Shown here: positions 1 to 64,000 of the stretch, one piece after another
Numbering within the stretch: position 1 is the first letter of the stretch
Layout of the letters: each line of letters begins with the position of its first letter
Origin: Balneola sp.
Lineage (GTDB): Bacteria > Bacteroidota > Rhodothermia > Balneolales > Balneolaceae
Length of the DNA stretch: 64,000 bases
Direction: 5' to 3'
Assembly (NCBI GenBank): GCA_028284195.1
Contig: JANQSE010000002.1
Span: 496,001-560,000, forward strand
The notes under the pieces: generated by a model
The model's input: the letters and a program-made list of their open reading frames with translations, nothing else
What the model was told of the DNA's origin: nothing
Database searches by the model: none
Translations under genes and position numbers: made by a program

Positions 1-1
1 T

Positions 2-1090
2 GATCTTAAGAAACAGTATATTTCAATTAAAACAGAAATTGATGAGGCAATCTCAAGTGTGCTTGAAGAGACTTCCTTCATTGGGGGGGGGCATGTAAAC
101 GAATTTAACTTAGCATTTGCCAAGGATTATGGAGTGAAACATTGTATCGGCGTGGCCAATGGAACTGATGCAATTTATATTGTTTTAAAAATGCTAGGAA
201 TAGGTAGTGGAGACGAGGTTATTACAGTTGCAAATAGTTGGATATCTACCTCGGAAACAATTTCACAATGTGGTGCTAAACCTATTTTTGTGGATATAGA
301 AGAAGATTTTTATACCATAGATGTCAATAAAATAGAAGCTGCTATTACTAATAGAACAAAAGCGGTCATTCCAGTACATATATTTGGTCATCCTGCTGAT
401 TTAGATTCTATAGTAAAACTATGTGAAAAACATGATTTATATTTGATTGAGGATAGTGCTCAAGCTCATTATGCTGAGTATAAGGGACAAAGAATAGGTA
501 CTTTTGGTGATGCAGCTACTTTTAGCTTTTACCCTGGTAAAAATTTGGGTGCCTATGGAGATGCCGGATGTGTTGTGACCAATAATGATGCTCTAGCCGA
601 AAAGTGTAAAATGTTTGCTAATCATGGAGCATTAGTAAAACATAATCATTTAATGGAGGGAATAAACAGTAGATTGGATGGTTTACAAGCGGCTATTTTA
701 AAGGCAAAATTGCCATTTATACATGACTGGACTCATAAAAGAAGAGAAATTGCCAGAGAATATGACGAACATCTTAGTGGAATAAACGAAGTCGTTTATC
801 CTAAAGTAGCTGATTATGCAAGTCATGTGTTTCACTTGTACGTTATTAGAGCTAAACAAAGGGATCGGTTAAAACAATATTTAAATGAAAAAGGTATCTC
901 TACTGCTATACATTATCCGACACCTCTACCTTTATTAACTGCATATAAATCAAGAGGTTTTCGAGAAGAACATTTTCCAGTATCTTCTCGATATAGAGAT
1001 GAAATTCTTTCTCTACCTATATATCCGGAATTAGGCTTAGATAAAGTAGAATACATTTCGAATACTATAAGAGAATTTTATATTGCCTAG
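2..1090 (+). CDS. DegT/DnrJ/EryC1/StrS-family PLP aminotransferase (5' truncated by window edge)
   Basis: The open frame continues to the left window edge (DLKKQYISIKTEIDEAISSVLEETSFIGGG...). Motifs include GVANGTDAI, EDSAQAHYAEYKGQRIGTFGDAATFSFYPGKNLGAYGDAG. The listed GTG at 59 is internal. Confidence 0.93.
   Translation, partial: DLKKQYISIKTEIDEAISSVLEETSFIGGGHVNEFNLAFAKDYGVKHCIGVANGTDAIYIVLKMLGIGSGDEVITVANSWISTSETISQCGAKPIFVDIEEDFYTIDVNKIEAAITNRTKAVIPVHIFGHPADLDSIVKLCEKHDLYLIEDSAQAHYAEYKGQRIGTFGDAATFSFYPGKNLGAYGDAGCVVTNNDALAEKCKMFANHGALVKHNHLMEGINSRLDGLQAAILKAKLPFIHDWTHKRREIAREYDEHLSGINEVVYPKVADYASHVFHLYVIRAKQRDRLKQYLNEKGISTAIHYPTPLPLLTAYKSRGFREEHFPVSSRYRDEILSLPIYPELGLDKVEYISNTIREFYIA
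83..91. repeat. 9-nt G homopolymer in the DegT aminotransferase coding sequence
   Basis: ttcattGGGGGGGGGcatgta; encodes FIGGGHV. Confidence 0.95.
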
Positions 1091-1091
1091 T

Positions 1092-2318
1092 ATGAAAATT
1101 GCTATAGTATCGCAATATTCTTCACCTGTTGAATATGGTACATATCATCGTCATTTTGATTTAGGGAAAGAGCTTAGAGAGAAAGGTCATGAGGTAATAA
1201 TTGTTACTGCAAGCCATCATCATTTTCTTCACAGGGACTATACTGAAGAAGGTGTAGTAAGTAAACATAGTTTCGATTCTCTGGATACTTATTTAATTAA
1301 GACCAAATCGTATGAACATGCACATTCAGCAGTAAGAATTATTAATTGGTTCTTATTTACGATTAGATTGTTTATATATAGAAACAAAGTCTTTAAAGAT
1401 ATTCCGACACATATAATTGTTTCTTCTCCATCCTTATTCCCATTTCTAATAGGTATTTATTATAAGATTGTGAAGAGATCGAAATTTGTCATAGAACTGA
1501 GGGATATGTGGCCTCGTACCTTAATTGAAGTCGGAAAAATATCTAGATTCCACCCGTTAATATTATTAATGAGTTTTGTCGAAAAAGCAGGTTATTATTG
1601 GTCAGATTTCATTATCAGTACATTTCCGTACGGAAATAAGCACGTAAGTGAAAAAATAAAAAAGCCATTTAGACATACATGTATTCCTCAGGGTTTTGAC
1701 GATCAATATATGAGTAATAGTAAGCCCCTAAGCAATGATTATATAGGCAAATATTTACCATCAGATAAGTTTATAATTTGTTACGCGGGCACAATTGGCC
1801 TAACGAATTCACTTGATACTATTCTAGAGGCGTCTAAAAAGCTAGACAAGATGTATAAGGATATTTATTTTCTTTTTGTTGGTGAGGGGAAAATGAAAAA
1901 TGAATATCAGCAAAAGACACAGAACCAGAGTAATATTGCATTTGCTCCTCGGATTGAAAAAAGTCAAGTGCAATCGCTCCTAAAAAAAGTAAATATTGTA
2001 TATGATAGTGTAAATAATGTGCCGCTTTATGATTATGGTATTTCTAGGAATAAATGGATTGATTATATGTTTGCAGGCAAGCCAGTTCTTTTGTCATGTT
2101 CCAGTAAAGGATTAAGCATGATAAATGAGTCTGATTGTGGATTTATTGTTCCTTCAGAAAATCCAGAAGCTCTTGAACAAGAAATCGTTAGAATTAGCAG
2201 TATCAGTGAAGAATCTTTAAAAAGTATTGGATTTAAAGGCCAAAAGTTTGTTAAAGAAAACCGGACTTTTAGAGTTCTGGCGGAGCAATTAGAATCTGTA
2301 TTATTGAATGTAAAGTGA
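1092..2318 (+). CDS. Glycosyltransferase family 4 (WbuB-like)
   Basis: MKIAIVSQYSSPVEYGTYHRHFDLGKELREKGHEVIIVTA plus a C-terminal GT4 fold (ICYAGTIGLTNSLDTILEA). ATG at 1092 preferred over TTG at 1083. Confidence 0.88.
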   Translation: MKIAIVSQYSSPVEYGTYHRHFDLGKELREKGHEVIIVTASHHHFLHRDYTEEGVVSKHSFDSLDTYLIKTKSYEHAHSAVRIINWFLFTIRLFIYRNKVFKDIPTHIIVSSPSLFPFLIGIYYKIVKRSKFVIELRDMWPRTLIEVGKISRFHPLILLMSFVEKAGYYWSDFIISTFPYGNKHVSEKIKKPFRHTCIPQGFDDQYMSNSKPLSNDYIGKYLPSDKFIICYAGTIGLTNSLDTILEASKKLDKMYKDIYFLFVGEGKMKNEYQQKTQNQSNIAFAPRIEKSQVQSLLKKVNIVYDSVNNVPLYDYGISRNKWIDYMFAGKPVLLSCSSKGLSMINESDCGFIVPSENPEALEQEIVRISSISEESLKSIGFKGQKFVKENRTFRVLAEQLESVLLNVK

Positions 2319-3079
2319 AAATTGTAGTACTAACTCAGAATGACCCATTTTATCTGGGTGATCAGTTGAATTACTTGCTCGGAAGACTCCCAGAAGACGT
2401 TCAAATTGTTGGATGTGTTGTTTTTGATGTATCTCCATTTGGCAAAAGAGAGTCGTTTTGGGCAAAGGCGATTAAGACTCTAAAAATATTCGGTTTTGCT
2501 TTTTTTGTTAGATATGGTTTTAAGTTTATAAAAAGCAAGTTCGTTTCCTCGAATAAGGTGGGTAGTATTTTAGAAAAACATCAAGTTAAAAAAATAAATA
2601 TTGTTTGGAATATCAATTCCATAGAGTCGCTTGAATTGATACAGAGTTTCAATCCTGATCTCTTAGTTTCCATCGCAGGAAATCAAATTTTCAAAAAAGA
2701 TCTTATTGAGTTGGCGCCATGCGGCTGTTTAAACCTTCATACTGCACTACTTCCAAAGTATAGAGGATTAATGCCTTCTTTTTGGGTATTGAAAAATGAC
2801 GAGAAGTATACAGGTGTATCTGTATTTTTTGTTGATGAAGGTATTGATAGTGGTCCCATTTTAGTGCAAAAGAAAATTGAAATCGGGAATCGTTCGCAGG
2901 AAAGCCTTATAAGAGATACTAAAAAAATGGGCATGGATGCTATCAATGAAGCGATTAGTTTGATACAAAAAGGAGGGTATACCGTTCTTGAAAATGATGA
3001 CGAGCAGAGTACCTATTTCTCATTTCCTACCAGAAAAGATGTAATTGAATTCAAAAAGTTGGGAAAAAAATTCTACTGA
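2315..3079 (+). CDS. Formyltransferase-family protein (Met-tRNA formyltransferase-like fold)
   Basis: NLHTALLPKYRGLMPSFWVLKNDEKYTGVSVFFVDEGIDSGPILVQ matches the formyl_trans_N signature; GTG start overlaps the previous stop. Confidence 0.85.
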   Translation: MKIVVLTQNDPFYLGDQLNYLLGRLPEDVQIVGCVVFDVSPFGKRESFWAKAIKTLKIFGFAFFVRYGFKFIKSKFVSSNKVGSILEKHQVKKINIVWNINSIESLELIQSFNPDLLVSIAGNQIFKKDLIELAPCGCLNLHTALLPKYRGLMPSFWVLKNDEKYTGVSVFFVDEGIDSGPILVQKKIEIGNRSQESLIRDTKKMGMDAINEAISLIQKGGYTVLENDDEQSTYFSFPTRKDVIEFKKLGKKFY

Positions 3080-3086
3080 TTATATT

Positions 3087-3938
3087 ATGAAACACGCTCT
3101 TTCCTTTGATATTGAAGACTGGTTTCATATAGTTGATATAGATGAATTGGAAGACCGAGATAAATGGGATTCTTTTCCAACTTTAGTTGAAGAGAAGACA
3201 GATCTTATCCTAAATATTCTAAGTGAATATGGTACTAAAGGTACATTTTTTGTGCTAGGGTGGATTGCACAAAGATATCCAAGTATTAGTAAAAAAATTG
3301 TTGACCAAGGCCATGAGTTAGGTACTCACTCTTTTTGGCATCATAGAGTTTATGAGCTTACTCCTGAGACATTTTATGATGATTTAAAGCTCTCCATAGA
3401 TGTTTTGCAAGATCAAACAGGAGTACATATAAAAGGGTTTCGAGCGCCTTCATTTTCAATTACTCCAGGTAACGAGTGGGCCTTTGACATTATAAAAGAA
3501 GTGGGATTGGAGTATGACGCTAGTCTGTTTCCTGCCCAAAGAGGGCATGGTGGGTACCCTTGTGTACAAGAAGTTCATCAAATTAAGCTCTTTGAGGGTA
3601 CATTACCAGAGCTGCCCATGAGCGTACTAAAAAAAGGCCCTGTTCGGATACCATTTAGTGGAGGTGGGTATTTACGATTTCTACCATACAAGATAATTAG
3701 CAGTGGATTTGATAAGTTTGAGAATGAAGGAATACCTGTAGTCGTATATTTACATCCACGAGATTTTGCTCCTGATTGTCCAAGAGTAAAGATGCCTATG
3801 CACAGAAGGTTTAAGTCTTATACAGGTTTGGGTACTACTGAGAGTAAGTTACGAGGTTTACTTCAGAATTTTAAATTTGACACATGCGAAAACGTTATCA
3901 TTGACTGCTTAAAGAATTGTTCAACTTCAGAAGTTTAG
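3087..3938 (+). CDS. Polysaccharide deacetylase, DUF3473/exosortase-locus type
   Basis: HALSFDIEDWFHI, GTKGTFFVLGWIAQRYP, GHELGTHSFWHHRVYELTPETF, GFRAPSFSIT, YLHPRDF. ATG at 3087. Confidence 0.88.
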   Translation: MKHALSFDIEDWFHIVDIDELEDRDKWDSFPTLVEEKTDLILNILSEYGTKGTFFVLGWIAQRYPSISKKIVDQGHELGTHSFWHHRVYELTPETFYDDLKLSIDVLQDQTGVHIKGFRAPSFSITPGNEWAFDIIKEVGLEYDASLFPAQRGHGGYPCVQEVHQIKLFEGTLPELPMSVLKKGPVRIPFSGGGYLRFLPYKIISSGFDKFENEGIPVVVYLHPRDFAPDCPRVKMPMHRRFKSYTGLGTTESKLRGLLQNFKFDTCENVIIDCLKNCSTSEV

Positions 3939-3951
3939 AGAAGGTTGCATA

Positions 3952-5286
3952 ATGAATAATCTGGATAAAATAATAAGTAATATTACGAGCAGAAATTATA
4001 CCGTTGGTATTGTGGGTCTTGGATACGTTGGCTTACCTTTGATGTGGACATTCCATGAAAATGATTTAGATGTTTTAGGTTTCGATGTTGATGAATCAAA
4101 AATTAAGTGTCTAAAAGAGGGTAAGCCTTACATAAAGCATCTTGGAGACGAAATGATGGCTAAACTTGCCAAGTCTAATCGAATTGATGCTACAACTGAC
4201 TTCTCACGATTAAATGAAGTTGATGCGATTTTAATGTGTGTGCCAACTCCATTAGATCATCATCGTGAACCTGATATGAGCTATGTTCAAGTTACTACTG
4301 AAACAATATCTAAATTTTTACGAGAAGGACAGCTAGTAATTCTAGAATCTACTACCTATCCTGGAACAACTGAAGAGTTAATTATTCCGATTCTGGAAAA
4401 AAATTCAGGTCTGAAAGCAGGTGAAGATTTTTATGTTGCTTATAGTCCCGAAAGAGAAGATCCGGGTAACCCGAATTTTAATACTGCAAAGATTCCAAAG
4501 GTTGTTGGTGGTCATGGAGAGGAAGCGCTTGAGCTAGCTAAAGCTCTTTATGATACTTCTATAGTAAAGACCGTTCCGGTTTCAGATACTAAAACAGCAG
4601 AAGCAGTAAAAATTACAGAGAATGTGTTTCGCGCAGTCAATATTGCTTTGGTTAATGAACTCAAAGTGGTATTTCAAAAGATGGGAATTGATGTACATGA
4701 AGTATTGGATGCTGCCGCTACCAAACCTTTTGGTTTCATGAAATTTACTCCCGGGCCGGGATTAGGAGGACATTGTATACCTATTGATCCCTTCTATCTA
4801 ACCTGGAAGGCCAGAGAGTTTCAGGAGAATACACGATTTATTGAATTGGCAGGAGAGATAAATACGAATATGCCTCGCTATGTTATTCAGCAAACGATGA
4901 ATGCCTTAAATGATTATAAGAAGTCAATTAATGGCTCCCGAATGCTTGTTATTGGCTTAGCATATAAACCTGATGTTGATGATATGAGGGAAAGTCCTAC
5001 GTTTGTTTTGATGGATGAGTTAAAAGAATTAGGAGCTGAAGTAGATTACTATGATCCGTTTATTCCTGTAGTTACTCCTACCCGGGGACATGCTGATTGG
5101 ACTGGAAAGAAGTCTATTGAATGGGATAGTAATGTAATTGCTCAATATGATGGTGTGATTATCGCAACTAATCATAAGGAAATTGATTACGAGGCTCTTC
5201 TGGAATGTGCCCAGCTTATTGTTGACACCAGAAATGTATATCCTAAAAAAATTGCTTCACAAGTAACAACCATTTATAAAGCCTAA
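3952..5286 (+). CDS. Nucleotide-sugar dehydrogenase (UDP-N-acetylglucosamine 6-dehydrogenase, WbpA/WecC-like)
   Basis: GIVGLGYVGLPLMWTF, ESTTYPGTTEE, YSPEREDPGN, PGPGLGGHCIPIDPFYLTWKA. Confidence 0.9.
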   Translation: MNNLDKIISNITSRNYTVGIVGLGYVGLPLMWTFHENDLDVLGFDVDESKIKCLKEGKPYIKHLGDEMMAKLAKSNRIDATTDFSRLNEVDAILMCVPTPLDHHREPDMSYVQVTTETISKFLREGQLVILESTTYPGTTEELIIPILEKNSGLKAGEDFYVAYSPEREDPGNPNFNTAKIPKVVGGHGEEALELAKALYDTSIVKTVPVSDTKTAEAVKITENVFRAVNIALVNELKVVFQKMGIDVHEVLDAAATKPFGFMKFTPGPGLGGHCIPIDPFYLTWKAREFQENTRFIELAGEINTNMPRYVIQQTMNALNDYKKSINGSRMLVIGLAYKPDVDDMRESPTFVLMDELKELGAEVDYYDPFIPVVTPTRGHADWTGKKSIEWDSNVIAQYDGVIIATNHKEIDYEALLECAQLIVDTRNVYPKKIASQVTTIYKA

Positions 5287-5360
5287 ATAGGATATTTTAT
5301 AGCAGGTGGCAGGTAACGAAAATAAACTTTATATTTTCCCCCTCAAGTAAAAAGGCTTAT

Positions 5361-6563
5361 ATGCTTAACTGGATTTCAGAGGGATGGCTTCAAGGGGTAC
5401 TAGCTGCAATAGCTGGTTTTATTATTGTATATAAAAGTATTCCTGTATTAATTAAGGTTGCCTACCATAAAGATTTATATGATAAACCGGATGGAGATCG
5501 CAAGGTTCATACTCGGTATATCCCTACACTTGGTGGAGTTGGCATATTTATAGCCCTGATATTAAGTTTTCTTTTTAGCGGATTTGCAGGCTCACTAAGT
5601 TGGACACCATATTTGATTGGTGCACTAACAGGGTTATTCTTTTGTGGACTTAAGGACGATTTAATAGGTTTGTCCCCCAAGAAAAAGCTTTTAATAGAAA
5701 TTGCTATGGTGGGGATTATCTTGTTAGGCTCCGGAGCAACAATCAACCATTTTGGTGGTGTATTAGGTATATATGAAATCCCTCTGTGGCTGGCTATTGG
5801 AGTGAGCATGTTTACCATGATCGTGGTAATTAATGCCTATAATCTTATTGATGGGATTGATGGGTTGGCTGGTGGCATTGGGGCGATAGCTTCAGCAGCT
5901 TTTGGAGTAGGTTTTTGGGTCGCAGGTGAGATAGAACTAGCTTATTTGGCCATACTTACATCTGTTGTGCTAATAGGTTATTTGTTCCACAATTTTCATC
6001 CGGCATCCATTTTTATGGGAGATACTGGTTCTTTAGTTATTGGATTTTTGCTAAGTGTGTTTGTGGTACAATTCGTTCCTCTAAGTCAAACTATTGAATT
6101 TAAAAATGTGTTTGGAGGAGCTTCTCCAATACTACCGGTAGCTTTTTTGGCAGTACCTCTGTATGATACCATACGGGCATTTATCAGAAGAATAAGGCGC
6201 GGTAAATCTCCTTTCGATGCTGATTCAGATCATATTCATCATGCGTTACTTAAGATGGGGTGGGGTCAGCGCAGAACAGTTGCTTATTTATATCTGGCTG
6301 TAATTACTATTATTGCTACAGCTTATGTGACCACTTTCTTAAGCGTAAATTTATCGTTAGTTATTATACTATTAATGACTGTTTGCTTGTTTCCTACCAA
6401 TGGTTTTAAGCGTCGCCTTTTGTCAAAATTAGGATGGGATATAGAGAGTTCTTTCAGATCAGATGAGTACGAAACACTTTATGAGCATTTGAGAGAAGCT
6501 CAGGAAAAAACCAGCAAACATCGAAAACAAGAACCACGAAAAAAAGCTTCTTTTGAAGCTTAA
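5361..6563 (+). CDS. MraY/WecA-family undecaprenyl-phosphate glycosyl-1-phosphate transferase
   Basis: Multi-TM; KVHTRYIPTLGGVGIF, NAYNLIDGIDGLAGG, HPASIFMGDTGSLVIGF, DSDHIHHALLKMG. Confidence 0.9.
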   Translation: MLNWISEGWLQGVLAAIAGFIIVYKSIPVLIKVAYHKDLYDKPDGDRKVHTRYIPTLGGVGIFIALILSFLFSGFAGSLSWTPYLIGALTGLFFCGLKDDLIGLSPKKKLLIEIAMVGIILLGSGATINHFGGVLGIYEIPLWLAIGVSMFTMIVVINAYNLIDGIDGLAGGIGAIASAAFGVGFWVAGEIELAYLAILTSVVLIGYLFHNFHPASIFMGDTGSLVIGFLLSVFVVQFVPLSQTIEFKNVFGGASPILPVAFLAVPLYDTIRAFIRRIRRGKSPFDADSDHIHHALLKMGWGQRRTVAYLYLAVITIIATAYVTTFLSVNLSLVIILLMTVCLFPTNGFKRRLLSKLGWDIESSFRSDEYETLYEHLREAQEKTSKHRKQEPRKKASFEA

Positions 6564-6600
6564 TTGATCTGAGCTTTTTTATGGTTTTCAGGCTATAAGC
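6544..6600 (+). terminator. Candidate intrinsic terminator(s) after the WecA-like gene
   Basis: AAGCTTC-TTTT-GAAGCTT hairpin overlapping the stop, followed by a second AAGCT...AGCTTTTTT pairing. Confidence 0.4.
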
Positions 6601-6688
6601 ACTTTTTGTTGTGTTCTCTGTGTCTTGCAATAAGCTTAAATTTTTTCCTTACCTTCTTTAGTTAAATAATTAAAAGCTTAGTTTTTTT

Positions 6689-7861
6689 ATGAAAATAGCA
6701 GTAGCCGGTACCGGTTATGTGGGCTTATCACTTGCGGTTTTGTTAGCCCAGAAAAATGAAGTTACAGCGGTAGATATAATTGATGAAAAAGTGGGCATGA
6801 TAAACAATCGTGTTTCACCCATTTCTGATCTAGAAATAGAGTCGTTTTTAAGAGAGAAAGAGTTGAATTTGCAGGCTACTTTGGATTCAGCCTCGGCTTA
6901 TAAAAATGCGGACTTCATAATAATAGCAACTCCAACAAACTATGATCCTGAAAATAATTTCTTTGATACCAGTTCCGTGGAAGCTGTTATTAAAGAGGCT
7001 AAAGAAGCAAACCCGGATGCGATCATGGTTATCAAATCTACCGTACCTGTTGGGTATGTTAAGAGAACCAAAAAGGAGCTTAATGTAGATAATCTGATTT
7101 TTTCTCCTGAGTTTTTAAGAGAAGGAAAAGCACTGTACGACAACTTGTATCCCTCCAGAATTGTTGTTGGTGAACGATCGGAGAGGGCTAAGGTATTTGC
7201 TGATCTGCTGATTGAAGGAGCCGAAAAACCAGCAGATGAAATCTCTGTTCTTTTCACAGATTCTACAGAAGCAGAGGCAATAAAGCTGTTTTCGAATACC
7301 TATCTGGCTATGAGAGTGGCTTATTTTAACGAATTAGATTCTTACTGCGAAACTCATCAATTAAGTTCGGAACAGGTTATTGAAGGAGTAGGATTGGATC
7401 CAAGAATTGGGGATCATTACAATAACCCATCCTTTGGTTATGGAGGGTATTGTTTACCTAAAGACACCAAACAGTTGCTCGCTAATTTTCAGGATGTGCC
7501 TAACAATCTTATTCGTGCCATTGTGGATGCAAATCGCACCCGAAAAGATTTTATTGCCCGGCAGATATGGAAAAATGACCCGGATGTGGTAGGTATCTAT
7601 CGTCTGGTTATGAAGCAGGGTTCAGATAATTTCAGAGCCAGTGCTATTCAGGGTATAATGAAGCGCATTAAAGCAAAAGGAATAGAGGTTGTAGTATATG
7701 AACCGTATTTGAAGGAAAATGAGTTTTATCATTCCAAAGTAATACGGGATTTGAATGAATTTAAAGGCATCTCTGATGTAATTGTGGCCAACCGAATGGT
7801 GGAAGAAATCGAAGATGTAAAAGAAAAGGTTTATACCCGGGACCTGTTTGGCCAAGACTAA
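6689..7861 (+). CDS. UDP-glucose/GDP-mannose dehydrogenase family protein (Ugd-like)
   Basis: [69 protein letters not shown]. Confidence 0.92.
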
Positions 7862-7930
7862 ATTTGGTTGGTAGTTATTGATTAATATCTCTTCTATTTT
7901 ACATCAACAGACGTTACATAAAATTAGTTA

Positions 7931-8962
7931 ATGAACAGAGTTAAGTTTTCGGTATTAGGGTTCGGACGAATAGGTCAAAGACATGCAAAAATTATACATG
8001 AATATCCAGATTCTGATCTGATTTCAATAGTTGATACCAATCCTGAACATTTACTTGAATCAGATACTTTGGGACTTCACAAAGAACTTTTCATGTTTTC
8101 ATGTATCAAAGATTTTCTTTTGAAGGATCAGAATCAGACAGATATTGTTTCAATAGCAACACCAAATGGTTTCCATACCGATTATGCCATTCAGTTAATG
8201 AAGGCCGGCTATCATGTGCTTATTGAAAAACCAATGGGTCTGTCCTCTGTTTCATGCGAGGAGGTGCTATCGACAATGATTGAAACCGGAAAGCAGGCTT
8301 TTGTAGTAAAGCAGAACAGATACAGCCCTCCATCGCTATGGCTAAAAAATATTGTTGATAATAAGATTATTGGAGACATACTAATGGTTCAGACCAATTG
8401 CTATTGGAATAGAGACGAACGCTATTATTCAACCAGTGAGTGGAGAGGAACAAGAGATTTAGATGGTGGAGCTTTGTTTACGCAGTTCAGTCATTTTGTG
8501 GATTTGTTATATTGGGTGTTTGGGGATATACAGAACGTAACTGCGAGCGTGAAAAATTTTACCCATCCAAATTTAAAAGACTTTGATGATTCAGGGTTTG
8601 CCCAATTCGAGTTTATTAAAGGCGGCATTGGCAGTTTAAATTATTCCACGTCCTGCTGGGGGCAAAATATGGAGAGCAGTATTACGGTAATCGGAACAAA
8701 AGGAAGTGTTAAAGTTGGCGGACAGTACATGAATGAGATTGAGTATTGCCATATAGAAGATTACAAAATGCCTGAACTGCCTGAAACGAATCCACCCAAT
8801 GATTACGGGCCATATAAAGGAAGCGCGGCCAATCATCATTATGTAATTGAAAATGTAGTAAATGCACTGAGTGGGAATGAATCGACTACAACCAATGCTT
8901 TTGAAGGGATGAAAGTAGTAGGTTTTATTGAGAAGATTTACAGAGCAGCAGCTTTTATTTAA
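7931..8962 (+). CDS. Gfo/Idh/MocA-family oxidoreductase (WbpB-like)
   Basis: KFSVLGFGRIGQRHAKII, ATPNGFHTDYAIQLMKAGYHVLIEKPMGLS, GGALFTQFSHFVDLLYW. Confidence 0.9.
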   Translation: MNRVKFSVLGFGRIGQRHAKIIHEYPDSDLISIVDTNPEHLLESDTLGLHKELFMFSCIKDFLLKDQNQTDIVSIATPNGFHTDYAIQLMKAGYHVLIEKPMGLSSVSCEEVLSTMIETGKQAFVVKQNRYSPPSLWLKNIVDNKIIGDILMVQTNCYWNRDERYYSTSEWRGTRDLDGGALFTQFSHFVDLLYWVFGDIQNVTASVKNFTHPNLKDFDDSGFAQFEFIKGGIGSLNYSTSCWGQNMESSITVIGTKGSVKVGGQYMNEIEYCHIEDYKMPELPETNPPNDYGPYKGSAANHHYVIENVVNALSGNESTTTNAFEGMKVVGFIEKIYRAAAFI

Positions 8963-9097
8963 ATAGTTGTTGATTAAAAATTTATAAGTTTAAAACTAGC
9001 TGGTTGCTGGCAAAGTAATTCTTGGTATTTAGTTTTGAATTTTAATGTTAAGTTAGTGTCCACATCTTAATCAAAACTTGCATAAAACTTCTAACCA

Positions 9098-10273
9098 TTG
9101 ATGAGAATTCCTCTTCTTGATCTAACGGCTCAATACGATTTTATAAAAACCGAAGTGGATGAGGCTGTTCAAAATGTTCTTGATACGCAGCATTTCATTA
9201 TGGGTGAGCCTGTGAAGAAATTTGAATCAAAAGTGAATGGGTATATAGGTTCAAATTATGCTTTTGGTTGTGCATCAGGGTCAGATGCTCTGTTGTTAGC
9301 CTTAATGGCTATTGATATTCAACCAGGGGATTATGTAATTACTTCTCCGTTTACTTTTTTTGCTACTGCCGGAGCCATTTCAAGGCTGGGGGCAATTCCA
9401 ATTTTTATAGATGTAGAATACGATAGCTTTAATATAGACCCGGAAAAAGTTCGGGCATTTTTAGAAGGGGAAGATGAGCTTGCTAAAAAAATAAATGCCC
9501 CAAAAGAAAAAATTAAAGCAATCATCCCTGTCCATTTATATGGTCAAGTGGCAGATATGGATCCAATTATGAATATAGCCAAAGAGTATAATCTATTTGT
9601 TATAGAAGATGCAGCTCAGTCAATTGGTTCTAAATATAAAGATCACTCGGCAGGCACTATGGGCGATTTTGGATGTTTTAGTTTTTTCCCTAGCAAGAAT
9701 TTGGGTGCTTATGGTGATGCCGGACTTATCACTGTTAAAGATGAGGGTCTGGCTGAAAAAGTGGATATGTTAAGGCTTCATGGTGCCAGGCCAAAGTATC
9801 ATCATAAATATGTAGGAATAAACAGCCGGCTAGATACCATCCAGGCGGCAATTCTCGAAGTAAAACTAAAATACCTTGAAGAATGGTCCACAAGGAGAAG
9901 AGAAATTGCATTGTTGTATAATGAACTTTTTGAAGAGGCCGGGTTGATTCGAGAGGGAATTACATTACCAAAAGAAACGACCGGAAATCCTGAAACAAGC
10001 GGTGTTCATATCTATCACCAATATACTGTTCGAATCAATCATCGTGATGAACTGGCTAAACATTTAAAAGAAAAAGGAATTGGTCACGCAGTGTATTATC
10101 CAATTCCACTACATGAACAGGAATGTTTTGCAGGTTTAGGGTACCAATCCATGGATTGTCCGATAGCTTATGAAGCAGGTAGGCAGGTCATCTCTCTCCC
10201 TATTTATCCTGAGTTGACAGAAGAAAAAATTCAGTATGTAGTTAAAACCATTTCTGAATTTATCAGGGGTTAA
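9098..10273 (+). CDS. DegT/DnrJ/EryC1/StrS aminotransferase (WbpE-like)
   Basis: IPLLDLTAQYDFIKTEVDEAV, GCASGSDALLLAL, EDAAQSIGSKYKDHSAGTMGDFGCFSFFPSKNLGAYGDAG. Confidence 0.93.
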   Translation: MMRIPLLDLTAQYDFIKTEVDEAVQNVLDTQHFIMGEPVKKFESKVNGYIGSNYAFGCASGSDALLLALMAIDIQPGDYVITSPFTFFATAGAISRLGAIPIFIDVEYDSFNIDPEKVRAFLEGEDELAKKINAPKEKIKAIIPVHLYGQVADMDPIMNIAKEYNLFVIEDAAQSIGSKYKDHSAGTMGDFGCFSFFPSKNLGAYGDAGLITVKDEGLAEKVDMLRLHGARPKYHHKYVGINSRLDTIQAAILEVKLKYLEEWSTRRREIALLYNELFEEAGLIREGITLPKETTGNPETSGVHIYHQYTVRINHRDELAKHLKEKGIGHAVYYPIPLHEQECFAGLGYQSMDCPIAYEAGRQVISLPIYPELTEEKIQYVVKTISEFIRG

Positions 10274-12660
10274 TTCCTTCGTATCTGGAAAATAGTATTA
10301 GTTACAATAGCTGCTAAAGAAATGATGGTTGAGTAAATAGTGATTCTTTCAGAAGTAGAAATACCTTGCTTTTGTTCTTTTTGGGGCACGTAAATCATAC
10401 TTCCTGGTTTTACACTTGGATATCTTTTAAAGAACAGAAACCGTTTTACCCGATTAACCTCTCCATTAGCATAAACAATATATGCTTTTCTTTTATCAGC
10501 CTGGTGCGACATTCCTCCTGCAGAGCCGAGATATGATTTAAAATTTTTATTTGATTGATATCTTACATTAATAGGAAAAAGTACCTCCCCTTGAATACTT
10601 ACAGTCTCCAATTTAACAGGAATGTGAAGTGAGTCTCCCGGAAATAGTAGCAGATCCAAATCCGAATTAGGCCTTGCAAGAATGTTATCAAGCCGGATGC
10701 CTACCTGGCTTATTGTTTTTGATTTTTCAAGCAAAGAGTCTTCAATTTCTTCAAATTCTCTGTTTAAAGAAGCTCCTTCCGGATAAGCAAATTCTGTTAT
10801 TCCTCCTGCTTTTTCCACAAGGTCAGAAATTTTAAAGTTTCGATTCTCAATAACGTATGTTCCGGGGAAAAGAACCTGACCTGTAACAGCAACTATTTGC
10901 TGCTGTTGGTATGATGGAGAACTTCGTACAAATATCTGATCAAAAGGAAATAACTTGAACTCAGCAAAACTATCATCAAGTACTAATCCCTCTCTTACTT
11001 CAACACTGAACATTTCAGCGGTTTGATTTCTGATTTGCCCGCTGCCATCATCTAAAATTCTTCGGGCAATTTCTATATTATATTTGGCAGCTTTATCAGT
11101 GAATCCTTTAGCTTGAAAGATTAAATCCTTAAGAGTCATTTCTTCAATAAATGGAAAAGTTCCTCCTTCATTTATTTCTCCGGATATTGTGATTGACTGT
11201 TCTTCACGTAGATCAAAAATGGAGGATATTCTGATAATGTCATCTTTTATCAGTTCAACGTCATTTTCTTCAGGATTTTGAAGCAGGCCATTAAGGTTAA
11301 CCGGGATTGAACGTACTGTGTAATCCGGATTTGTTCTGTAAATAACTGCCCTTTCTAAATAGGCATCCCCAAGCAATCCATCGGCATTATTTATTAGGGT
11401 GAAGAGAGTAGGGTTTTGTTCTAATTGATATTCTCCTTCCCTATAAACAGCTCCCTGTATTTCAACACGGTTTGTATATCGATCTAATATTTTACTGATA
11501 GTGATCTCATCGCCGCTTTCCAATATGGTGTTTTCTTCTTCAGGATAATCAATCTCTACAATACTTCTCTCTGTTTCTGTATTTCTTCTAATTTTAATTC
11601 TTTTTGTGTAGGCTTGTTGATTAAAGCCACCGGTAAATGCCAATAGGTTATCGAAAGTTTCACCTGGTTTTGTTTCGAATAATCCCTGTCTTTTGGTTTC
11701 TCCATTCACAGAAATCCGATTGATATATGGATCTACTTTTATAATATCCTGATCTTGAAGTACTATATTCCCCGATTGATCTCCGTAAACAAGAAAATCA
11801 TATAAGTCGATCTCAGCGATTTCATCATTACCTCTAATTACCTTTATGGAACGGTAAGTTCCATTCTTCGAAGGGCCGCCTGATACATATAGTGCATTAA
11901 ATACGGTTGAAAGTGAAGACAGGTTGTATGTTCCAGGCAATCGTACTTCTCCGAGTATATGCACTTTAATGGTACGGATCGAACCAAGTGTAATCTGAGC
12001 AAACGTATCAGGATTGCTACCTTTTATACCTGAATAAATGGAAGACAATCTGTTCTTTATTCGTTGAGAAGCTTCTTCTATAGTCAATCCCATTACAGAA
12101 ATAGGCCCGATATTACTTATCTGTATTAGCCCTTCAGGTGAAACTGTTAACGTATAATTATTTTCAGAAGCGCCATATATATCAATAATCAATTCATCAC
12201 CGGCTCCCAGTACATAATTTTTTGGGGTCGGTATATTTTGAGAAGGCTCGAAGGTTAAATTTTCGTTAGTGAAAAGAGTGGAGCCAAAAATAGGTTTTTC
12301 TATTTCGGCAACTGAAATGGTGCTGGTTCTTGCTATTTGTGTATCATCCTCACCTTCACGAAGCCGCTCTTGGGTGGTATTTATTTCAGTTTCAGGGGCA
12401 TTAGTTCCGGACTGAAGAGCCAGAAATCTGCTTCTTAATTTAGAAACTTCTACTGCAGCCATTCCTCTTGCCAGTGCCAGTGATTCAAGTTCCTGTATAG
12501 ATAAGCCCTGGGATTGGGCTCTTTCATAAATCTGTGTGATTTGCGCATCTGACAGATCATCAGCTTTCAGGTTTTCAAAGTCGATGCTGGAAATATCCTG
12601 CGCCGATACCGCTAAGGATACAAATACAAATAAGAGGAATAGAAATACTTTTCTTGACAT
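10270..12660 (-). CDS. SLBB-domain outer-membrane polysaccharide export protein (Wza-like)
   Basis: Signal peptide (MSRKVFLFLLFVFVSLAVSAQ) after an internal ATG at 12660; YVLGAGDELIIDIYGASENNYTLTVSPEGLIQI; several SLBB repeats; C-terminal TM. Confidence 0.9.
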   Translation of the reverse strand: MSRKVFLFLLFVFVSLAVSAQDISSIDFENLKADDLSDAQITQIYERAQSQGLSIQELESLALARGMAAVEVSKLRSRFLALQSGTNAPETEINTTQERLREGEDDTQIARTSTISVAEIEKPIFGSTLFTNENLTFEPSQNIPTPKNYVLGAGDELIIDIYGASENNYTLTVSPEGLIQISNIGPISVMGLTIEEASQRIKNRLSSIYSGIKGSNPDTFAQITLGSIRTIKVHILGEVRLPGTYNLSSLSTVFNALYVSGGPSKNGTYRSIKVIRGNDEIAEIDLYDFLVYGDQSGNIVLQDQDIIKVDPYINRISVNGETKRQGLFETKPGETFDNLLAFTGGFNQQAYTKRIKIRRNTETERSIVEIDYPEEENTILESGDEITISKILDRYTNRVEIQGAVYREGEYQLEQNPTLFTLINNADGLLGDAYLERAVIYRTNPDYTVRSIPVNLNGLLQNPEENDVELIKDDIIRISSIFDLREEQSITISGEINEGGTFPFIEEMTLKDLIFQAKGFTDKAAKYNIEIARRILDDGSGQIRNQTAEMFSVEVREGLVLDDSFAEFKLFPFDQIFVRSSPSYQQQQIVAVTGQVLFPGTYVIENRNFKISDLVEKAGGITEFAYPEGASLNREFEEIEDSLLEKSKTISQVGIRLDNILARPNSDLDLLLFPGDSLHIPVKLETVSIQGEVLFPINVRYQSNKNFKSYLGSAGGMSHQADKRKAYIVYANGEVNRVKRFLFFKRYPSVKPGSMIYVPQKEQKQGISTSERITIYSTIISLAAIVTNTIFQIRRN

Positions 12661-12740
12661 GAAATAAATATATTGAAGTGACATGGCCACTCTGTTTTGA
12701 TAACCAACCTCAAATATAAGCTTTTAATAATATCTTTCCG

Positions 12741-13244
12741 ATGAAATCTCCCCTTTCCATATTCATTTTAAAGGCAATTAGTTTTTTTGTTGTTTGGTAT
12801 ATCATTTACGAAATGTGGCTGCTGCCGGATGGTAGTATGGATGAGTGGTTGTCTTTAAATATTATTGGGAACAGTGCGGGCATTTTAAAAAGCTTTGGGT
12901 ATGAGATATTTACATACAATAGGGTAATAGGCATTTATGGTATGCCTGGAGTTGAAGTAGTTGACGGGTGTAATGGAATAGCTGCCATAGGATTATTTAT
13001 CGGGTTCATAATCGCTTATCCTGGCGATTGGAAAACAAGAGTGAGTTTTTCATTTATAGGATTATGCCTGATTTATCTGATAAATATTTTGCGAATTGTT
13101 GTCTTGGTTATCACTGAGGTTGAATCCCCTGCTTTTTTCAATTTTGCACATGATTATGCAACAACAGCAATTTTTTACTTTGCAATATTTGGGCTTTGGA
13201 TGATCTGGGTGAATAGTAATGAGATGAAATTTTCTAATGATTAA
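12741..13244 (+). CDS. Exosortase/archaeosortase-family protein (short)
   Basis: Multi-TM with candidate catalytic Cys (EVVDGCNGIAAIGLFIGFIIAYP), Arg (LINILRIVVLV) and His (FNFAHDYATTAIFY), matching the conserved Cys/Arg/His positions of the family. Confidence 0.88.
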   Translation: MKSPLSIFILKAISFFVVWYIIYEMWLLPDGSMDEWLSLNIIGNSAGILKSFGYEIFTYNRVIGIYGMPGVEVVDGCNGIAAIGLFIGFIIAYPGDWKTRVSFSFIGLCLIYLINILRIVVLVITEVESPAFFNFAHDYATTAIFYFAIFGLWMIWVNSNEMKFSND

Positions 13245-13701
13245 AAAACTATTTTTTATATCCCTATTTATTATAGTTTATTTTTTTGTCCTTATTCCTG
13301 CAAGAAACTCATTCATGCTGTTCTATAAAACTCCTGTTTTAAGTAATCTACATGAACAATTTGTAGTAGAAAAAGACTCTCCAAGATATCTGAGCGTAAT
13401 TCAAGTAAACAAAAGAAAAGAGTACGCAGCAAGAGTACCTTTTGGAATGAATTTCTTTATTGGAATAATTGGTTTGGTACTGATTTCAGCGACAAAAAAA
13501 TTCTATTACATTGAAGTTGGCGTTCAGGTGTTTTTTGGGATACTGATTTTTATCTCTTTTTTTTATGGAACACAAGGAAATATAATTTTCCTGCAAATTT
13601 CAGATATGGCTAGTATCTATTTTTTGCCACTTTCATCTTTGTTTATGGTAGTGTTGGCATTTATTGAAAAAAAATCTCTACAGCAAAAAGATGAAGCATA
13701 A
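13237..13701 (+). CDS. Small membrane protein, likely exosortase-associated partner
   Basis: Overlaps the exosortase stop by 8 nt; N-terminal TM, conserved-looking loop, then three TM segments. Role inferred from adjacency. Confidence 0.6.
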   Translation: MIKKLFFISLFIIVYFFVLIPARNSFMLFYKTPVLSNLHEQFVVEKDSPRYLSVIQVNKRKEYAARVPFGMNFFIGIIGLVLISATKKFYYIEVGVQVFFGILIFISFFYGTQGNIIFLQISDMASIYFLPLSSLFMVVLAFIEKKSLQQKDEA

Positions 13702-14971
13702 GCTTGTCGATCAGGAAGAGTTATTACGAAGACTCCCGGCGCTCCTCATTAACGATAGCCAGGAAGGTTTTCCAAAGCTGGAGTTACCAAAACAGTCGCT
13801 GGTTTGGTTAGTGGCGGCGGGTAAAGCAGGGGTTTCAGCTGTAAGAGAAGTACATAAACAATTGTGCAACCAAATAGTTGATGGCCTGGTAATTGGGCCA
13901 CAAAAAGGAATATTGTCTGATAGAATTCAGATGTTTGAAGGAGCTCACCCTTACCCGGATGAGGATACCGTGGCCGCATCTTATGAGATTGTAAACTTTG
14001 TTCGAAAAATTCCTGAAGGTGGTACACTGATTTTATGTATTTCGGGCGGAGCTTCATCTATGTTTACCATCCCGCCATTTGGAATAGAAATTAAAGAACT
14101 CCAACAATTACACAGGCTTTTATTGAATGCCGGGTTATCCATTCAGGAGATGAATATTGTTCGCAAGCATGTTTGTGATGTGAAAGGAGGGAAATTCGCG
14201 GATGAACTAACTCATCTTAATGTAATCACGATTATAGATTCAGATGTTCCCGGTGATGATTTAAGTACCATTGGCAGCGGACCCACAATCTCTGATCCTT
14301 CTACCTTTTCTGATGCATTTAAAATTCTGGAGAAATCTGGTTTATGGGAGAGAGTTCCATTGACTATTCAAGAACATATAATTTGCGGGATGGAGGGAAT
14401 TATCCCCGAAAATCCAAAACCTGATGATGGTGCATATCAGAATCAGGAACTGCATTTGATATCGAAAATTAATGGCATTAAGGCTTCGATTAAAAAGGAA
14501 TTAAGTACTGCAGGCTATAACGTTTGGATCGATGAAGAAGTTTATTCAGGAACTGTACGTGAAGTTTCAAAAAAGATCTGTAGCAAAGCTATATCCATCC
14601 TGAGTGGAGGAGATGATATTCAAAAACCAGCAGCCCTTATTTTTAATGGAGAAAGCACCGTAAAAGTAATTGGAAATGGGAAGGGGGGACGAAACCAGGA
14701 ACTGGCGCTGATGGCGGCACTTTCTATAGAGGGACAGCATGATATTTCAATTTTCAGCATGGATACAGATGGGATCGATGGTTCCACAGAGATGGCGGGA
14801 GCAATTATTAATTCAGAAACTACTTTAAAAGCAAGAAAACAAAAGATAGAGCCGGAAACGCTATTGAAAGAAAACAATTCCTATACGTTTCATAAAGAAA
14901 TGGGCACCCACATAAAAACTGGCCTTACAGGCATAAATGCGATGGATTTGCAAGTTGTACTTGTCGATTAG
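13691..14971 (+). CDS. Glycerate kinase, DUF4147/MOFRL type
   Basis: VWLVAAGKAGVSAV, GAHPYPDEDTVAA, LCISGGASSMFTIPP, GSGPTISDPSTF, GKGGRNQELALMAAL, DTDGIDGSTEMAGAI. ATG at 13691. Confidence 0.9.
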   Translation: MKHKLVDQEELLRRLPALLINDSQEGFPKLELPKQSLVWLVAAGKAGVSAVREVHKQLCNQIVDGLVIGPQKGILSDRIQMFEGAHPYPDEDTVAASYEIVNFVRKIPEGGTLILCISGGASSMFTIPPFGIEIKELQQLHRLLLNAGLSIQEMNIVRKHVCDVKGGKFADELTHLNVITIIDSDVPGDDLSTIGSGPTISDPSTFSDAFKILEKSGLWERVPLTIQEHIICGMEGIIPENPKPDDGAYQNQELHLISKINGIKASIKKELSTAGYNVWIDEEVYSGTVREVSKKICSKAISILSGGDDIQKPAALIFNGESTVKVIGNGKGGRNQELALMAALSIEGQHDISIFSMDTDGIDGSTEMAGAIINSETTLKARKQKIEPETLLKENNSYTFHKEMGTHIKTGLTGINAMDLQVVLVD

Positions 14972-15429
14972 TTTTGAGTGCTTAATTTTAAGTTTTTAGT
15001 TTAAGCTTTGTTGTTTTAACGATGGAGGTTAAAATTCTGACCAGTTCGTTACAATTATTGATTTCAGATCTAAGATTGGTGTCAACTAATTTACTTTGTC
15101 TAAGCAACTCCAGCCAATACAATGTTTCTCGAGCCTCTTTAGAGGCAATTGCCATTTTATGGAGAAGATCTTTTTTGGATTCTGCAGCAGAAGCTTCATT
15201 AGCGTTTGCACCTATACTAGTTCCAGATCTTAAAATTTGTTTAGATAACACATATTCGTTTTTGATGTCATTCTTCTATATAGTGCAATGATTTGTAAAG
15301 AGAACTCAAAACTCTTTTTGTAAATTGGTTCTTTATTACCCATAATATTATCTATTTAGTAATTACCTTGTTAGACAGTTTGAGTAACAATTCCTTACAA
15401 AAAAACTCAAAATTAAGCACTCAAAACTA
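14969..15429. mobile_element. TIR-bounded cassette carrying an S23/four-helix-bundle gene (IVS-like or MITE-like)
   Basis: TAGTTTTGAGTGCTTAATTTTAAGTTTTT (14969-14997) is the reverse complement, with one mismatch in 29, of AAAAACTCAAAATTAAGCACTCAAAACTA (15401-15429). Confidence 0.65.
14988..15343 (-). pseudogene. Four-helix-bundle protein (S23 ribosomal intervening-sequence protein family), frameshifted near the N-terminus
   Basis: Main ORF (14988-15251): VLSKQILRSGTSIGANANEASAAESKKDLLHKMAIASKEARETLYWLELL. The expected N-terminus MGNKEPIYKKSFEFSLQIIALY is in another frame from ATG 15343 and terminates shortly after the shift. Confidence 0.8.
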
Positions 15430-15442
15430 GTAATTTGTATTT

Positions 15443-16462
15443 ATGATCTGGCAATCACCGTTTTTACTTTGGCTCTTTATATTAATACCAGTTCTGGGGC
15501 TTGGGCTATGGTTTCACTCAAAGTTGTTAAAAGCAAAAAGAAAGCAGTTTTTTAATGAAGAATTGTTTCAAAAATTAAGGCAGGGATTTTGGAAGCCCGG
15601 GGATATTCTTAGATCCGTATTTGTACTGGTCGGGCTGTCTTTTTTAATTCTGGCATTCGCAGGGCCTAAGATTGGAACAGAAGTTCGGGAAGTGAAAAGG
15701 CAGGGTATTGATATGCTGATTGCTTTAGATCTTTCTGCAAGTATGAATGCCGAAGATGTAAGACCAAGCAGGCTCGAAAAAGCCAAGTTTGAGATCAACC
15801 GTTTAATAGAGCGATTAAAAGGTGACAGAGTAGGGCTTGTAGTATTTACCGGAGAAGCATATCTGCAAAGCCCCATGACACTCGATTATTCGGCACTCAA
15901 GCTTTTTCTGGATATTGCGGATACCGACCAAATGCCAAGTTCTGCTACCGATTTTAAAGCTGCTATGGAAACAGCCCTTGTTGCTTTCGAATCGTTGGAA
16001 GAAAATGCAACCGAAGCTGCTAAGGTGCTTCTTATCATTTCAGATGGGGAAGATCATGGACAGTCATATTCAGAATCTCTGGAAAAACTGATTGACAAAA
16101 ATATTTTTGTATATACTTTGGGAATCGGAACAGATGCCGGCACAACAATTCCTCTTTACGAAAAAAACTCCGGAAGCTTAATTGGTTACAAAAGAGATCG
16201 CTCAGGGAAGGTAGTTACTACGTCATTACAGAGTGAGGTATTAAGGCAAATTGCAAATACAGGTAACGGAACCTACTACGCTATCGAAAGAGGTAATGAC
16301 GGAATTGATGCATTTCTGGCACGAGTGGATGAACTTGAAAAAGGTGAATTTTCGAGTCAGGAATATGCAGACTATAAAAACCAATACCAGTGGATGGGAG
16401 CCCTTGCCCTGTTTTGTTTTACCTTTGCTTATCTGGTTCCAACCTATCGAAAAGAAAACTAA
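15443..16462 (+). CDS. VWA-domain membrane protein, BatA/BatB-like
   Basis: LALDLSASMNAEDVRPSRLEKAKFEI MIDAS motif, LLIISDGEDHGQSY, N- and C-terminal TM segments. Confidence 0.88.
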   Translation: MIWQSPFLLWLFILIPVLGLGLWFHSKLLKAKRKQFFNEELFQKLRQGFWKPGDILRSVFVLVGLSFLILAFAGPKIGTEVREVKRQGIDMLIALDLSASMNAEDVRPSRLEKAKFEINRLIERLKGDRVGLVVFTGEAYLQSPMTLDYSALKLFLDIADTDQMPSSATDFKAAMETALVAFESLEENATEAAKVLLIISDGEDHGQSYSESLEKLIDKNIFVYTLGIGTDAGTTIPLYEKNSGSLIGYKRDRSGKVVTTSLQSEVLRQIANTGNGTYYAIERGNDGIDAFLARVDELEKGEFSSQEYADYKNQYQWMGALALFCFTFAYLVPTYRKEN

Positions 16463-17202
16463 ATGATAAAACTCTTTATTACGGATTTGGATGGATGCAT
16501 CAGCATGCCTTTCATTCCGCCTAAATGGGATGCCATTCGCAAGATTATTGGGCTTAATCAGCAAAGCAGAACAGACCTAAAAATTCCACCTTTAACTATT
16601 TGTACGGGTCGCCGTATGCTGAAGCTGTTTACCAGTGGATGGGAATGTACAAACCATTTTTATTTGAAAGCGGTGGTGGTATCTACAATATGAGCACAAA
16701 TTCTTTGCATTGGCATCCTACGTTTGATAATGATCGGGAAAAGAAACTGGTAGAATTGAAAGCCTTTCTTAAAGAAAACGTTATTAACAAATATCCTGGT
16801 ACCATTCCTGAGTTTGCGAAGTTTACAGATTCAGGAATTATCAATCAGAACCCAAAAGTAATCCAGAAGATGTACCCGCAAATCAAAGAATATGTGGATG
16901 CAAATTACCCGGATTTTGAAGTTCATTACACAGATGTATCGATTAATGTGATTTCGAGAAGCACGAATAAAGGAGCAGGGATTAAGTTTCTCTGTGAACT
17001 ATTAAATTTGAAGTTGGATGAAGTTGCCTTTATAGGAGATACAGGGGGAGATATTCCTGGGTTAAAGATTGTAGGAAAACCATTTGCTCCCAAAAATGCT
17101 CATGATTCTGTTAAAGAGATAGCGGAAGTTATGGATAGTGAAGATGCCAATGCAGTTTTAGAAGCTTATCAAAAGATTATAGCTTATAACAGGATACAAT
17201 AG
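16463..17202 (+). pseudogene. HAD-superfamily (Cof/SPP-like) hydrolase split by an apparent 1-nt deletion
   Basis: ORF 16463-16693 begins MIKLFITDLDGCISMPF...TICTGR and the overlapping ORF continues PYAEAVYQWMGMYKPFLFESGGGIYNM...VAFIGDTGGDIPGLKIVG. Reading frames join at ggtcgccgtat, ~16609-16615. Confidence 0.85.
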
Positions 17203-17432
17203 CTTTAAATTAAATCAAGATTCCGTGTAGTTGATAGAGTGAGAAGTTTGCATAATTAGAATTAGGTAGGAATAGTGATATGTAAATCCATCGACTGTAC
17301 TTTTGATTGAAGAAAGTCACTCAGAGCGAAGCGATGAGTCTTCCCAATTAGGAACCAGGCAGGAATAAAATCGTACAGGTCCTTCCTCTGTTTCAACAGC
17401 CGGGTGGGGCGATAGAAGAGTCTCATCAATCA

Positions 17433-20400
17433 CTAAGGAGACTGAATATTTCTTTCTTGGAGTTTTTTCAATAGCTCAAAGTATCGTTCAATCAGTTTTT
17501 GATAATCAGGAGAATACTTTGTGAAATTCGGGTCATTTAACCTTGATCGTATCTGCTTCTCCAACTCTTCCAAAGTCATTTCGGGTGGGGCAGTTTGCTC
17601 AAACTTTGAAGAGTTCTTTCCTTCGCGTTCTTTTTCTTCTTCATCTCTTTCCTGAAGAGATTTTTCGGCATCAAGCATCCTGCTAAGTATATTCTGTTGT
17701 CGCTCGATTAAAGTCGGGTCAACAGCGCCTCCCCGAAGGTCATTGATGGTATCTTCCATCTCATCGATCATTCGTTGAAGCTCACTTCCAGCTCTGTCGC
17801 CTTCTAATCCTCCGTTTTGCATGAGCTCCTGCAACTGCTTGCGTATCTCATTTTGTTGGCGGGCCATTTGGTTAAGCCGCTCCATTTGATCGTTCGACAA
17901 CCGCTCTCCCTGCATATCATTTATCATTTGTTGCAGTTGTTCGTTTAGTTGCTGTTGGTTTCCCTTCATTTGTTGCATCTGTTCAAGCATTTGTTGTACA
18001 GATTGAGGCGTGCCGTTTCCATTCCCGTTACCATTATTACTATTGTCCTGGAGTTGTTCCAGGAGATTAGCAATCATAAATGCAATATCATTAATGCCTC
18101 CAAAAGCCTGGCGGGAAGCAACCGATGAATTTCTTTGGCTGCGTTCTGCCATTTGTGTTAAGGAGCGTTTTAAATGGCGTTTCAGCTCAATGGTTTTGGT
18201 ATTTATTTGGTTTGAAAAAGGAGGAATAGATTTTGAGAGTTCAAACAAAGAATCTGCCAATGCATTAAAAATTTGCTCAATATTTTTTTGATCGCGCGCG
18301 AACTCAACATAAGCAAGGCTGCGGTCTTCAGTTGCTTGAGTGTGGAGCACCAAATCTTCCTGTTCGGTAGATAATGTAAGTAACGAGTAAAGCACATACT
18401 GCAGGCCGGCAACATTTATTTGTTGTTCTTCCTCACCTATTTGTTGCATCAAGTTTCTGGCTTTGTTGGCTAGCTGCTGGTAATCCTGTTCTAAATTAGG
18501 CTGCTTTTTCTGCTGTTGATTTTGTCCGCTACCCTGCTGTTGCTGTTTTTTTTGTTCTTCAAGCCATTCTACAATTTCTTTGTTTATGTCTTCTTCTAGC
18601 TGGTTTTTTGAGTCTTTTTGAAATTCAGATACTTGCTGGTCGTTTTTTTCTGATTTGTTTTCAGAGAGCTTGTCAATGGCTTCCCGGAGTTTTTCGATTT
18701 GCTCCAGGTCTTCTCTACGTTTGTTTTCAGTTTCTGATGGCGAAGCCGGATTTTGAGCCAGTTCTTTTTCTTGCCGGGCCTGATCTTCAAAAGATTTTGC
18801 CAGTTTTTCCAGATCTGACATAAGCTTTAATCTTTTAAAAAGCTCGATCGTACGTTCCAATCTTTTTTTGAAGTCCTCTTCATTAAATTCTACTTGCTCC
18901 ATAGCCTGGCGCAGTTGTTCGGGAGTGAATTGGTCCAGGTTTTGTTGAAGCATTTCGAGAGCCTCACGCAAAGCAGGGTCATCAATTTCCTCCATCAGCT
19001 TTTTGAGCTCATCATAGGCCTTTTGTGTCTCCTCACTAAGCAGGTTATTTTCGTTCAGTTCTTTTTTAATCTCCTCGAATTTCTCATTCAACTCGTCAAT
19101 TTTTTTCTGAACTTCTTCCTGTCTTTTTTGAGCTTCTTCCAGTTGGCGTTTATTCTCGTAACCTGGATTGGGGTTTTCCTTCAGGCTTTCCTGAAACTCT
19201 TTATATTTTTCGCTCATTTCTTCAAAGCTTTCAGAAATAGATTCCAGATCAGTTTCAATTTCGCTTTCCTTTTCATCTAAAGATTCGAAGTAATCAACCA
19301 GAGAGGGAACAGCAAGTGTAATGGATTGTGAACGCGAAGTTTTACGGCCGTTGAACCCGTCATTGTCAGAAGCTTCCACCCAAAAAGTAAGTTCATCAAG
19401 AGGGGAGAGTTCAAGAGAAGCTAAATCCCACTCGAATCTTTGAAGTACTCCATTAACAGGGCGCTGTAACCGCATGTTTCCAGAAACAGGTTCATTAACA
19501 TAGGCTTTCTTCAGTTCATACTTTAAGGTTGAACGAGTGATATCAAAATCATCAGTAGCTTTAAAGATTAAATCTAGGAATTTTGGTTCAACCAGTTCAA
19601 GAGAAGTAGCTGGCTCAATTATTTCAACAACAGGATACTCATCAATAACAGGCTCAATCAAAAACTGAAAATTATTTTGATTCTGTAATCCACTGGCATC
19701 CTCCAGATAAAAAGAAATAGTGTCTTTTTCAGTAACATAAAACTCTGCAAAAAGATGTTTTCCTGTATGTGTTAAGGTGTCCAGGCTGTTATTAACAGTT
19801 TCAATTTCCAGCTTAGGAACAGGTTTGTTGATTTGGGCCGAAAGAAAAATTTTTGAACCCTGATAAGCCCGAATGAGAGAAAAAGGGTACGACTGAGAGG
19901 TTGAGTCGAGTTTTGTATAGGTTGGAGGAGAAATCGAAGAAATCAATTCTGAAAAACGGGGACGAAGCTGCACTGATGCTGTATAGGTTTCTGATCTGAA
20001 TCCATCCATTTGCACAAAATATTCAAGATTATTATTGAGATTGAAGGGGATGGATATGAAAGCGTTGCCGGCAAACTCCATGCTTAAAGATCGATATTCG
20101 GATTCTACATCTGTTTTCACGAATAAGGTTACATCTTTTGGGACATTGTCTTTTTCGAATTCGATCTCCGTAGAAAATGCCGAGCCTTGTTCAAGGGTAA
20201 TGTTTCCAGGTTTTATAGAAAAGGAATAAGGATTTGGTTTTTCAAAAGTCTTCCAAAAGGTAAATGCTCGTGAAGTGGCGTCAGAAAAAGTAAACCCGCC
20301 CACAATGAAGAAAAGCAGGACCATTCCAGTTATTTTTAATGTTCGATTATAAAATCCTGTTTGCTCTCTGGATTCTTTATAAGAGTTCAGTTTTTGTTTG

Positions 20401-20810
20401 AAATTCTGATACTGAATAGAAGAAAGGTTTTTTTCAATTGCGGCCTTTACTAATTCCGGGTCTGCAAGTTGGTCTCTTTCAAGGTCTAAAAAGTAGTTTA
20501 TCTCATCAATATTCTGAGAACGTGCGAATGTGCGATGAAAAGAATCGAAGTCTGTTTCTTTTTTTCTAAAGCTGAACCAGAAGTACAATACTGTGGCACT
20601 TATAATACTGGCTAAAAATGTGAAGGATTTAGCAACTGATGATAAATAAGAGAATTGCTCAATCAGGATTAGAATTAGGAGCAAACCCAGTACCAAAGCT
20701 ATACCGGAAAATATTTGTGCGATAAGCACTTTTTTCTGAAGAGCCTTGAATGCTGAGTAAAGGCTGGCTTTAATCTGATCTGATTTTGATTGGTATTGGT
20801 TCTCTTTCAT
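17433..20810 (-). CDS. DUF4175-family large membrane-anchored coiled-coil protein
   Basis: Two N-terminal TM segments, long extracytoplasmic region, then Gln/Glu-rich coiled coil (QQMLEQMQQMKGNQQQLNEQLQQ). Confidence 0.8.
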   Translation of the reverse strand: MKENQYQSKSDQIKASLYSAFKALQKKVLIAQIFSGIALVLGLLLILILIEQFSYLSSVAKSFTFLASIISATVLYFWFSFRKKETDFDSFHRTFARSQNIDEINYFLDLERDQLADPELVKAAIEKNLSSIQYQNFKQKLNSYKESREQTGFYNRTLKITGMVLLFFIVGGFTFSDATSRAFTFWKTFEKPNPYSFSIKPGNITLEQGSAFSTEIEFEKDNVPKDVTLFVKTDVESEYRSLSMEFAGNAFISIPFNLNNNLEYFVQMDGFRSETYTASVQLRPRFSELISSISPPTYTKLDSTSQSYPFSLIRAYQGSKIFLSAQINKPVPKLEIETVNNSLDTLTHTGKHLFAEFYVTEKDTISFYLEDASGLQNQNNFQFLIEPVIDEYPVVEIIEPATSLELVEPKFLDLIFKATDDFDITRSTLKYELKKAYVNEPVSGNMRLQRPVNGVLQRFEWDLASLELSPLDELTFWVEASDNDGFNGRKTSRSQSITLAVPSLVDYFESLDEKESEIETDLESISESFEEMSEKYKEFQESLKENPNPGYENKRQLEEAQKRQEEVQKKIDELNEKFEEIKKELNENNLLSEETQKAYDELKKLMEEIDDPALREALEMLQQNLDQFTPEQLRQAMEQVEFNEEDFKKRLERTIELFKRLKLMSDLEKLAKSFEDQARQEKELAQNPASPSETENKRREDLEQIEKLREAIDKLSENKSEKNDQQVSEFQKDSKNQLEEDINKEIVEWLEEQKKQQQQGSGQNQQQKKQPNLEQDYQQLANKARNLMQQIGEEEQQINVAGLQYVLYSLLTLSTEQEDLVLHTQATEDRSLAYVEFARDQKNIEQIFNALADSLFELSKSIPPFSNQINTKTIELKRHLKRSLTQMAERSQRNSSVASRQAFGGINDIAFMIANLLEQLQDNSNNGNGNGNGTPQSVQQMLEQMQQMKGNQQQLNEQLQQMINDMQGERLSNDQMERLNQMARQQNEIRKQLQELMQNGGLEGDRAGSELQRMIDEMEDTINDLRGGAVDPTLIERQQNILSRMLDAEKSLQERDEEEKEREGKNSSKFEQTAPPEMTLEELEKQIRSRLNDPNFTKYSPDYQKLIERYFELLKKLQERNIQSP

Positions 20811-20876
20811 AGCTTAAGAAAAGGAAATCCTGCTAAACATATTCTAAAAAACCGTAAATGGAAGTGGATATTGCAG

Positions 20877-21752
20877 TTAAATATCGTTCAGTGAAAATGT
20901 TTCTGAAACGGTATATCTGCGTCCATCAGAAGCCAGTGTAATGATCTCTTTGTAATAATCGTGTTCCAGATAAAGAAAGAAATTGTCGCTTACCGCTCGT
21001 TTTAGAAAACCCTCTTTTTCTTTAAGTGTTTCAGCGGGGTACATGTCATAACCCATCACCCAGGGTAGTGGAACATGAACATGAGTTGGAAGAAGGTCAG
21101 CTACAAAACAGAGTTTTTTACCATCACCTTCGATTAGAGGGAGTTGCTGCCCTAAAGTATGCCCGTTTACCACAATAGCAGATAATCCGTTTTCATATTG
21201 GTGGCTATTGCCAACCAGTTTTATTTTATCGGTTGCTTTAAGTGGTTCAATATTTTCGGGGAGGAAACTTGCTTTTTCCCGGGCATTGGGGTTTGTGGCT
21301 GTTTTCCAGTGAGATTCTGTTACATGGTAGGTAGCATTTGGGAACGTAAGTACGTTTTTTCCATTCTCATCAAAATAGGAAGTACCTCCGCAGTGGTCGA
21401 AGTGTAGATGAGTAAAAATTATATCTGTAACATCATCGAAAGTAAATCCATGCTCGTGAAATGACTTCTCCATGGTGTACCGGGAAAAATCCACTTCATA
21501 TATTTTCATCAGCTTTTCATTGAACTTGGTCCCCAGCCCATTATCAATCAGGTAAAGTTTACCTGTTGTGTTAGATTTTATCAGTAAACAGCGCATGGTC
21601 ATTTGAATGCGGTTGTTTTCATCAGCCGGAATACCTCTTGACCATAGTGTTTTGGGAACGACCCCAAACATTGCCCCGCCATCTAATTTAAAATCTCCGG
21701 TTTCAATGGTGTATAATTCAAAGTTGCCAAGCGTGGTTTTTGATAGGCTCAT
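20877..21752 (-). CDS. MBL-fold metallo-hydrolase
   Basis: DIIFTHLHFDHCGGTSYFDENGKNV is the HxHxDH motif. ATG at 21752 (MSLSKTTLGNFELYTIETGDFKLDGG) preferred over upstream extension. Confidence 0.9.
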   Translation of the reverse strand: MSLSKTTLGNFELYTIETGDFKLDGGAMFGVVPKTLWSRGIPADENNRIQMTMRCLLIKSNTTGKLYLIDNGLGTKFNEKLMKIYEVDFSRYTMEKSFHEHGFTFDDVTDIIFTHLHFDHCGGTSYFDENGKNVLTFPNATYHVTESHWKTATNPNAREKASFLPENIEPLKATDKIKLVGNSHQYENGLSAIVVNGHTLGQQLPLIEGDGKKLCFVADLLPTHVHVPLPWVMGYDMYPAETLKEKEGFLKRAVSDNFFLYLEHDYYKEIITLASDGRRYTVSETFSLNDI

Positions 21753-21853
21753 AGACGATTTTTTCTCGAGAAAATAGGGAAGAGTATATCGGTTCCAAAA
21801 TAGGTCAGGTTTTACATTAGGAATTTTTAATATTTTTAATATTTTTATTTTTA

Positions 21854-21875
21854 TTGTTAGGGTTAACTCTAACAA
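21854..21875. promoter_or_regulatory. 22-bp near-perfect palindrome in the MBL / exported-peptide divergent intergenic region
   Basis: TTGTTAGGGTTAACTCTAACAA: symmetric except for one base pair. Confidence 0.5.
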
Positions 21876-21886
21876 ATACTGTGATT

Positions 21887-22237
21887 ATGAAAAAATTCAA
21901 TATACTTTTATTTGTTATGGCTTTCTTTTTTCTTGTTGGAGGTATTGCGCTTATCAATGTAGAAGATTATAAACCAATAGAAAACCCAGCACTCGAAGAA
22001 CCAATAGCTATAAATGTACTTCTTGACGATGCTACTTTGAATGAGTTCGCATACTTTAAGAAAAGAAGAACGAGTAAAATGAAATGTAGTGATTTTACTT
22101 GGGATTCATCCTGTTCAGGTGAAGGTGGAACTTGTTATGAGCAAGTTTTATATGTCAGCGGTTGTAATATAGCTTGTTTTTCTGGACCATGGGTTAATTG
22201 TGATCAATCAACTGACCCAGGAGAAGGAGAGAATTAG
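21887..22237 (+). CDS. Small exported Cys-rich peptide (NVEALD-like arrangement)
   Basis: MKKFNILLFVMAFFFLVGGIALINVEDYKPIENPALEE leader, then six Cys (MKCSDFTWDSSCSGEGGTCYEQVLYVSGCNIACFSGPWVNCDQ). ATG at 21887. Confidence 0.75.
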   Translation: MKKFNILLFVMAFFFLVGGIALINVEDYKPIENPALEEPIAINVLLDDATLNEFAYFKKRRTSKMKCSDFTWDSSCSGEGGTCYEQVLYVSGCNIACFSGPWVNCDQSTDPGEGEN

Positions 22238-22246
22238 CAAAAAGGT

Positions 22247-23287
22247 ATGAGAATTCCATTATTTTTAGCTTTTCTACTTTTTGTTTACAGCTGTGGTGAA
22301 AAGAAACCTAAGAATAGTCAACCTTTTAAAAACAATCTTTCATTCCAATATTCCTTTGGAGAAGAAGTATTGGGAAGTCCCACATCACTAGCATTTGATG
22401 GGGCCTCCTCAATATTTATAAATAGTATTGGGGATCCATTTGTATATGAGTTTGATCTTCTTGGTAATATTTTAAATAAATATGGTAGAGAAGGTAGGGG
22501 GCCAGGAGAACTACTTGGAGCCAGTTTTATAAGTGCTGATACTGGTGGTCTTTATATATATGATCGATCTCAACTAGATATAATTCGATATTCTAGAAGA
22601 GACTCTAGTTTTAATGAAATAAAAGTAGATACACAGATCCCTGATTTTGAAGTTTATGATAAAAAAGTCTATGTATTCTCGCCCATATCTCTTACGGCGA
22701 AGCTGTCACCAGATTCTGATCGGTTAATCCATATTATTGATGAAAGTGGAGAGGTAATCAACTCATTTGGAGAGTACTTAAACTTTGTTGAAGGAATTCC
22801 ACAGGGTATGAGTTGGCTAGCTATTGAGATTGATAATGATGTTCTCCATTTGGTTTTCAGATACTTTCCTATTTACAGAGCTTATGATCTCAGTGGGAAA
22901 TTATTAAATGAACTTGATCTTTCTGAGATTTCAGATATATCTAAAATAGATGAAAATTATAATGAAGCTAGATATAAAGGAATAGCAAAAGGAGGGTATT
23001 TTGTGTACAGGGCAATGGACGTTGTCAATAATCGTGTGTTTATTTGCAGGATGGAACGTTCTATAAAAATCGATGAGTATTTATTCGAAAATGATGATTT
23101 ATCACTTATTAAAACCCATGAATACGACAGTGATAATTTTACCGAAAGATTTGGTGTAGTAGATTTTTTCTACCATGAAGAATCCAATTCCTTTTTTGTT
23201 CTGGAAATTAATCCATATCCAGTAATGAGTGTTTATAAGATCAATGATCAAAAAAACCCGAACCAACTTAATGATCCGGGTTTATAA
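22247..23287 (+). CDS. 6-bladed beta-propeller lipoprotein
   Basis: Lipobox LLFVYSCGEKK; YGREGRGPGELLGASFI and repeating blade pattern. Confidence 0.8.
   Translation: MRIPLFLAFLLFVYSCGEKKPKNSQPFKNNLSFQYSFGEEVLGSPTSLAFDGASSIFINSIGDPFVYEFDLLGNILNKYGREGRGPGELLGASFISADTGGLYIYDRSQLDIIRYSRRDSSFNEIKVDTQIPDFEVYDKKVYVFSPISLTAKLSPDSDRLIHIIDESGEVINSFGEYLNFVEGIPQGMSWLAIEIDNDVLHLVFRYFPIYRAYDLSGKLLNELDLSEISDISKIDENYNEARYKGIAKGGYFVYRAMDVVNNRVFICRMERSIKIDEYLFENDDLSLIKTHEYDSDNFTERFGVVDFFYHEESNSFFVLEINPYPVMSVYKINDQKNPNQLNDPGL
23250..23283 (-). terminator. Intrinsic terminator of the caa3/ACIII operon, overlapping the convergent gene's 3' end
   Basis: Minus strand AAACCCG...CGGGTTT stem followed by a T tract. 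Confidence 0.7.
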
Positions 23288-23305
23288 AGCTTAGTTAAAT
23301 CGTTT

Positions 23306-23623
23306 CTAGAAAGAAGGAACTACCTCAACCCGGTATAAAGTATCAAGCAATGTTATTGCTACCATTAAAATAAAGAAGGCGAGTGCCCCGACTAATAACA
23401 TGGAGTTGAATTTAGTATCCCAATACAGGTTCATAAAAAATGCCGCTACTAAAAATGCTTTCCCAAAGGCGATAGTTAAAGCAACAATGATATCGAAGGG
23501 TGCCGGAATTTCAACAAAAGCCAGGCCAACCGTTAGTCCGGTAAGAATTGTTAAAGCAATGCCAACAGCCCAAAGTTGCCCTGCTGTTGATACGTGATGT
23601 TCGTGGTGATTGTGTTCGCTCAT
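23306..23623 (-). CDS. Cytochrome c oxidase subunit IV (small, three-TM)
   Basis: Three TM segments; HVSTAGQLWAVGIALTILTGLTVGLAFVEIP; downstream of COX3. Confidence 0.82.
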   Translation of the reverse strand: MSEHNHHEHHVSTAGQLWAVGIALTILTGLTVGLAFVEIPAPFDIIVALTIAFGKAFLVAAFFMNLYWDTKFNSMLLVGALAFFILMVAITLLDTLYRVEVVPSF

Positions 23624-23641
23624 AGTTTCAGTCCTGTAATA

Positions 23642-24295
23642 TCATTCGATTAAATAAAGTAGTGGGAATAAGAAAATCCAGATCACATCAACTAGGTGCC
23701 AGTATAAGCCTGTGATCTCAACGGGAGTATAATACTCACTGCTGAATTCATTTCTTCTTGCCCGTATATAAATCCAGATCATCAAGCCAATACCTACAAT
23801 AATGTGCAGTGCATGGATGCCTGTCATCATATAGTAAATACTGAAGAATACATGTGCCAGCGGATGATCGATACCTTCGTAAGTGTAAAGGCTTTCTCCT
23901 GGAAATATCCCTAAATGAAACTTATGTGTGTACTCGAAATACTTAATGAGGAGGAACACACAAGCAAGCGCAATGGTAATCAAAAGGTTAATTTCTATTC
24001 CTCTTTTCTGATTTTTTTGAGCTGATCGTATAGCCATTGCCACAGTTAAACTACTACCGATCAGAACCACTGTATTTACAGCACCCCATACCGTACTAAG
24101 TTCTTTTGCTGCCATGGTGAACAGTTCAGGGTACCATGCCCTGAAAACTATATATGCACAGAATAAACCACCGAAGAAAAGGATTTCATTAACAATGAAT
24201 ACCCACATTCCCATTTTAGATGCTTCAAACTGCTGATCCGAATCCACAAAGTGGTGCTGTAAGTGAGTCGGATGTGCGTGTGAATGATTAGCCAT
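23642..24295 (-). CDS. ctaE: Cytochrome c oxidase subunit III
   Basis: GMWVFIVNEILFFGGLFCAYIVFR, GIHALHIIVGIGLMIWI, TGLYWHLVDVIWIFLFPLLYL. Confidence 0.95.
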   Translation of the reverse strand: MANHSHAHPTHLQHHFVDSDQQFEASKMGMWVFIVNEILFFGGLFCAYIVFRAWYPELFTMAAKELSTVWGAVNTVVLIGSSLTVAMAIRSAQKNQKRGIEINLLITIALACVFLLIKYFEYTHKFHLGIFPGESLYTYEGIDHPLAHVFFSIYYMMTGIHALHIIVGIGLMIWIYIRARRNEFSSEYYTPVEITGLYWHLVDVIWIFLFPLLYLIE

Positions 24296-24332
24296 TTAAA
24301 TTTCCGAGTTGAGTTTATTAATTAATTTCTTG

Positions 24333-26087
24333 TTACCCTAAACTGTAGTTTTTCCATTGGTCGCGTTCTTCATCAATAATTTCTTTAGCAGATTCAGGAT
24401 CGTGTCCATTAGTATCCACTGCAAGCCCTAGTTGGAATTCTTCCATTGGTTGATGATAATCGTAAGGCCCATGAATTATTACCGGGGTGTGATCGAAGTT
24501 GTGGAAGTCGGGCGGTGAGGTTGCCTGCCATTCCAGCCCGCGGCTATTCCATGGATTAGCCGGAGATTTTGCTCCTTTAAACAATGATTGCATCAAGTAA
24601 TAAAGGATGATAAGGAAGCCAACCCCCAAAATATACGACCCAATGGTTGAAGTTTGGTGGAATGAAGTAAATTGATCAACATAGTTGTAATACCTTCGTG
24701 GCATGCCTTGTGCTCCCATCACAAACTGAGGAAGAAAAGTTACATTGAAACCAACAAAGATTAAAACAGCTGAAATTTTTGCCAGTGTTTCGTTATACAT
24801 TTTGCCGGTCATTTTTGGCCACCAATAATGTAACCCTGCCAGTAAAGCGATCAGGGTTCCACCCATCATTACATAATGGAAGTGGGCAACAACGTAATAA
24901 GTATCATGCAAGTGGATATTTACAGAGAGCGCGCCGAGCATGATTCCTGTAAATCCACCAATCGAGAAAAGGAATAAGAAAATGAAGACATACAACATTG
25001 GAGTATCCATTTTAATGGAGCCTTTATACAATGTAGTTACCCAGTTGAAGATTTTGATACCGGTTGGGATGCCCACCAAAAAAGTAAGGAAGGAGAACAC
25101 TGTTGTTGCTACTGCCGATTGTCCGGAAGTAAACATATGGTGTCCCCAAACAAGGAAACCAATAAATGCAATTGCCAGTGAAGAAAGTGCAATTGCCCAA
25201 TAACCGAAAACGGTTTTCTTAGAAAAAGTGGAAATCACTTCTGAAATAATTCCAAAGCCGGGTACAATCATGATATAAACTGCCGGGTGAGAATAGAACC
25301 AGAAAAAGTGCTGGAATAAAACAGGGTCGCCGCCAATAGCTGGGTCAAAAATTCCAAAACCAAGCCATTTTTCCATAGTTAGCAGTAGTACAGTAATTGC
25401 CAATACAGGAGTTGCCAATACCTGAATAATTGAGGTTGCATACAATGCCCATACATTCAGTGGTAATTTGCTCCAGGTTATGCCGGGTGCGCGCATTTTA
25501 TGTATGGTGGTAATAAAGTTAGTACCTGTTAGTATAGAAGAGAACCCAAGTATAAATACACCCATGGTTATCCATATTACACTGGATGTAGATTGTGTGC
25601 TGTAGGGGGTGTAGAACGTCCATCCGGTATCCAATCCATTTTTTGCAAGAGCAATAAAAGTGAAGATTGCCCCAAGTACATAGATGTAGAAACTGGCTAG
25701 ATTAAGCTTAGGAAAGGCTACATCTTTTGCTCCCAGCTGCATTGGCATAATAAAGTTACCTAGTGCTGCGGGTATAGATGGCACCAGTACAAAGAATACC
25801 ATAATTGCACCATGAAGGGTAAACAACTGGTTATAAGTATCGGCTTCGATAAATGTTTTGGCAGGGGTTAAAAGTTCCGTTCTAAGTAAGATCGCAAGTG
25901 CACCACCTACGGCGAAAAATATAGCAACCGAAACCAGATACATGATTCCGATCTTCTTATGATCTACAGTTGTCATCCATGCCCAAACGCCTTTTTCATC
26001 AGTTAAAAAGGTATTGGTAGGATTATCAGATGGTTTAAAACGCTGAACTTTTAGCGTTTTTTGTGTTGATACTTCAGCAGTAGCCAT
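24333..26087 (-). CDS. ctaD: Cytochrome c oxidase subunit I
   Basis: [61 protein letters not shown]. Confidence 0.97.
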
Positions 26088-26088
26088 A

Positions 26089-27027
26089 TCACTTAAGCGT
26101 TTTTAGATATTCGATGATATTGGTGATTTCTTCGTCAGAAATACGACCTTCATATGGAGTCATTACGTTACCGTAACCTTTTACAACTTTAGCCCCGGGA
26201 TTCAAGATAGATTCACGAATGTAATTTTCATCAACAGTAACAGTGCTGCCGTCAGCAAGGTTTTCTTCTTTGCCCCAAATACCTTTGAAAGAAGGCCCGA
26301 TACCCTGGGAGCCATCAACTGAGTGGCAAGTTGTACATCCTTGTAACGATATTAGCTGCTCGCCTTGCTCAACTGGGGTTCCTTCTAAACCTCCTCCGTT
26401 TTGCTCTAACCAGGTTTGGAAGTCTTCTTCAGTGTGTACAATTACTTTAGCCAACATATCAGAATGTTTGGTTCCACAATATTCGGTACAAAATATCTGA
26501 GATTCTCCGGTTTCTTCTGCTTCAAACCACACATAGGTATATCTTCCGGGAACAACATCGTGCTTAATCCGGTAATCTGGTACAAAGAAAGAATGAAGCA
26601 CATCACTTGAGCTTAGCACGATTTTTATTGGCCGCCCTTCAGGTACATGAATCTCGTTCAATGTTCGTGCACCATTCTCATATTTCACATTCCAGCCCCA
26701 CTTGTAACCGTTTACCTGAATTTCATAAGCATTATCAGGAACAGACTTGAGGTTTAACCAGCCTGTATAACCCCAGCCAAAAATTACGAACGTGATTAAC
26801 AGCGGGATTACGGACCAGGTAACTTCCAGAGTGTTGTTATGTGTGATTACCGGCGTTTTATCATCTTCTGATTTTCTGCGATACCTGATCGCGAAATAAA
26901 TAAGAGCGAAGGTAATACCAAGTAGTAAAACAAGGCTTGCTTCGTTGATAAAATGGAATAAGGCGTCGGTGCTATCGGCGGTAGGTGATTTTGCTTCAGG
27001 AAGCATGAAATCGAATAGTCTGCCCAT
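26089..27027 (-). CDS. ctaC: Cytochrome c oxidase subunit II with C-terminal cytochrome c domain (caa3-type)
   Basis: CuA motif [12 protein letters not shown]; heme motif [18 protein letters not shown]. Confidence 0.95.
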
Positions 27028-27860
27028 TAGTTATAATCGAAGTTTTGTGTTTGTTTTTTACGTCTTTCCCGTACCCAAAAAAGGGACAGAAATATACCTA
27101 GAATTATTAGAGTAGCCAAGCCCCCAACCTTCATAATATTCATGGCAAAAGGAACATAGCTGTTAGAATCCGGATCGTATTGATAGCAGTACATAAGCAG
27201 TTTTTCAACCGTACTGCCGATCTTTCCATCAGCAGATTCAAAGAGTGCATTGCGTGTATCAAATTCGTTGTATTTAATGCCATACAGGTAGCGTGTAATT
27301 TTGCCTTCGGGGCTCAACATGATAATGCCCGCACTGTGTGCGTATTCTCCGGTTCCCTGTACTTCTTTGTATTTGAAGCCAATCGCATCAACGACTTTGT
27401 CAATCTCCGGTTTTTTCCCGGTTAAAAAATGCCACCCTTGCTCAGCATTGGTACGCGTAAGTTTGTTGATGTATTCCGTTCGGTACTTTCTTGCTGTTTC
27501 ATGATTTTCTGAAGGATCAATACTAAAAGAAATTATCAGGTAATCTTTACCTGGCTGCCAGGCCAGATCGTCAACAACATCAATCATACCGTCTATCACA
27601 AGTCCGCACAGCATTGGGCATTCAAAATAGAGAGGGTTTAATATAACCGGCTTACCTTTTTCCAGTAAATCGCCTAAACGAATACTGTCACCATTACTAG
27701 TGGCGAATTTGGTATTGAGAGGGATAAATTCTCCCAATTTCTCATCAATACCTACATTTTGCAGTGCTTGCGAAGTGCCCGCATTATCTTGGGCAAAACT
27801 CCATGATGGAAGTTGAAACACTGCAGGCAAAACTAAGGCGTACAGTGCAATACGTTTCAT
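27027..27860 (-). CDS. SCO1/SenC-family copper chaperone
   Basis: KPVILNPLYFECPMLCGLVIDG (CxxxC) and LIISFSIDPSENHETA. Confidence 0.88.
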   Translation of the reverse strand: MKRIALYALVLPAVFQLPSWSFAQDNAGTSQALQNVGIDEKLGEFIPLNTKFATSNGDSIRLGDLLEKGKPVILNPLYFECPMLCGLVIDGMIDVVDDLAWQPGKDYLIISFSIDPSENHETARKYRTEYINKLTRTNAEQGWHFLTGKKPEIDKVVDAIGFKYKEVQGTGEYAHSAGIIMLSPEGKITRYLYGIKYNEFDTRNALFESADGKIGSTVEKLLMYCYQYDPDSNSYVPFAMNIMKVGGLATLIILGIFLSLFWVRERRKKQTQNFDYN

Positions 27861-27863
27861 AAA

Positions 27864-28403
27864 TTAGTTTTCGGCTATTTTATTGATAGCCTCATCAATA
27901 GGGATTCTGTAAATGCCGTTTTCTGCATCAACAACGCCAAAACTATTCAGCGTTTCAGCATCTTTAGCTTTTAGTTCTTTGACGGAAGAAAACTCACTGT
28001 TTACAGAAGCTTCAAGTTGAGCATCGAAATAAGCATCCTGGGAAAACTGGATCAACCAAACAACAATTACGATAACAAGAGCGGTACCTGTAACGGTCCA
28101 GAAAAATAGTCGTTTGTAGTCCAGGTCATCATTATGTACGCCATGGCCTACAGCTGCCGCAAGTTCTTCATCTTCGGTTTTTAGTTCCACATGTTCTCCA
28201 ACAGCGTGGTGATGGCTGGCATGTCCGGAATCAGAACTGGAAAAAATTTCCGATGAACTTTCTTTCAGGGCTTTTACCCATTCCATTACTTCTTCTTTGG
28301 TAACTCCTTTACTTTGTGCGAAGTTATCCAATTCACCAGAGGGAACAGCGATAGCTTCGAGAGCTATTTTTGCTTTAAATTCTGCGCTTTGCTTAGTTGA
28401 CAT
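27864..28403 (-). CDS. Single-TM protein of unknown function with IS3/IS911-OrfA-like N-terminus
   Basis: SAEFKAKIALEAIAVPSGELDNFAQSKGVTKEEVMEWVKALKE resembles transposase HTH sequence; then His-rich linker, TM (TALVIVIVVWLIQFS) and C-terminal tail. Confidence 0.7.
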   Translation of the reverse strand: MSTKQSAEFKAKIALEAIAVPSGELDNFAQSKGVTKEEVMEWVKALKESSSEIFSSSDSGHASHHHAVGEHVELKTEDEELAAAVGHGVHNDDLDYKRLFFWTVTGTALVIVIVVWLIQFSQDAYFDAQLEASVNSEFSSVKELKAKDAETLNSFGVVDAENGIYRIPIDEAINKIAEN

Positions 28404-28416
28404 AAATATTCAGCAA

Positions 28417-29631
28417 TTATTGGTGATAAGATTTTGACAGGCATTCGTCCATTTTAGGGTCGTTTTGCGGAACCATGCTTTCTTTCTTGAATTTGTTAAA
28501 GAAGAATCCAAAAAACATTCCTCCCAATCCTAAGAAAGTAGCTATGTCGATCCAGCTAAAGTGTAGTCCATGAGAAGCATGGTTTGTTGGCATTACGATC
28601 CAATAAATTTCAAGGAAATGGATAACCAATACAATTACAGAAACAGCACCAAGCATTATTCGGCTGTGTTTTGCTTCTCTGTTTAAGAGCAGTAAAAATG
28701 GCAATGCAAAGCGGAAGATCAGTAACCCATAAGCAATATATTCATATCCACCTTCCAGCCTGTGATAAAACCACAATGTTTCTTCAGGAAGGTTAGCATA
28801 ATAAATGAGCAAAAACTGGCTGAACGCGATATAAGCATAGAATACAGTAAAGGCAAAAAACCAGGCCCCGAGATCGTATATATGAACTTGTTGTATGGTG
28901 TTTTTTAACAGGCCTTGTCTTTGTAAAAAGAATACCAGTAAGATCATTACAGGCCAAAACGCCTGGAAATTGATGGCAAAGAAATACACACCAAACATGG
29001 TTGAGAACCAGTGTGGATCCAGCGACATCAACCAGTCGAAACCGGCAAAAGCAACGGATAGTGCAAATAGTGGGATACCCGGTGCACTAACTTTTCTCAT
29101 CAATGTTGTAATACCCCAGTTACTGGTTTTGTCGAGCTCTACAGAAGCCTTATATAACTTGTGGCCCAGCCATCCCCAGAGTGCAAAGTAAATTACCTGG
29201 CGAATGATGAAGAATGTGGAGTTTAGATATGCTGATTTGCCATATAAAATTTTATCGAACTCGGAACTTGCTTTATCCAATACCTCAGGATGAGCCCAGT
29301 GATACAAGTTATGCATCCCTAAAATAACAGGGATGAAGAAAATAGCCCAGATCCAGATGTTGGAGGAGAAAACCTCAAAAATACGACGAAAAACAGTACC
29401 CCAGGATGCTTTGGTTACATGGTGAAGCATAATGGAGATTAATGCTGAGAGAGCGATGCCGCCGAAAAATGTAAAACTGACAACGTAGGAGAAGAAAAAC
29501 TGATCAGCATTCATAAAGTACCCGATCAGGCTTGCAATCAATCCTGCAAAACCCAGTCCAAAAGCAGCACGTGGAATCATACTTTCTTGTGGAAATTCGA
29601 GGGAATCGGTAATGGTTGGCTTATGACTCAT
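28417..29631 (-). CDS. actF: Alternative complex III subunit ActF
   Basis: About ten TM segments; FSSNIWIWAIFFIPVILGMHNLYHWAHPE; position after ActE. Confidence 0.88.
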   Translation of the reverse strand: MSHKPTITDSLEFPQESMIPRAAFGLGFAGLIASLIGYFMNADQFFFSYVVSFTFFGGIALSALISIMLHHVTKASWGTVFRRIFEVFSSNIWIWAIFFIPVILGMHNLYHWAHPEVLDKASSEFDKILYGKSAYLNSTFFIIRQVIYFALWGWLGHKLYKASVELDKTSNWGITTLMRKVSAPGIPLFALSVAFAGFDWLMSLDPHWFSTMFGVYFFAINFQAFWPVMILLVFFLQRQGLLKNTIQQVHIYDLGAWFFAFTVFYAYIAFSQFLLIYYANLPEETLWFYHRLEGGYEYIAYGLLIFRFALPFLLLLNREAKHSRIMLGAVSVIVLVIHFLEIYWIVMPTNHASHGLHFSWIDIATFLGLGGMFFGFFFNKFKKESMVPQNDPKMDECLSKSYHQ

Positions 29632-29653
29632 TGTATTTTTTTAAGCTGTTTTC

Positions 29654-30697
29654 TTAGTTATCGCTCAGTGATTTGATGTACAGTACCAGGGATTCAATTT
29701 CAGCGTCTGACAGGTAATCATATGGTGCCATTATCCCGGCTTCATATCCTTCTGTTTTTTTAGCTCCGGGGCTCACGATTGATTCCCTGATGTATGCTTC
29801 ATCTTTATTAATGGTTATTGCATTACCATCTGCATCAACACCTTGAGTGGTACTTCCGAATAAATTTTTCCAGGTTGGGCCGATGCCTCCGGGAGTTCCA
29901 TCTGTGTTATGGCAGGTTCCACAAGCATACTGGCCCACCAATTGTTCGCCCATTGCAATGCTTGCTTCCGGAGCTTCCGGAGCTTCAGCAGGTTTTCGGG
30001 CTTCTTCCAGTTCTGCAAGCTGTTGTTGTTCTGCTTCATATTCAGCCCGGAGTGCTGAAATATCCACATCGTATTCTTTGATAGCTTCTTCATCTACATA
30101 TTGGCTGGCCTGTAAAGCTCTTATGTATGCTACAATTGCCCATCGGTCTTCTACCTTAATTTGTGTAGCATAAGATGGCATTGTTCGAACACCATTGTAA
30201 ATGGCAGAGTATAGTTCACCATCGGGAGCTTCACGTAATCGATCCTGATGGTAAGTAGGGGCAGGAACGTATCCATAATTCCCGGTCATGATAATTCCTT
30301 TTCCATTTCCGGTACCGCCATGGCAAACCGAGCAATAGATATCGTATCGATCCTGGCCCCGGTACAATAATTCTTTAGTAACAGGTATCGGGATATCGGC
30401 TATCCAGTTTTCATTTTCATCAATGCCTTTGTAGTAAGCAAGGTCGTCTTTCTTTAAGCCTCTGGCGATGGTTCCTTCCACAGGAGTACGCATAGAACGG
30501 TTATCATCGAAAAACTTATTCACTTCCTGTGCTTCTTTACGGGGCTGTTGATCCATATTCATATTAGGATGAACAGGTGGTTTTTCAGAGATCTTTCCCT
30601 GGCAGGAGGCAAAAAATAATGCTGCTCCGCCAATGCAAACCATCTTAAAAGTTCTTTTTGCGATCATTAAAGAAGTTATTTCATTTCTGTTAGTCAT
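29654..30697 (-). CDS. actE: Alternative complex III cytochrome c subunit ActE, with two CXXCH motifs
   Basis: Lipobox LFFASCQGK, YCSVCHGGTGNGKG, and second domain ACGTCHNTDGTPGGIGPTW. Confidence 0.88.
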   Translation of the reverse strand: MTNRNEITSLMIAKRTFKMVCIGGAALFFASCQGKISEKPPVHPNMNMDQQPRKEAQEVNKFFDDNRSMRTPVEGTIARGLKKDDLAYYKGIDENENWIADIPIPVTKELLYRGQDRYDIYCSVCHGGTGNGKGIIMTGNYGYVPAPTYHQDRLREAPDGELYSAIYNGVRTMPSYATQIKVEDRWAIVAYIRALQASQYVDEEAIKEYDVDISALRAEYEAEQQQLAELEEARKPAEAPEAPEASIAMGEQLVGQYACGTCHNTDGTPGGIGPTWKNLFGSTTQGVDADGNAITINKDEAYIRESIVSPGAKKTEGYEAGIMAPYDYLSDAEIESLVLYIKSLSDN

Positions 30698-31250
30698 ACA
30701 CTTCCTCTATATGAGTTGCACCTGCTTCTTTCAGAAGTTCTTTTACTTTGTCTGCTTCAAATAATGAATCTTCTGCCTCAATACATAAAAAGAAACCATC
30801 GTCAGTTGCTTTCTTAAATCGGTCTACATTAAAAAGAGGATTGTTCAGCTTTGGAAGCCCGTTAAGAAAAAACATCCCAAAAACAGTACCGAATGCCGAA
30901 AGCAGAACGGTAAGTTCAAATGTAATTGGTACCCAAGCCGGTGCATTGAAAAATGGTTTACCGCTGATGTTAATAGGATAGTCCATTACGGACATGAAAT
31001 ACATCATTGCGATTGCCCCTGTAAAGCCAAGCAACCCATGCCCAATAATAATCCAGCCCAGTTTGGATTTCTTCAGGTTCATTGCTTTGTCAATTCCGTG
31101 AACCGGGAACGGGCTGTATGTATCAAACTTGCTGTAGCCGGATTTGACAACCAGCTTAGAAACATCGATCAGAGCCTTGGGGTTTTTAAATTCTCCCAGT
31201 ATGCCATGCAATTTAGGCTGCTCTTGTATTTTTTTTGCTGGTGCACTCAT
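30690..31250 (-). CDS. actD: Alternative complex III subunit ActD (DUF3341)
   Basis: YSPFPVHGIDKAMNLKKSKLGWI, two TM segments, FFLCIEAED. Confidence 0.92.
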   Translation of the reverse strand: MSAPAKKIQEQPKLHGILGEFKNPKALIDVSKLVVKSGYSKFDTYSPFPVHGIDKAMNLKKSKLGWIIIGHGLLGFTGAIAMMYFMSVMDYPINISGKPFFNAPAWVPITFELTVLLSAFGTVFGMFFLNGLPKLNNPLFNVDRFKKATDDGFFLCIEAEDSLFEADKVKELLKEAGATHIEEVYD

Positions 31251-31253
31251 TAT

Positions 31254-32681
31254 TTAGGCCTCTACTGGTTTAGGAGTTGGCACTTCAATTTTTGGAGCAT
31301 GATACTCTTGAGTTTCTTCATCGTAGTTATGAGGGTCGGCTTGTGGAATTACCATTTTAACTTCAGCCAAAGCAATCATAGGCAGGAATCTCAGGAAGAG
31401 AAGGAACATGGTAAAGAACAGCCCAAAGGTGCCAACATAAGTAAGCACATCCCAAATGGTTGGTGAATAATAATCCCATGATGATGGCAGATAATCATTT
31501 GCCAGGGATGTAACCGTAATTACCATACGCTCGAACCACATACCAATGTTTACTACAATAGAAATGAAGAAGGTAAAACCAACGCTTCTTCTCAACTTCT
31601 TGATCCAGAAGAATTGGGGCGAAAGTACGTTACAAGTCATCATTGCCCAATATGCCCAGGCATAAGGCCCTGTAGCTCTTAGAATGAAGATTGCCTGCTC
31701 ATATTCAACACCGCTGTACCAAGCAATAAAAAATTCCATCATATAGGCAAAGCCCACCATTGAACCCGTAACCATAATTACGATATTCATTTTCTCCATG
31801 TGATCATCGGTCATAATGTCTTTCATGCCATAGATTTTTCTGGCTACGATCATTAGTGTAAGTACCATTGCAAAACCGGAGAAGATGGCACCTGCAACGA
31901 AGTAAGGAGGAAAAATGGTGGTGTGCCATCCCGGAATGAGGGAAACGGCAAAGTCGAAGGATACGATAGTATGTACCGAAAGTACAAGCGGTGTTGCCAG
32001 CCCGGCAAGCACCATGTATGCTTTTTCATAATTCCACCAGTGGCGGTTACTTCCGATCCAGCCTAAAGAGAAAATTCCATAAGCAATTTTTCTGATCTTG
32101 CTTGTTGCCCGATCTCTGATTGTTGCAAGGTCAGGGACAAGGCCAACATACCAGAAAAGCAGAGAAACGGTGAAATAAGTGGAAACCGCAAATACATCCC
32201 AAAGCAGCGGGGAGTTGAAGTTTGGCCACATATCCATTTGGTTTGGAACCGGAAATACCCAGTAGATAGCCCAAATACGCCCAACGTGAATGGCAGGGAA
32301 TACCCCTGCACACATTACGGCAAAAATCGTCATGGCTTCGGCAAAGCGGTTAATAGCAGTACGCCAGTCTTGCCTGAAAAGAAATAATACAGCTGAAATT
32401 AGCGTTCCGGCATGGCCGATACCAACCCACCATACAAAGTTGATGATTGCCCAACCCCAGCCAACAGGGTTGTTCAGTCCCCAGATCCCGGTTCCTTCCC
32501 AGATCAGGTATCCAACAGAGATGCCAAGGATACCAAGCAAAGCATTTGCGCCAATCATGGCCAGATACCAGCCTTTTGGAGTAGGCCTTAAGTTAATATC
32601 AGTAACCAATCGAGTGAGGCTGGCAAAATCGTGATTGCCTTTCACAAGAGCGGGTTCCGGTACGTAATCGTATTTACTCAT
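31254..32681 (-). CDS. actC: Alternative complex III subunit ActC (NrfD-like)
   Basis: Multi-TM NrfD-like; [45 protein letters not shown]. Confidence 0.93.
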
Positions 32682-32707
32682 GTTTGGAATTATTCCTGAT
32701 TAAATTC

Positions 32708-35700
32708 TTATGCCAAAGCTGGGTTTGGGTTTCTTAATTTTGCTATGTACGAAGTTCTTGGGCGCGTATTCAATTCTTCAAGCATCTGGTAATTACGCTC
32801 GTTACGCTTCATTTTTGCAACTTCGCTGTTCTTGTCAGTTAAATCGCCAAAGTAGATTGCATCGGCAGGGCAGGCTTGCTGGCAAGCAGTTTTTACAGCA
32901 CCATCAGCCGGTTTTGGAGAACCTGTTTCGATTTTAGCTTCGATTTTGGCTCTGTTAACTCTTTGAACACAATATGTACATTTTTCCATAACACCACGGA
33001 ACCGTACAGTTACTTCCGGATTCATTGCCATTTGGATAATATCCGGCTCAGCTCCGGTACTTAAAAATTCTTTCGGGAAGTTGAAGAAGTTGAATCTTCG
33101 AACTTTGTACGGGCAGTTATTTGCACAATAGCGGGTACCAATACAACGGTTGTACGTCATTTGGTTCATACCATCAGCACTGTGAGTTGTAGCTGCAACA
33201 GGGCAAACCTGCTCGCAAGGTGCTAGTTCGCATTGCATACATGGCACCGGCTGATGCGCAGTCATTGGCTCGTTAGCATCTTCACCAACATAGTAGCGGT
33301 CGGTTCTGATCCAGTGCATCTCGCGACCGCGTTTAACTTCCTTTTTACCAATTACGGGAATGTTATTCTCTGACTGGCAGGCGATCACACAAACCCCACA
33401 GCCAAAACAGGAGTTAAGATCGATAGCCATTCCCCACTGTGGCTCAGAATCAGGGAATGTCTGCTCATCAAATAGAGAAATTGGAACATCTTCGCCCTTT
33501 TCAGCGGCTTCTTTCATACCTGGTACAGGGTAAGTATGTACATATTTGAAAGAAGCGTAATCAGGATTTGATTGGTATTCCTTTAAAGTAGCAGCACGGT
33601 ACATATCACGGCCTTCGAGGCTGTGATGATCTTGTACACATGCAATTTCGTAGGTATCGCCGGTTTTGCTAACAGTTGCTTCGGCAAATAATTCATTTCC
33701 AGCTAATGGGTAAGTATCAACACCGCCGGTTGTATAATCGATATAGCGATTGGCCACACGTCCGATTCCTTCCCGGCCATATCCAACAGTTAGCGTAATA
33801 CTGTTATCTGCATGCCCTGGTTGAATCCATGCGGCGATCTTAACTGTTTTTCCATTTGATGTGATCTCAACTACGTCTTCATTTTCAACGCCAAGCTGTT
33901 TCGCAGTTGTTGCACTCATTAAAGCAACATTATCCCAAGTAATTTTTGTCATTGGGTCGGGAAGTTCCTGCAGCCATGCAATGTTTGCAAAACGGCCATC
34001 ATATAATGTAGAGTCTGCTTTTACAACTACTTCCATTCCTGAAATAGCATTGTCTCTGCTGGTATCCGGTCGGAAGTTTCCGGAAAGGCTAACATTTACT
34101 TTTGCAAAACCAGAGTTGGTATCCACACCATCGTGCAAGAGATCAATCCACTTTGACTTAAAACCTGAACCATAAATACCTTTGAATGTATTCTGAACAA
34201 GCTCGTAACCGGAAGTCATTGACCCATTCACAATAATATTCAGTACTTCAATATCGCTAAGCCCGTTATATAATGGTTGGATCTGCGGCTGAATTACAGA
34301 ACGAATGCCACCAAAAGAATGCCCGTCGCCCCAAGCTTCCAAATAAAATGCTCTATTGATATGCCAGGAAGCTTTTTGGGAAGTCTCATCTACATAATCA
34401 GAAAGATGAATTACTTCCTCAACATTAGATAGCGCACTTTCAAAATCATGGTTTTGAGCAGTAAATACAGGATTTGTTCCAAAAAGAACAACCGTATCAA
34501 TATTGCCGCTCTTCATTTCTTGTACCGTATTGGCGAAAGCAGAGGTACTTTCTTCATCAAGATGTGGAACGGCCAGGTAGTGTACAGTTTTACCATCGTT
34601 GCCAAGTGCTGTGTTAATTGCTGCAACTACTGCGTGCGCATTTGGCGAGTGTGCATGGCTTGCGGAAACTGCGGATGCACCTTGGTTAGCTGTTAATTCA
34701 TCTGCCAGTACAGAAATCCATTCATGAGAACTGAACTGGTTGGTGTGCCCGCTAAATGCGCTTAGCCCCGAAACTCTGGATGAAAGTGCTGCCGCTAATG
34801 CATGGGCAAAAGCCTCAATTTCGCTGGCCTTTAATCTTAACCGGTGGTCAGCATAAGATCCCGTTACCGAATACCCATTTTCTACAGCATAAATTCTGTT
34901 CATGGAGTGGCTGGTGCTTGTAACCTTGCGGGCAGCACTCAACTGTTTTCCATATTCAACACTGTTTGGATGTGTTCCATTTAATACGTCATCATTCAGA
35001 GATACAAAAACATTGGCTTTACTAAAATCATAATGAGCACGAACACGGCGGCCAAAAGCTTTTTGTGTTCCTTCAAGGGCATTTGATTCACCAAAAGGTT
35101 CGTACGTAACCCAGCTGGCATTTCTGAATTTGCGCAGAGCTTCAGTTTTCAGCCCTGATAAGGTAGGGGATGAGCTTGCCTCAGAGATGAAGGCAATTCG
35201 TTTGTTAGTGTCAGAAAAGTGCTCGTTAGCAAAAGCTATAAAATCATCGGTTGTAGAATCAGTTCCCTTTCTCAATACTTTTTTAGACCGATCAGGATCG
35301 TACATCCCTAAAACAGAAGCCTGGTGGAAGATGCTGGTTCCGCCTTTGCTGGCAGGGTGCATTTCATTTCCTTCTACTTTGGTAGGCCGCCCTTCATGGT
35401 TTTCAACAACAAGCCCGGTTAAGCTTCCCTGAAATGGCATCGCAGATGCGTAGAATAAAGGGTTGCCGGGAACTATATCTTCCGGCTGTTTAGAATAAGG
35501 AAGAATTTTTTGAACAGGACGGCGGGCAAAGTCGCAGCTTGCAAGCAAAACAGCAGAACCCATTATGGCTAAAAAGCCGCGGCGGGAAAATCCATCAGTA
35601 AGCTCCGTTGCATTTTCAGGAAATTCGCGCTCAACAAATTTTTGGTATTCCTGGTTTTTAGCTAGTTCGTTTAAGCTTTTCCAGTAAGTGTTTTGTTTAA

Positions 35701-35710
35701 CTTCGCTCAT
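32708..35710 (-). CDS. actB: Alternative complex III iron-sulfur subunit ActB
   Basis: SRRGFLAIMGSAVLLASC signal; MopB-like region; ferredoxin motifs CFGCGVCVIACQSENNIP, CMQCELAPCEQVCPVAAT, CIGTRYCANNCPYKVRRFN. Confidence 0.95.
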   Translation of the reverse strand: MSEVKQNTYWKSLNELAKNQEYQKFVEREFPENATELTDGFSRRGFLAIMGSAVLLASCDFARRPVQKILPYSKQPEDIVPGNPLFYASAMPFQGSLTGLVVENHEGRPTKVEGNEMHPASKGGTSIFHQASVLGMYDPDRSKKVLRKGTDSTTDDFIAFANEHFSDTNKRIAFISEASSSPTLSGLKTEALRKFRNASWVTYEPFGESNALEGTQKAFGRRVRAHYDFSKANVFVSLNDDVLNGTHPNSVEYGKQLSAARKVTSTSHSMNRIYAVENGYSVTGSYADHRLRLKASEIEAFAHALAAALSSRVSGLSAFSGHTNQFSSHEWISVLADELTANQGASAVSASHAHSPNAHAVVAAINTALGNDGKTVHYLAVPHLDEESTSAFANTVQEMKSGNIDTVVLFGTNPVFTAQNHDFESALSNVEEVIHLSDYVDETSQKASWHINRAFYLEAWGDGHSFGGIRSVIQPQIQPLYNGLSDIEVLNIIVNGSMTSGYELVQNTFKGIYGSGFKSKWIDLLHDGVDTNSGFAKVNVSLSGNFRPDTSRDNAISGMEVVVKADSTLYDGRFANIAWLQELPDPMTKITWDNVALMSATTAKQLGVENEDVVEITSNGKTVKIAAWIQPGHADNSITLTVGYGREGIGRVANRYIDYTTGGVDTYPLAGNELFAEATVSKTGDTYEIACVQDHHSLEGRDMYRAATLKEYQSNPDYASFKYVHTYPVPGMKEAAEKGEDVPISLFDEQTFPDSEPQWGMAIDLNSCFGCGVCVIACQSENNIPVIGKKEVKRGREMHWIRTDRYYVGEDANEPMTAHQPVPCMQCELAPCEQVCPVAATTHSADGMNQMTYNRCIGTRYCANNCPYKVRRFNFFNFPKEFLSTGAEPDIIQMAMNPEVTVRFRGVMEKCTYCVQRVNRAKIEAKIETGSPKPADGAVKTACQQACPADAIYFGDLTDKNSEVAKMKRNERNYQMLEELNTRPRTSYIAKLRNPNPALA

Positions 35711-35739
35711 TTAGATGATGTATAAGTTCCAAAATCGTT

Positions 35740-36384
35740 TTAGTAATGGCAGCCCTGGCAGTACTGCGGTGGGCTTACATTATTCTTTTTAACCAACTCG
35801 GCTCCTAGTTCTGCCTGTTTTTCTGTTTTGTATCCCATGGTTGTTACTTCTTCAACAGGGCGTAAAAATTTCTCCGGCTCCCGGTGGCAATCTAAACACC
35901 AGCTCATACTTAAAGGCTCTGCCTGATATACAACTTCCATTTTGTCAACCCTGCCATGGCAACTCTCGCAGCCAACACCTACATTTACGTGTGCAGCATG
36001 ATTGAAGTAAGCATAATCAGCAAGGTTGTGTACACGAACCCATTCAACAGGTTGCCCGGTTTCCCAGCTCTCACGAATTGGCGCAAGCTTTTCACTGTCT
36101 GTTTTAATTTGGCTGTGGCAGTTCATACAGGTTTGCGTAGCAGGAATGTTGGCCTGCTTAGAATCAAAAACACTAGTGTGACAGTATTGGCAATCTAATC
36201 CAAGTTTATCTACGTGCAATTTGTGGCTGTAAGGAACGGGTTGGGTCGGGGCGTATCCCACATCAGTGTATTCGGGGGAGAAAAAGTACCAAACTGAAAA
36301 AATCAGTGCGTTGGCAAGAACAATAAGACCGATCAATAATTTCCGGGGGACCTGATTTGTCCACTTGGGGAAAATCTGCGCCAT
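35740..36384 (-). CDS. actA: Alternative complex III pentaheme cytochrome ActA
   Basis: Five CXXCH motifs: CQYCH, CMNCH, CESCH, CLDCH, CQGCH; N-terminal TM. Confidence 0.94.
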   Translation of the reverse strand: MAQIFPKWTNQVPRKLLIGLIVLANALIFSVWYFFSPEYTDVGYAPTQPVPYSHKLHVDKLGLDCQYCHTSVFDSKQANIPATQTCMNCHSQIKTDSEKLAPIRESWETGQPVEWVRVHNLADYAYFNHAAHVNVGVGCESCHGRVDKMEVVYQAEPLSMSWCLDCHREPEKFLRPVEEVTTMGYKTEKQAELGAELVKKNNVSPPQYCQGCHY

Positions 36385-36669
36385 AAAAATTGCTTTATTT
36401 AGTTAGCTGAACTTTGCTTAATTACCCGTAATTGAAGCGGCGCAAATCTACCGATATTTTCCTTCTATATGAAGTAAGGAATGCGTAGAACTTTTATTTA
36501 AAATTGTTCTAAATAAAATTTCACCGTGTCAAATCCGTAGCTTTTTAAAACCGGCTAAAGATAATACAGATTTGAGAAAGATTCTTACCCAAAATTTAAA
36601 AATGGAATACATTTGTTGAAGTTTGGGTTACCTTTGGTGCAACCTAAAATTGAAAATTAAAAACGGGCG

Positions 36670-37239
36670 ATGTCAGAGCAGATTAATATTCCAGGCCAGG
36701 CAAAAATATTAGAGCAGGTAAGCGTAAAAACTGCCTTTCGAATTATTATAGTAGTGAGCGCATTCGCACTGCTTTTTCTTTTTTGGCTGATCTATTTTAA
36801 GGAAGAGGCTGCTAAGACTTATGCCTGGGTTACTTACCTGCCTGCTGCCAATGCCGCCTTTAATTCGCTGAGTACAGTTTTTCTGCTGCTGGGTTTAATA
36901 GAGATAAAGAAGAGAAACTTTAACCGGCATATGAAATTTATGGCCAGCGCATTTATTACTTCCACTTTCTTTTTGGTGAGTTATGTGATTTACCACCACT
37001 TTCAGGGAGATACTAAGTTCCTCACCGAAGGCTTTATCCGGTATGTGTACTTCTTCATACTCATCAGCCACATTGTGCTTTCTGCTTTTGTCGTTCCTTT
37101 GGTGCTGTCTTCTTTTTATCTGGCGCTTACCGGGAAATTTGAGAAGCACAAAAAACTATCCCGCTGGACATTCCCCATCTGGCTATATGTCTCTATCACA
37201 GGAGTGGTGATCTTTTTTATGTTGAGGGTTGTGGGGTAG
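36670..37239 (+). CDS. DUF420-family membrane protein
   Basis: Five TM segments; LPAANAAFNSLSTVFLLLGLIEIKKRNFNRHMKFMASAF. Confidence 0.85.
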   Translation: MSEQINIPGQAKILEQVSVKTAFRIIIVVSAFALLFLFWLIYFKEEAAKTYAWVTYLPAANAAFNSLSTVFLLLGLIEIKKRNFNRHMKFMASAFITSTFFLVSYVIYHHFQGDTKFLTEGFIRYVYFFILISHIVLSAFVVPLVLSSFYLALTGKFEKHKKLSRWTFPIWLYVSITGVVIFFMLRVVG

Positions 37240-37380
37240 CACCATATAACCTGCAATGCCTTTCGCTCAATAAAGCACAATGTATTGAACCGGTTTATGT
37301 AAGAATAACTAATAATTTTTTTGGTATAGGGGCTTTGAAAACCGGATTAATGGTTAGGATATAGTTTATTTACACCACGG

Positions 37381-38049
37381 TCATGATATCAGTTTTGTTA
37401 ACTCCTCAACTCTTGCTGTAATATCATCTGCTTTAAACACACTGCTTCCGGCTACCAGTATATCTGCTCCGGCTTTGGCTGTTTGCTTGATATTTTTCAG
37501 GCCTACACCACCGTCAATCTCAATTAAAAATCCATGTTCACCCGTTTCCCGAAGATCAGCAAGCTCTTGCAATTTTTTGTAACTGGATTCAATAAAACTT
37601 TGCCCGCCGAACCCAGGGTTTACGCTCATAATAAGAACCAAATCCACATGCTCAAGAACAGGCTCAATGTTATAAAGTGATGTTGCAGGATTAACGGCCA
37701 CACCAGCCATGATCCCATATTTTTTTATGTTTTGGATAGAACGGTGAAGATGGGGGCACGCCTCGTAATGAACCGATATTAAATCTGCTCCAGCCTGAAC
37801 ATAATCTTCAGTGTATTTATCAGGATCCTGGATCATTAAATGAACATCCATAAAAGCTTCAGGTGCCGCTTTTTTTGCTGCTTTTACAATGCCGGGCCCA
37901 TAACTAATATTGGGAACAAAGTGCCCGTCCATAATATCACAATGAATCCAGGCAGCTCCTCCTTTTATACAGTCATCAATATCTTTTCCTAGTTGGGTAA
38001 AATTTGCTGCTAATATTGATGGTGCCAGAATAGGGAGTTGGAAATCCAT
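37381..38049 (-). CDS. rpe: Ribulose-phosphate 3-epimerase
   Basis: LAPSILAANF, WIHCDIMDGHFVPNISYGP, LIMSVNPGFGGQSFI, IEIDGGVGLKN, LVAGSSVF. Confidence 0.96.
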   Translation of the reverse strand: MDFQLPILAPSILAANFTQLGKDIDDCIKGGAAWIHCDIMDGHFVPNISYGPGIVKAAKKAAPEAFMDVHLMIQDPDKYTEDYVQAGADLISVHYEACPHLHRSIQNIKKYGIMAGVAVNPATSLYNIEPVLEHVDLVLIMSVNPGFGGQSFIESSYKKLQELADLRETGEHGFLIEIDGGVGLKNIKQTAKAGADILVAGSSVFKADDITARVEELTKLIS

Positions 38050-38055
38050 TATTTT

Positions 38056-38865
38056 TTATTTGGGAGCTTTTTGAGGGATTGGAGTACCCGTTGAATCAAT
38101 GACTACGCCGCTTTCAAGTTCTTCTACTGCGTTAAAGCTTTCAGAGATGATAAGGTCCAGAGTTTCTCCTTCTGTTATCTCGGTAACTTTTGGTGAAAAA
38201 TCGAGTACGGTATTTGCAACTACATCTTTAGCCGGGCGAAAGCGGATTTCTCCAATTCTTAGTCCTGCTTCCCGGAGCTTTAGCTGTGCTTGTGGTAACC
38301 GTAATCCAATGATCTCAGGAATCTGAACAATCTTATTTCCTAATCCGTCACTAATTACCAGGTCAATCGTAGTTCCTTTTGCTACAGTATCACCCTCGGT
38401 AATAGATTGGCGAATAACACTTTTAAAACGGCCGGACTCATAGCTGATTGCTCCAATCTCCAGGCCATAGTTTTGTAATTGTATTTGGGCGTTACGCAAA
38501 GAAAGACTTACCACATTTGGCACTACCACCACAGGTTTTACTTCGGTATTTACAGTGAGGTAAACTTTGCGGTTTGGCTTTACAATAGTATTTGCAGCAG
38601 GTTGTTGGTCTATAACATAGTCGGCCGGGAATGCTGAATTTGCTCTCCTGTCGGCAATTTCATAGCGCAATCCAATGCTTGTTAATTTGGTTTCGGCTTC
38701 TTTCAATGTTACTCTTGTTAGATCAGGAACTGTAAGTCCTTCATGATAATTAGTGTAACTTGGCATAATCAGTTTATCGAAAAGCAGAAGAGCACTGATG
38801 CCAAAAATGACAAGCCCTAAAATAGAAAGGTAGAGTTTTTTACTGGTAAGTATCTGCTTAAGCAT
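38056..38865 (-). CDS. PASTA-domain membrane protein
   Basis: One TM and three tandem PASTA-like repeats (VPDLTRVTLKEAETKLTSIGL; VPNVVSLSLRNAQIQLQNYGL; IPEIIGLRLPQAQLKLREAGL). Confidence 0.87.
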   Translation of the reverse strand: MLKQILTSKKLYLSILGLVIFGISALLLFDKLIMPSYTNYHEGLTVPDLTRVTLKEAETKLTSIGLRYEIADRRANSAFPADYVIDQQPAANTIVKPNRKVYLTVNTEVKPVVVVPNVVSLSLRNAQIQLQNYGLEIGAISYESGRFKSVIRQSITEGDTVAKGTTIDLVISDGLGNKIVQIPEIIGLRLPQAQLKLREAGLRIGEIRFRPAKDVVANTVLDFSPKVTEITEGETLDLIISESFNAVEELESGVVIDSTGTPIPQKAPK

Positions 38866-38894
38866 ACTCCAAAAATACAGCATGTGGAACGATG

Positions 38895-39845
38895 TTAAAA
38901 GTGCAAGGTTACAGAAAATGCATCAGCACGGAACATGTTTGCCTGAGCTTGCAATCTGTTGTTGTTCAGCTTCACAGAAAACAGTGCATCAAGTGCCGAT
39001 ACCACATGGTTTATTACCAAAAGATTTAGAATGTTCCCCGCACGGCGATAATTGTCGTTAAACCGAGCTGCCATATCAACACCGGTAAAGAAAAAATCGG
39101 ATGCAAATACTCCGTTGTTATCATACAGATAGTTGTAGTCGGGATTATTGTTGGCAACATTTTGGCTGTAAAAATCTGACCAACCACCCTCGAATTGATA
39201 GTACTTACTTATTAACTCGTAGTATTGTTGAGAACCGTATGCAGGGAGAGTATGAGAAAAATTTCCGGAAGAACAAGAACCGCATACTAAGGCTGTTCTT
39301 TTCTCAATACTCTGTAATAAAGCTAGGTTTACTTTACCCCAATCGTTGGTTGTATTACTAAAATCAGGACTTTTACCAGCTATGTTTGCTTGTAATGTTT
39401 CCCAATTATTATCTAATCCATGTTCGCTGGAATAATTTACCAACCATTCTGCATAGGCTAAAACGCTCCACTCCCGATTGGCATAGGCTTCATAAAGCCG
39501 CTCCTGGTCTTTGGCTGTATTTGTTCGGTTAATGTAGTAAAAGATACTAAAGGCTTCGGTGGCCAGGTAAATTCCTGCACGGGCCCATTTACCATTTGCT
39601 GCCTGATTAGAGCCTGGTATTAATGCCGAAGACAAAAATGCCAGTCCCGGACTGCTTTGTTGGGCATTAATAAAACCATTAGCTGAAAGATCTGGCCGGT
39701 AGGAGAAATCTTCGACTGATAAAGGTTTTTTAGGTGTTTCTTTTTCCAGTTTGGTGATACTTCCCTGAAGATCAGACTTTAGTTGCCCAAAAAGACTTTC
39801 GGGTATAGATAAAATTAAAAGAATGGCTAACATCAGCTTTTTCAT
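38895..39845 (-). CDS. Secreted/outer-membrane hypothetical protein (DUF5683-like)
   Basis: Signal peptide; SSALIPGSNQAANGKWARAGIYLATEAFSIFYY. Confidence 0.55.
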   Translation of the reverse strand: MKKLMLAILLILSIPESLFGQLKSDLQGSITKLEKETPKKPLSVEDFSYRPDLSANGFINAQQSSPGLAFLSSALIPGSNQAANGKWARAGIYLATEAFSIFYYINRTNTAKDQERLYEAYANREWSVLAYAEWLVNYSSEHGLDNNWETLQANIAGKSPDFSNTTNDWGKVNLALLQSIEKRTALVCGSCSSGNFSHTLPAYGSQQYYELISKYYQFEGGWSDFYSQNVANNNPDYNYLYDNNGVFASDFFFTGVDMAARFNDNYRRAGNILNLLVINHVVSALDALFSVKLNNNRLQAQANMFRADAFSVTLHF

Positions 39846-42800
39846 AGAAGCTCAAAATCAAAAGTTAATCCGAAATGGAAAAGCAATTCCCGCCCATAAG
39901 TAACGGTTTTATTGCCCGAACCTGTTACAAACTCTTCCGGTAAAGTAAGCTGAAATTTATTGAAGCCATAGGAGGCACTCACAAATAATTTCAACGGAAA
40001 TAAATAATATCCATTCATTGCCAGCCTTAGTTCTGTTCCAATTCCTGTTTTTAGTTTGTTATCTGTACCAAAAGGGGAGTTCCAGGCATTACCAGCTTCA
40101 AAAAATATACGTGCATACAGCTTGTCTAGTGTGTAAGGCCCAACCTGTTTGGTAATTTTTTTGGCTATGGGAGCGAAGTATGACAGACTTGTGAACACGG
40201 TTTTATCCCCGCCGAGTGCAAAGTAGGGATAGCTTCGCATACCAAGAAACCCTCCAATATAATCGGTATAAAAAGAATCGTTTGGATTGTTGAAGTAAGC
40301 GAAACCCCGTGCCCTGGCCTGAAATGCCTGCCCTGATTTTAATTTGAAGCCATATCGTGCATGGAGCTCTGTAGAATGGTTTCTCGAAGTTTTAAAAATA
40401 GGAACAAGTGCCCCATCTTTGATCTCATACTCTTCGAGTAACTTGCCGGGCTGATATTGATAGCGGACATATCCTTTTAAACCAATAGGTGCAATGTCTG
40501 CATCAGTAGTGAAGTTATAGTAATCGACAGTATAGGCAGCTGATAAGGTGGTTCCTTTAAAATATTCTGAGGAAGATCCACTAATTAAAGTCTGGAGTTC
40601 TGTGGAGAAGAAATTATCTGTTTCAATGCGGTAAGGACTGTAGCCAACGCCGAGTTCAAGCAATGAACGCCTGCTAAGTTTGCTTCTCAAAAACAGGTTT
40701 GCTTCCCAAATCTGGTAAGCGATATCTACATTAGCTGTGTCTTTTTCTACGCACGAAGTACACGGGAATTCTTCGATCTGTAATCCATCTTTAACATTAC
40801 GGCGTAGGTTATACAGTTCGAGGGAAACAGTTGGTGACCAGCTTCTTTTAATAAATGGCAGCCCCCTGTATTCGGCAATTAGAAAGAGGTCTCTATCCAA
40901 TTCCAGTAAACGATCTGGTTTAAAAAATCCTCCGGCATTTTCAGCCGGAAGGGAGGCTATCCCGAACATAGCTCCTCCAAATATATTCAACCTGTCCAGC
41001 ACATCTCTTGAAGCAAAATATACTCCGGGTTTTATATCCCGAAGCAGGTTTTCGCCGAGTTTCCCAAGCTTTCCGTTTTTAAGAAGGGTACCATTATTAC
41101 CATTCAATTTAGAATAATTATCGAAACGGAGAACCGGGAAAAAGGAAAACTTAGTGAATGTATCATCATACTCTTTATACGAGTACTCTTTGGTTGCATG
41201 TACGGTTTGCATCGAAAAATTGAAACTTCCGGTATCAGCAATGGCATACTCGGAGGAAGTAAATGCCGATAACTCTCTGTCATCGAAATTGTTGAGCCGG
41301 GAAAAATCAGCGGAAGCATCAGTAGTTTTATTTTCAGCCTCCTTGTATTCGGGTGCATAGCTTCCTGATTTTGATACAGGCTGAATGGAGGGCACCTTCT
41401 TTATTTTATAACCGTCTGCTTCGTACTCTGAATAGTACAAAGTTCCATTTGAAGTTACGAAAGGCATAAATGCGCCGCCAAGCACATTAGTGATTTTGTT
41501 AGAGGATCCTTGTTTTAAATGGTAACGGTAAATATTAAAAATCCCATCTTTATCGCTTGAGTAGTAAATATGTTTTCCATTGGCTGAGATTACAGGATCA
41601 CGCATGTCGATAAATGTATCAGAAAGCACATTGCTAATTTTTTTGGTTTGTATATCAATCTTCTTAATGCTGCGGTTCCCCAGGTCAGCGTAGGAAAAGT
41701 AAACGGTTTTGCCATCCGGCGACCATGACGGTGTATAGATAGTTTCTCCGGCACGATAATTTGTAATAGGGTTGATTTTTTTGGTTTCGGGATTCAGTAG
41801 CACCAGGTTTTGAGTTCCTTTTGAGTATTGGATAGCTGCAATGACTGCACCATCGGGGCTCCATATTGGAGATTCTATCCGTTTACTATTAGTTAACCGC
41901 TCATGCTTTTCGGATTCGATGTCATACACAAAAATATCACGATAAGACTCTCCATACTTCGTGCTTTTGTTAACCGAGTAGGCAATCTGTTTACCATCAG
42001 GAGAAAAAGAGAAAGTAGTTGATATGAAAGCAATAGCTGGTGCTTCTGTTGCTAAAGCATGTTGTTGGCTTTGATCGAATAAGTGATTAGAAACCATCGC
42101 AATTTCTTTCTCGCCGATAACACTTTTGATGTACAATGAAACCTGGCTGTGATCCCGTGCTTTGTTAGAAAGATATGCTACAGATTTGCTATTTGGCGAA
42201 ATTTTGGGATAGAAATTGAAGAACCCATTTTGTTCAATATATTCGCTTTTGGTTTGGTGGATATCTGCAGTGGCATTTGTATAGAATTTTTTTCGCTCAT
42301 TAATCCAGTTTTTGAAAACTTCATCTCCGGGAATGCCGGTTGCGATTTCTATAGCTTTTGCCACATTATATGTTCCTTTCGTTGCAAGTGCAGAAGTAAT
42401 TTCGCGAAGAATATCTTCTCCAAATTCATTTACTAGGTAAATAACAAAAGCAAAACCCTGGTTGTACACAGTTTCTCTTTCAATGCTTGTTTTAGAGGAA
42501 AAAGTTCCCATCTCCTCAAGCGTAAAGTATGTGTCTGAAAGTATGCGGGTTCTTAGGATCATATCCCGGTGAGTGTCCCAGGAATCGTACAATAAACCCT
42601 GCCGCTGGTATTGAGCAGTTCCTTCAGCCAGCCAGGCAGGAACATTTATTGATGCAAAGGGCAGTGTGGCAATTCCATTTGGGAATCCATAAAGTACATC
42701 GGGCCGGCGTACGTTTTCGTAAGTAAGCCATTGAATGTACGAAACAGGGAATTTCCGCTTGCGCTTCATCGCCTTTTGGATTTGAACAATATGTGTGAAT

Positions 42801-43189
42801 TCGTGGGTGATTACGTTTCGAAGCCAATTATGAGTTCCGCGCAATGGTGTATCTAAAGCTGGCAGCCAGATATCAATTTTGTTATCAAAAAAATAAGCGG
42901 CTCCATTTGAATAATCATCCCGGTCTTTAAGAACAATGCTTACCTTTTGATCGGGTTCGTGTTGGTATAATTTAGTGATGGGTGCATAGATCTCCTCAGC
43001 TACGCGTGACGTTACCTTTGCCGAACGGCTGTTACCTTCTTGAAAATGAACAAGGAAGTGATCACTTTCTATAGTAAACCATTTCAGATGATTGTGAGGA
43101 TGATCGTAAAAAAGCGGGCTGGTTTGTGCAAATATACCAGTGGTTATTAAGTAAAAGAAAGCAGTTACAAAAAACAGGGCTCTTTTCAT
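39842..43189 (-). CDS. Gluzincin-like peptidase domain + TolB/WD40-like propeller + C-terminal beta-barrel
   Basis: HEFTHIVQIQ with downstream AEGTAQY; SPDGKQIAYS / SPDGKTVYFS repeats; C-terminal barrel-like strands ending FHFGLTFDFELL. Confidence 0.8.
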   Translation of the reverse strand: MKRALFFVTAFFYLITTGIFAQTSPLFYDHPHNHLKWFTIESDHFLVHFQEGNSRSAKVTSRVAEEIYAPITKLYQHEPDQKVSIVLKDRDDYSNGAAYFFDNKIDIWLPALDTPLRGTHNWLRNVITHEFTHIVQIQKAMKRKRKFPVSYIQWLTYENVRRPDVLYGFPNGIATLPFASINVPAWLAEGTAQYQRQGLLYDSWDTHRDMILRTRILSDTYFTLEEMGTFSSKTSIERETVYNQGFAFVIYLVNEFGEDILREITSALATKGTYNVAKAIEIATGIPGDEVFKNWINERKKFYTNATADIHQTKSEYIEQNGFFNFYPKISPNSKSVAYLSNKARDHSQVSLYIKSVIGEKEIAMVSNHLFDQSQQHALATEAPAIAFISTTFSFSPDGKQIAYSVNKSTKYGESYRDIFVYDIESEKHERLTNSKRIESPIWSPDGAVIAAIQYSKGTQNLVLLNPETKKINPITNYRAGETIYTPSWSPDGKTVYFSYADLGNRSIKKIDIQTKKISNVLSDTFIDMRDPVISANGKHIYYSSDKDGIFNIYRYHLKQGSSNKITNVLGGAFMPFVTSNGTLYYSEYEADGYKIKKVPSIQPVSKSGSYAPEYKEAENKTTDASADFSRLNNFDDRELSAFTSSEYAIADTGSFNFSMQTVHATKEYSYKEYDDTFTKFSFFPVLRFDNYSKLNGNNGTLLKNGKLGKLGENLLRDIKPGVYFASRDVLDRLNIFGGAMFGIASLPAENAGGFFKPDRLLELDRDLFLIAEYRGLPFIKRSWSPTVSLELYNLRRNVKDGLQIEEFPCTSCVEKDTANVDIAYQIWEANLFLRSKLSRRSLLELGVGYSPYRIETDNFFSTELQTLISGSSSEYFKGTTLSAAYTVDYYNFTTDADIAPIGLKGYVRYQYQPGKLLEEYEIKDGALVPIFKTSRNHSTELHARYGFKLKSGQAFQARARGFAYFNNPNDSFYTDYIGGFLGMRSYPYFALGGDKTVFTSLSYFAPIAKKITKQVGPYTLDKLYARIFFEAGNAWNSPFGTDNKLKTGIGTELRLAMNGYYLFPLKLFVSASYGFNKFQLTLPEEFVTGSGNKTVTYGRELLFHFGLTFDFELL

Positions 43190-46100
43190 TAATGTACCAC
43201 CGCTATTTTAATCAATTTGGAATCCGAACGGTCATTAACGGTAGCTTTTACCATTGCAAAATAAGCACCACTTCCCCAACGGGAGGTGTTTAAAAGAATT
43301 TCTTCCGGCGTTCCGCCATTTGCACGAATTGAGTTTTTATACACCAGGTTTCCACTTAGGTCAATAATGTTAATTTCTACTTGCCCCTGATCTTTTAATT
43401 GAAACCGAATGTATGTTTCTTCATCTGCCGGATTTGGCCAGTTGTATGTTTCTCTTTTATTGAGAACAGAAAATGAGTTGGTCTTATCATCAATAACAGC
43501 GTTTATATGGGCAGAAACTTTGTTGTAAGAATTTGCTCCGTACCTTGAAGGCCAGTCTGCAGAAGTAAAGTCAATGAACCTCCAGGCTTTAACATCTCCT
43601 GCATGGCTTGCAGCATATAACGTATTATCCAAGAAAAAAGGGTGAATTGGCTGGATGTTTTTACCGGTAACTTCCCCAACATAAAGAGGGAATCCTTCTA
43701 AGGGTTTTCCATCCTTACTATAGCCAAAGATATTGATAGAAAAATTGTCCTGACCTACCACCAGGATTTCCTGAATATTATCTCCCGTTATATCAGCCAG
43801 TAAGGGAGTTCCGATAAAGTTTACGTTTTCAGGAGCAAGAACAGGCATATTAGCTAATAGTGCTCCATTCCGGTTATAGCCTGTTAACTCATTGTTGATT
43901 TTATCAATCCGGAACATCTCAAGCTCTTTGCTGAAAGCAACCCATTCAGCAGCATGCTCATTAAAAAGTACAGTAAATGGATCTGTTTTTTGGGGGTCTG
44001 CAAGAATAAAGGCATTATCTTCAAAAATGTAGTACAGGTTTTCAGCCTCGCCTTTTATAACCCCTGCATAAATTCGGTTACTGGATGCTGAAAGGAAGTC
44101 TAAAATCGAGCTACCTGAAAATGAAATGTTCTGTCCATTTACAAAAGCAGCAGAGTTATTAACGATCTCTGTTCTGAAATCAGATGAGTTCTGCTTTGTT
44201 GAAATGGCACCGGTAGCAGGGTTAATAGCGAGAGTAGTAAAATCCAGAAATAGACTGTCTCCGTTTTGTGAACTCAGAAACGCATTGTTAGCTGTAGTAT
44301 CAACCTGCCATATTTGATCGAAGGATTCTGTACCGGAGTTCCAATCGTAGGCGGTAACCAGAAAGTTGCCCGAAGATACTGGGTTTGTACCGGTAATCAA
44401 TCTTCCATCCAGGTATGGTTGTTGATTGCTCGAATTTTGAATTTCAAATAACTGCGGAAGGTTATCATTTAGGCGGATCACAGAAACATTGGTATTGCCG
44501 GGAACTACTACAAATGTATCGCTGGCTGATGTGAAACTCCCGATAGAAAGGGGATAGAAAGAATGATAATTATTGGTTGCAGTAAAAAATTGAGCGGAAT
44601 CAACTTGTATATTTAATGTTTGCTCATACCCAAGATCAAGCTCCTCAAAAGCTTCGATTTTAAAAGAAGCGGTTGGTTGGTTATCAGAAAAATCATAGAA
44701 CCGTACTAATGACCTTGCTCCGGAGTTGCTGTTGGTATTCGGAAAAGTTTCAGGGGTAAACTGGTTTTGGTACAGTTGGATGGTATTTCCCTGAGTAATT
44801 ACACGAAAGTTATTTCTACTCCACCAAAAGTCGAAAGGGGAACCAAAAGCAGCGCTGTTATCCAGCGCACCTTCAATGGGTTTGCCAATATCTTGTGAAC
44901 CATCTGCTTCTTCCAGATCAATGCCCCGGCGTAAATCATCACTGTTAACGCCTTTTCCAAAGCTCATTTTTTGATTTATCACAGCTTCATCTATATGCCA
45001 GATCAAGACTCCTCCATTTAGAAGTCTGTCATCATCGGTTCCTTTAGTATTATCTTCACCGATATCTAACCCGCCGGGAAGGCTCCAATCAAACTCACTT
45101 ACGTTTATCAATACTCCTTTTTCAAAGAGATTATCAAAACCGGTTTCCTGAAAAACAAAGGTGTCATTGTCGTTAGTAAATGTTTGCTGAACTTCGCTGC
45201 CATCGTTTTTACGGATGGTAAGAGTTACTCCATCGTTGCCGATATTCCGGTGCCGGTTTTCGATCAAAAAGTATTCGGAAGAGGAAAGATTGAATTGCGC
45301 AATGTTATTTTGATCGGCTATGCCGGATGCGGCTAGGTTTATATCGCCAGTGGTTTCGGTTGTTATTTGAAATGGAGTTACCCAGTTAAGAAATATTTTT
45401 TCCCATGCAGAGGGCTCGGGAGGGAATAATCCATTGTAAGCAAAAATGCTGGCTCCATCCATCAACCCAAAACGTCCAATTCCCGATTCGCCGGTTTCAG
45501 TATTAAAAAGATCGGGCAAACCCAGGTAACTGCCAATAGAAGCACATAACAACCCATTTATTGAAAGCGGCAGCACAAATTCATTTTCCTGGACGTCCAG
45601 CCCCCGGCGCGATTCTGTTCTGGGAATAATTAAAGAATTGGTAATTCTGAAGGTGCCGTTGTTTACCGAAATTCCATCAAATCCCGGGTCATCTAAAAGT
45701 TCAGCGAGATTATTTTTCCTTAGTGTGATTGAAGGAATATCCTGCGGAGTGATGTCAAGATTTGTTCCAATTAGCTCAATATCGCGGCCTACTCCGGCAT
45801 GGAAAATAATAAAAGCAGTAGAATCAGGGTCTAGCCCTGTTGCGTCAAAACCGCCGTTTTCTTCCACCTTATTCCACGAATCAACAATAAAATTTGCAAG
45901 CTTTTCATTGGTAAAGGTTTTGCCGGTAGGGGAATACTCTTCCATTTTTTTATTGAGGCGATAAACTTGTGGGAGCACGCGATAGTTTATAGTGAATTGG
46001 TTGTCAGAAGATTGTTCAAAATAGTTTTTGGCAAACTCCAGATGTGCTTCGAAATAAGATTGGTTATGGGGTATAGGGTCAATATTGGTAGGATTGTTTT

Positions 46101-46356
46101 CGAGATAGGGTAATCCGCCTTCAAATACTCCTGTACCTGAAGTCAATTCATTTGAATCAGGTTGAAACTCCACCATAATGGCAAGCACTTGCAAAGTACC
46201 AATGGCTGGTACTGCAGAGCTCTGTAATGAGTTTTTAGCAATGGCGTGTGTTCTTTTAAGCTCTACTTTGGGCTGACCCGAAAGCGACAACTGAAAAAAA
46301 AAGAGCATGCCAAATATTAACATGCTCTCGCTAAAAAATGAGTGTTTAACCCGCAT
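43189..46356 (-). CDS. M6-like (immune inhibitor A-like) secreted protein with T9SS type-A sorting domain; zinc motif apparently lost
   Basis: YLGLPDLFNTETGESGIGRFGLMDGASIFAYNG...PSAWEKIFLNW and GGVLIWHIDEAVIN are M6-like; ends with WPNPADEETYIRFQL...GNLVYK...GAYFAMVKATVNDRSDSKLIKIAVVH. Confidence 0.85.
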   Translation of the reverse strand: MRVKHSFFSESMLIFGMLFFFQLSLSGQPKVELKRTHAIAKNSLQSSAVPAIGTLQVLAIMVEFQPDSNELTSGTGVFEGGLPYLENNPTNIDPIPHNQSYFEAHLEFAKNYFEQSSDNQFTINYRVLPQVYRLNKKMEEYSPTGKTFTNEKLANFIVDSWNKVEENGGFDATGLDPDSTAFIIFHAGVGRDIELIGTNLDITPQDIPSITLRKNNLAELLDDPGFDGISVNNGTFRITNSLIIPRTESRRGLDVQENEFVLPLSINGLLCASIGSYLGLPDLFNTETGESGIGRFGLMDGASIFAYNGLFPPEPSAWEKIFLNWVTPFQITTETTGDINLAASGIADQNNIAQFNLSSSEYFLIENRHRNIGNDGVTLTIRKNDGSEVQQTFTNDNDTFVFQETGFDNLFEKGVLINVSEFDWSLPGGLDIGEDNTKGTDDDRLLNGGVLIWHIDEAVINQKMSFGKGVNSDDLRRGIDLEEADGSQDIGKPIEGALDNSAAFGSPFDFWWSRNNFRVITQGNTIQLYQNQFTPETFPNTNSNSGARSLVRFYDFSDNQPTASFKIEAFEELDLGYEQTLNIQVDSAQFFTATNNYHSFYPLSIGSFTSASDTFVVVPGNTNVSVIRLNDNLPQLFEIQNSSNQQPYLDGRLITGTNPVSSGNFLVTAYDWNSGTESFDQIWQVDTTANNAFLSSQNGDSLFLDFTTLAINPATGAISTKQNSSDFRTEIVNNSAAFVNGQNISFSGSSILDFLSASSNRIYAGVIKGEAENLYYIFEDNAFILADPQKTDPFTVLFNEHAAEWVAFSKELEMFRIDKINNELTGYNRNGALLANMPVLAPENVNFIGTPLLADITGDNIQEILVVGQDNFSINIFGYSKDGKPLEGFPLYVGEVTGKNIQPIHPFFLDNTLYAASHAGDVKAWRFIDFTSADWPSRYGANSYNKVSAHINAVIDDKTNSFSVLNKRETYNWPNPADEETYIRFQLKDQGQVEINIIDLSGNLVYKNSIRANGGTPEEILLNTSRWGSGAYFAMVKATVNDRSDSKLIKIAVVH
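46294..46328 (-). terminator. Terminator-like hairpin + T9 tract inside the M6-like CDS
   Basis: Minus strand AGAGCATG-TTAATATTTGG-CATGCTCT followed by T tract (A9 on + strand at 46294-46302). Confidence 0.5.
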
Positions 46357-46361
46357 AAAGT

Positions 46362-47501
46362 TTAATAGTTCAGCAGAATACTAAATCTCAATGTGTTTGC
46401 GAGCGGGTGGTCAGATTCCAGGGTTTTTATGTAACTGAAATCGACTCCAAATTGATTTAATCTGATTCCGGCTCCAAAGGTAATGTATTCTCTGTCACCA
46501 TTTTTAGGGTCTTCATAATAGTATCCACCGCGTATGGCAAATTGTTTTCTGTACCAGTATTCCATACCTGCACCAATCATAAATTGCTGGAGTAAACTTA
46601 CATTGGTTCGCTGCCCGGTATTTGGATCGAGGGGCCTGTACGTATCCCAGGATTTTATAAGTGCTCTTAATGGATTTACTGCTTTAAATTCAAAAGTAGT
46701 GTCACTAGTAGCGGTTACTTCCTGTCGTGCCATCACTTTCGAAATATCTACAGCAAGTGTTAACTCGTTAGTTCTTTCTTCATCCAACCCAATATTTATG
46801 GCAGGCCCAAATCGTAGAACTGTAGGAATAGGGTCTTTCTGAGCGTTGTCAGAATATTGAATTCCAGGCCCAAGGTTAGAAAGGTTGATCCCAAAACTTG
46901 CCACTGCATCAGAGGGGCCAAAATCAAATGGGTTTGATTTGTAAAGCATAGCTAGGTCAACCCCAACGCTGGAACCGGGGTTTACTTTTTGGCCTGATAT
47001 ACTTGTGCCGTTTGCAAGGCTTGAGTAAATCAAACGAAGACCCCCGCCTACCGCAAGGTTTGCATTTACTTCGGTGCCATAAGAAAATCCCAGTGATAAT
47101 TCGTAACTGTTAAACCTAGAAATAACATCTGGGGTTTCTCCTGTTTCTGCCTGCTCTCCTAAGTTAAGGTAAGTAATATGGCCGCCAACCGTACCGATGC
47201 CTTCTATATACTGTTTAACTACCACATAATCGTAGAAGAGATCGCTAACCCCAAAGTTAGCCAGCCAGTTTGAGTGTGTGATACTTGCTTGATTGTCGCG
47301 CTGGAATGCAAGCCCGGCCGGATTCCAAAACAAAGCAGCAGCATTATCTGCTATAGCTACTCCGGTATTTCCCATGCCGGCTCCTCGGGAATCAGGTTCT
47401 ATTTGCAAAAATGGAACTCCAGTAATACCAACCTGGGCGTTTATGGTTAAAGGCAAGAGCAAAATTAAATTTGCCAGAATTAAAATGTATGTCTTTTTCA
47501 T
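46362..47501 (-). CDS. porV: Type IX secretion outer-membrane protein PorV
   Basis: PFLQIEPDSRGAGMGNTGVAIADNAAALFWNPAGLAF; adjacent to PorU. Confidence 0.9.
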   Translation of the reverse strand: MKKTYILILANLILLLPLTINAQVGITGVPFLQIEPDSRGAGMGNTGVAIADNAAALFWNPAGLAFQRDNQASITHSNWLANFGVSDLFYDYVVVKQYIEGIGTVGGHITYLNLGEQAETGETPDVISRFNSYELSLGFSYGTEVNANLAVGGGLRLIYSSLANGTSISGQKVNPGSSVGVDLAMLYKSNPFDFGPSDAVASFGINLSNLGPGIQYSDNAQKDPIPTVLRFGPAINIGLDEERTNELTLAVDISKVMARQEVTATSDTTFEFKAVNPLRALIKSWDTYRPLDPNTGQRTNVSLLQQFMIGAGMEYWYRKQFAIRGGYYYEDPKNGDREYITFGAGIRLNQFGVDFSYIKTLESDHPLANTLRFSILLNY

Positions 47502-47557
47502 AATTATTCTAAGTTTTGAGAAATATAACGCATTAAAACGATTAATAATACGCTCAA

Positions 47558-50500
47558 CTATCTAATGATTACGAGCTTTTCGATTTTTTCGATTGATTGT
47601 CTTCCTTCTGGGGTATCTGTTGCAACCCGAAGCACATAAATATAAGTACCGTTACCCAGGCGATCATTATCCCTGTCACGGCCATTCCATGGAATATTGG
47701 CATAAGAACTAGATGTAATAAGTGATTCTTGCTTGATGTGTTGTACAGGTTTTCCGCTTAGCGTGTAAATTTTGATTGATACATCTAATGGATTACCCGG
47801 CTGATTATGTTCGAATGAGAATTGAGTTTTATTGTTCATTGGATTAGGATAATTATATACACTCCTAATCAGCAGCTCATTCTGGGGTGCTACCTCGAAA
47901 AAGATTTCTTCTTCATTAGGATTGTTATGCACATCCCAGGCCCGAACTTTCAGCGTGTAACTTCCCTCCGGAAGCTGATCCAGAGGAAACTCGATACGCC
48001 CTCCAGTAAAATCATTTAAGTTGCCCTCATAAAATTCATTGAGGATAAATGTTTGTTGTGGTTTTGTATCGATTGTAGCAATTATTTCATGTCCTACTCC
48101 TGTTCCTGTAGTGTTTATTCCTGAATTATCTTGTAGTTCAACGATCAAAGTTGGTGAGTCGCTAACCAAATTTCCGTTTACAAACTTTTCGTCGTTTAAG
48201 AAAACATTTAGTGAAGGCCCTGAGCCATCATTAACAGCCGATGGGTTTACTCCGTTAAAAGTAATACCGGTGAAAGTGCCTCCGGCATATTCATTATCTC
48301 CGTTGGTGTATAAAACTATCCTTCCATTTTCATCAGAGTTTCCAATATCTTTTGGAACAACGAAAATCTGGTTAAATGCACCATTTTGTACAGATGCTTT
48401 TCCTTTAAAGAGCAGATCGGATTCAACGGTATATGTGCAGTTGCCATTTAGTACGCATGTCCAATCTCTTTCCGGCAGGCTTACTGAACGTTTGGCATCA
48501 AAAACAGAAATTGTGGTTTCTCCGGAGAAAGCATTATCAATATTACCTGCCGCATTCTCTATTCGCCCCGTAATTGTTATTTGATCTAATGCCCGAATAG
48601 TTAATGTAGTATCTTTATTGAGTACTTCTACACCGTTAATTGATGAGATAACGGCCTTTCTTGACGGAAGTTTAAAAATTGTAGCAGGATCACCTAGTAA
48701 AACAAATTTTTTGTTATTGGTAGATGAACCTATAGGTGAACTGCTACTTCCCACCAATGAGTTTTTTGTTTCTCTCATGATGTCGCCTAATCGCTTAGGT
48801 GAACCATCAGCATTTCTTTCTGCCATTCGCTGAGACAGGGCTATGTTCAGTCCAAAATTGTTATTGGCACTAATGTTGGAACTGGTATAAACAACTCTTG
48901 TTGTAGTAAATGCAGCAATGGCTCCGCCGTTTGAGGCGGTTACAAATCGCTCCGCTCCTGATTGGTCACTGGTATCATCGTAGCGTCCAAACTGGCAGGT
49001 AGCAGTAACCAATACACAAAGCCTACTTTTATTGGTGAAGTTAGTGATATACTGCGATAGAAAGAGCTCCTCATCGGAAAGAGTTTGCTCGTTACCATGT
49101 CCAGAGTAATTTAGAACAAGGGTTCCGTTATTTACTGAACTAATAAAATCGTTTGTAGCTTCTGGGATTTGTCGCCCGGCTCCGGTAATTTCTTCCGGAT
49201 AAGAGAATGCATAGATTTTTTTAATTCGGATTCCTGGTTCATTTACGTTCATCATCTCTGCTGATACATCTGCGTTTATAGTATGCAGATCCCGGTTTCG
49301 CAAAGGCTCAGGAAAATCGTCATCTGCTGCAAAGGTGAACAAGTTCTGCCAATCTCCCGCATTGGCGTCATTTTCATAGCGTTTTATTTTTTCTACAAAA
49401 TTAAAGCCTTCGGTGCGGGTTTGGGCAATAATTCTTCCAACTCCAATATCAATAAGGAAAGAAGCGGATGTATTACCGCCTCCAAAGTCTCCCTCAGATT
49501 CGTCCATATATCCGAAGTAATCATCTGTTCCAAACGACCCCCCCCCCCCGCCTGTAGCTCTTACAGTTGATTGCGTACTTTGATAAGTAAGTACATGATT
49601 GATTAAAGCATTTGGTACAATATTTTTTGTGTCGTAAGAAGTATCTCCAAAAAGTAGCAGGTAAGATGGAGGGTTTTCACCATCGGCAATAGCTCTGTCA
49701 TAAAGAAATTTCAGGTAATCGCGAATCGCTGTTGGATCTTTAACACCACCTGAAAACTCATTAAGAATTTGATCTTGGGTAACCAATACCGAAGAAAGTC
49801 CCTGTGATTCTCTGTAATTAACCAACTCTCTGGCAGGATCCAATAACGCTTCAGAGGCAACGACTACATACTCAGGATATTCGTTAATTCCCCTTAGATT
49901 TTGATTGGGGATTTGAGTTCCGGCATTGGGAGCTACGAGGTTAGTTTGGGCAATAATTTGTCTGCCATCATTTTGGAAATAGTCGAGGTTAAAATCAGAA
50001 CTGTTGGATGAGACCTGGAGCCTGATTGGAGAAACAGGGTTGGTTACATCTAACACATAGGGAGCTGAAGAAAAGTTTTGAAGACGGAAAGTAACTTCAG
50101 TAACTGGGTCGTTGTCGTTTTCTGTGTAGAAAAACAATCGCTCATTTTCTGCTGAGAGGGAACGGTTAAATGTAAGCCTTAACCAATCGACAAAAGCAAC
50201 ACTGTTTTGTTGGCGATGGGTTACTCTGGCAGTTAAATCAAAAGTATTGTTATCAGGACTTACTGTTACTGTGTTTGTGAAATTATAGGCAACAGCTGCA
50301 GGCCCTTCGTTTCCGTTATATCCTCTTGAGCTACTAGTTGAAGAAAGGCTGCCCATTGTTTGATTGGCTACATCTGTACCGTTTAAGTTTATATCAAAAG
50401 TAGTGAGTGCTTCTGAACGCGCATACATTCTCCCGGAAACAAAAACTTCTACGTTTGATCCTAAATTTGGCAAAGTATCTTTTAGCACCGATATAATACT

Positions 50501-51481
50501 ATTGCTTTGTGAAGAAGGTATTTGCTGCCCCAGCCAAAAACGCCCCGACTTGAACCTATCTTCTGGTTTAACCAGTTCGTCATCTTTCCATATAAAATCG
50601 GTGAAGGTAGTTACGGTTGCAGTAGGATTTAAGCCCGTATTCGCAGAGGAAAGCCTCATACCATTTTGCGAACCAACAGTCAGAAATATATAATTAAGAT
50701 CAGAATAAGGATGGACGCTATGTTGAAATATTTGCCCATTTCGAAATGTTCTATGTGGACTGTTGCCATAAAAGATTATACGATCTTGTACATCGAAAGA
50801 ACCATCAGATTCTCCTTCTACAATAATTGGTATTTGTGAAAAAGCAGGGCGGGCGGCACTGTTTAATTCCGGAAGTTGATATCCATCGGTTCCCCATAAC
50901 TGAATATTTCTTGGGTCAATCGAAGAGATATTAATTCCTAGACTGGATAAGTACGCGCTATTGAGTTGGTATATTTGATTACCTGAAATTGGGATCTTAT
51001 ACCAGATTCCTGAAGCAAGGGGGGAATCAGTAAATATATTTGTACTTGTTTTTGACTTAATCAGAGCGCTATTTCTTTTGTAAACTCTGAATCGGAGTTT
51101 AGTAGTAACTATGGTTCCTATATCTGAATGCCTTGCTCTGTGTATTAAAACAGGTACGTATTCCTGATTCTTAAAAATACCGGATGGCAATAGCTGAACA
51201 ACACTTACTGAATCAGATGAAATGAGCAAAGCCTTTTGTGTTTCTTCATCTAGCATTCGATAAGAATTACTTGTGTTCTGCTCCAGGATCTTAATAGCAG
51301 GCTGTCCATTTACAACCGGAACCAGCATTTGGTGTGGAGGAAGTACAGCATGATCATCATTTACCAATTCATAATCAGTAAATGATTCTGTTTCTGTTGT
51401 TACTTTTATCTTCTGAGCTGTTGCTTCAGTCAGGAAAAAGAAACCAACCAATCCACAAAAAAGCAGAAGCTTGATCTTCAT
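47558..51481 (-). CDS. porU: Type IX secretion sortase PorU
   Basis: C25-like domain: YLLLFGDTSYD, GTDDYFGYMDE, GVGRI, LVLNYSGHGNEQTLSDEE (His) and VLVTATCQFGRYD (Cys); CTD-like C-terminus. Confidence 0.92.
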   Translation of the reverse strand: MKIKLLLFCGLVGFFFLTEATAQKIKVTTETESFTDYELVNDDHAVLPPHQMLVPVVNGQPAIKILEQNTSNSYRMLDEETQKALLISSDSVSVVQLLPSGIFKNQEYVPVLIHRARHSDIGTIVTTKLRFRVYKRNSALIKSKTSTNIFTDSPLASGIWYKIPISGNQIYQLNSAYLSSLGINISSIDPRNIQLWGTDGYQLPELNSAARPAFSQIPIIVEGESDGSFDVQDRIIFYGNSPHRTFRNGQIFQHSVHPYSDLNYIFLTVGSQNGMRLSSANTGLNPTATVTTFTDFIWKDDELVKPEDRFKSGRFWLGQQIPSSQSNSIISVLKDTLPNLGSNVEVFVSGRMYARSEALTTFDINLNGTDVANQTMGSLSSTSSSRGYNGNEGPAAVAYNFTNTVTVSPDNNTFDLTARVTHRQQNSVAFVDWLRLTFNRSLSAENERLFFYTENDNDPVTEVTFRLQNFSSAPYVLDVTNPVSPIRLQVSSNSSDFNLDYFQNDGRQIIAQTNLVAPNAGTQIPNQNLRGINEYPEYVVVASEALLDPARELVNYRESQGLSSVLVTQDQILNEFSGGVKDPTAIRDYLKFLYDRAIADGENPPSYLLLFGDTSYDTKNIVPNALINHVLTYQSTQSTVRATGGGGGSFGTDDYFGYMDESEGDFGGGNTSASFLIDIGVGRIIAQTRTEGFNFVEKIKRYENDANAGDWQNLFTFAADDDFPEPLRNRDLHTINADVSAEMMNVNEPGIRIKKIYAFSYPEEITGAGRQIPEATNDFISSVNNGTLVLNYSGHGNEQTLSDEELFLSQYITNFTNKSRLCVLVTATCQFGRYDDTSDQSGAERFVTASNGGAIAAFTTTRVVYTSSNISANNNFGLNIALSQRMAERNADGSPKRLGDIMRETKNSLVGSSSSPIGSSTNNKKFVLLGDPATIFKLPSRKAVISSINGVEVLNKDTTLTIRALDQITITGRIENAAGNIDNAFSGETTISVFDAKRSVSLPERDWTCVLNGNCTYTVESDLLFKGKASVQNGAFNQIFVVPKDIGNSDENGRIVLYTNGDNEYAGGTFTGITFNGVNPSAVNDGSGPSLNVFLNDEKFVNGNLVSDSPTLIVELQDNSGINTTGTGVGHEIIATIDTKPQQTFILNEFYEGNLNDFTGGRIEFPLDQLPEGSYTLKVRAWDVHNNPNEEEIFFEVAPQNELLIRSVYNYPNPMNNKTQFSFEHNQPGNPLDVSIKIYTLSGKPVQHIKQESLITSSSYANIPWNGRDRDNDRLGNGTYIYVLRVATDTPEGRQSIEKIEKLVIIR
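49538..49549. repeat. 12-nt C/G homopolymer in the porU coding sequence
   Basis: caaacgaCCCCCCCCCCCCgcctgt; encodes TGGGGGSF on the minus strand. Confidence 0.95.
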
Positions 51482-51707
51482 TAATTACTAAATAGTTCGT
51501 CAAAAAAATAACTAACGCACTAAGCGCGAGAATAGTAGCTGTTTGAAATAGTAATAATAGATTTAGACTTTTAAGTGAAGCAGGTTGCCCTGACTGTAAT
51601 GTTTATTCGTTTTTAATGAATAGAATTGTAGCGGTATTACTAGTCGTATAATGGTTTTGTTAAAGTCTGATGCTAGTATATGTGAGTTCAGTAATAATGT
51701 CAAACAA

Positions 51708-51737
51708 AAAAGAGGCTTTTTTAAAAGGCCGCTTTTT
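51708..51737 (-). terminator. Candidate intrinsic terminator after the thiolase gene
   Basis: Minus strand AAAAAGcGGC...GCCtCTTTTTT with one mismatch. Confidence 0.5.
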
Positions 51738-51744
51738 GAAGTTC

Positions 51745-52923
51745 CTAAATCATTTCTATTACAAGGGCAGAAGCACCACCGCCACCATTACAGATCCCTG
51801 CGCAACCATATTTACCACCAGTCCTTTTAAGTGCATGTAACAGAGTAACCACAATGCGTGCTCCCGAGCAACCAATGGGGTGGCCAATGCTCACTGCCCC
51901 GCCATGAATGTTTACTTTGGAAGCATCAAGCTCAAGTATTTGATTGTTTGCTAAAGAAACCACCGAAAATGCTTCATTGATTTCAAAGAGGTCGATATCA
52001 TTTTTGGACAAACCTGCTTTTTTGAGAGCAATGGGAATAGCGTCAGAAGGTGCGGTGGTAAACCATTCGGGTGCTTTGGCAGCACTGCCATGGCTCATAA
52101 TTTTTGCTATAGGAGTAAGTCCAAGTTCTTGGGCTTTATCAGCACTCATTACCAAAACAGCGGCTGCGCCATCATTAATGCTTGAAGCGTTTGCTGCAGT
52201 AACGGTACCTTCTTTTTCAAAAACCGGGCGAAGAGTGGGAATCTTGTCATAATTTACCCGGGCTACTTCTTCGTCTTTATCAACTATGGTAACATTTCCT
52301 TTTCGATCGGTAATTTTCACTTTAATTATCTCGTCATTAAAGTATCCTTTTTCTTGTGTTTTTTGGGCCCTTTTGTAAGATTCTATTGCAAATTCATCTT
52401 GATCTTCTCGGCTGATGTTGCATTCTTTGGCACAGATCTCGGCCGCATTGCCCATGGCAAAATCATTATAAACATCCCAAAGGCCATCTTTTAAAATACC
52501 ATCCTGGGCTTGTACATGTCCATACTTTGAACCATATCTGTGTTTTGGCAAATAATAAGGCACATTACTCATGCTCTCCATACCGCCGGCTACAATAACA
52601 TCGGCATCGCCTAAGCGGATTTGATCGACAGCAATCATGATAGCTTTCATTCCGGAAGCACAAACTTTATTAACCGTAGTACTTGGTGTTTTTTGTGAAA
52701 GCCCGGCTTTTAAAGCGGCTTGCCGAGCAGGTGCCTGGCCGATGCCGGCTGTTAATACATTTCCCATCACAATTTCCTGTACTTCGTTTGGCGCTATCCC
52801 TGAAGCTTTTAGAAGTTCTATAATTGCCATGCTTCCAAGTTCAGGAGCTGTAAAAGAAGAAAGGCTTCCTCCAAAAGCACCAATTGGGGTTCGCTTTGCT
52901 TCAACTATTACTACGTCTCGCAT
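51745..52923 (-). CDS. Acetyl-CoA C-acetyltransferase (thiolase)
   Basis: VNKVCASGMKAIMIA, GGMESMSNVPYYLP, NEAFSVVSLAN, GGAVSIGHPIGCSGARI, GICNGGGGASALVIE. Confidence 0.95.
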   Translation of the reverse strand: MRDVVIVEAKRTPIGAFGGSLSSFTAPELGSMAIIELLKASGIAPNEVQEIVMGNVLTAGIGQAPARQAALKAGLSQKTPSTTVNKVCASGMKAIMIAVDQIRLGDADVIVAGGMESMSNVPYYLPKHRYGSKYGHVQAQDGILKDGLWDVYNDFAMGNAAEICAKECNISREDQDEFAIESYKRAQKTQEKGYFNDEIIKVKITDRKGNVTIVDKDEEVARVNYDKIPTLRPVFEKEGTVTAANASSINDGAAAVLVMSADKAQELGLTPIAKIMSHGSAAKAPEWFTTAPSDAIPIALKKAGLSKNDIDLFEINEAFSVVSLANNQILELDASKVNIHGGAVSIGHPIGCSGARIVVTLLHALKRTGGKYGCAGICNGGGGASALVIEMI

Positions 52924-53004
52924 GATATAATGTCTTTAAAATTTGTGTTCTGAAAAGTGTTTCTCTTTGCTTTGTAAGTTACAGATAAAGCGAAAAAGGA
53001 TATG

Positions 53005-54141
53005 TTAAAAAGCTTGGTTGAGATCTTCAATCAGGTCATCAACATCTTCGATTCCTATGGAAAGCCGAATTAATGAATCTTTTAATCCGGCTTTTTCCCG
53101 AATTTCTTTTGGGATAGAACCGTGTGTCATGGATGCAGGATGGCTGATCAGTGACTCTACACCACCCAGGCTTTCGGCTAAAGTAAATATTTTTGTTCCT
53201 GCCATGAATTTGATTCCCGCTTTCATAGAATTATCTTTTAATGAAAATGAGACCATGGCACCAAAATCATCCATTTGCTCCGAAGCTAAATTATGTTGAG
53301 GGTGAGATGGTAATCCAGGGTAGTGAATTTCATCAACTAACTCATGATCGTTCAGATAAGAAGCAATTTTCTTTGCACTTTCTACCGCTCTTTGCACACG
53401 AACAGATAGAGTTTTGATTCCTCTTAAAACAAGGTAGCAATCCATTGGGCCCGGTACCGCTCCGGTTGATTTAACCTGGAAACGGAGGTTTTCCATAATT
53501 TCTTTATTCGACGTAGCAACCGCCCCATGAATAACATCGGAATGTCCCGCAAGGTATTTGGTGGCAGAATGAAGGGCTGCATCAGCTCCTAATTCTAAAG
53601 GGCGTTGCAGATAAGGTGAGGCAAAAGTGTTATCTACAATGGAAAATGCTCCATTCTTATGCGCAATCTTTGAAAGCTCTTTGATATCAACAACCCGAAG
53701 AAGAGGGTTCGTTGGGGTTTCTATCCAGAACATTTTTGTGTTGGGTTTAATTGCTTCTTTCACTTTGTTAAGATCCGTCATATCAATGAAGGAAAACTCA
53801 ATGCCATATGGTTCGAAAACAGAGGTAAAAAGGCGGTACGAACCACCATAAAGATCATTTGTAGCAATAATATGGTCTCCTGGACGGAACATTTTAAGCA
53901 GGGCATCCATAGCAGCAACGCCACTGGCAAAGCAGGCACATTCATCAGCACCTTCTAATCCGGCTATTAATTTCTCAAGGGCTGTTCTGGTTGGGTTTCC
54001 AACTCTGGCATAATCATAACCTTTATGCACATTGGGTGTTTCCTGGGCATAAGTAGATGTTTGAAAGATCGGTGGCATAACCGCACCGGATGTTTCTTCG
54101 TTTTGTTGTCCGGCATGGATGGTTTTGGTATTAAAACGCAT
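53005..54141 (-). CDS. Cys/Met-metabolism PLP enzyme (cystathionine gamma-synthase-like)
   Basis: KTIHAGQQNEETSGAVMPPIFQTSTYAQ, YDYARVGNPTRTALE, SATKYLAGHSDVIHG, SLGGVESLISHPASMTH. Confidence 0.94.
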   Translation of the reverse strand: MRFNTKTIHAGQQNEETSGAVMPPIFQTSTYAQETPNVHKGYDYARVGNPTRTALEKLIAGLEGADECACFASGVAAMDALLKMFRPGDHIIATNDLYGGSYRLFTSVFEPYGIEFSFIDMTDLNKVKEAIKPNTKMFWIETPTNPLLRVVDIKELSKIAHKNGAFSIVDNTFASPYLQRPLELGADAALHSATKYLAGHSDVIHGAVATSNKEIMENLRFQVKSTGAVPGPMDCYLVLRGIKTLSVRVQRAVESAKKIASYLNDHELVDEIHYPGLPSHPQHNLASEQMDDFGAMVSFSLKDNSMKAGIKFMAGTKIFTLAESLGGVESLISHPASMTHGSIPKEIREKAGLKDSLIRLSIGIEDVDDLIEDLNQAF

Positions 54142-55313
54142 TACAGGTTTGCCCAGCTTTCTTTAAGTTTGTTAAGGTTGGTAAGTTTATTATTGTAGTT
54201 TTCGTTTTGTGGATCAGATTCCAGCAATTTCGAATAATAGGTAATAGCAAAATCAGTAAGTGAAAGAGCCTTATTTCTTATTTCCTGTTTATCGGATTCG
54301 AAGGTATCGTCAAGTACGGAAAAATAATTTCCTGACATATTGTTATAAAATACAGCAAGGCTTTCTACAAACTCTAAGTTTGACGAATCGATTTTATAAG
54401 CTTCAACTAATTCATTTTCTGCTTTTTCCGATACTCCTATGACTTCTATCTTAAGATTTGAAGCAGAGGTAGTATCATTTTGTTGGTATGCTCTCTGCAA
54501 TTGAGGGAAAAGCATAGAAACTTGTTTATAAAGCTGTGTTCCGTACACATTATGAAGTCTGCCATCATTGGGATATTCTTCAACCAGTTTTTCCAGAAAA
54601 GAAAGAGATTCGGTAACATTGTTTTGGCTTATGTATGCATTAACGAGGCCGAAGGCAATATTTTTGTTTTTTATCGGGTCTTGATTTGCTTTTCTGTAAT
54701 TTGTTATTGCCTTGTCAGCATCTCCCTTTTCAAGGTATAAAAAACCAAGGCTTTCATACACTTCCGTATCTTGATTATGATCCGTGTTAACTGCTTCTAA
54801 GGTTTTGATTGCACCATCAATGTTTCTGTTATTGTATTGGGCTATAGAAAGAGATTTATAGCTTCCGGTATTTTCAGGTAACAATGTGATTGCATTTTCG
54901 AAATGTGCAACAGCCAGTGTTAGCGAGCTATCATTTTCGTTTTGATAGGTGTTCAGCCCTGCATTTTGTTCAAATTCCCAGTAACTGTTTACAAGGCTAT
55001 CAGCAGGATTTCTGTCTATTACATAGCTTTTGGAGGAATCTACTGCAGCCAACATTGATTGGTAATCAGGAACTCTTTCCATAGGTGATTTCTGCATGGC
55101 TATATTTCCATGAAGCTCTGCTTTTAGAAAGTATAATTCTGCAGAAGGGTTTTTCATGATTTCAGTTTCCACTTCAACAAGTGCTTGCTGATAATTTTCT
55201 TCCTCAATAAGATTATCGACAGAAAACTGTGATGCAGAACAGGAAATAAAAAACCCGACTATAAGCACCATGCTTACTCGTCGGGTAGATAATAGAATAG
55301 AATTGTTTTTCAT
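54141..55313 (-). CDS. TPR-repeat lipoprotein
   Basis: Lipobox-like VGFFISCSAS; TPR pattern YESLGFLYLEKGDADKAITNYRKA. Confidence 0.8.
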   Translation of the reverse strand: MKNNSILLSTRRVSMVLIVGFFISCSASQFSVDNLIEEENYQQALVEVETEIMKNPSAELYFLKAELHGNIAMQKSPMERVPDYQSMLAAVDSSKSYVIDRNPADSLVNSYWEFEQNAGLNTYQNENDSSLTLAVAHFENAITLLPENTGSYKSLSIAQYNNRNIDGAIKTLEAVNTDHNQDTEVYESLGFLYLEKGDADKAITNYRKANQDPIKNKNIAFGLVNAYISQNNVTESLSFLEKLVEEYPNDGRLHNVYGTQLYKQVSMLFPQLQRAYQQNDTTSASNLKIEVIGVSEKAENELVEAYKIDSSNLEFVESLAVFYNNMSGNYFSVLDDTFESDKQEIRNKALSLTDFAITYYSKLLESDPQNENYNNKLTNLNKLKESWANL

Positions 55314-55326
55314 AAGTAAAATGGGA

Positions 55327-56643
55327 CTACATGCCTGCTTTTTTCATGGCTGCTTCTGCTTTATCCATCATTCCAAGTGTAGTATAAACCTGAAATAAAG
55401 CTCTCCAATATTCTTGATTGTCAGGATTAAACTCAGTAGCCCTTTCGTAATTAGTCATAGCCTGGCGAAGATTTTCTTTAGCTTCATCATCAACTACGGC
55501 GGCTTTATCATTGTCAAGAATTGCGTTTCTTTTTTCAAATAAAGAAGCTGCAGTATTTTGATATACAATTCCAAGAGAATTGTATACAGAAGCATCTTCA
55601 GGTCGATATTTGATTACTTGTTTAAATTCAGAAATTGCTTGCTTAGTTAATCTATTTGAAACAGATTCTTTCTCTTCAATATTAGATTCTAGTGCAGCAA
55701 GGCGGCTTTCCGCATCTTTTTTTTCTGAGCCTCGAAAAGTTTGAACATTTTTTTGAAGATCAAACCATTGACTATATATAGGTGAAAGTTCTTCGTTAAT
55801 ATCGTTTGCTATTGTGAAAACTTGAATGCCAAGAACCAGGTGGTATTGGGGGTTCGTAGGGTCTCTTTCAATAAGTGATTCTATAACTTCGATTGATTCA
55901 TTTCTCATGCCCAGGTTCATATAAGAATCAGCTAATTTTTGCACAAGGGAAACTGAGTCAGGATAAATATCTATTCCTTCAATCAATATATTTTTAGCCT
56001 TATCATATTCTTCTTTTTGGATGTAATAGGAACTTAATCTATCATAATCAAAAGAATCAGGAGTAGACCTTTTCTTCATTATTGTTTCTAAGGTTGATAT
56101 TGCATCATCTACTTTTCCATTTAACCGGTAAACTTCGGCTAGTACATCGTATGAAAGCAAACTATCCGGATTAATAGTAATTGCATTTATAAGGTGGCTT
56201 TCAGCAACTTCAAGAGGTTTGTCAACTGGAGGGGCAGTGGAATCATTTGTAATATATTGAATTGCTAAATTGTGTTCACTGGCCCACTTTCTTTCTATTA
56301 ATAAATCTGCCTCGGTAGATTCTACATTCTTTTTCTCTGATACAGCATATAATTCTTGAGCTTTATCTAAGGATTCACGCATTTTAAAATAGCTCTCTTG
56401 CCTCATAGATACATTGGAATTATTTGAAGCTTTTTCGGCATAAGCAATTCCACGATAATAATATGCTTCAGCATTAGCAGGTTCTTCATCAATTGCTTGG
56501 TTGAGGGCAGAAATAGCAGCATCAAAATTTTTTGATTTTATTCCCTTTTGTCCTTCTTTTATAAGAGGATTACCTCCTCCACAACTTACAATAGCAATTG
56601 CAAGAACAATGAATGATAAGAAGCTTTGTAGTATTTTTTTCAT
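55327..56643 (-). CDS. TPR-repeat lipoprotein (paralogue of its downstream neighbour)
   Basis: MKKILQSFLSFIVLAIAIVSCGGG; AEAYYYRGIAYAEKA and later TPRs. Confidence 0.82.
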   Translation of the reverse strand: MKKILQSFLSFIVLAIAIVSCGGGNPLIKEGQKGIKSKNFDAAISALNQAIDEEPANAEAYYYRGIAYAEKASNNSNVSMRQESYFKMRESLDKAQELYAVSEKKNVESTEADLLIERKWASEHNLAIQYITNDSTAPPVDKPLEVAESHLINAITINPDSLLSYDVLAEVYRLNGKVDDAISTLETIMKKRSTPDSFDYDRLSSYYIQKEEYDKAKNILIEGIDIYPDSVSLVQKLADSYMNLGMRNESIEVIESLIERDPTNPQYHLVLGIQVFTIANDINEELSPIYSQWFDLQKNVQTFRGSEKKDAESRLAALESNIEEKESVSNRLTKQAISEFKQVIKYRPEDASVYNSLGIVYQNTAASLFEKRNAILDNDKAAVVDDEAKENLRQAMTNYERATEFNPDNQEYWRALFQVYTTLGMMDKAEAAMKKAGM

Positions 56644-56758
56644 ATCAGTTAAAATTGATAGTGTTGATTTCATATCGTTTTAATAAGTTGTGTAAAATAA
56701 TCATAACAAGTGCTTTCCGCAAAAAAGAAGAGCTTTTAAAAACGAAAAAAGGATATTT

Positions 56759-57136
56759 ATGAAAAGAATTATTTCTACTGAAAATGCGCCTGGTGCAATC
56801 GGGCCTTATAGTCAGGCTGTTGAGTATAATGGGGTTTTATATTGTTCCGGTCAGATTCCTCTTGATCCTGGCACCATGGAATTAGTTGGAGATGATGCAG
56901 TAACTCAGGCAAAACAGGTTATGAAAAATTTGAAAGCAGTTTTGGAGGCGGCAGGTTCTGATTTTTCGAAGGTAGTAAAGTGTTCAATTTTCTTGGATGA
57001 TATGGGAGATTTTGGGGAAGTGAACGAAGTATATGGTAGTTACTTTGAAAGTAATCCACCTGCCAGAGAAACTGTTGCTGTACAAACACTCCCCAAAAGT
57101 GTTCTTGTTGAGATTAGCTGTATTGCATATATCTGA
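56759..57136 (+). CDS. RidA-family reactive intermediate deaminase
   Basis: ENAPGAIGPYSQAVEYNGVLYCSGQIPLDP, NPPARETVAVQTLPKSVLVEISCIAYI. Confidence 0.95.
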   Translation: MKRIISTENAPGAIGPYSQAVEYNGVLYCSGQIPLDPGTMELVGDDAVTQAKQVMKNLKAVLEAAGSDFSKVVKCSIFLDDMGDFGEVNEVYGSYFESNPPARETVAVQTLPKSVLVEISCIAYI

Positions 57137-57137
57137 T

Positions 57138-58937
57138 CTAGTTTTCAGGGGAGAAATGCATGAAAGCCATATTTCCCGCTTTGTCCTTTACTTCAAAGTA
57201 AACTGAATCTGCTTCATCCGGTTTAAAGCCTGGTAGGTAAAATATAAACGTGTCATTTTCGTAGTCGTATTCTGCAATACCGCGCTTACCATTCACAGAG
57301 AAAAAGGCACTTTTGAAATCTATTCCTGAAAGATTATCCGAAGTTTGCAAAGAATAGGTTCTCATTATTTCGTATGGATTGATCAATCTGAGGTTAGATA
57401 TAGATGGAGGTATAGTATCACTTAATACTATGAACTCACCGAGGTTTTCAGGGAGAGCATTTAAGGTGCGACCGGTTACCCAGGAATCTACGTAATTAAA
57501 ATCTCCATCTTCGCCAATGTTGTAGAGATTTGGTTGGTTGGTATTTGAAGAATTATTACCTAAATAAAACTGAATTAAGAAATCTTTTTTAACAATCAGT
57601 TGTGAGTTGCCAATCGTGATGAGAATGGTGTCTTTTAATGCTGTATAGCTTTGTATGACACTCAAACTATCATAAAATGAGTTTCTCGGGAATTGGGTTC
57701 GTAACCGGTAGTCTGGAGTGATAATCGTACTTGATTCAGAACCCGCCAACCGGCTTAGTGTTTCATTACTGTTATGCTTTAAAGATAGGATTCGCTGGTT
57801 ATATTTTTCATTCCATAGAATCCCATCATCAAAATTTCTAAGATTGATATTTGTCGAATCATTGATAGAAATCCAATCATTAGTCCAGTACCTATAATTT
57901 ATAAGAGAAGATGTATTCACAACATCCAATTTTTGAATTACAGGTATTGCTGAGATCGAAGTATTCCCATAATAATCTTTTGCAATAATATGATAAGTCC
58001 CATCCAATAGTTGTGGAGTATGCATGCGCTTACATGCAAAAGGATGGTTAATACCGTTTGCGGTATATAATCGTTGAAAACTTCTCGTGGTTGATTCGGG
58101 AGCTGGAATTCTATCCAAAAACATGAGCTGAGCCTGTTCAAAATCAAATTGATCGAGGCGTTCATAAAAAAGAATAGTTTCTTTTTTCTTTAAAGCAAGC
58201 TCATACGCAGCGTATTTATTATTTACAGAATTTGCCTGATCGAATACATTCACAGCTAGACCAACATTTCCGGAAACGAATACAGTGTCAAAAAAAGTGG
58301 TGTCATTTCTTACAAAAGAGGGGTTAACTACAATTGGGTACGCAGATCCGCTAACTCTGGAATCAATGTTCCTTGGCTCCACCATGATCGACTTGATGGT
58401 TGGTGAGATATCATCCTCTATTAGAAGATTTGAGCGAAGAGGGTTGATCGGTTCATTATTTATATCTCTTATTTCATAATGAAGATGGGGTGGCCCTATG
58501 CCTGTAGAACCTGTATATCCGATTATATCTCCTTGCGAAATTCTGATGGAATCGTGCTCAAAAAAACCATTCATAGTATAAGAGTAATCTTGCAGCCGGA
58601 TAGAATCAGCCAGACTCTGAAATTGCTCATTAAATCTTTGAAGGTGTGCATAAACAGTATAAGTGCCATCATCATGTTTCAGGTAAATGGCTTTTCCATA
58701 TCCTTTATTAGTAATAAGAAGGCTACTCAAAATACCTGCTTTTGTAGCGTACACTTCATAACCTTCACGTCCCCAGGTCTTAATATCTATCCCTGCGTGA
58801 AAATGGGTCGATCGTGTTTCTCCGAATGTAGAACTCAGAAATTGCCCGGCATTGGTTGGCCATATATAAGTACTGTCTTGGGCTGAAACAGGTTTAAAAA
58901 CGACAATTAATAAGATCAGAAAAAGTAGTTTATACAA
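57138..58937 (-). CDS. M23-family metallopeptidase, secreted
   Basis: SSTFGETRSTHFHAGIDIKTWGREGYEVYATKAG, GYGKAIYLKHDDGTYTVYAHL, GPPHLHYEIRD. Confidence 0.92.
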   Translation of the reverse strand: MYKLLFLILLIVVFKPVSAQDSTYIWPTNAGQFLSSTFGETRSTHFHAGIDIKTWGREGYEVYATKAGILSSLLITNKGYGKAIYLKHDDGTYTVYAHLQRFNEQFQSLADSIRLQDYSYTMNGFFEHDSIRISQGDIIGYTGSTGIGPPHLHYEIRDINNEPINPLRSNLLIEDDISPTIKSIMVEPRNIDSRVSGSAYPIVVNPSFVRNDTTFFDTVFVSGNVGLAVNVFDQANSVNNKYAAYELALKKKETILFYERLDQFDFEQAQLMFLDRIPAPESTTRSFQRLYTANGINHPFACKRMHTPQLLDGTYHIIAKDYYGNTSISAIPVIQKLDVVNTSSLINYRYWTNDWISINDSTNINLRNFDDGILWNEKYNQRILSLKHNSNETLSRLAGSESSTIITPDYRLRTQFPRNSFYDSLSVIQSYTALKDTILITIGNSQLIVKKDFLIQFYLGNNSSNTNQPNLYNIGEDGDFNYVDSWVTGRTLNALPENLGEFIVLSDTIPPSISNLRLINPYEIMRTYSLQTSDNLSGIDFKSAFFSVNGKRGIAEYDYENDTFIFYLPGFKPDEADSVYFEVKDKAGNMAFMHFSPEN

Positions 58938-58938
58938 G

Positions 58939-59592
58939 TTAGGTAACAGAAACAGATAAAGTTGCTAGGTTTTCGCCAAGTATGGCTTTTATTTTATCAC
59001 CTTTTTGTATAGAAGAAACGCCTTTTGGAGTTCCGGTGAAAATCAGATCTCCTTCTTGCAAATGAAAAATAGAAGATAAGAAGGATATCAAGTACTCGAT
59101 ATTAAATATCATTTGAGAAGTATTTCCAAATTGCTGACTTGTATTATTTACCAGCAGCTTCAGGTCAAGGTTATGGAGGTCTTGTATTTTATTAACGCTC
59201 ACGAAAGAACTAATCGGTGCAAATGTATCAAATCCTTTTGCTATGCTCCAAGGATGGCCTTTTTCTTTTGCTTGCTGTTGTATATCTCTTGCCGTAAAGT
59301 CAATCCCAATGCCTATAGAATGTATGTAGTGTTTAGCATCCTCCTCGGGAATATTTTTTCCATCTTTTGATATGGCAACTACCAGTTCAACTTCGTGATG
59401 TACATCTTTGCTTTGTTTTGGAATTTTAATTTTGTCTCCATCAAAACAAATAGAACTTTGAGGCTTTAAGAAAACTATTGGTGAATTAGGTACCTCATTA
59501 TTTAATTCTTTAGCGTGTTCACTATAATTTCTGCCAATACAGTAAATAGTTTTGAGCGGAAGATTGGTGCCTGGAATCTTGAATGAATTCAT
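58939..59592 (-). CDS. Fumarylacetoacetate hydrolase-family protein
   Basis: IYCIGRNYSEHAKEL, VHHEVELVVAI, GIDFTARDIQQQAKEKGHPWSIAKGFD, DLIFTGTPKGVSSI. Internal ATG at 59592 preferred. Confidence 0.93.
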   Translation of the reverse strand: MNSFKIPGTNLPLKTIYCIGRNYSEHAKELNNEVPNSPIVFLKPQSSICFDGDKIKIPKQSKDVHHEVELVVAISKDGKNIPEEDAKHYIHSIGIGIDFTARDIQQQAKEKGHPWSIAKGFDTFAPISSFVSVNKIQDLHNLDLKLLVNNTSQQFGNTSQMIFNIEYLISFLSSIFHLQEGDLIFTGTPKGVSSIQKGDKIKAILGENLATLSVSVT

Positions 59593-59603
59593 ATTTAAAG
59601 ATA

Positions 59604-59639
59604 TAAAAAAAGCCCCGAACAAATGAATGAACGGGGCTT
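59604..59639 (-). terminator. Intrinsic terminator after rpmA
   Basis: Minus strand AAGCCCCG...CGGGGCTT (8-bp stem) followed by a T tract. Confidence 0.88.
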
Positions 59640-59656
59640 AGTTTCTTTAGCTGTAC

Positions 59657-59914
59657 TTAGTTTGCAGGCTCTACATTAACATATTTTCTGCCACCTGATT
59701 TAACGGTAAAGTTAACATGCCCATCTGCCACTGCAAACAAGGTGTCATCACCGCCGCGCATTACATTTTGGCCAGGATGAAACTTTGTGCCCCTCTGGCG
59801 GATAAGAATATTTCCTGAGCGAACAAATTCACCGCCGAACTTTTTAACGCCCAAGCGTTTGCTTTCAGAATCGCGTCCGTTTTTTGTAGAACCTTGCCCT
59901 TTCTTATGTGCCAT
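59657..59914 (-). CDS. rpmA: 50S ribosomal protein L27
   Basis: [48 protein letters not shown]. Confidence 0.98.
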
Positions 59915-59939
59915 TGTACTTAAATTTTAGGGTTTAAAA

Positions 59940-60449
59940 TTATTTTAGTGCTTCGATTAACTCAGCCTTTTTCATGCTAGAATAGCCGGTTATACCTTTT
60001 TCTGAAGCCATCTTTTTCAACTGGGCTACTGTGTATGAAGATAAATCTACTGAAGCCGATTCTGTTTTAGTTTCTGCTACAGTTTTAGCTTTTTCTTTTT
60101 TTGGAGCTGTTTTAGTTTCCGCTTTTTTCTTTGAGCCGGAAGCTGAAATCGATTCAATTTGAATTTGAGACATTACCTGCCGATGTCCATTCAGTTTTTG
60201 GTATCCTTTTCTTCTTTTTTTCTTAAAAACAAGAACCTTATCGGCTCTTACGGTATCAAGGATTGTTGCTGTTACAGAAGCACCTTTTACAACAGGAGTT
60301 CCTACTTTAACAGCACCTTTACTATCTTTCAATAGAAGAACATTATCAAAAGTAATAGAGCTGTCTTCTACATTTTGTTTATCAACAAAAAGAACATCTT
60401 TTTCAGCTACTTTGTATTGGTGCCCGCCGATTTCGACTATAGCGTACAT
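59940..60449 (-). CDS. rplU: 50S ribosomal protein L21 with C-terminal SAP/Rho-N-like extension
   Basis: MYAIVEIGGHQYKVAEKDVLFVDK...VLVFKKKRRKGYQKLNGHRQ, then basic linker and SSYTVAQLKKMASEKGITGYSSMKKAELIEALK. Confidence 0.95.
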   Translation of the reverse strand: MYAIVEIGGHQYKVAEKDVLFVDKQNVEDSSITFDNVLLLKDSKGAVKVGTPVVKGASVTATILDTVRADKVLVFKKKRRKGYQKLNGHRQVMSQIQIESISASGSKKKAETKTAPKKEKAKTVAETKTESASVDLSSYTVAQLKKMASEKGITGYSSMKKAELIEALK

Positions 60450-60592
60450 GGTGTAAAATTTCTTTTCTTTGGATTATTTCAGAGCTTTCAAAGATAAGCC
60501 ATCGTTACAATAAAAGAAAGCAAAAAAGATACTGTTCTTTATAAACCGAACTACTAAATTCGTGATGATTAAAACTATAAAATCACAAAGCA

Positions 60593-60745
60593 ATGAAAAA
60601 ACTTCCTTCACTGCATCAGCAGGCATTTAAATACAAAAATACAAAGCGATTGCAGCATGACGGCGGCCGTGCCTGGATTAAAGATTCTCAATTGCATGAG
60701 GCCCGCAAAGGTGCGAACGGAAAATTGGAAACTATTAGTAAATAA
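60593..60745 (+). CDS. Small 50-aa basic protein of unknown function (not in the supplied ORF track)
   Basis: MKKLPSLHQQAFKYKNTKRLQHDGGRAWIKDSQLHEARKGANGKLETISK, read directly in a gap between divergent genes. Confidence 0.45.
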   Translation: MKKLPSLHQQAFKYKNTKRLQHDGGRAWIKDSQLHEARKGANGKLETISK

Positions 60746-60847
60746 CTGTCCAAAATGTCATATGTGCGAGGTTACTACCAATAGGATTTACTTTCCTGTC
60801 CTAAAAAATTGTTTGAACAGTTTTCTCAGAACTTAAATAAAACAGCC

Positions 60848-61357
60848 ATGAAGCAATTATTTTTATCAACGTTACTTCTATTATTATCAATTTCTGCTTT
60901 TGCCCAGCAGCAATCTTCGTGTTCTTCAGAACAGCACAGGCAATTCGATTTTTGGATAGGAGAGTGGGAGGTGAAAAACCCTCAAGGCCAAGTTGTTGGA
61001 AGTTCTAATATTGAATTGATATTGAATAAATGTGTGGTTTTTGAGAACTGGACAAGCGCAAGCCCGGGTTACACTGGTAAAAGCTTTAATTACTACAATC
61101 CATTCACTAAAAAGTGGAATCAAAAATGGATTGATACTGGTGGTATTCCCATAGAGTTTGAAGGTGTATTCAATAAAAAAGATCAAGCACTATACTACAC
61201 AGCAGAAACTATTAACCGCGCAGGTTTAAAGGTTCAAAATAAGCTTACATTCTATAAGAAGTCGGAAGACTATGTTCGCCAGCTTTGGGAACAATCAACT
61301 GACAACGGTAAAACCTGGAATACAGTTTTTGATGGTCAATATTATCGAAAAAAGTAG
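60848..61357 (+). CDS. Secreted hypothetical protein (DUF1579-like)
   Basis: Signal peptide MKQLFLSTLLLLLSISAFAQ; CSSEQHRQFDFWIGEWEVKNPQGQVVGSSNIELILNKCVVFENW. Confidence 0.8.
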   Translation: MKQLFLSTLLLLLSISAFAQQQSSCSSEQHRQFDFWIGEWEVKNPQGQVVGSSNIELILNKCVVFENWTSASPGYTGKSFNYYNPFTKKWNQKWIDTGGIPIEFEGVFNKKDQALYYTAETINRAGLKVQNKLTFYKKSEDYVRQLWEQSTDNGKTWNTVFDGQYYRKK

Positions 61358-61377
61358 CCTCTTATCAGGCTACTTTT
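61350..61377. terminator. Bidirectional intrinsic terminator between convergent genes
   Basis: AAAAGTAGCCT-CTTATC-AGGCTACTTTT, perfect 11-bp stem overlapping both stop codons. Confidence 0.88.
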
Positions 61378-62024
61378 GCTGCGGCTCTTTGAAACCCCTG
61401 CCGATTTATGTGGCCAATATATTTTCCAATGATCCGTACTTCTTCAAAAACATCAGGCTCTACAATTATATCGTCGTAGTCTTTATTAGCTGCTTCCAAG
61501 CGCAAACCATTATTATCCCAAAAGATCTTTTTTAAACTGGTTTCTCCATTGTAAAGAACTGCACCAATATCGCCGTTCTTTACATCGGTATCCATAAGTA
61601 CCACAAGATCTCCATCGTATATGTCAACATCTTTCATACTAAATCCGGAGACTCTTAGTGCGAATAGTTGATCAAGATTTGGGAAGAGGGATGATAATGT
61701 GATCTTACCAAGATCAGCTTCAACGGCTTCCTGTAAATATCCGGCTGCTATTAAGCCACGAATTGGAATTCCATTCTGATCGTCATAATCTTCTAACAAG
61801 CTCTTTTTCTTTTCAGTAGGAAGGTCGTATTCTTCATCGTTGCGTTTAATCAAAAATCCTTTTTTGAGTAATGCCTGAATATTTTGTGTTACACTATTTG
61901 GAGAGCGATAATCAAAGTGTTCGGCGATTTCTCTGTAGGTAGGCCACACATCATGTTCTTTTTTATATTCAACTATGTAATTGAAAAAGTCATGTTGTTT
62001 TCGGGTTAAATGAGCATTGTCCAT
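61365..62024 (-). CDS. lexA: LexA-family SOS repressor
   Basis: HTH N-terminus (PTYREIAEHFDYRSPNSVTQNIQALLKKG), cleavage site GLIAAGYLQEA, catalytic Ser (RVSGFSMKD) and Lys (ETSLKKIFW). Confidence 0.93.
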   Translation of the reverse strand: MDNAHLTRKQHDFFNYIVEYKKEHDVWPTYREIAEHFDYRSPNSVTQNIQALLKKGFLIKRNDEEYDLPTEKKKSLLEDYDDQNGIPIRGLIAAGYLQEAVEADLGKITLSSLFPNLDQLFALRVSGFSMKDVDIYDGDLVVLMDTDVKNGDIGAVLYNGETSLKKIFWDNNGLRLEAANKDYDDIIVEPDVFEEVRIIGKYIGHINRQGFQRAAAKVA

Positions 62025-62105
62025 GATGATAAATTACTTAATGTATAAAATATGTGTAATAAACGGAGTTCTTTTATGAGTGTCAACAAAAAATGTGTGC
62101 AATTC

Positions 62106-64000
62106 ATGTATGAAAATTTAATTCTTTTATTTGCTCTCATATTGGTTTTAGGTTGTGATCCTGCATCAAAAGAAGCAAAAATACTTCTTATAAAAGAATA
62201 CCCGGCACTTTATGAAGCGGTATTTGCGAGAAATCCTGAAGCTATTCTCGAATTTACAAACCATCCTCACGAGAGAGTTCGCCAGCAGGCCTGGCAGGCA
62301 CTTATTAATACTCCGGTTTCTGATATCGACAATGTTATAGAGGCAGCAAATAAAGCAAATACAAAAGAAGCGTGGGCTTCATTATGGTTGAAGGAATTTT
62401 CAGAAGACCATATCGCAAGGTTAAATGGATTGTTTAAAAACAGCGATGTCACCAATACAGGGCTTGTTTCTATACTTGGAGAAAAAGGAGATGCCACTTC
62501 GTTTGAAGTATTGATGAATGCCGCAATCCCACCTAATGAAGAAATGGAATTCGAGATGGCATACGCCATTGGTAAACTTGCAGGCAATGTGGAGATTAGT
62601 GAGACGCAGCAGATTCAGGTTATAGAACGAGCATTGGCAACTCAATCATCTGGTATAAGTCAGGGTTATTTGTACGGCTGGTATCGCAATCGCAATAACG
62701 AAGAAAAGCCAAAACTGACAGACAACGCAGAAGCCAAATTGTTGGAGCTGTGGGCTGATTTTTATCCTGATGGAAGGGGAGCCGATCGTTACATAGCAGC
62801 CCTGTTATTTAAAAATCATGCGGCCCGGGTTTTCTATCATTTTGTGGAAACGGACTACGCTGAACTTGATATTCAATTAGCTATTGAGCTAAGCAGGTTA
62901 ATAGCACAAACAGAGGAGGTTGATCCTTATGCCGCAGTAGCATTGAATGCTTTTCTAAATCATAAAAATCCTAATGTGGTTCTTACAGCACTACAAGCTA
63001 TTGTTCGAAAAGAAGAGATATTGAAACGCATTAATGATTCTATGCTTAACGCAACGGCCCTGAATGAAGTGATTGAAGACAGGGTTCGTTTATCGGGGCT
63101 TAATACTGCTGTAAATCCCGAAGATTACGTGGACGATATGATAGGAGTAGGAAAAGAAAATCCCTATTTGCAAGGGTTAAGATATTCTGTGTTCAAAAAG
63201 GTCTGGGACGAAAAACAAGTATTCGATGAATTAATTTCTGAGATCAATTCATCCTCAGGGCTGAAATACAGTTATTTATTAACGGAATTAAATACGTTAT
63301 GGGCTAATGCCGAAGAGCGTTTGAAAACACCGGAAAACACTGAGCAAGCAAGAGAGATTTTACTTGTAGCTTTAAATAATGGAGAGCGTGCTTTCTTGTT
63401 GCAGGCATTAAGTTCGGATGAAGACATATTGAGGGAAAAAGAATATGATGATCTGATCTCCATAATCGATGAAAAAGAAAGTATAGAGGATGCCGGCTAC
63501 ATTTCGTCAATTACCGGGATCCTGAAAAACAGATTCGAAGAACGTGCTAAAGACTATATCACAGATTTATATGATCGGGCAGCATTTGATTTGAGACAAA
63601 ATTTGATTGCACAGGAATGGTCGGTTATTAAAGACTCTTTGGTCGCTACTGTATTTAGAGTGCCAGATTGGGAAAGGCTTGCGTGGTTAGGCCCAAATCC
63701 TATTTGGGTTTTAGAAACAAAGAAAGGAAACATCGAGATAACACTTGATGTACTTTCAGCACCGGCAACTATTTCAGGAATGGATAGTTTGATTACACAT
63801 GGAAATTATGATGGAGTGGCTTTCCATCGTGTAGTTCCTAACTTTGTAATTCAAGGGGGAGATGTTCAAACAGGGCGCGGTTTTGGCGGGCCGGATTATG
63901 TTGTGCCTACAGAGGCAAGTGCTAATCACTACCAGCGGGGTAAGGCCGGGATTGCAAGTTCAGGGCCTGATACCGAAGGAAGCCAGTACTTTTTTATGCA
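62106..64000 (+). CDS. Lipoprotein with HEAT-like region and C-terminal cyclophilin-type PPIase (3' truncated by window edge)
   Basis: MYENLILLFALILVLGCDPASKEAK lipobox; C-terminal TKKGNIEITL, YDGVAFHRVVPNFVIQGGDVQTGRGFGGPDY, SSGPDTEGSQYFFM. No stop before the window end, so absent from the ORF track. Confidence 0.88.
   Translation, partial: MYENLILLFALILVLGCDPASKEAKILLIKEYPALYEAVFARNPEAILEFTNHPHERVRQQAWQALINTPVSDIDNVIEAANKANTKEAWASLWLKEFSEDHIARLNGLFKNSDVTNTGLVSILGEKGDATSFEVLMNAAIPPNEEMEFEMAYAIGKLAGNVEISETQQIQVIERALATQSSGISQGYLYGWYRNRNNEEKPKLTDNAEAKLLELWADFYPDGRGADRYIAALLFKNHAARVFYHFVETDYAELDIQLAIELSRLIAQTEEVDPYAAVALNAFLNHKNPNVVLTALQAIVRKEEILKRINDSMLNATALNEVIEDRVRLSGLNTAVNPEDYVDDMIGVGKENPYLQGLRYSVFKKVWDEKQVFDELISEINSSSGLKYSYLLTELNTLWANAEERLKTPENTEQAREILLVALNNGERAFLLQALSSDEDILREKEYDDLISIIDEKESIEDAGYISSITGILKNRFEERAKDYITDLYDRAAFDLRQNLIAQEWSVIKDSLVATVFRVPDWERLAWLGPNPIWVLETKKGNIEITLDVLSAPATISGMDSLITHGNYDGVAFHRVVPNFVIQGGDVQTGRGFGGPDYVVPTEASANHYQRGKAGIASSGPDTEGSQYFFM

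Follow-up and report, generated by a model that had tools for sequence, protein, structure and literature searches.

M6i, a T9SS-dependent M6-like inactivated metalloprotease of 1055 amino acids from Balneola sp., has lost the two zinc-binding histidines and the catalytic glutamate of its family while apparently keeping the fold, and its tightest partner is the gene that follows it, PMA, which combines a peptidase-MA-like domain with a propeller and an outer-membrane barrel. That the two form a couple, kept or lost together, is well supported by their distribution among genomes. The M6i open reading frame runs exactly from 43189 to 46356 (43189..46356, minus strand) in the window, that is, the whole stretch of 64,000 nucleotides analysed here.

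Family identity and predicted fold

M6i matches NF052323.1 (T9SSA_dep_M6i) over its full length, with 1219 bits against a cut-off of 600. The family is thus already known and named in NCBIfam as "T9SS-dependent M6-like inactivated metalloprotease", a reading identical to ours on all three counts. The entry as displayed gives the name only, and what is new for M6i is its partner gene, its independence from PorU and its structure. No paper on M6i or its gene cluster was among the matches listed in a literature search that covered only a minority of subscription journals and no bioRxiv preprints. The original prediction had missed both the NCBIfam name and PMA as the tightest partner.

The AlphaFold2 model of M6i (pLDDT 86.2, pTM 0.85) contains two large domains. 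Residues 52-572 (44641..46203, minus strand) form a predicted M6-like, metzincin-fold domain that superimposes on the InhA2 zymogen 4yu5_A with a Z score of 21.0 (rmsd 3.3, 379 aligned residues, 17% identity), and residues 574-929 (43570..44637, minus strand) a predicted 8-bladed beta-propeller resembling BamB 8bvq_B (Z 21.4, rmsd 3.9, 302 aligned, 12% identity). This second region had been described as FG-GAP-like segments, a description that has to be abandoned, as no FG-GAP family matched at E<=0.001. M6i does not match the Pfam M6 family PF05547 and scores 60.8 bits with TIGR03296 (under the cut-off of 110.8); its placement in M6 is based on the InhA2 fold match together with NF052323. The M6i alignment, compared by sequence with solved structures, gave no match at E<=0.1.

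An old pseudo-active site

The metzincin motif HExxHxxGxxD reads ASIGSYLGLPD in M6i, with ASIGS at residues 272-276 (45529..45543, minus strand) in place of HExxH. The segment GLLCASIGSYLGLPDLFNTETGESGIGRFGLMDG is present as originally quoted, and in an alignment with eight HExxH-bearing M6 proteins A272, S273 and S276 stand where those have H, E and H; the two histidines that bind zinc have therefore gone, as has the catalytic glutamate. The 1055-residue translation holds no HExxH anywhere, and the flanking M6 signatures PSAWEKIFLNW and LIWHIDEA are retained, as had been claimed. Also retained are D282 (45511..45513, minus strand; D in 110/110 orthologues), at the position of the third zinc ligand according to the metzincin consensus in PMC12237041, and M299 (45460..45462, minus strand), at the Met-turn position and methionine in 106 of the 110.

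Not one of the 110 fetched orthologues has HExxH at this site, and therefore M6i is an old, fixed pseudoprotease. A recent mutation or a sequencing error in this copy is ruled out by the same count. The survey of porV-adjacent orthologues that had been proposed as a check thus excludes intact relatives, and together with the alignments it excludes a different zinc-binding motif at the site. In a site survey of 80 named loci, which overlap the 110, 77 were readable, two had no PDLF and one gave a mis-set string (ENYSP). A tree of 21 M6i sequences and the eight HExxH-bearing M6 proteins sets the active group apart with support of 100; a single loss of the motif can only be inferred, because this tree is unrooted and L109 lies on a long branch beside the active group (support 35). 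A ninth M6 locus, L216, was left out, since the HExxH pattern did not pick it up. No active M6 ancestor stood beside porV in the 20 porV loci read from lineages lacking M6i.

The remodelled site is strongly conserved, with N267, G268, P281, D282 and D300 each invariant in 110/110 orthologues and a mean JSD of 0.67 for residues 262-305, compared with 0.51 for the whole M6-like domain and 0.27 for the propeller. Such conservation would agree with a different catalytic activity, in which D282, N267 and further conserved residues work with some other metal or with no metal at all. We consider this very improbable: the former H, E and H positions carry small residues (A/S/G, S/N/T/Q and S/N, respectively) that differ among orthologues, and no other HExxH takes over at this position. 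HEMAH is found elsewhere in the protein in L006, L134 and L136 only. Since the zinc histidines and the catalytic glutamate are lost, while the M6 domain keeps its fold and a cleft that is remodelled but conserved, the most likely role of M6i is to bind a protein or peptide that it does not cleave.

Genomic neighbourhood and the type IX secretion system

M6i ends in a C-terminal sorting domain, as originally predicted, which is of T9SS type A (residues 970-1055; 43192..43449, minus strand). It exceeds the cut-offs of TIGR04183 (30.8 bits, or 34.7 in the genome search; cut-off 23) and PF18962 (1.6e-9), matches that place it at residues 973-1050. The gene lies directly downstream of porV, coding for the outer-membrane shuttle protein (46362..47501, minus strand; NF033710.1 267.4 bits, cut-off 250), with a gap of 5 bp, and porV is itself preceded by porU, which encodes the sortase (47558..51481, minus strand; NF033707.1 1020.7 bits, cut-off 420). 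porV is immediately upstream of M6i in 109 of 110 orthologue loci, across sequences of about 30% identity, a synteny that fits a partnership between the two products.

The order porU-porV-M6i, found here and in 92/110 loci, would also suit membership of the PorU-PorV-PorZ-PorQ attachment complex, with M6i replacing or assisting PorZ or PorU, and the propeller plus sorting domain of M6i do recall PorZ, whose structure 5m11 is the top Foldseek row. This explanation appears very improbable to us. PorZ is encoded by a separate gene of the same genome (C6:284-724), which rules out M6i as its substitute, and the PorZ N-terminal propeller PF21544 finds no match in M6i. Sixteen Balneolaceae genomes have M6i without a PorU over the cut-off, 15 of them also without a PorZ match, and in all 12 PorU-less loci fetched both M6i and PMA are kept; conversely, M6i is missing from some genomes that have PorU-PorV, G003 and G235 among them. 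These PorU-less genomes contradict membership of the complex unless the role of M6i changed in them. M6i presence does not track PorU, which is dispensable to M6i elsewhere, and the earlier suggestion of PorU as a partner is thereby rejected, while that of a porV-linked protein with catalysis lost and the fold kept is supported by the orthologue counts, the InhA2 fold and the synteny.

A plainer possibility is that M6i belongs to the ordinary cargo of T9SS. It would then be an inactive protein, adhesin-like or ligand-binding, that is released or surface-attached like any other type A cargo, with its place beside porV due to operon inheritance and its link to PMA functional but unrelated to T9SS. 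Its sorting domain is recognisable above the cut-off, PorV recognises all type A domains, as stated in PMC12618676, and M6i can be lost while the genome keeps its T9SS. The adjacency to porV in 109/110 genomes at such low sequence identity argues against mere cargo, as do the sorting-domain scores, which for M6i usually fall at the low end within a genome, close to PorU and PorZ. M6i ranks second lowest of 24 in this genome, after PorU, and lowest in 6/6 PorU-less M6i genomes tested, and of the 32 domains in G042 only those of PorZ and PorU score lower; the pattern is not uniform (fourth lowest of 31 in G005, sixth of 35 in G087, 15th of 45 in G298), and over 11 genomes the ranks give a combined p of 0.003, which assumes an independence that relatives lack. 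PMC11285876 and PMC8545088 describe the PorU and PorZ sorting domains as uncleaved in P. gingivalis. On balance, we regard the cargo explanation as possible, though somewhat unlikely.

PMA, the downstream partner

PMA (39842..43189, minus strand) is the next gene, its start codon sharing one base with the stop codon of M6i (taatg). Its product comprises a peptidase-MA-like domain (PF13485, 5e-8), a TolB-like propeller (PD40, 2.6e-22) and a BamA-like barrel; in the predicted model (pLDDT 78.3) the latter two resemble TolB (Z 25.6) and BamA 8xnb_A (Z 19.5). The zinc motif HEFTH at residues 129-133 (42791..42805, minus strand) is conserved among PMA sequences, with H129, E130, H133 and E189 invariant in 29 of them, and HExxH is kept in 172 of 173 PMA matches (some genomes overlap, and one match is a 147-aa fragment). 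PMA is apparently a working outer-membrane protease.

Searches located PMA in 108 of the 110 M6i genomes (98 in the locus and 10 elsewhere, not adjoining M6i; the remaining two gave no call either way), and full-length PMA in 0/21 genomes lacking M6i, counts that ignore phylogeny; the whole-genome cross-test for PMA covered 32 genomes. In 17 loci the order is thiolase>PorV>M6i>PMA>g316>PASTA>rpe, and L202 and L205 read thiolase>PorV>g316>PASTA>rpe, both genes missing from otherwise intact loci. Genus g21 is variable, having both genes in G085 and neither in G235 or G356. Distance correlations over 66 loci do not set PMA apart, the partial r being 0.34 for PMA, 0.41 for PorU and -0.02 for PorV.

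Genomes without the pair keep PorV, SprA and 5-9 sorting-domain proteins, the translocon SprA being found in 24/24 genomes tested; M6i and PMA are therefore not needed for T9SS itself.

Proposed role

The reading we prefer, to which we give about an even chance, is that PorV delivers M6i to the cell surface, where it resides as a pseudoprotease and forms a working couple with PMA. Given its sorting domain and the presence of Sov, M6i would cross the inner membrane, leave through the T9SS translocon and be collected by PorV through the type A domain. It would then stay at the surface like PorU and PorZ, unlike ordinary cargo, presumably in physical contact with PMA or PorV, and would carry its ligand to PMA or gate it, PMA being the probable working partner with its outer-membrane BamA-like barrel, TolB-like propeller and intact zinc-protease motif. 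As a counterpoint, the protease domain of PMA may be periplasmic while M6i is outside. More ambitiously, and in our opinion rather doubtfully, the two could constitute an outer-membrane machine, not described before, that Balneolota share with related lineages. M6i would be its T9SS-delivered outer receptor or cap, and cutting at the membrane would be controlled by what binds on the outside.

Work on T9SS has centred on Porphyromonas and Flavobacterium, the models in the papers used, and M6i points to a further PorV-attached surface module in other lineages, one that persists even where the PorU sortase has gone. A pseudoprotease that had a name but no explanation thus gains a definite partner with which it can be tested, a first testable lead on its function. 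Natural test cases exist among close relatives: some have PorU, some lack it, and some lack both M6i and PMA.

Comparison with known systems

Immune inhibitor A/InhA2, of peptidase family M6, has in common with M6i the metzincin fold, the Met-turn and the third-ligand Asp. However, M6i lacks HExxH and has added a propeller and a sorting domain, and the match to the InhA2 zymogen begins at chain residue 161, its N-terminal part having no counterpart in M6i. The metzincin pseudopeptidases of the ADAM22 type, as presented in PMC11266112, have likewise lost the motif and kept the Met-turn, and act as receptors without cutting; they are eukaryotic and of unrelated architecture, so they serve as a working analogy only. 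PorZ and PorU are T9SS surface proteins, as M6i presumably is, and their type A-like sorting domains likewise have low scores, although M6i matches neither PF21544 nor the PorU family and is not co-inherited with either. Finally, the type B cargo outlined in PMC12618676, which has a PorP/SprF shuttle of its own, is also a secreted protein co-encoded with an outer-membrane shuttle, whereas M6i has a sorting domain of type A and stands next to PorV, the general shuttle.

An inactivated M6-like protein and its pseudo-active site

The gene M6i (43189-46356, minus strand, 1055 aa) matches the NCBIfam model NF052323.1, T9SS-dependent M6-like inactivated metalloprotease, with 1219 bits (cut-off 600), and therefore the central observation of the original prediction, the loss of HExxH in an M6-like protein, is correct. 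NCBIfam already carries the protein, inactivation included, as a named family, and no publication on it stood among those listed by a literature search that leaves out most subscription journals and preprints. The present analysis adds the coupling to a neighbouring gene (PMA), the independence from the sortase PorU and the predicted architecture.

The window comes from a Balneola-type genome, Balneola sp. contigs being its nearest named relatives (70% identity). The family is over cut-off in 145/394 genomes of the phylum, and 110 orthologues were fetched with their flanks (the best 30 loci and 80 further loci picked for diversity). One named member outside Balneolota lies on an Ignavibacterium sp. 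contig (L192). A contig labelled Chitinophagaceae bacterium T5-Br10_B2g13 (L179) encodes an M6i ~43-44% identical to that of Balneola, which suggests a mislabelled MAG.

Eight M6 proteins that carry HExxH, taken from related genomes, align with M6i so that A272, S273 and S276 stand at the H, E and H positions of the zinc motif, with D282 (third-ligand position) and M299 (Met-turn) retained. The metzincin consensus HExxHxxG/NxxH/D and the role of the Met-turn are described in PMC12237041. The survey of orthologues proposed at the outset found HExxH at this site in 0/110, with N267, G268, P281, D282, L283 and D300 invariant in 110/110 and M299 being M in 106/110. Mean Jensen-Shannon divergence over these orthologues is 0.67 for residues 262-305, 0.51 for the whole M6-like domain, 0.27 for the propeller and 0.50 for the sorting domain; the cleft is thus the best-kept stretch, which would not be expected of mere decay. 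Outside the site, HExxH occurs in 1/110 orthologues (L006, HEMAH) and in 2/80 named loci (L134, L136). At L216, an M6 domain over cut-off (212 bits) gives no HExxH pattern match; this could reflect either a further inactivated M6, distinct from M6i, or a pattern or frame miss.

Predicted architecture of M6i and PMA

The AlphaFold2 model of M6i (55 aligned sequences, pLDDT 86.2, pTM 0.85) has three parts. Residues 52-572 form the M6-like domain, matching the InhA2 zymogen (4yu5_A, Z 21.0, rmsd 3.3, 379 aligned, 17% identity; second match 4yu6_B, Z 20.5), so that structure prediction, one of the checks originally suggested, agrees with a conserved M6 fold. Residues 574-929 are modelled as an 8-bladed propeller resembling BamB (8bvq_B, Z 21.4, rmsd 3.9, 302 aligned); this is the region once read as FG-GAP-like segments, a reading not upheld, as a search of M6i for FG-GAP families gave no match. 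Residues 970-1055 are the T9SS sorting domain. Judging from lengths, M6i appears to lack a pro-domain: the part of InhA2 that it matches starts at chain residue 161, and a plausible signal peptide is followed by just ~25 residues before the M6-like domain.

PMA (39842-43189) comprises a peptidase-MA-like zinc-protease domain (HEFTH, with E189 also conserved), a propeller modelled like TolB (Z 25.6) and a BamA-like barrel (a single listed match, 8xnb_A, Z 19.5, rmsd 4.5, 328 aligned), in a model less sure than that of M6i (pLDDT 78.3, pTM 0.76). NCBIfam has no whole-protein name for it. HExxH is present in 172/173 PMA matches, the exception being a 147-aa fragment, and in four of them the first HExxH found is another one, followed by HEFTH; so, where M6i has lost its protease motif throughout, its companion has kept one throughout. 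Conservation is also higher in PMA than in M6i (column identity averages 58% in 29 sequences versus 41% in 55). Directly after PMA lies a 316-aa gene, g316 (38895-39845), with no Pfam match at E<=0.001, which is still beside porV at L202 and L205, where M6i and PMA are gone.

Genomic coupling of M6i and PMA

As originally noticed, M6i adjoins porV, the gene of the outer-membrane shuttle, which lies directly upstream in 109/110 loci (exception L077). Among the 80 named loci this holds for 74; five others begin at a contig end and L177 carries a displaced porV fragment. PorU is encoded upstream in 92/110, many of the absences being contig ends, short flanks or genuine losses.

Downstream, the reading frames of M6i and PMA share one base in the window (taatg), as they do in 47/173 pairs (a count that includes overlapping genomes). 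PMA lies within 1 kb (<=1 kb) of M6i in 94/110 loci, and slightly further on in the same strand, or in overlapping open frames, in four (L088, L096, L100, L101); at L038 and L069 the sequence ends before its position could show. In 10/110 it is absent from the stretch read, and whole-genome search recovered it in 10/10 of these genomes, seven times as a single full-length match and three times (G133, G280, G005) split into two matched pieces within a single open frame. The same search found no full-length PMA in 21/21 genomes without M6i, where the best matches are partial (~24-35% identical, E 6e-28 or weaker); G164 departs from these values, with 109 residues matched at 48% identity and an E of 4e-28.

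Fisher's test over 32 genomes gives 8e-9 and ignores shared ancestry, and more weight was therefore given to relatives in which both genes are missing together. Four genomes of genus g6 (G151, G223, G246, G282) have neither gene, and two of these loci read thiolase-PorV-g316-PASTA-rpe; 17 other loci read thiolase-PorV-M6i-PMA-g316-PASTA-rpe, and 27 read thiolase-PorU-PorV-M6i-PMA-g316-PASTA-rpe. Within genus g21, both genes occur in G085 and neither occurs in G235 or G356. PMA and PorU were not told apart as partner of M6i by a distance-correlation test. The couple is well supported and in our judgement highly probable, with PMA as the partner of M6i.

Independence from PorU

PorU is over cut-off in 256/394 genomes of the phylum, and 16 Balneolaceae genomes over the M6i cut-off lack it (G061, G081, G108, G119, G171, G199, G231, G262, G270, G301, G317, G332, G344, G360, G364, G368). 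The porV-M6i-PMA arrangement is kept in 12/12 of those fetched (12/16), named examples being Rhodohalobacter sulfatireducens L141, Rhodohalobacter halophilus L184 and Fodinibius halophilus L173. The reverse case, PorU-PorV loci without M6i, also exists (e.g., L196, L198, L200). Both rule out PorU as the partner of M6i, a role that the original prediction had entertained.

PorZ gave no match in 15/16 of the PorU-less genomes and a weak one in G270; the translocon SprA was found in 24/24 genomes tested, all 16 included, and sorting-domain proteins were confirmed in six of the 16. Many Balneolaceae, including Rhodohalobacter and Fodinibius, apparently have a T9SS without its sortase: SprA, PorV and sorting-domain cargo are there, whereas PorU is not over cut-off and PorZ is nearly absent. 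Three genomes of the same taxonomic class (G305, G147 and G384; loci L194, L195 and L203) have PorV without adjoining PorU, and what matches the PorU family elsewhere in them is weak (~1e-50 in G305 and G384, 9e-7 in G147), apparently another lineage without a canonical sortase.

Proposed role and location

The T9SS does not require M6i or PMA, because genomes without both keep PorV, SprA and 5-9 sorting-domain proteins. The best-supported account is that M6i, a secreted pseudoprotease, would dock near PorV and work with PMA, binding a ligand and then presenting it to this outer-membrane protease or gating the protease. The presenting or gating role itself is a guess, and a rather doubtful one.

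Sorting-domain scores (TIGR04183), a rough guide to resident versus cargo, rank M6i 23rd of 24 in this genome, with PorU 24th; in G042, PorZ, PorU and M6i take the bottom three places of 32, and in six of the 16 PorU-less genomes M6i scores lowest (of 5, 6, 7, 11, 8 and 12). Counted from the lowest score, M6i comes just 4th of 31 in G005, 6th of 35 in G087 and 15th of 45 in G298, which speaks against residence. Over 11 genomes the ranks combine to p = 0.003, assuming an independence that relatives lack. The scores lean to M6i as a resident, and we consider its retention at the surface moderately probable, the comparison being with P. gingivalis, in which, according to PMC11285876 and PMC8545088, PorU and PorZ have uncleaved sorting domains that are longer than those of processed cargo.

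Follow-up and report, generated by a model that had tools for sequence, protein, structure and literature searches.

A twelve-guanine homopolymer in the type IX sortase gene porU of Balneola: probably a species-specific accident in a tolerant linker

The gene for PorU, the sortase of the type IX secretion system (T9SS), carries in one Balneola genome an uninterrupted run of twelve guanines that, judged from sequence, we take with a probability of roughly two in three to be a species-specific, slippage-prone accident within a tolerant linker of the protein, with no sign of selection for on/off switching. The window, i.e. the whole stretch of 64,000 nucleotides analysed here, lies within a 697 kb contig of a genome counted at 2.68 Mb in 19 contigs. 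The features on which the argument depends are the following (window positions, all on the minus strand).

47558 to 51481, minus strand: porU, T9SS sortase of 1307 aa, intact as assembled, with the C25 peptidase domain at residues 538-934
49538 to 49549, minus strand: G12 homopolymer (C12 on the plus strand), porU codons 645-648, each GGG
49535 to 49552, minus strand: Gly-rich loop GGGGGS, a low-confidence loop in the structure model, with GSGGGT in five genus mates
46362 to 47501, minus strand: porV, T9SS outer-membrane protein, directly 3' of porU across a 56-base gap
43189 to 46356, minus strand: T9SS-dependent M6-like inactivated metalloprotease with a CTD sorting domain, a cargo gene adjoining porV

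The open reading frame at 47558-51481 is the sortase PorU, as far as a full-length equivalog match and conserved catalytic residues can identify it. Its product matches NF033707 over nearly its full length (1020.7 bits against a cut-off of 420, residues 155-1305) and Peptidase_C25 at 1e-92, and the predicted catalytic His795 (in SGHG) and Cys829 (in TATCQFG) are invariant across 30 aligned PorU domains of the family. In these respects, and in being followed by porV, the gene resembles known PorU sortases, of which that of Porphyromonas gingivalis (PDB 6za2) is the closest solved structure by sequence. By the searches made, porU is present in a single copy, and the genome holds 23 sorting-domain (CTD) matches above cut-off, representing cargo dependent on the T9SS. 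The signal-peptide region of the M6-like cargo gene, close to where the gene starts, holds nine A in a row on the plus strand (T9 coding; 46294-46302), and no A/T run in the window is longer.

Read directly from the window sequence, positions 49538-49549 are twelve consecutive C on the plus strand, hence G12 on the coding (minus) strand, beginning in frame 0 after a GGC codon (coding context ACA GGC GGG GGG GGG GGG TCG TTT GGA ACA GAT GAT TAC TTC GGA). The peptide encoded across the region is TGGGGGSFGTDDYFGYMDE, with His795 and Cys829 further downstream. An earlier note on this DNA had described the tract as an in-frame C12 upstream of the catalytic His/Cys, and this held in every detail checked. 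Several sequencing platforms are error-prone at long homopolymers, and an assembly or base-calling error, with the real tract interrupted or of a different length, has to be considered on that account; we regard it as improbable, since the assembled length preserves the frame and yields a loop equal in length to that of five relatives, the tract lies in the contig interior rather than at an end (545,538 of 697,401), and long G runs are otherwise not abundant in the genome. Elsewhere in the family, two genomes (G014 and G028) show a G run of 128 (L015 1501-1628) and a C run of 28 (L022 8-35) at or near contig ends, for which an artefact of sequencing or assembly is the likeliest source.

The tract is an outlier within its own genome. 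G/C runs of at least seven number 31 (26 of seven, three of eight, one of nine and one of twelve), and the G12 in porU is the longest of all. Run-length extrapolation predicts about 0.0003-0.01 runs of at least twelve per genome, and a first-order Markov estimate about 0.075; a rough hand calculation from glycine codons (two Gly runs of at least four in the window x 41.9 x 0.149^4, where 14.9% is the share of GGG among the window's Gly codons) puts the figure near 0.04. With 0.0003-0.075 expected per genome, G12 is above chance length as well as long enough for mutability, and scanning many genomes should still turn up some such runs. A G/C run of at least ten occurs somewhere in 39 of 92 family genomes, and of 30 sampled G/C-run sites in the family few fall on the sense strand within long open frames. 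Next in length in this genome after the G12 is a G9 at window positions 83-91, in a DegT/DnrJ-type aminotransferase gene (FIGGGHVNEF). It was considered as a companion contingency locus and rejected; it needs no special explanation, because 0.3-1.2 runs of at least nine are predicted per genome and two relatives have FIGGN or FIGGD at this site without a run. The idea that the porU tract stems from lost mismatch repair was likewise rejected, as MutS is present and looks intact (980 bits against a cut-off of 641.7).

Among seven other species of the genus in which porU was found, five match the loop in length and read GSGGGT there, encoded by GGN AGY GGN GGN GGN ACN with mixed glycine codons (GGA/GGT/GGC), an AGY serine codon and no run, so that a five-residue Gly-rich loop is present in six of the eight genus species overall. 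The five residues are absent from two other genus members and from all other aligned PorU of the family; the Balneola protein differs from most family PorU in having them ahead of TDDYFG, and P. gingivalis PorU has a non-glycine stretch where the loop lies. In the predicted domain, a model of moderate quality (mean pLDDT 70.3), model residues 136-139, which correspond to the loop, belong to a stretch flanked by two short helices and modelled at pLDDT below 50, as would be expected of a flexible surface loop. A loop that is Gly-rich in six species and modelled as disordered could have been selected at the protein level as an all-glycine flexible linker near the active site, with the DNA homopolymer a by-product; this is highly improbable, as it leaves the use of GGG in four successive codons unexplained when GGG accounts for just 15% of the window's Gly codons.

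Maintenance of the tract across species is not apparent at the sequence level: it appears in none of the seven genus mates and nowhere else in the order and phylum genomes scanned. A pattern search for a run of at least eight G shortly before the DDYFG motif recovered no second PorU, either in 129 genomes from the order or in 395 from the phylum; the pattern demanded D-D-[YF]-F-G, and a PorU with another motif would escape it. A contig search for a conspecific assembly returned only a distant Bacteroidales relative, 31% identical. The closest relatives share 67-70% DNA identity with the gene, and third-position identity is 43-47% where the first two bases agree; relatives so distant have synonymous sites near saturation, and the absence of the run from them is therefore uninformative about tract stability within the species. 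Interrupted glycine codons in close relatives, which the earlier note had named as evidence that would speak against a switch, were found in form, and at that level of divergence they weigh little as a refutation.

When slippage is simulated in silico, a gain of one base leaves a product of 653 aa and a loss of one base a product of 695 aa, and the corresponding two-base changes give 696 aa (gain) and 652 aa (loss); all four end before His795/Cys829, and three-base changes stay in frame. The expectation that a single-base change would truncate the sortase ahead of its active site is thereby confirmed in silico, with products of 652-696 aa for one-base and two-base changes. P. gingivalis PorU no longer cleaves CTDs once its catalytic Cys690 is mutated, and secretion in that species is defective upon porU inactivation (PMC4560394). 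A premature stop in porU might also lower the expression of porV downstream.

These properties invite the reading that the tract is a contingency locus, in which reversible slippage of G12 would toggle PorU in a subpopulation of cells, and CTD cleavage and the surface anchoring of about two dozen cargo proteins along with it. In Campylobacter jejuni, poly-G tracts of at least seven are highly mutable and those of at least eight have been shown to switch expression (PMC6321876), a length that the twelve in porU exceeds. As in the poly-G loci of Campylobacter, Neisseria and Helicobacter (PMC6321876), a surface-related gene has a long poly-G in frame on its coding strand, and one or two bases gained or lost would truncate the product. 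By the searches made there is a single PorU to lose, with 23 cargo matches to be affected, and the catalytic Cys is required for CTD cleavage in P. gingivalis. Confinement to one species has parallels too, since Campylobacter has gene groups that are phase-variable in one strain only, and it is common in C. jejuni for a gene to have phase-variable homologues alongside non-variable ones (PMC6321876). We nevertheless consider a selected switch unlikely. Unlike poly-G phasomes (PMC6321876), the porU tract is conserved in no other species examined, and such tracts are depleted, not enriched, in its host genome: the 31 G/C runs of at least seven compare with about 118 expected under a first-order Markov model from the window and are rarer than chance. 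Enrichment of the genome in such tracts, which is usual though not required for contingency loci, is thus not seen. Frequent switching of the entire T9SS output would be a drastic target, and no paper joining type IX secretion, phase variation and a homopolymer, nor any report of homopolymer-driven phase variation of the T9SS, was found in the literature searched, which took in few subscription journals. Of the phase variation that had been proposed for this tract, the mechanical part stands (truncation in silico, a single porU, 23 CTD matches); the switching function itself has gained no positive support.

A wider trend of poly-G in the T9SS sorting domains of the family was considered and rejected, with two plausible cases (L019/L100 and L102) in 89 genomes. 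One comes from a different genus of the family, where a cargo gene has a G11 within its C-terminal T9SS sorting domain (L019 1501-1511, the same place as L100; G021:C1 at about 579112); the assembled upstream frame leaves the sorting domain, whose end stays open in a different frame, and phase variation, decay or assembly error could each account for this. The other is a G8 that is in frame as assembled and lies just before a T9SS sorting domain ends (L102; G087:C224 at about 7983-8016).

We favor an accidental origin of the porU tract, which would proceed as follows. The Gly-rich loop of PorU would have been gained within the genus, and synonymous drift, slippage or both, acting in a short flexible loop, may then have produced G12. 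Because its five residues are absent in most relatives, the loop is likely to be tolerant of changes in sequence and length, and given that tolerance the all-GGG form should cost little at the protein level. As assembled, the in-frame porU should yield a full-length sortase, and by the general rules of poly-G tracts frequent slippage would be expected to generate some porU-null cells, chiefly as deleterious mutants. Counting against an accident is the position of the tract, the longest G/C run of the genome lying in a surface-system gene 5' of the active site, just where a contingency tract would be expected. The relatives, at 67-70% DNA identity, are also too distant to show the tract to be recent or unmaintained.

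If the tract did act as a switch, chance slippage would turn an entire secretion pathway on and off, and the literature searched offered no precedent for stochastic control of that kind. If it does not, the case cautions against calling a contingency locus from a long homopolymer alone when this is seen in a surface-system gene of one genome.
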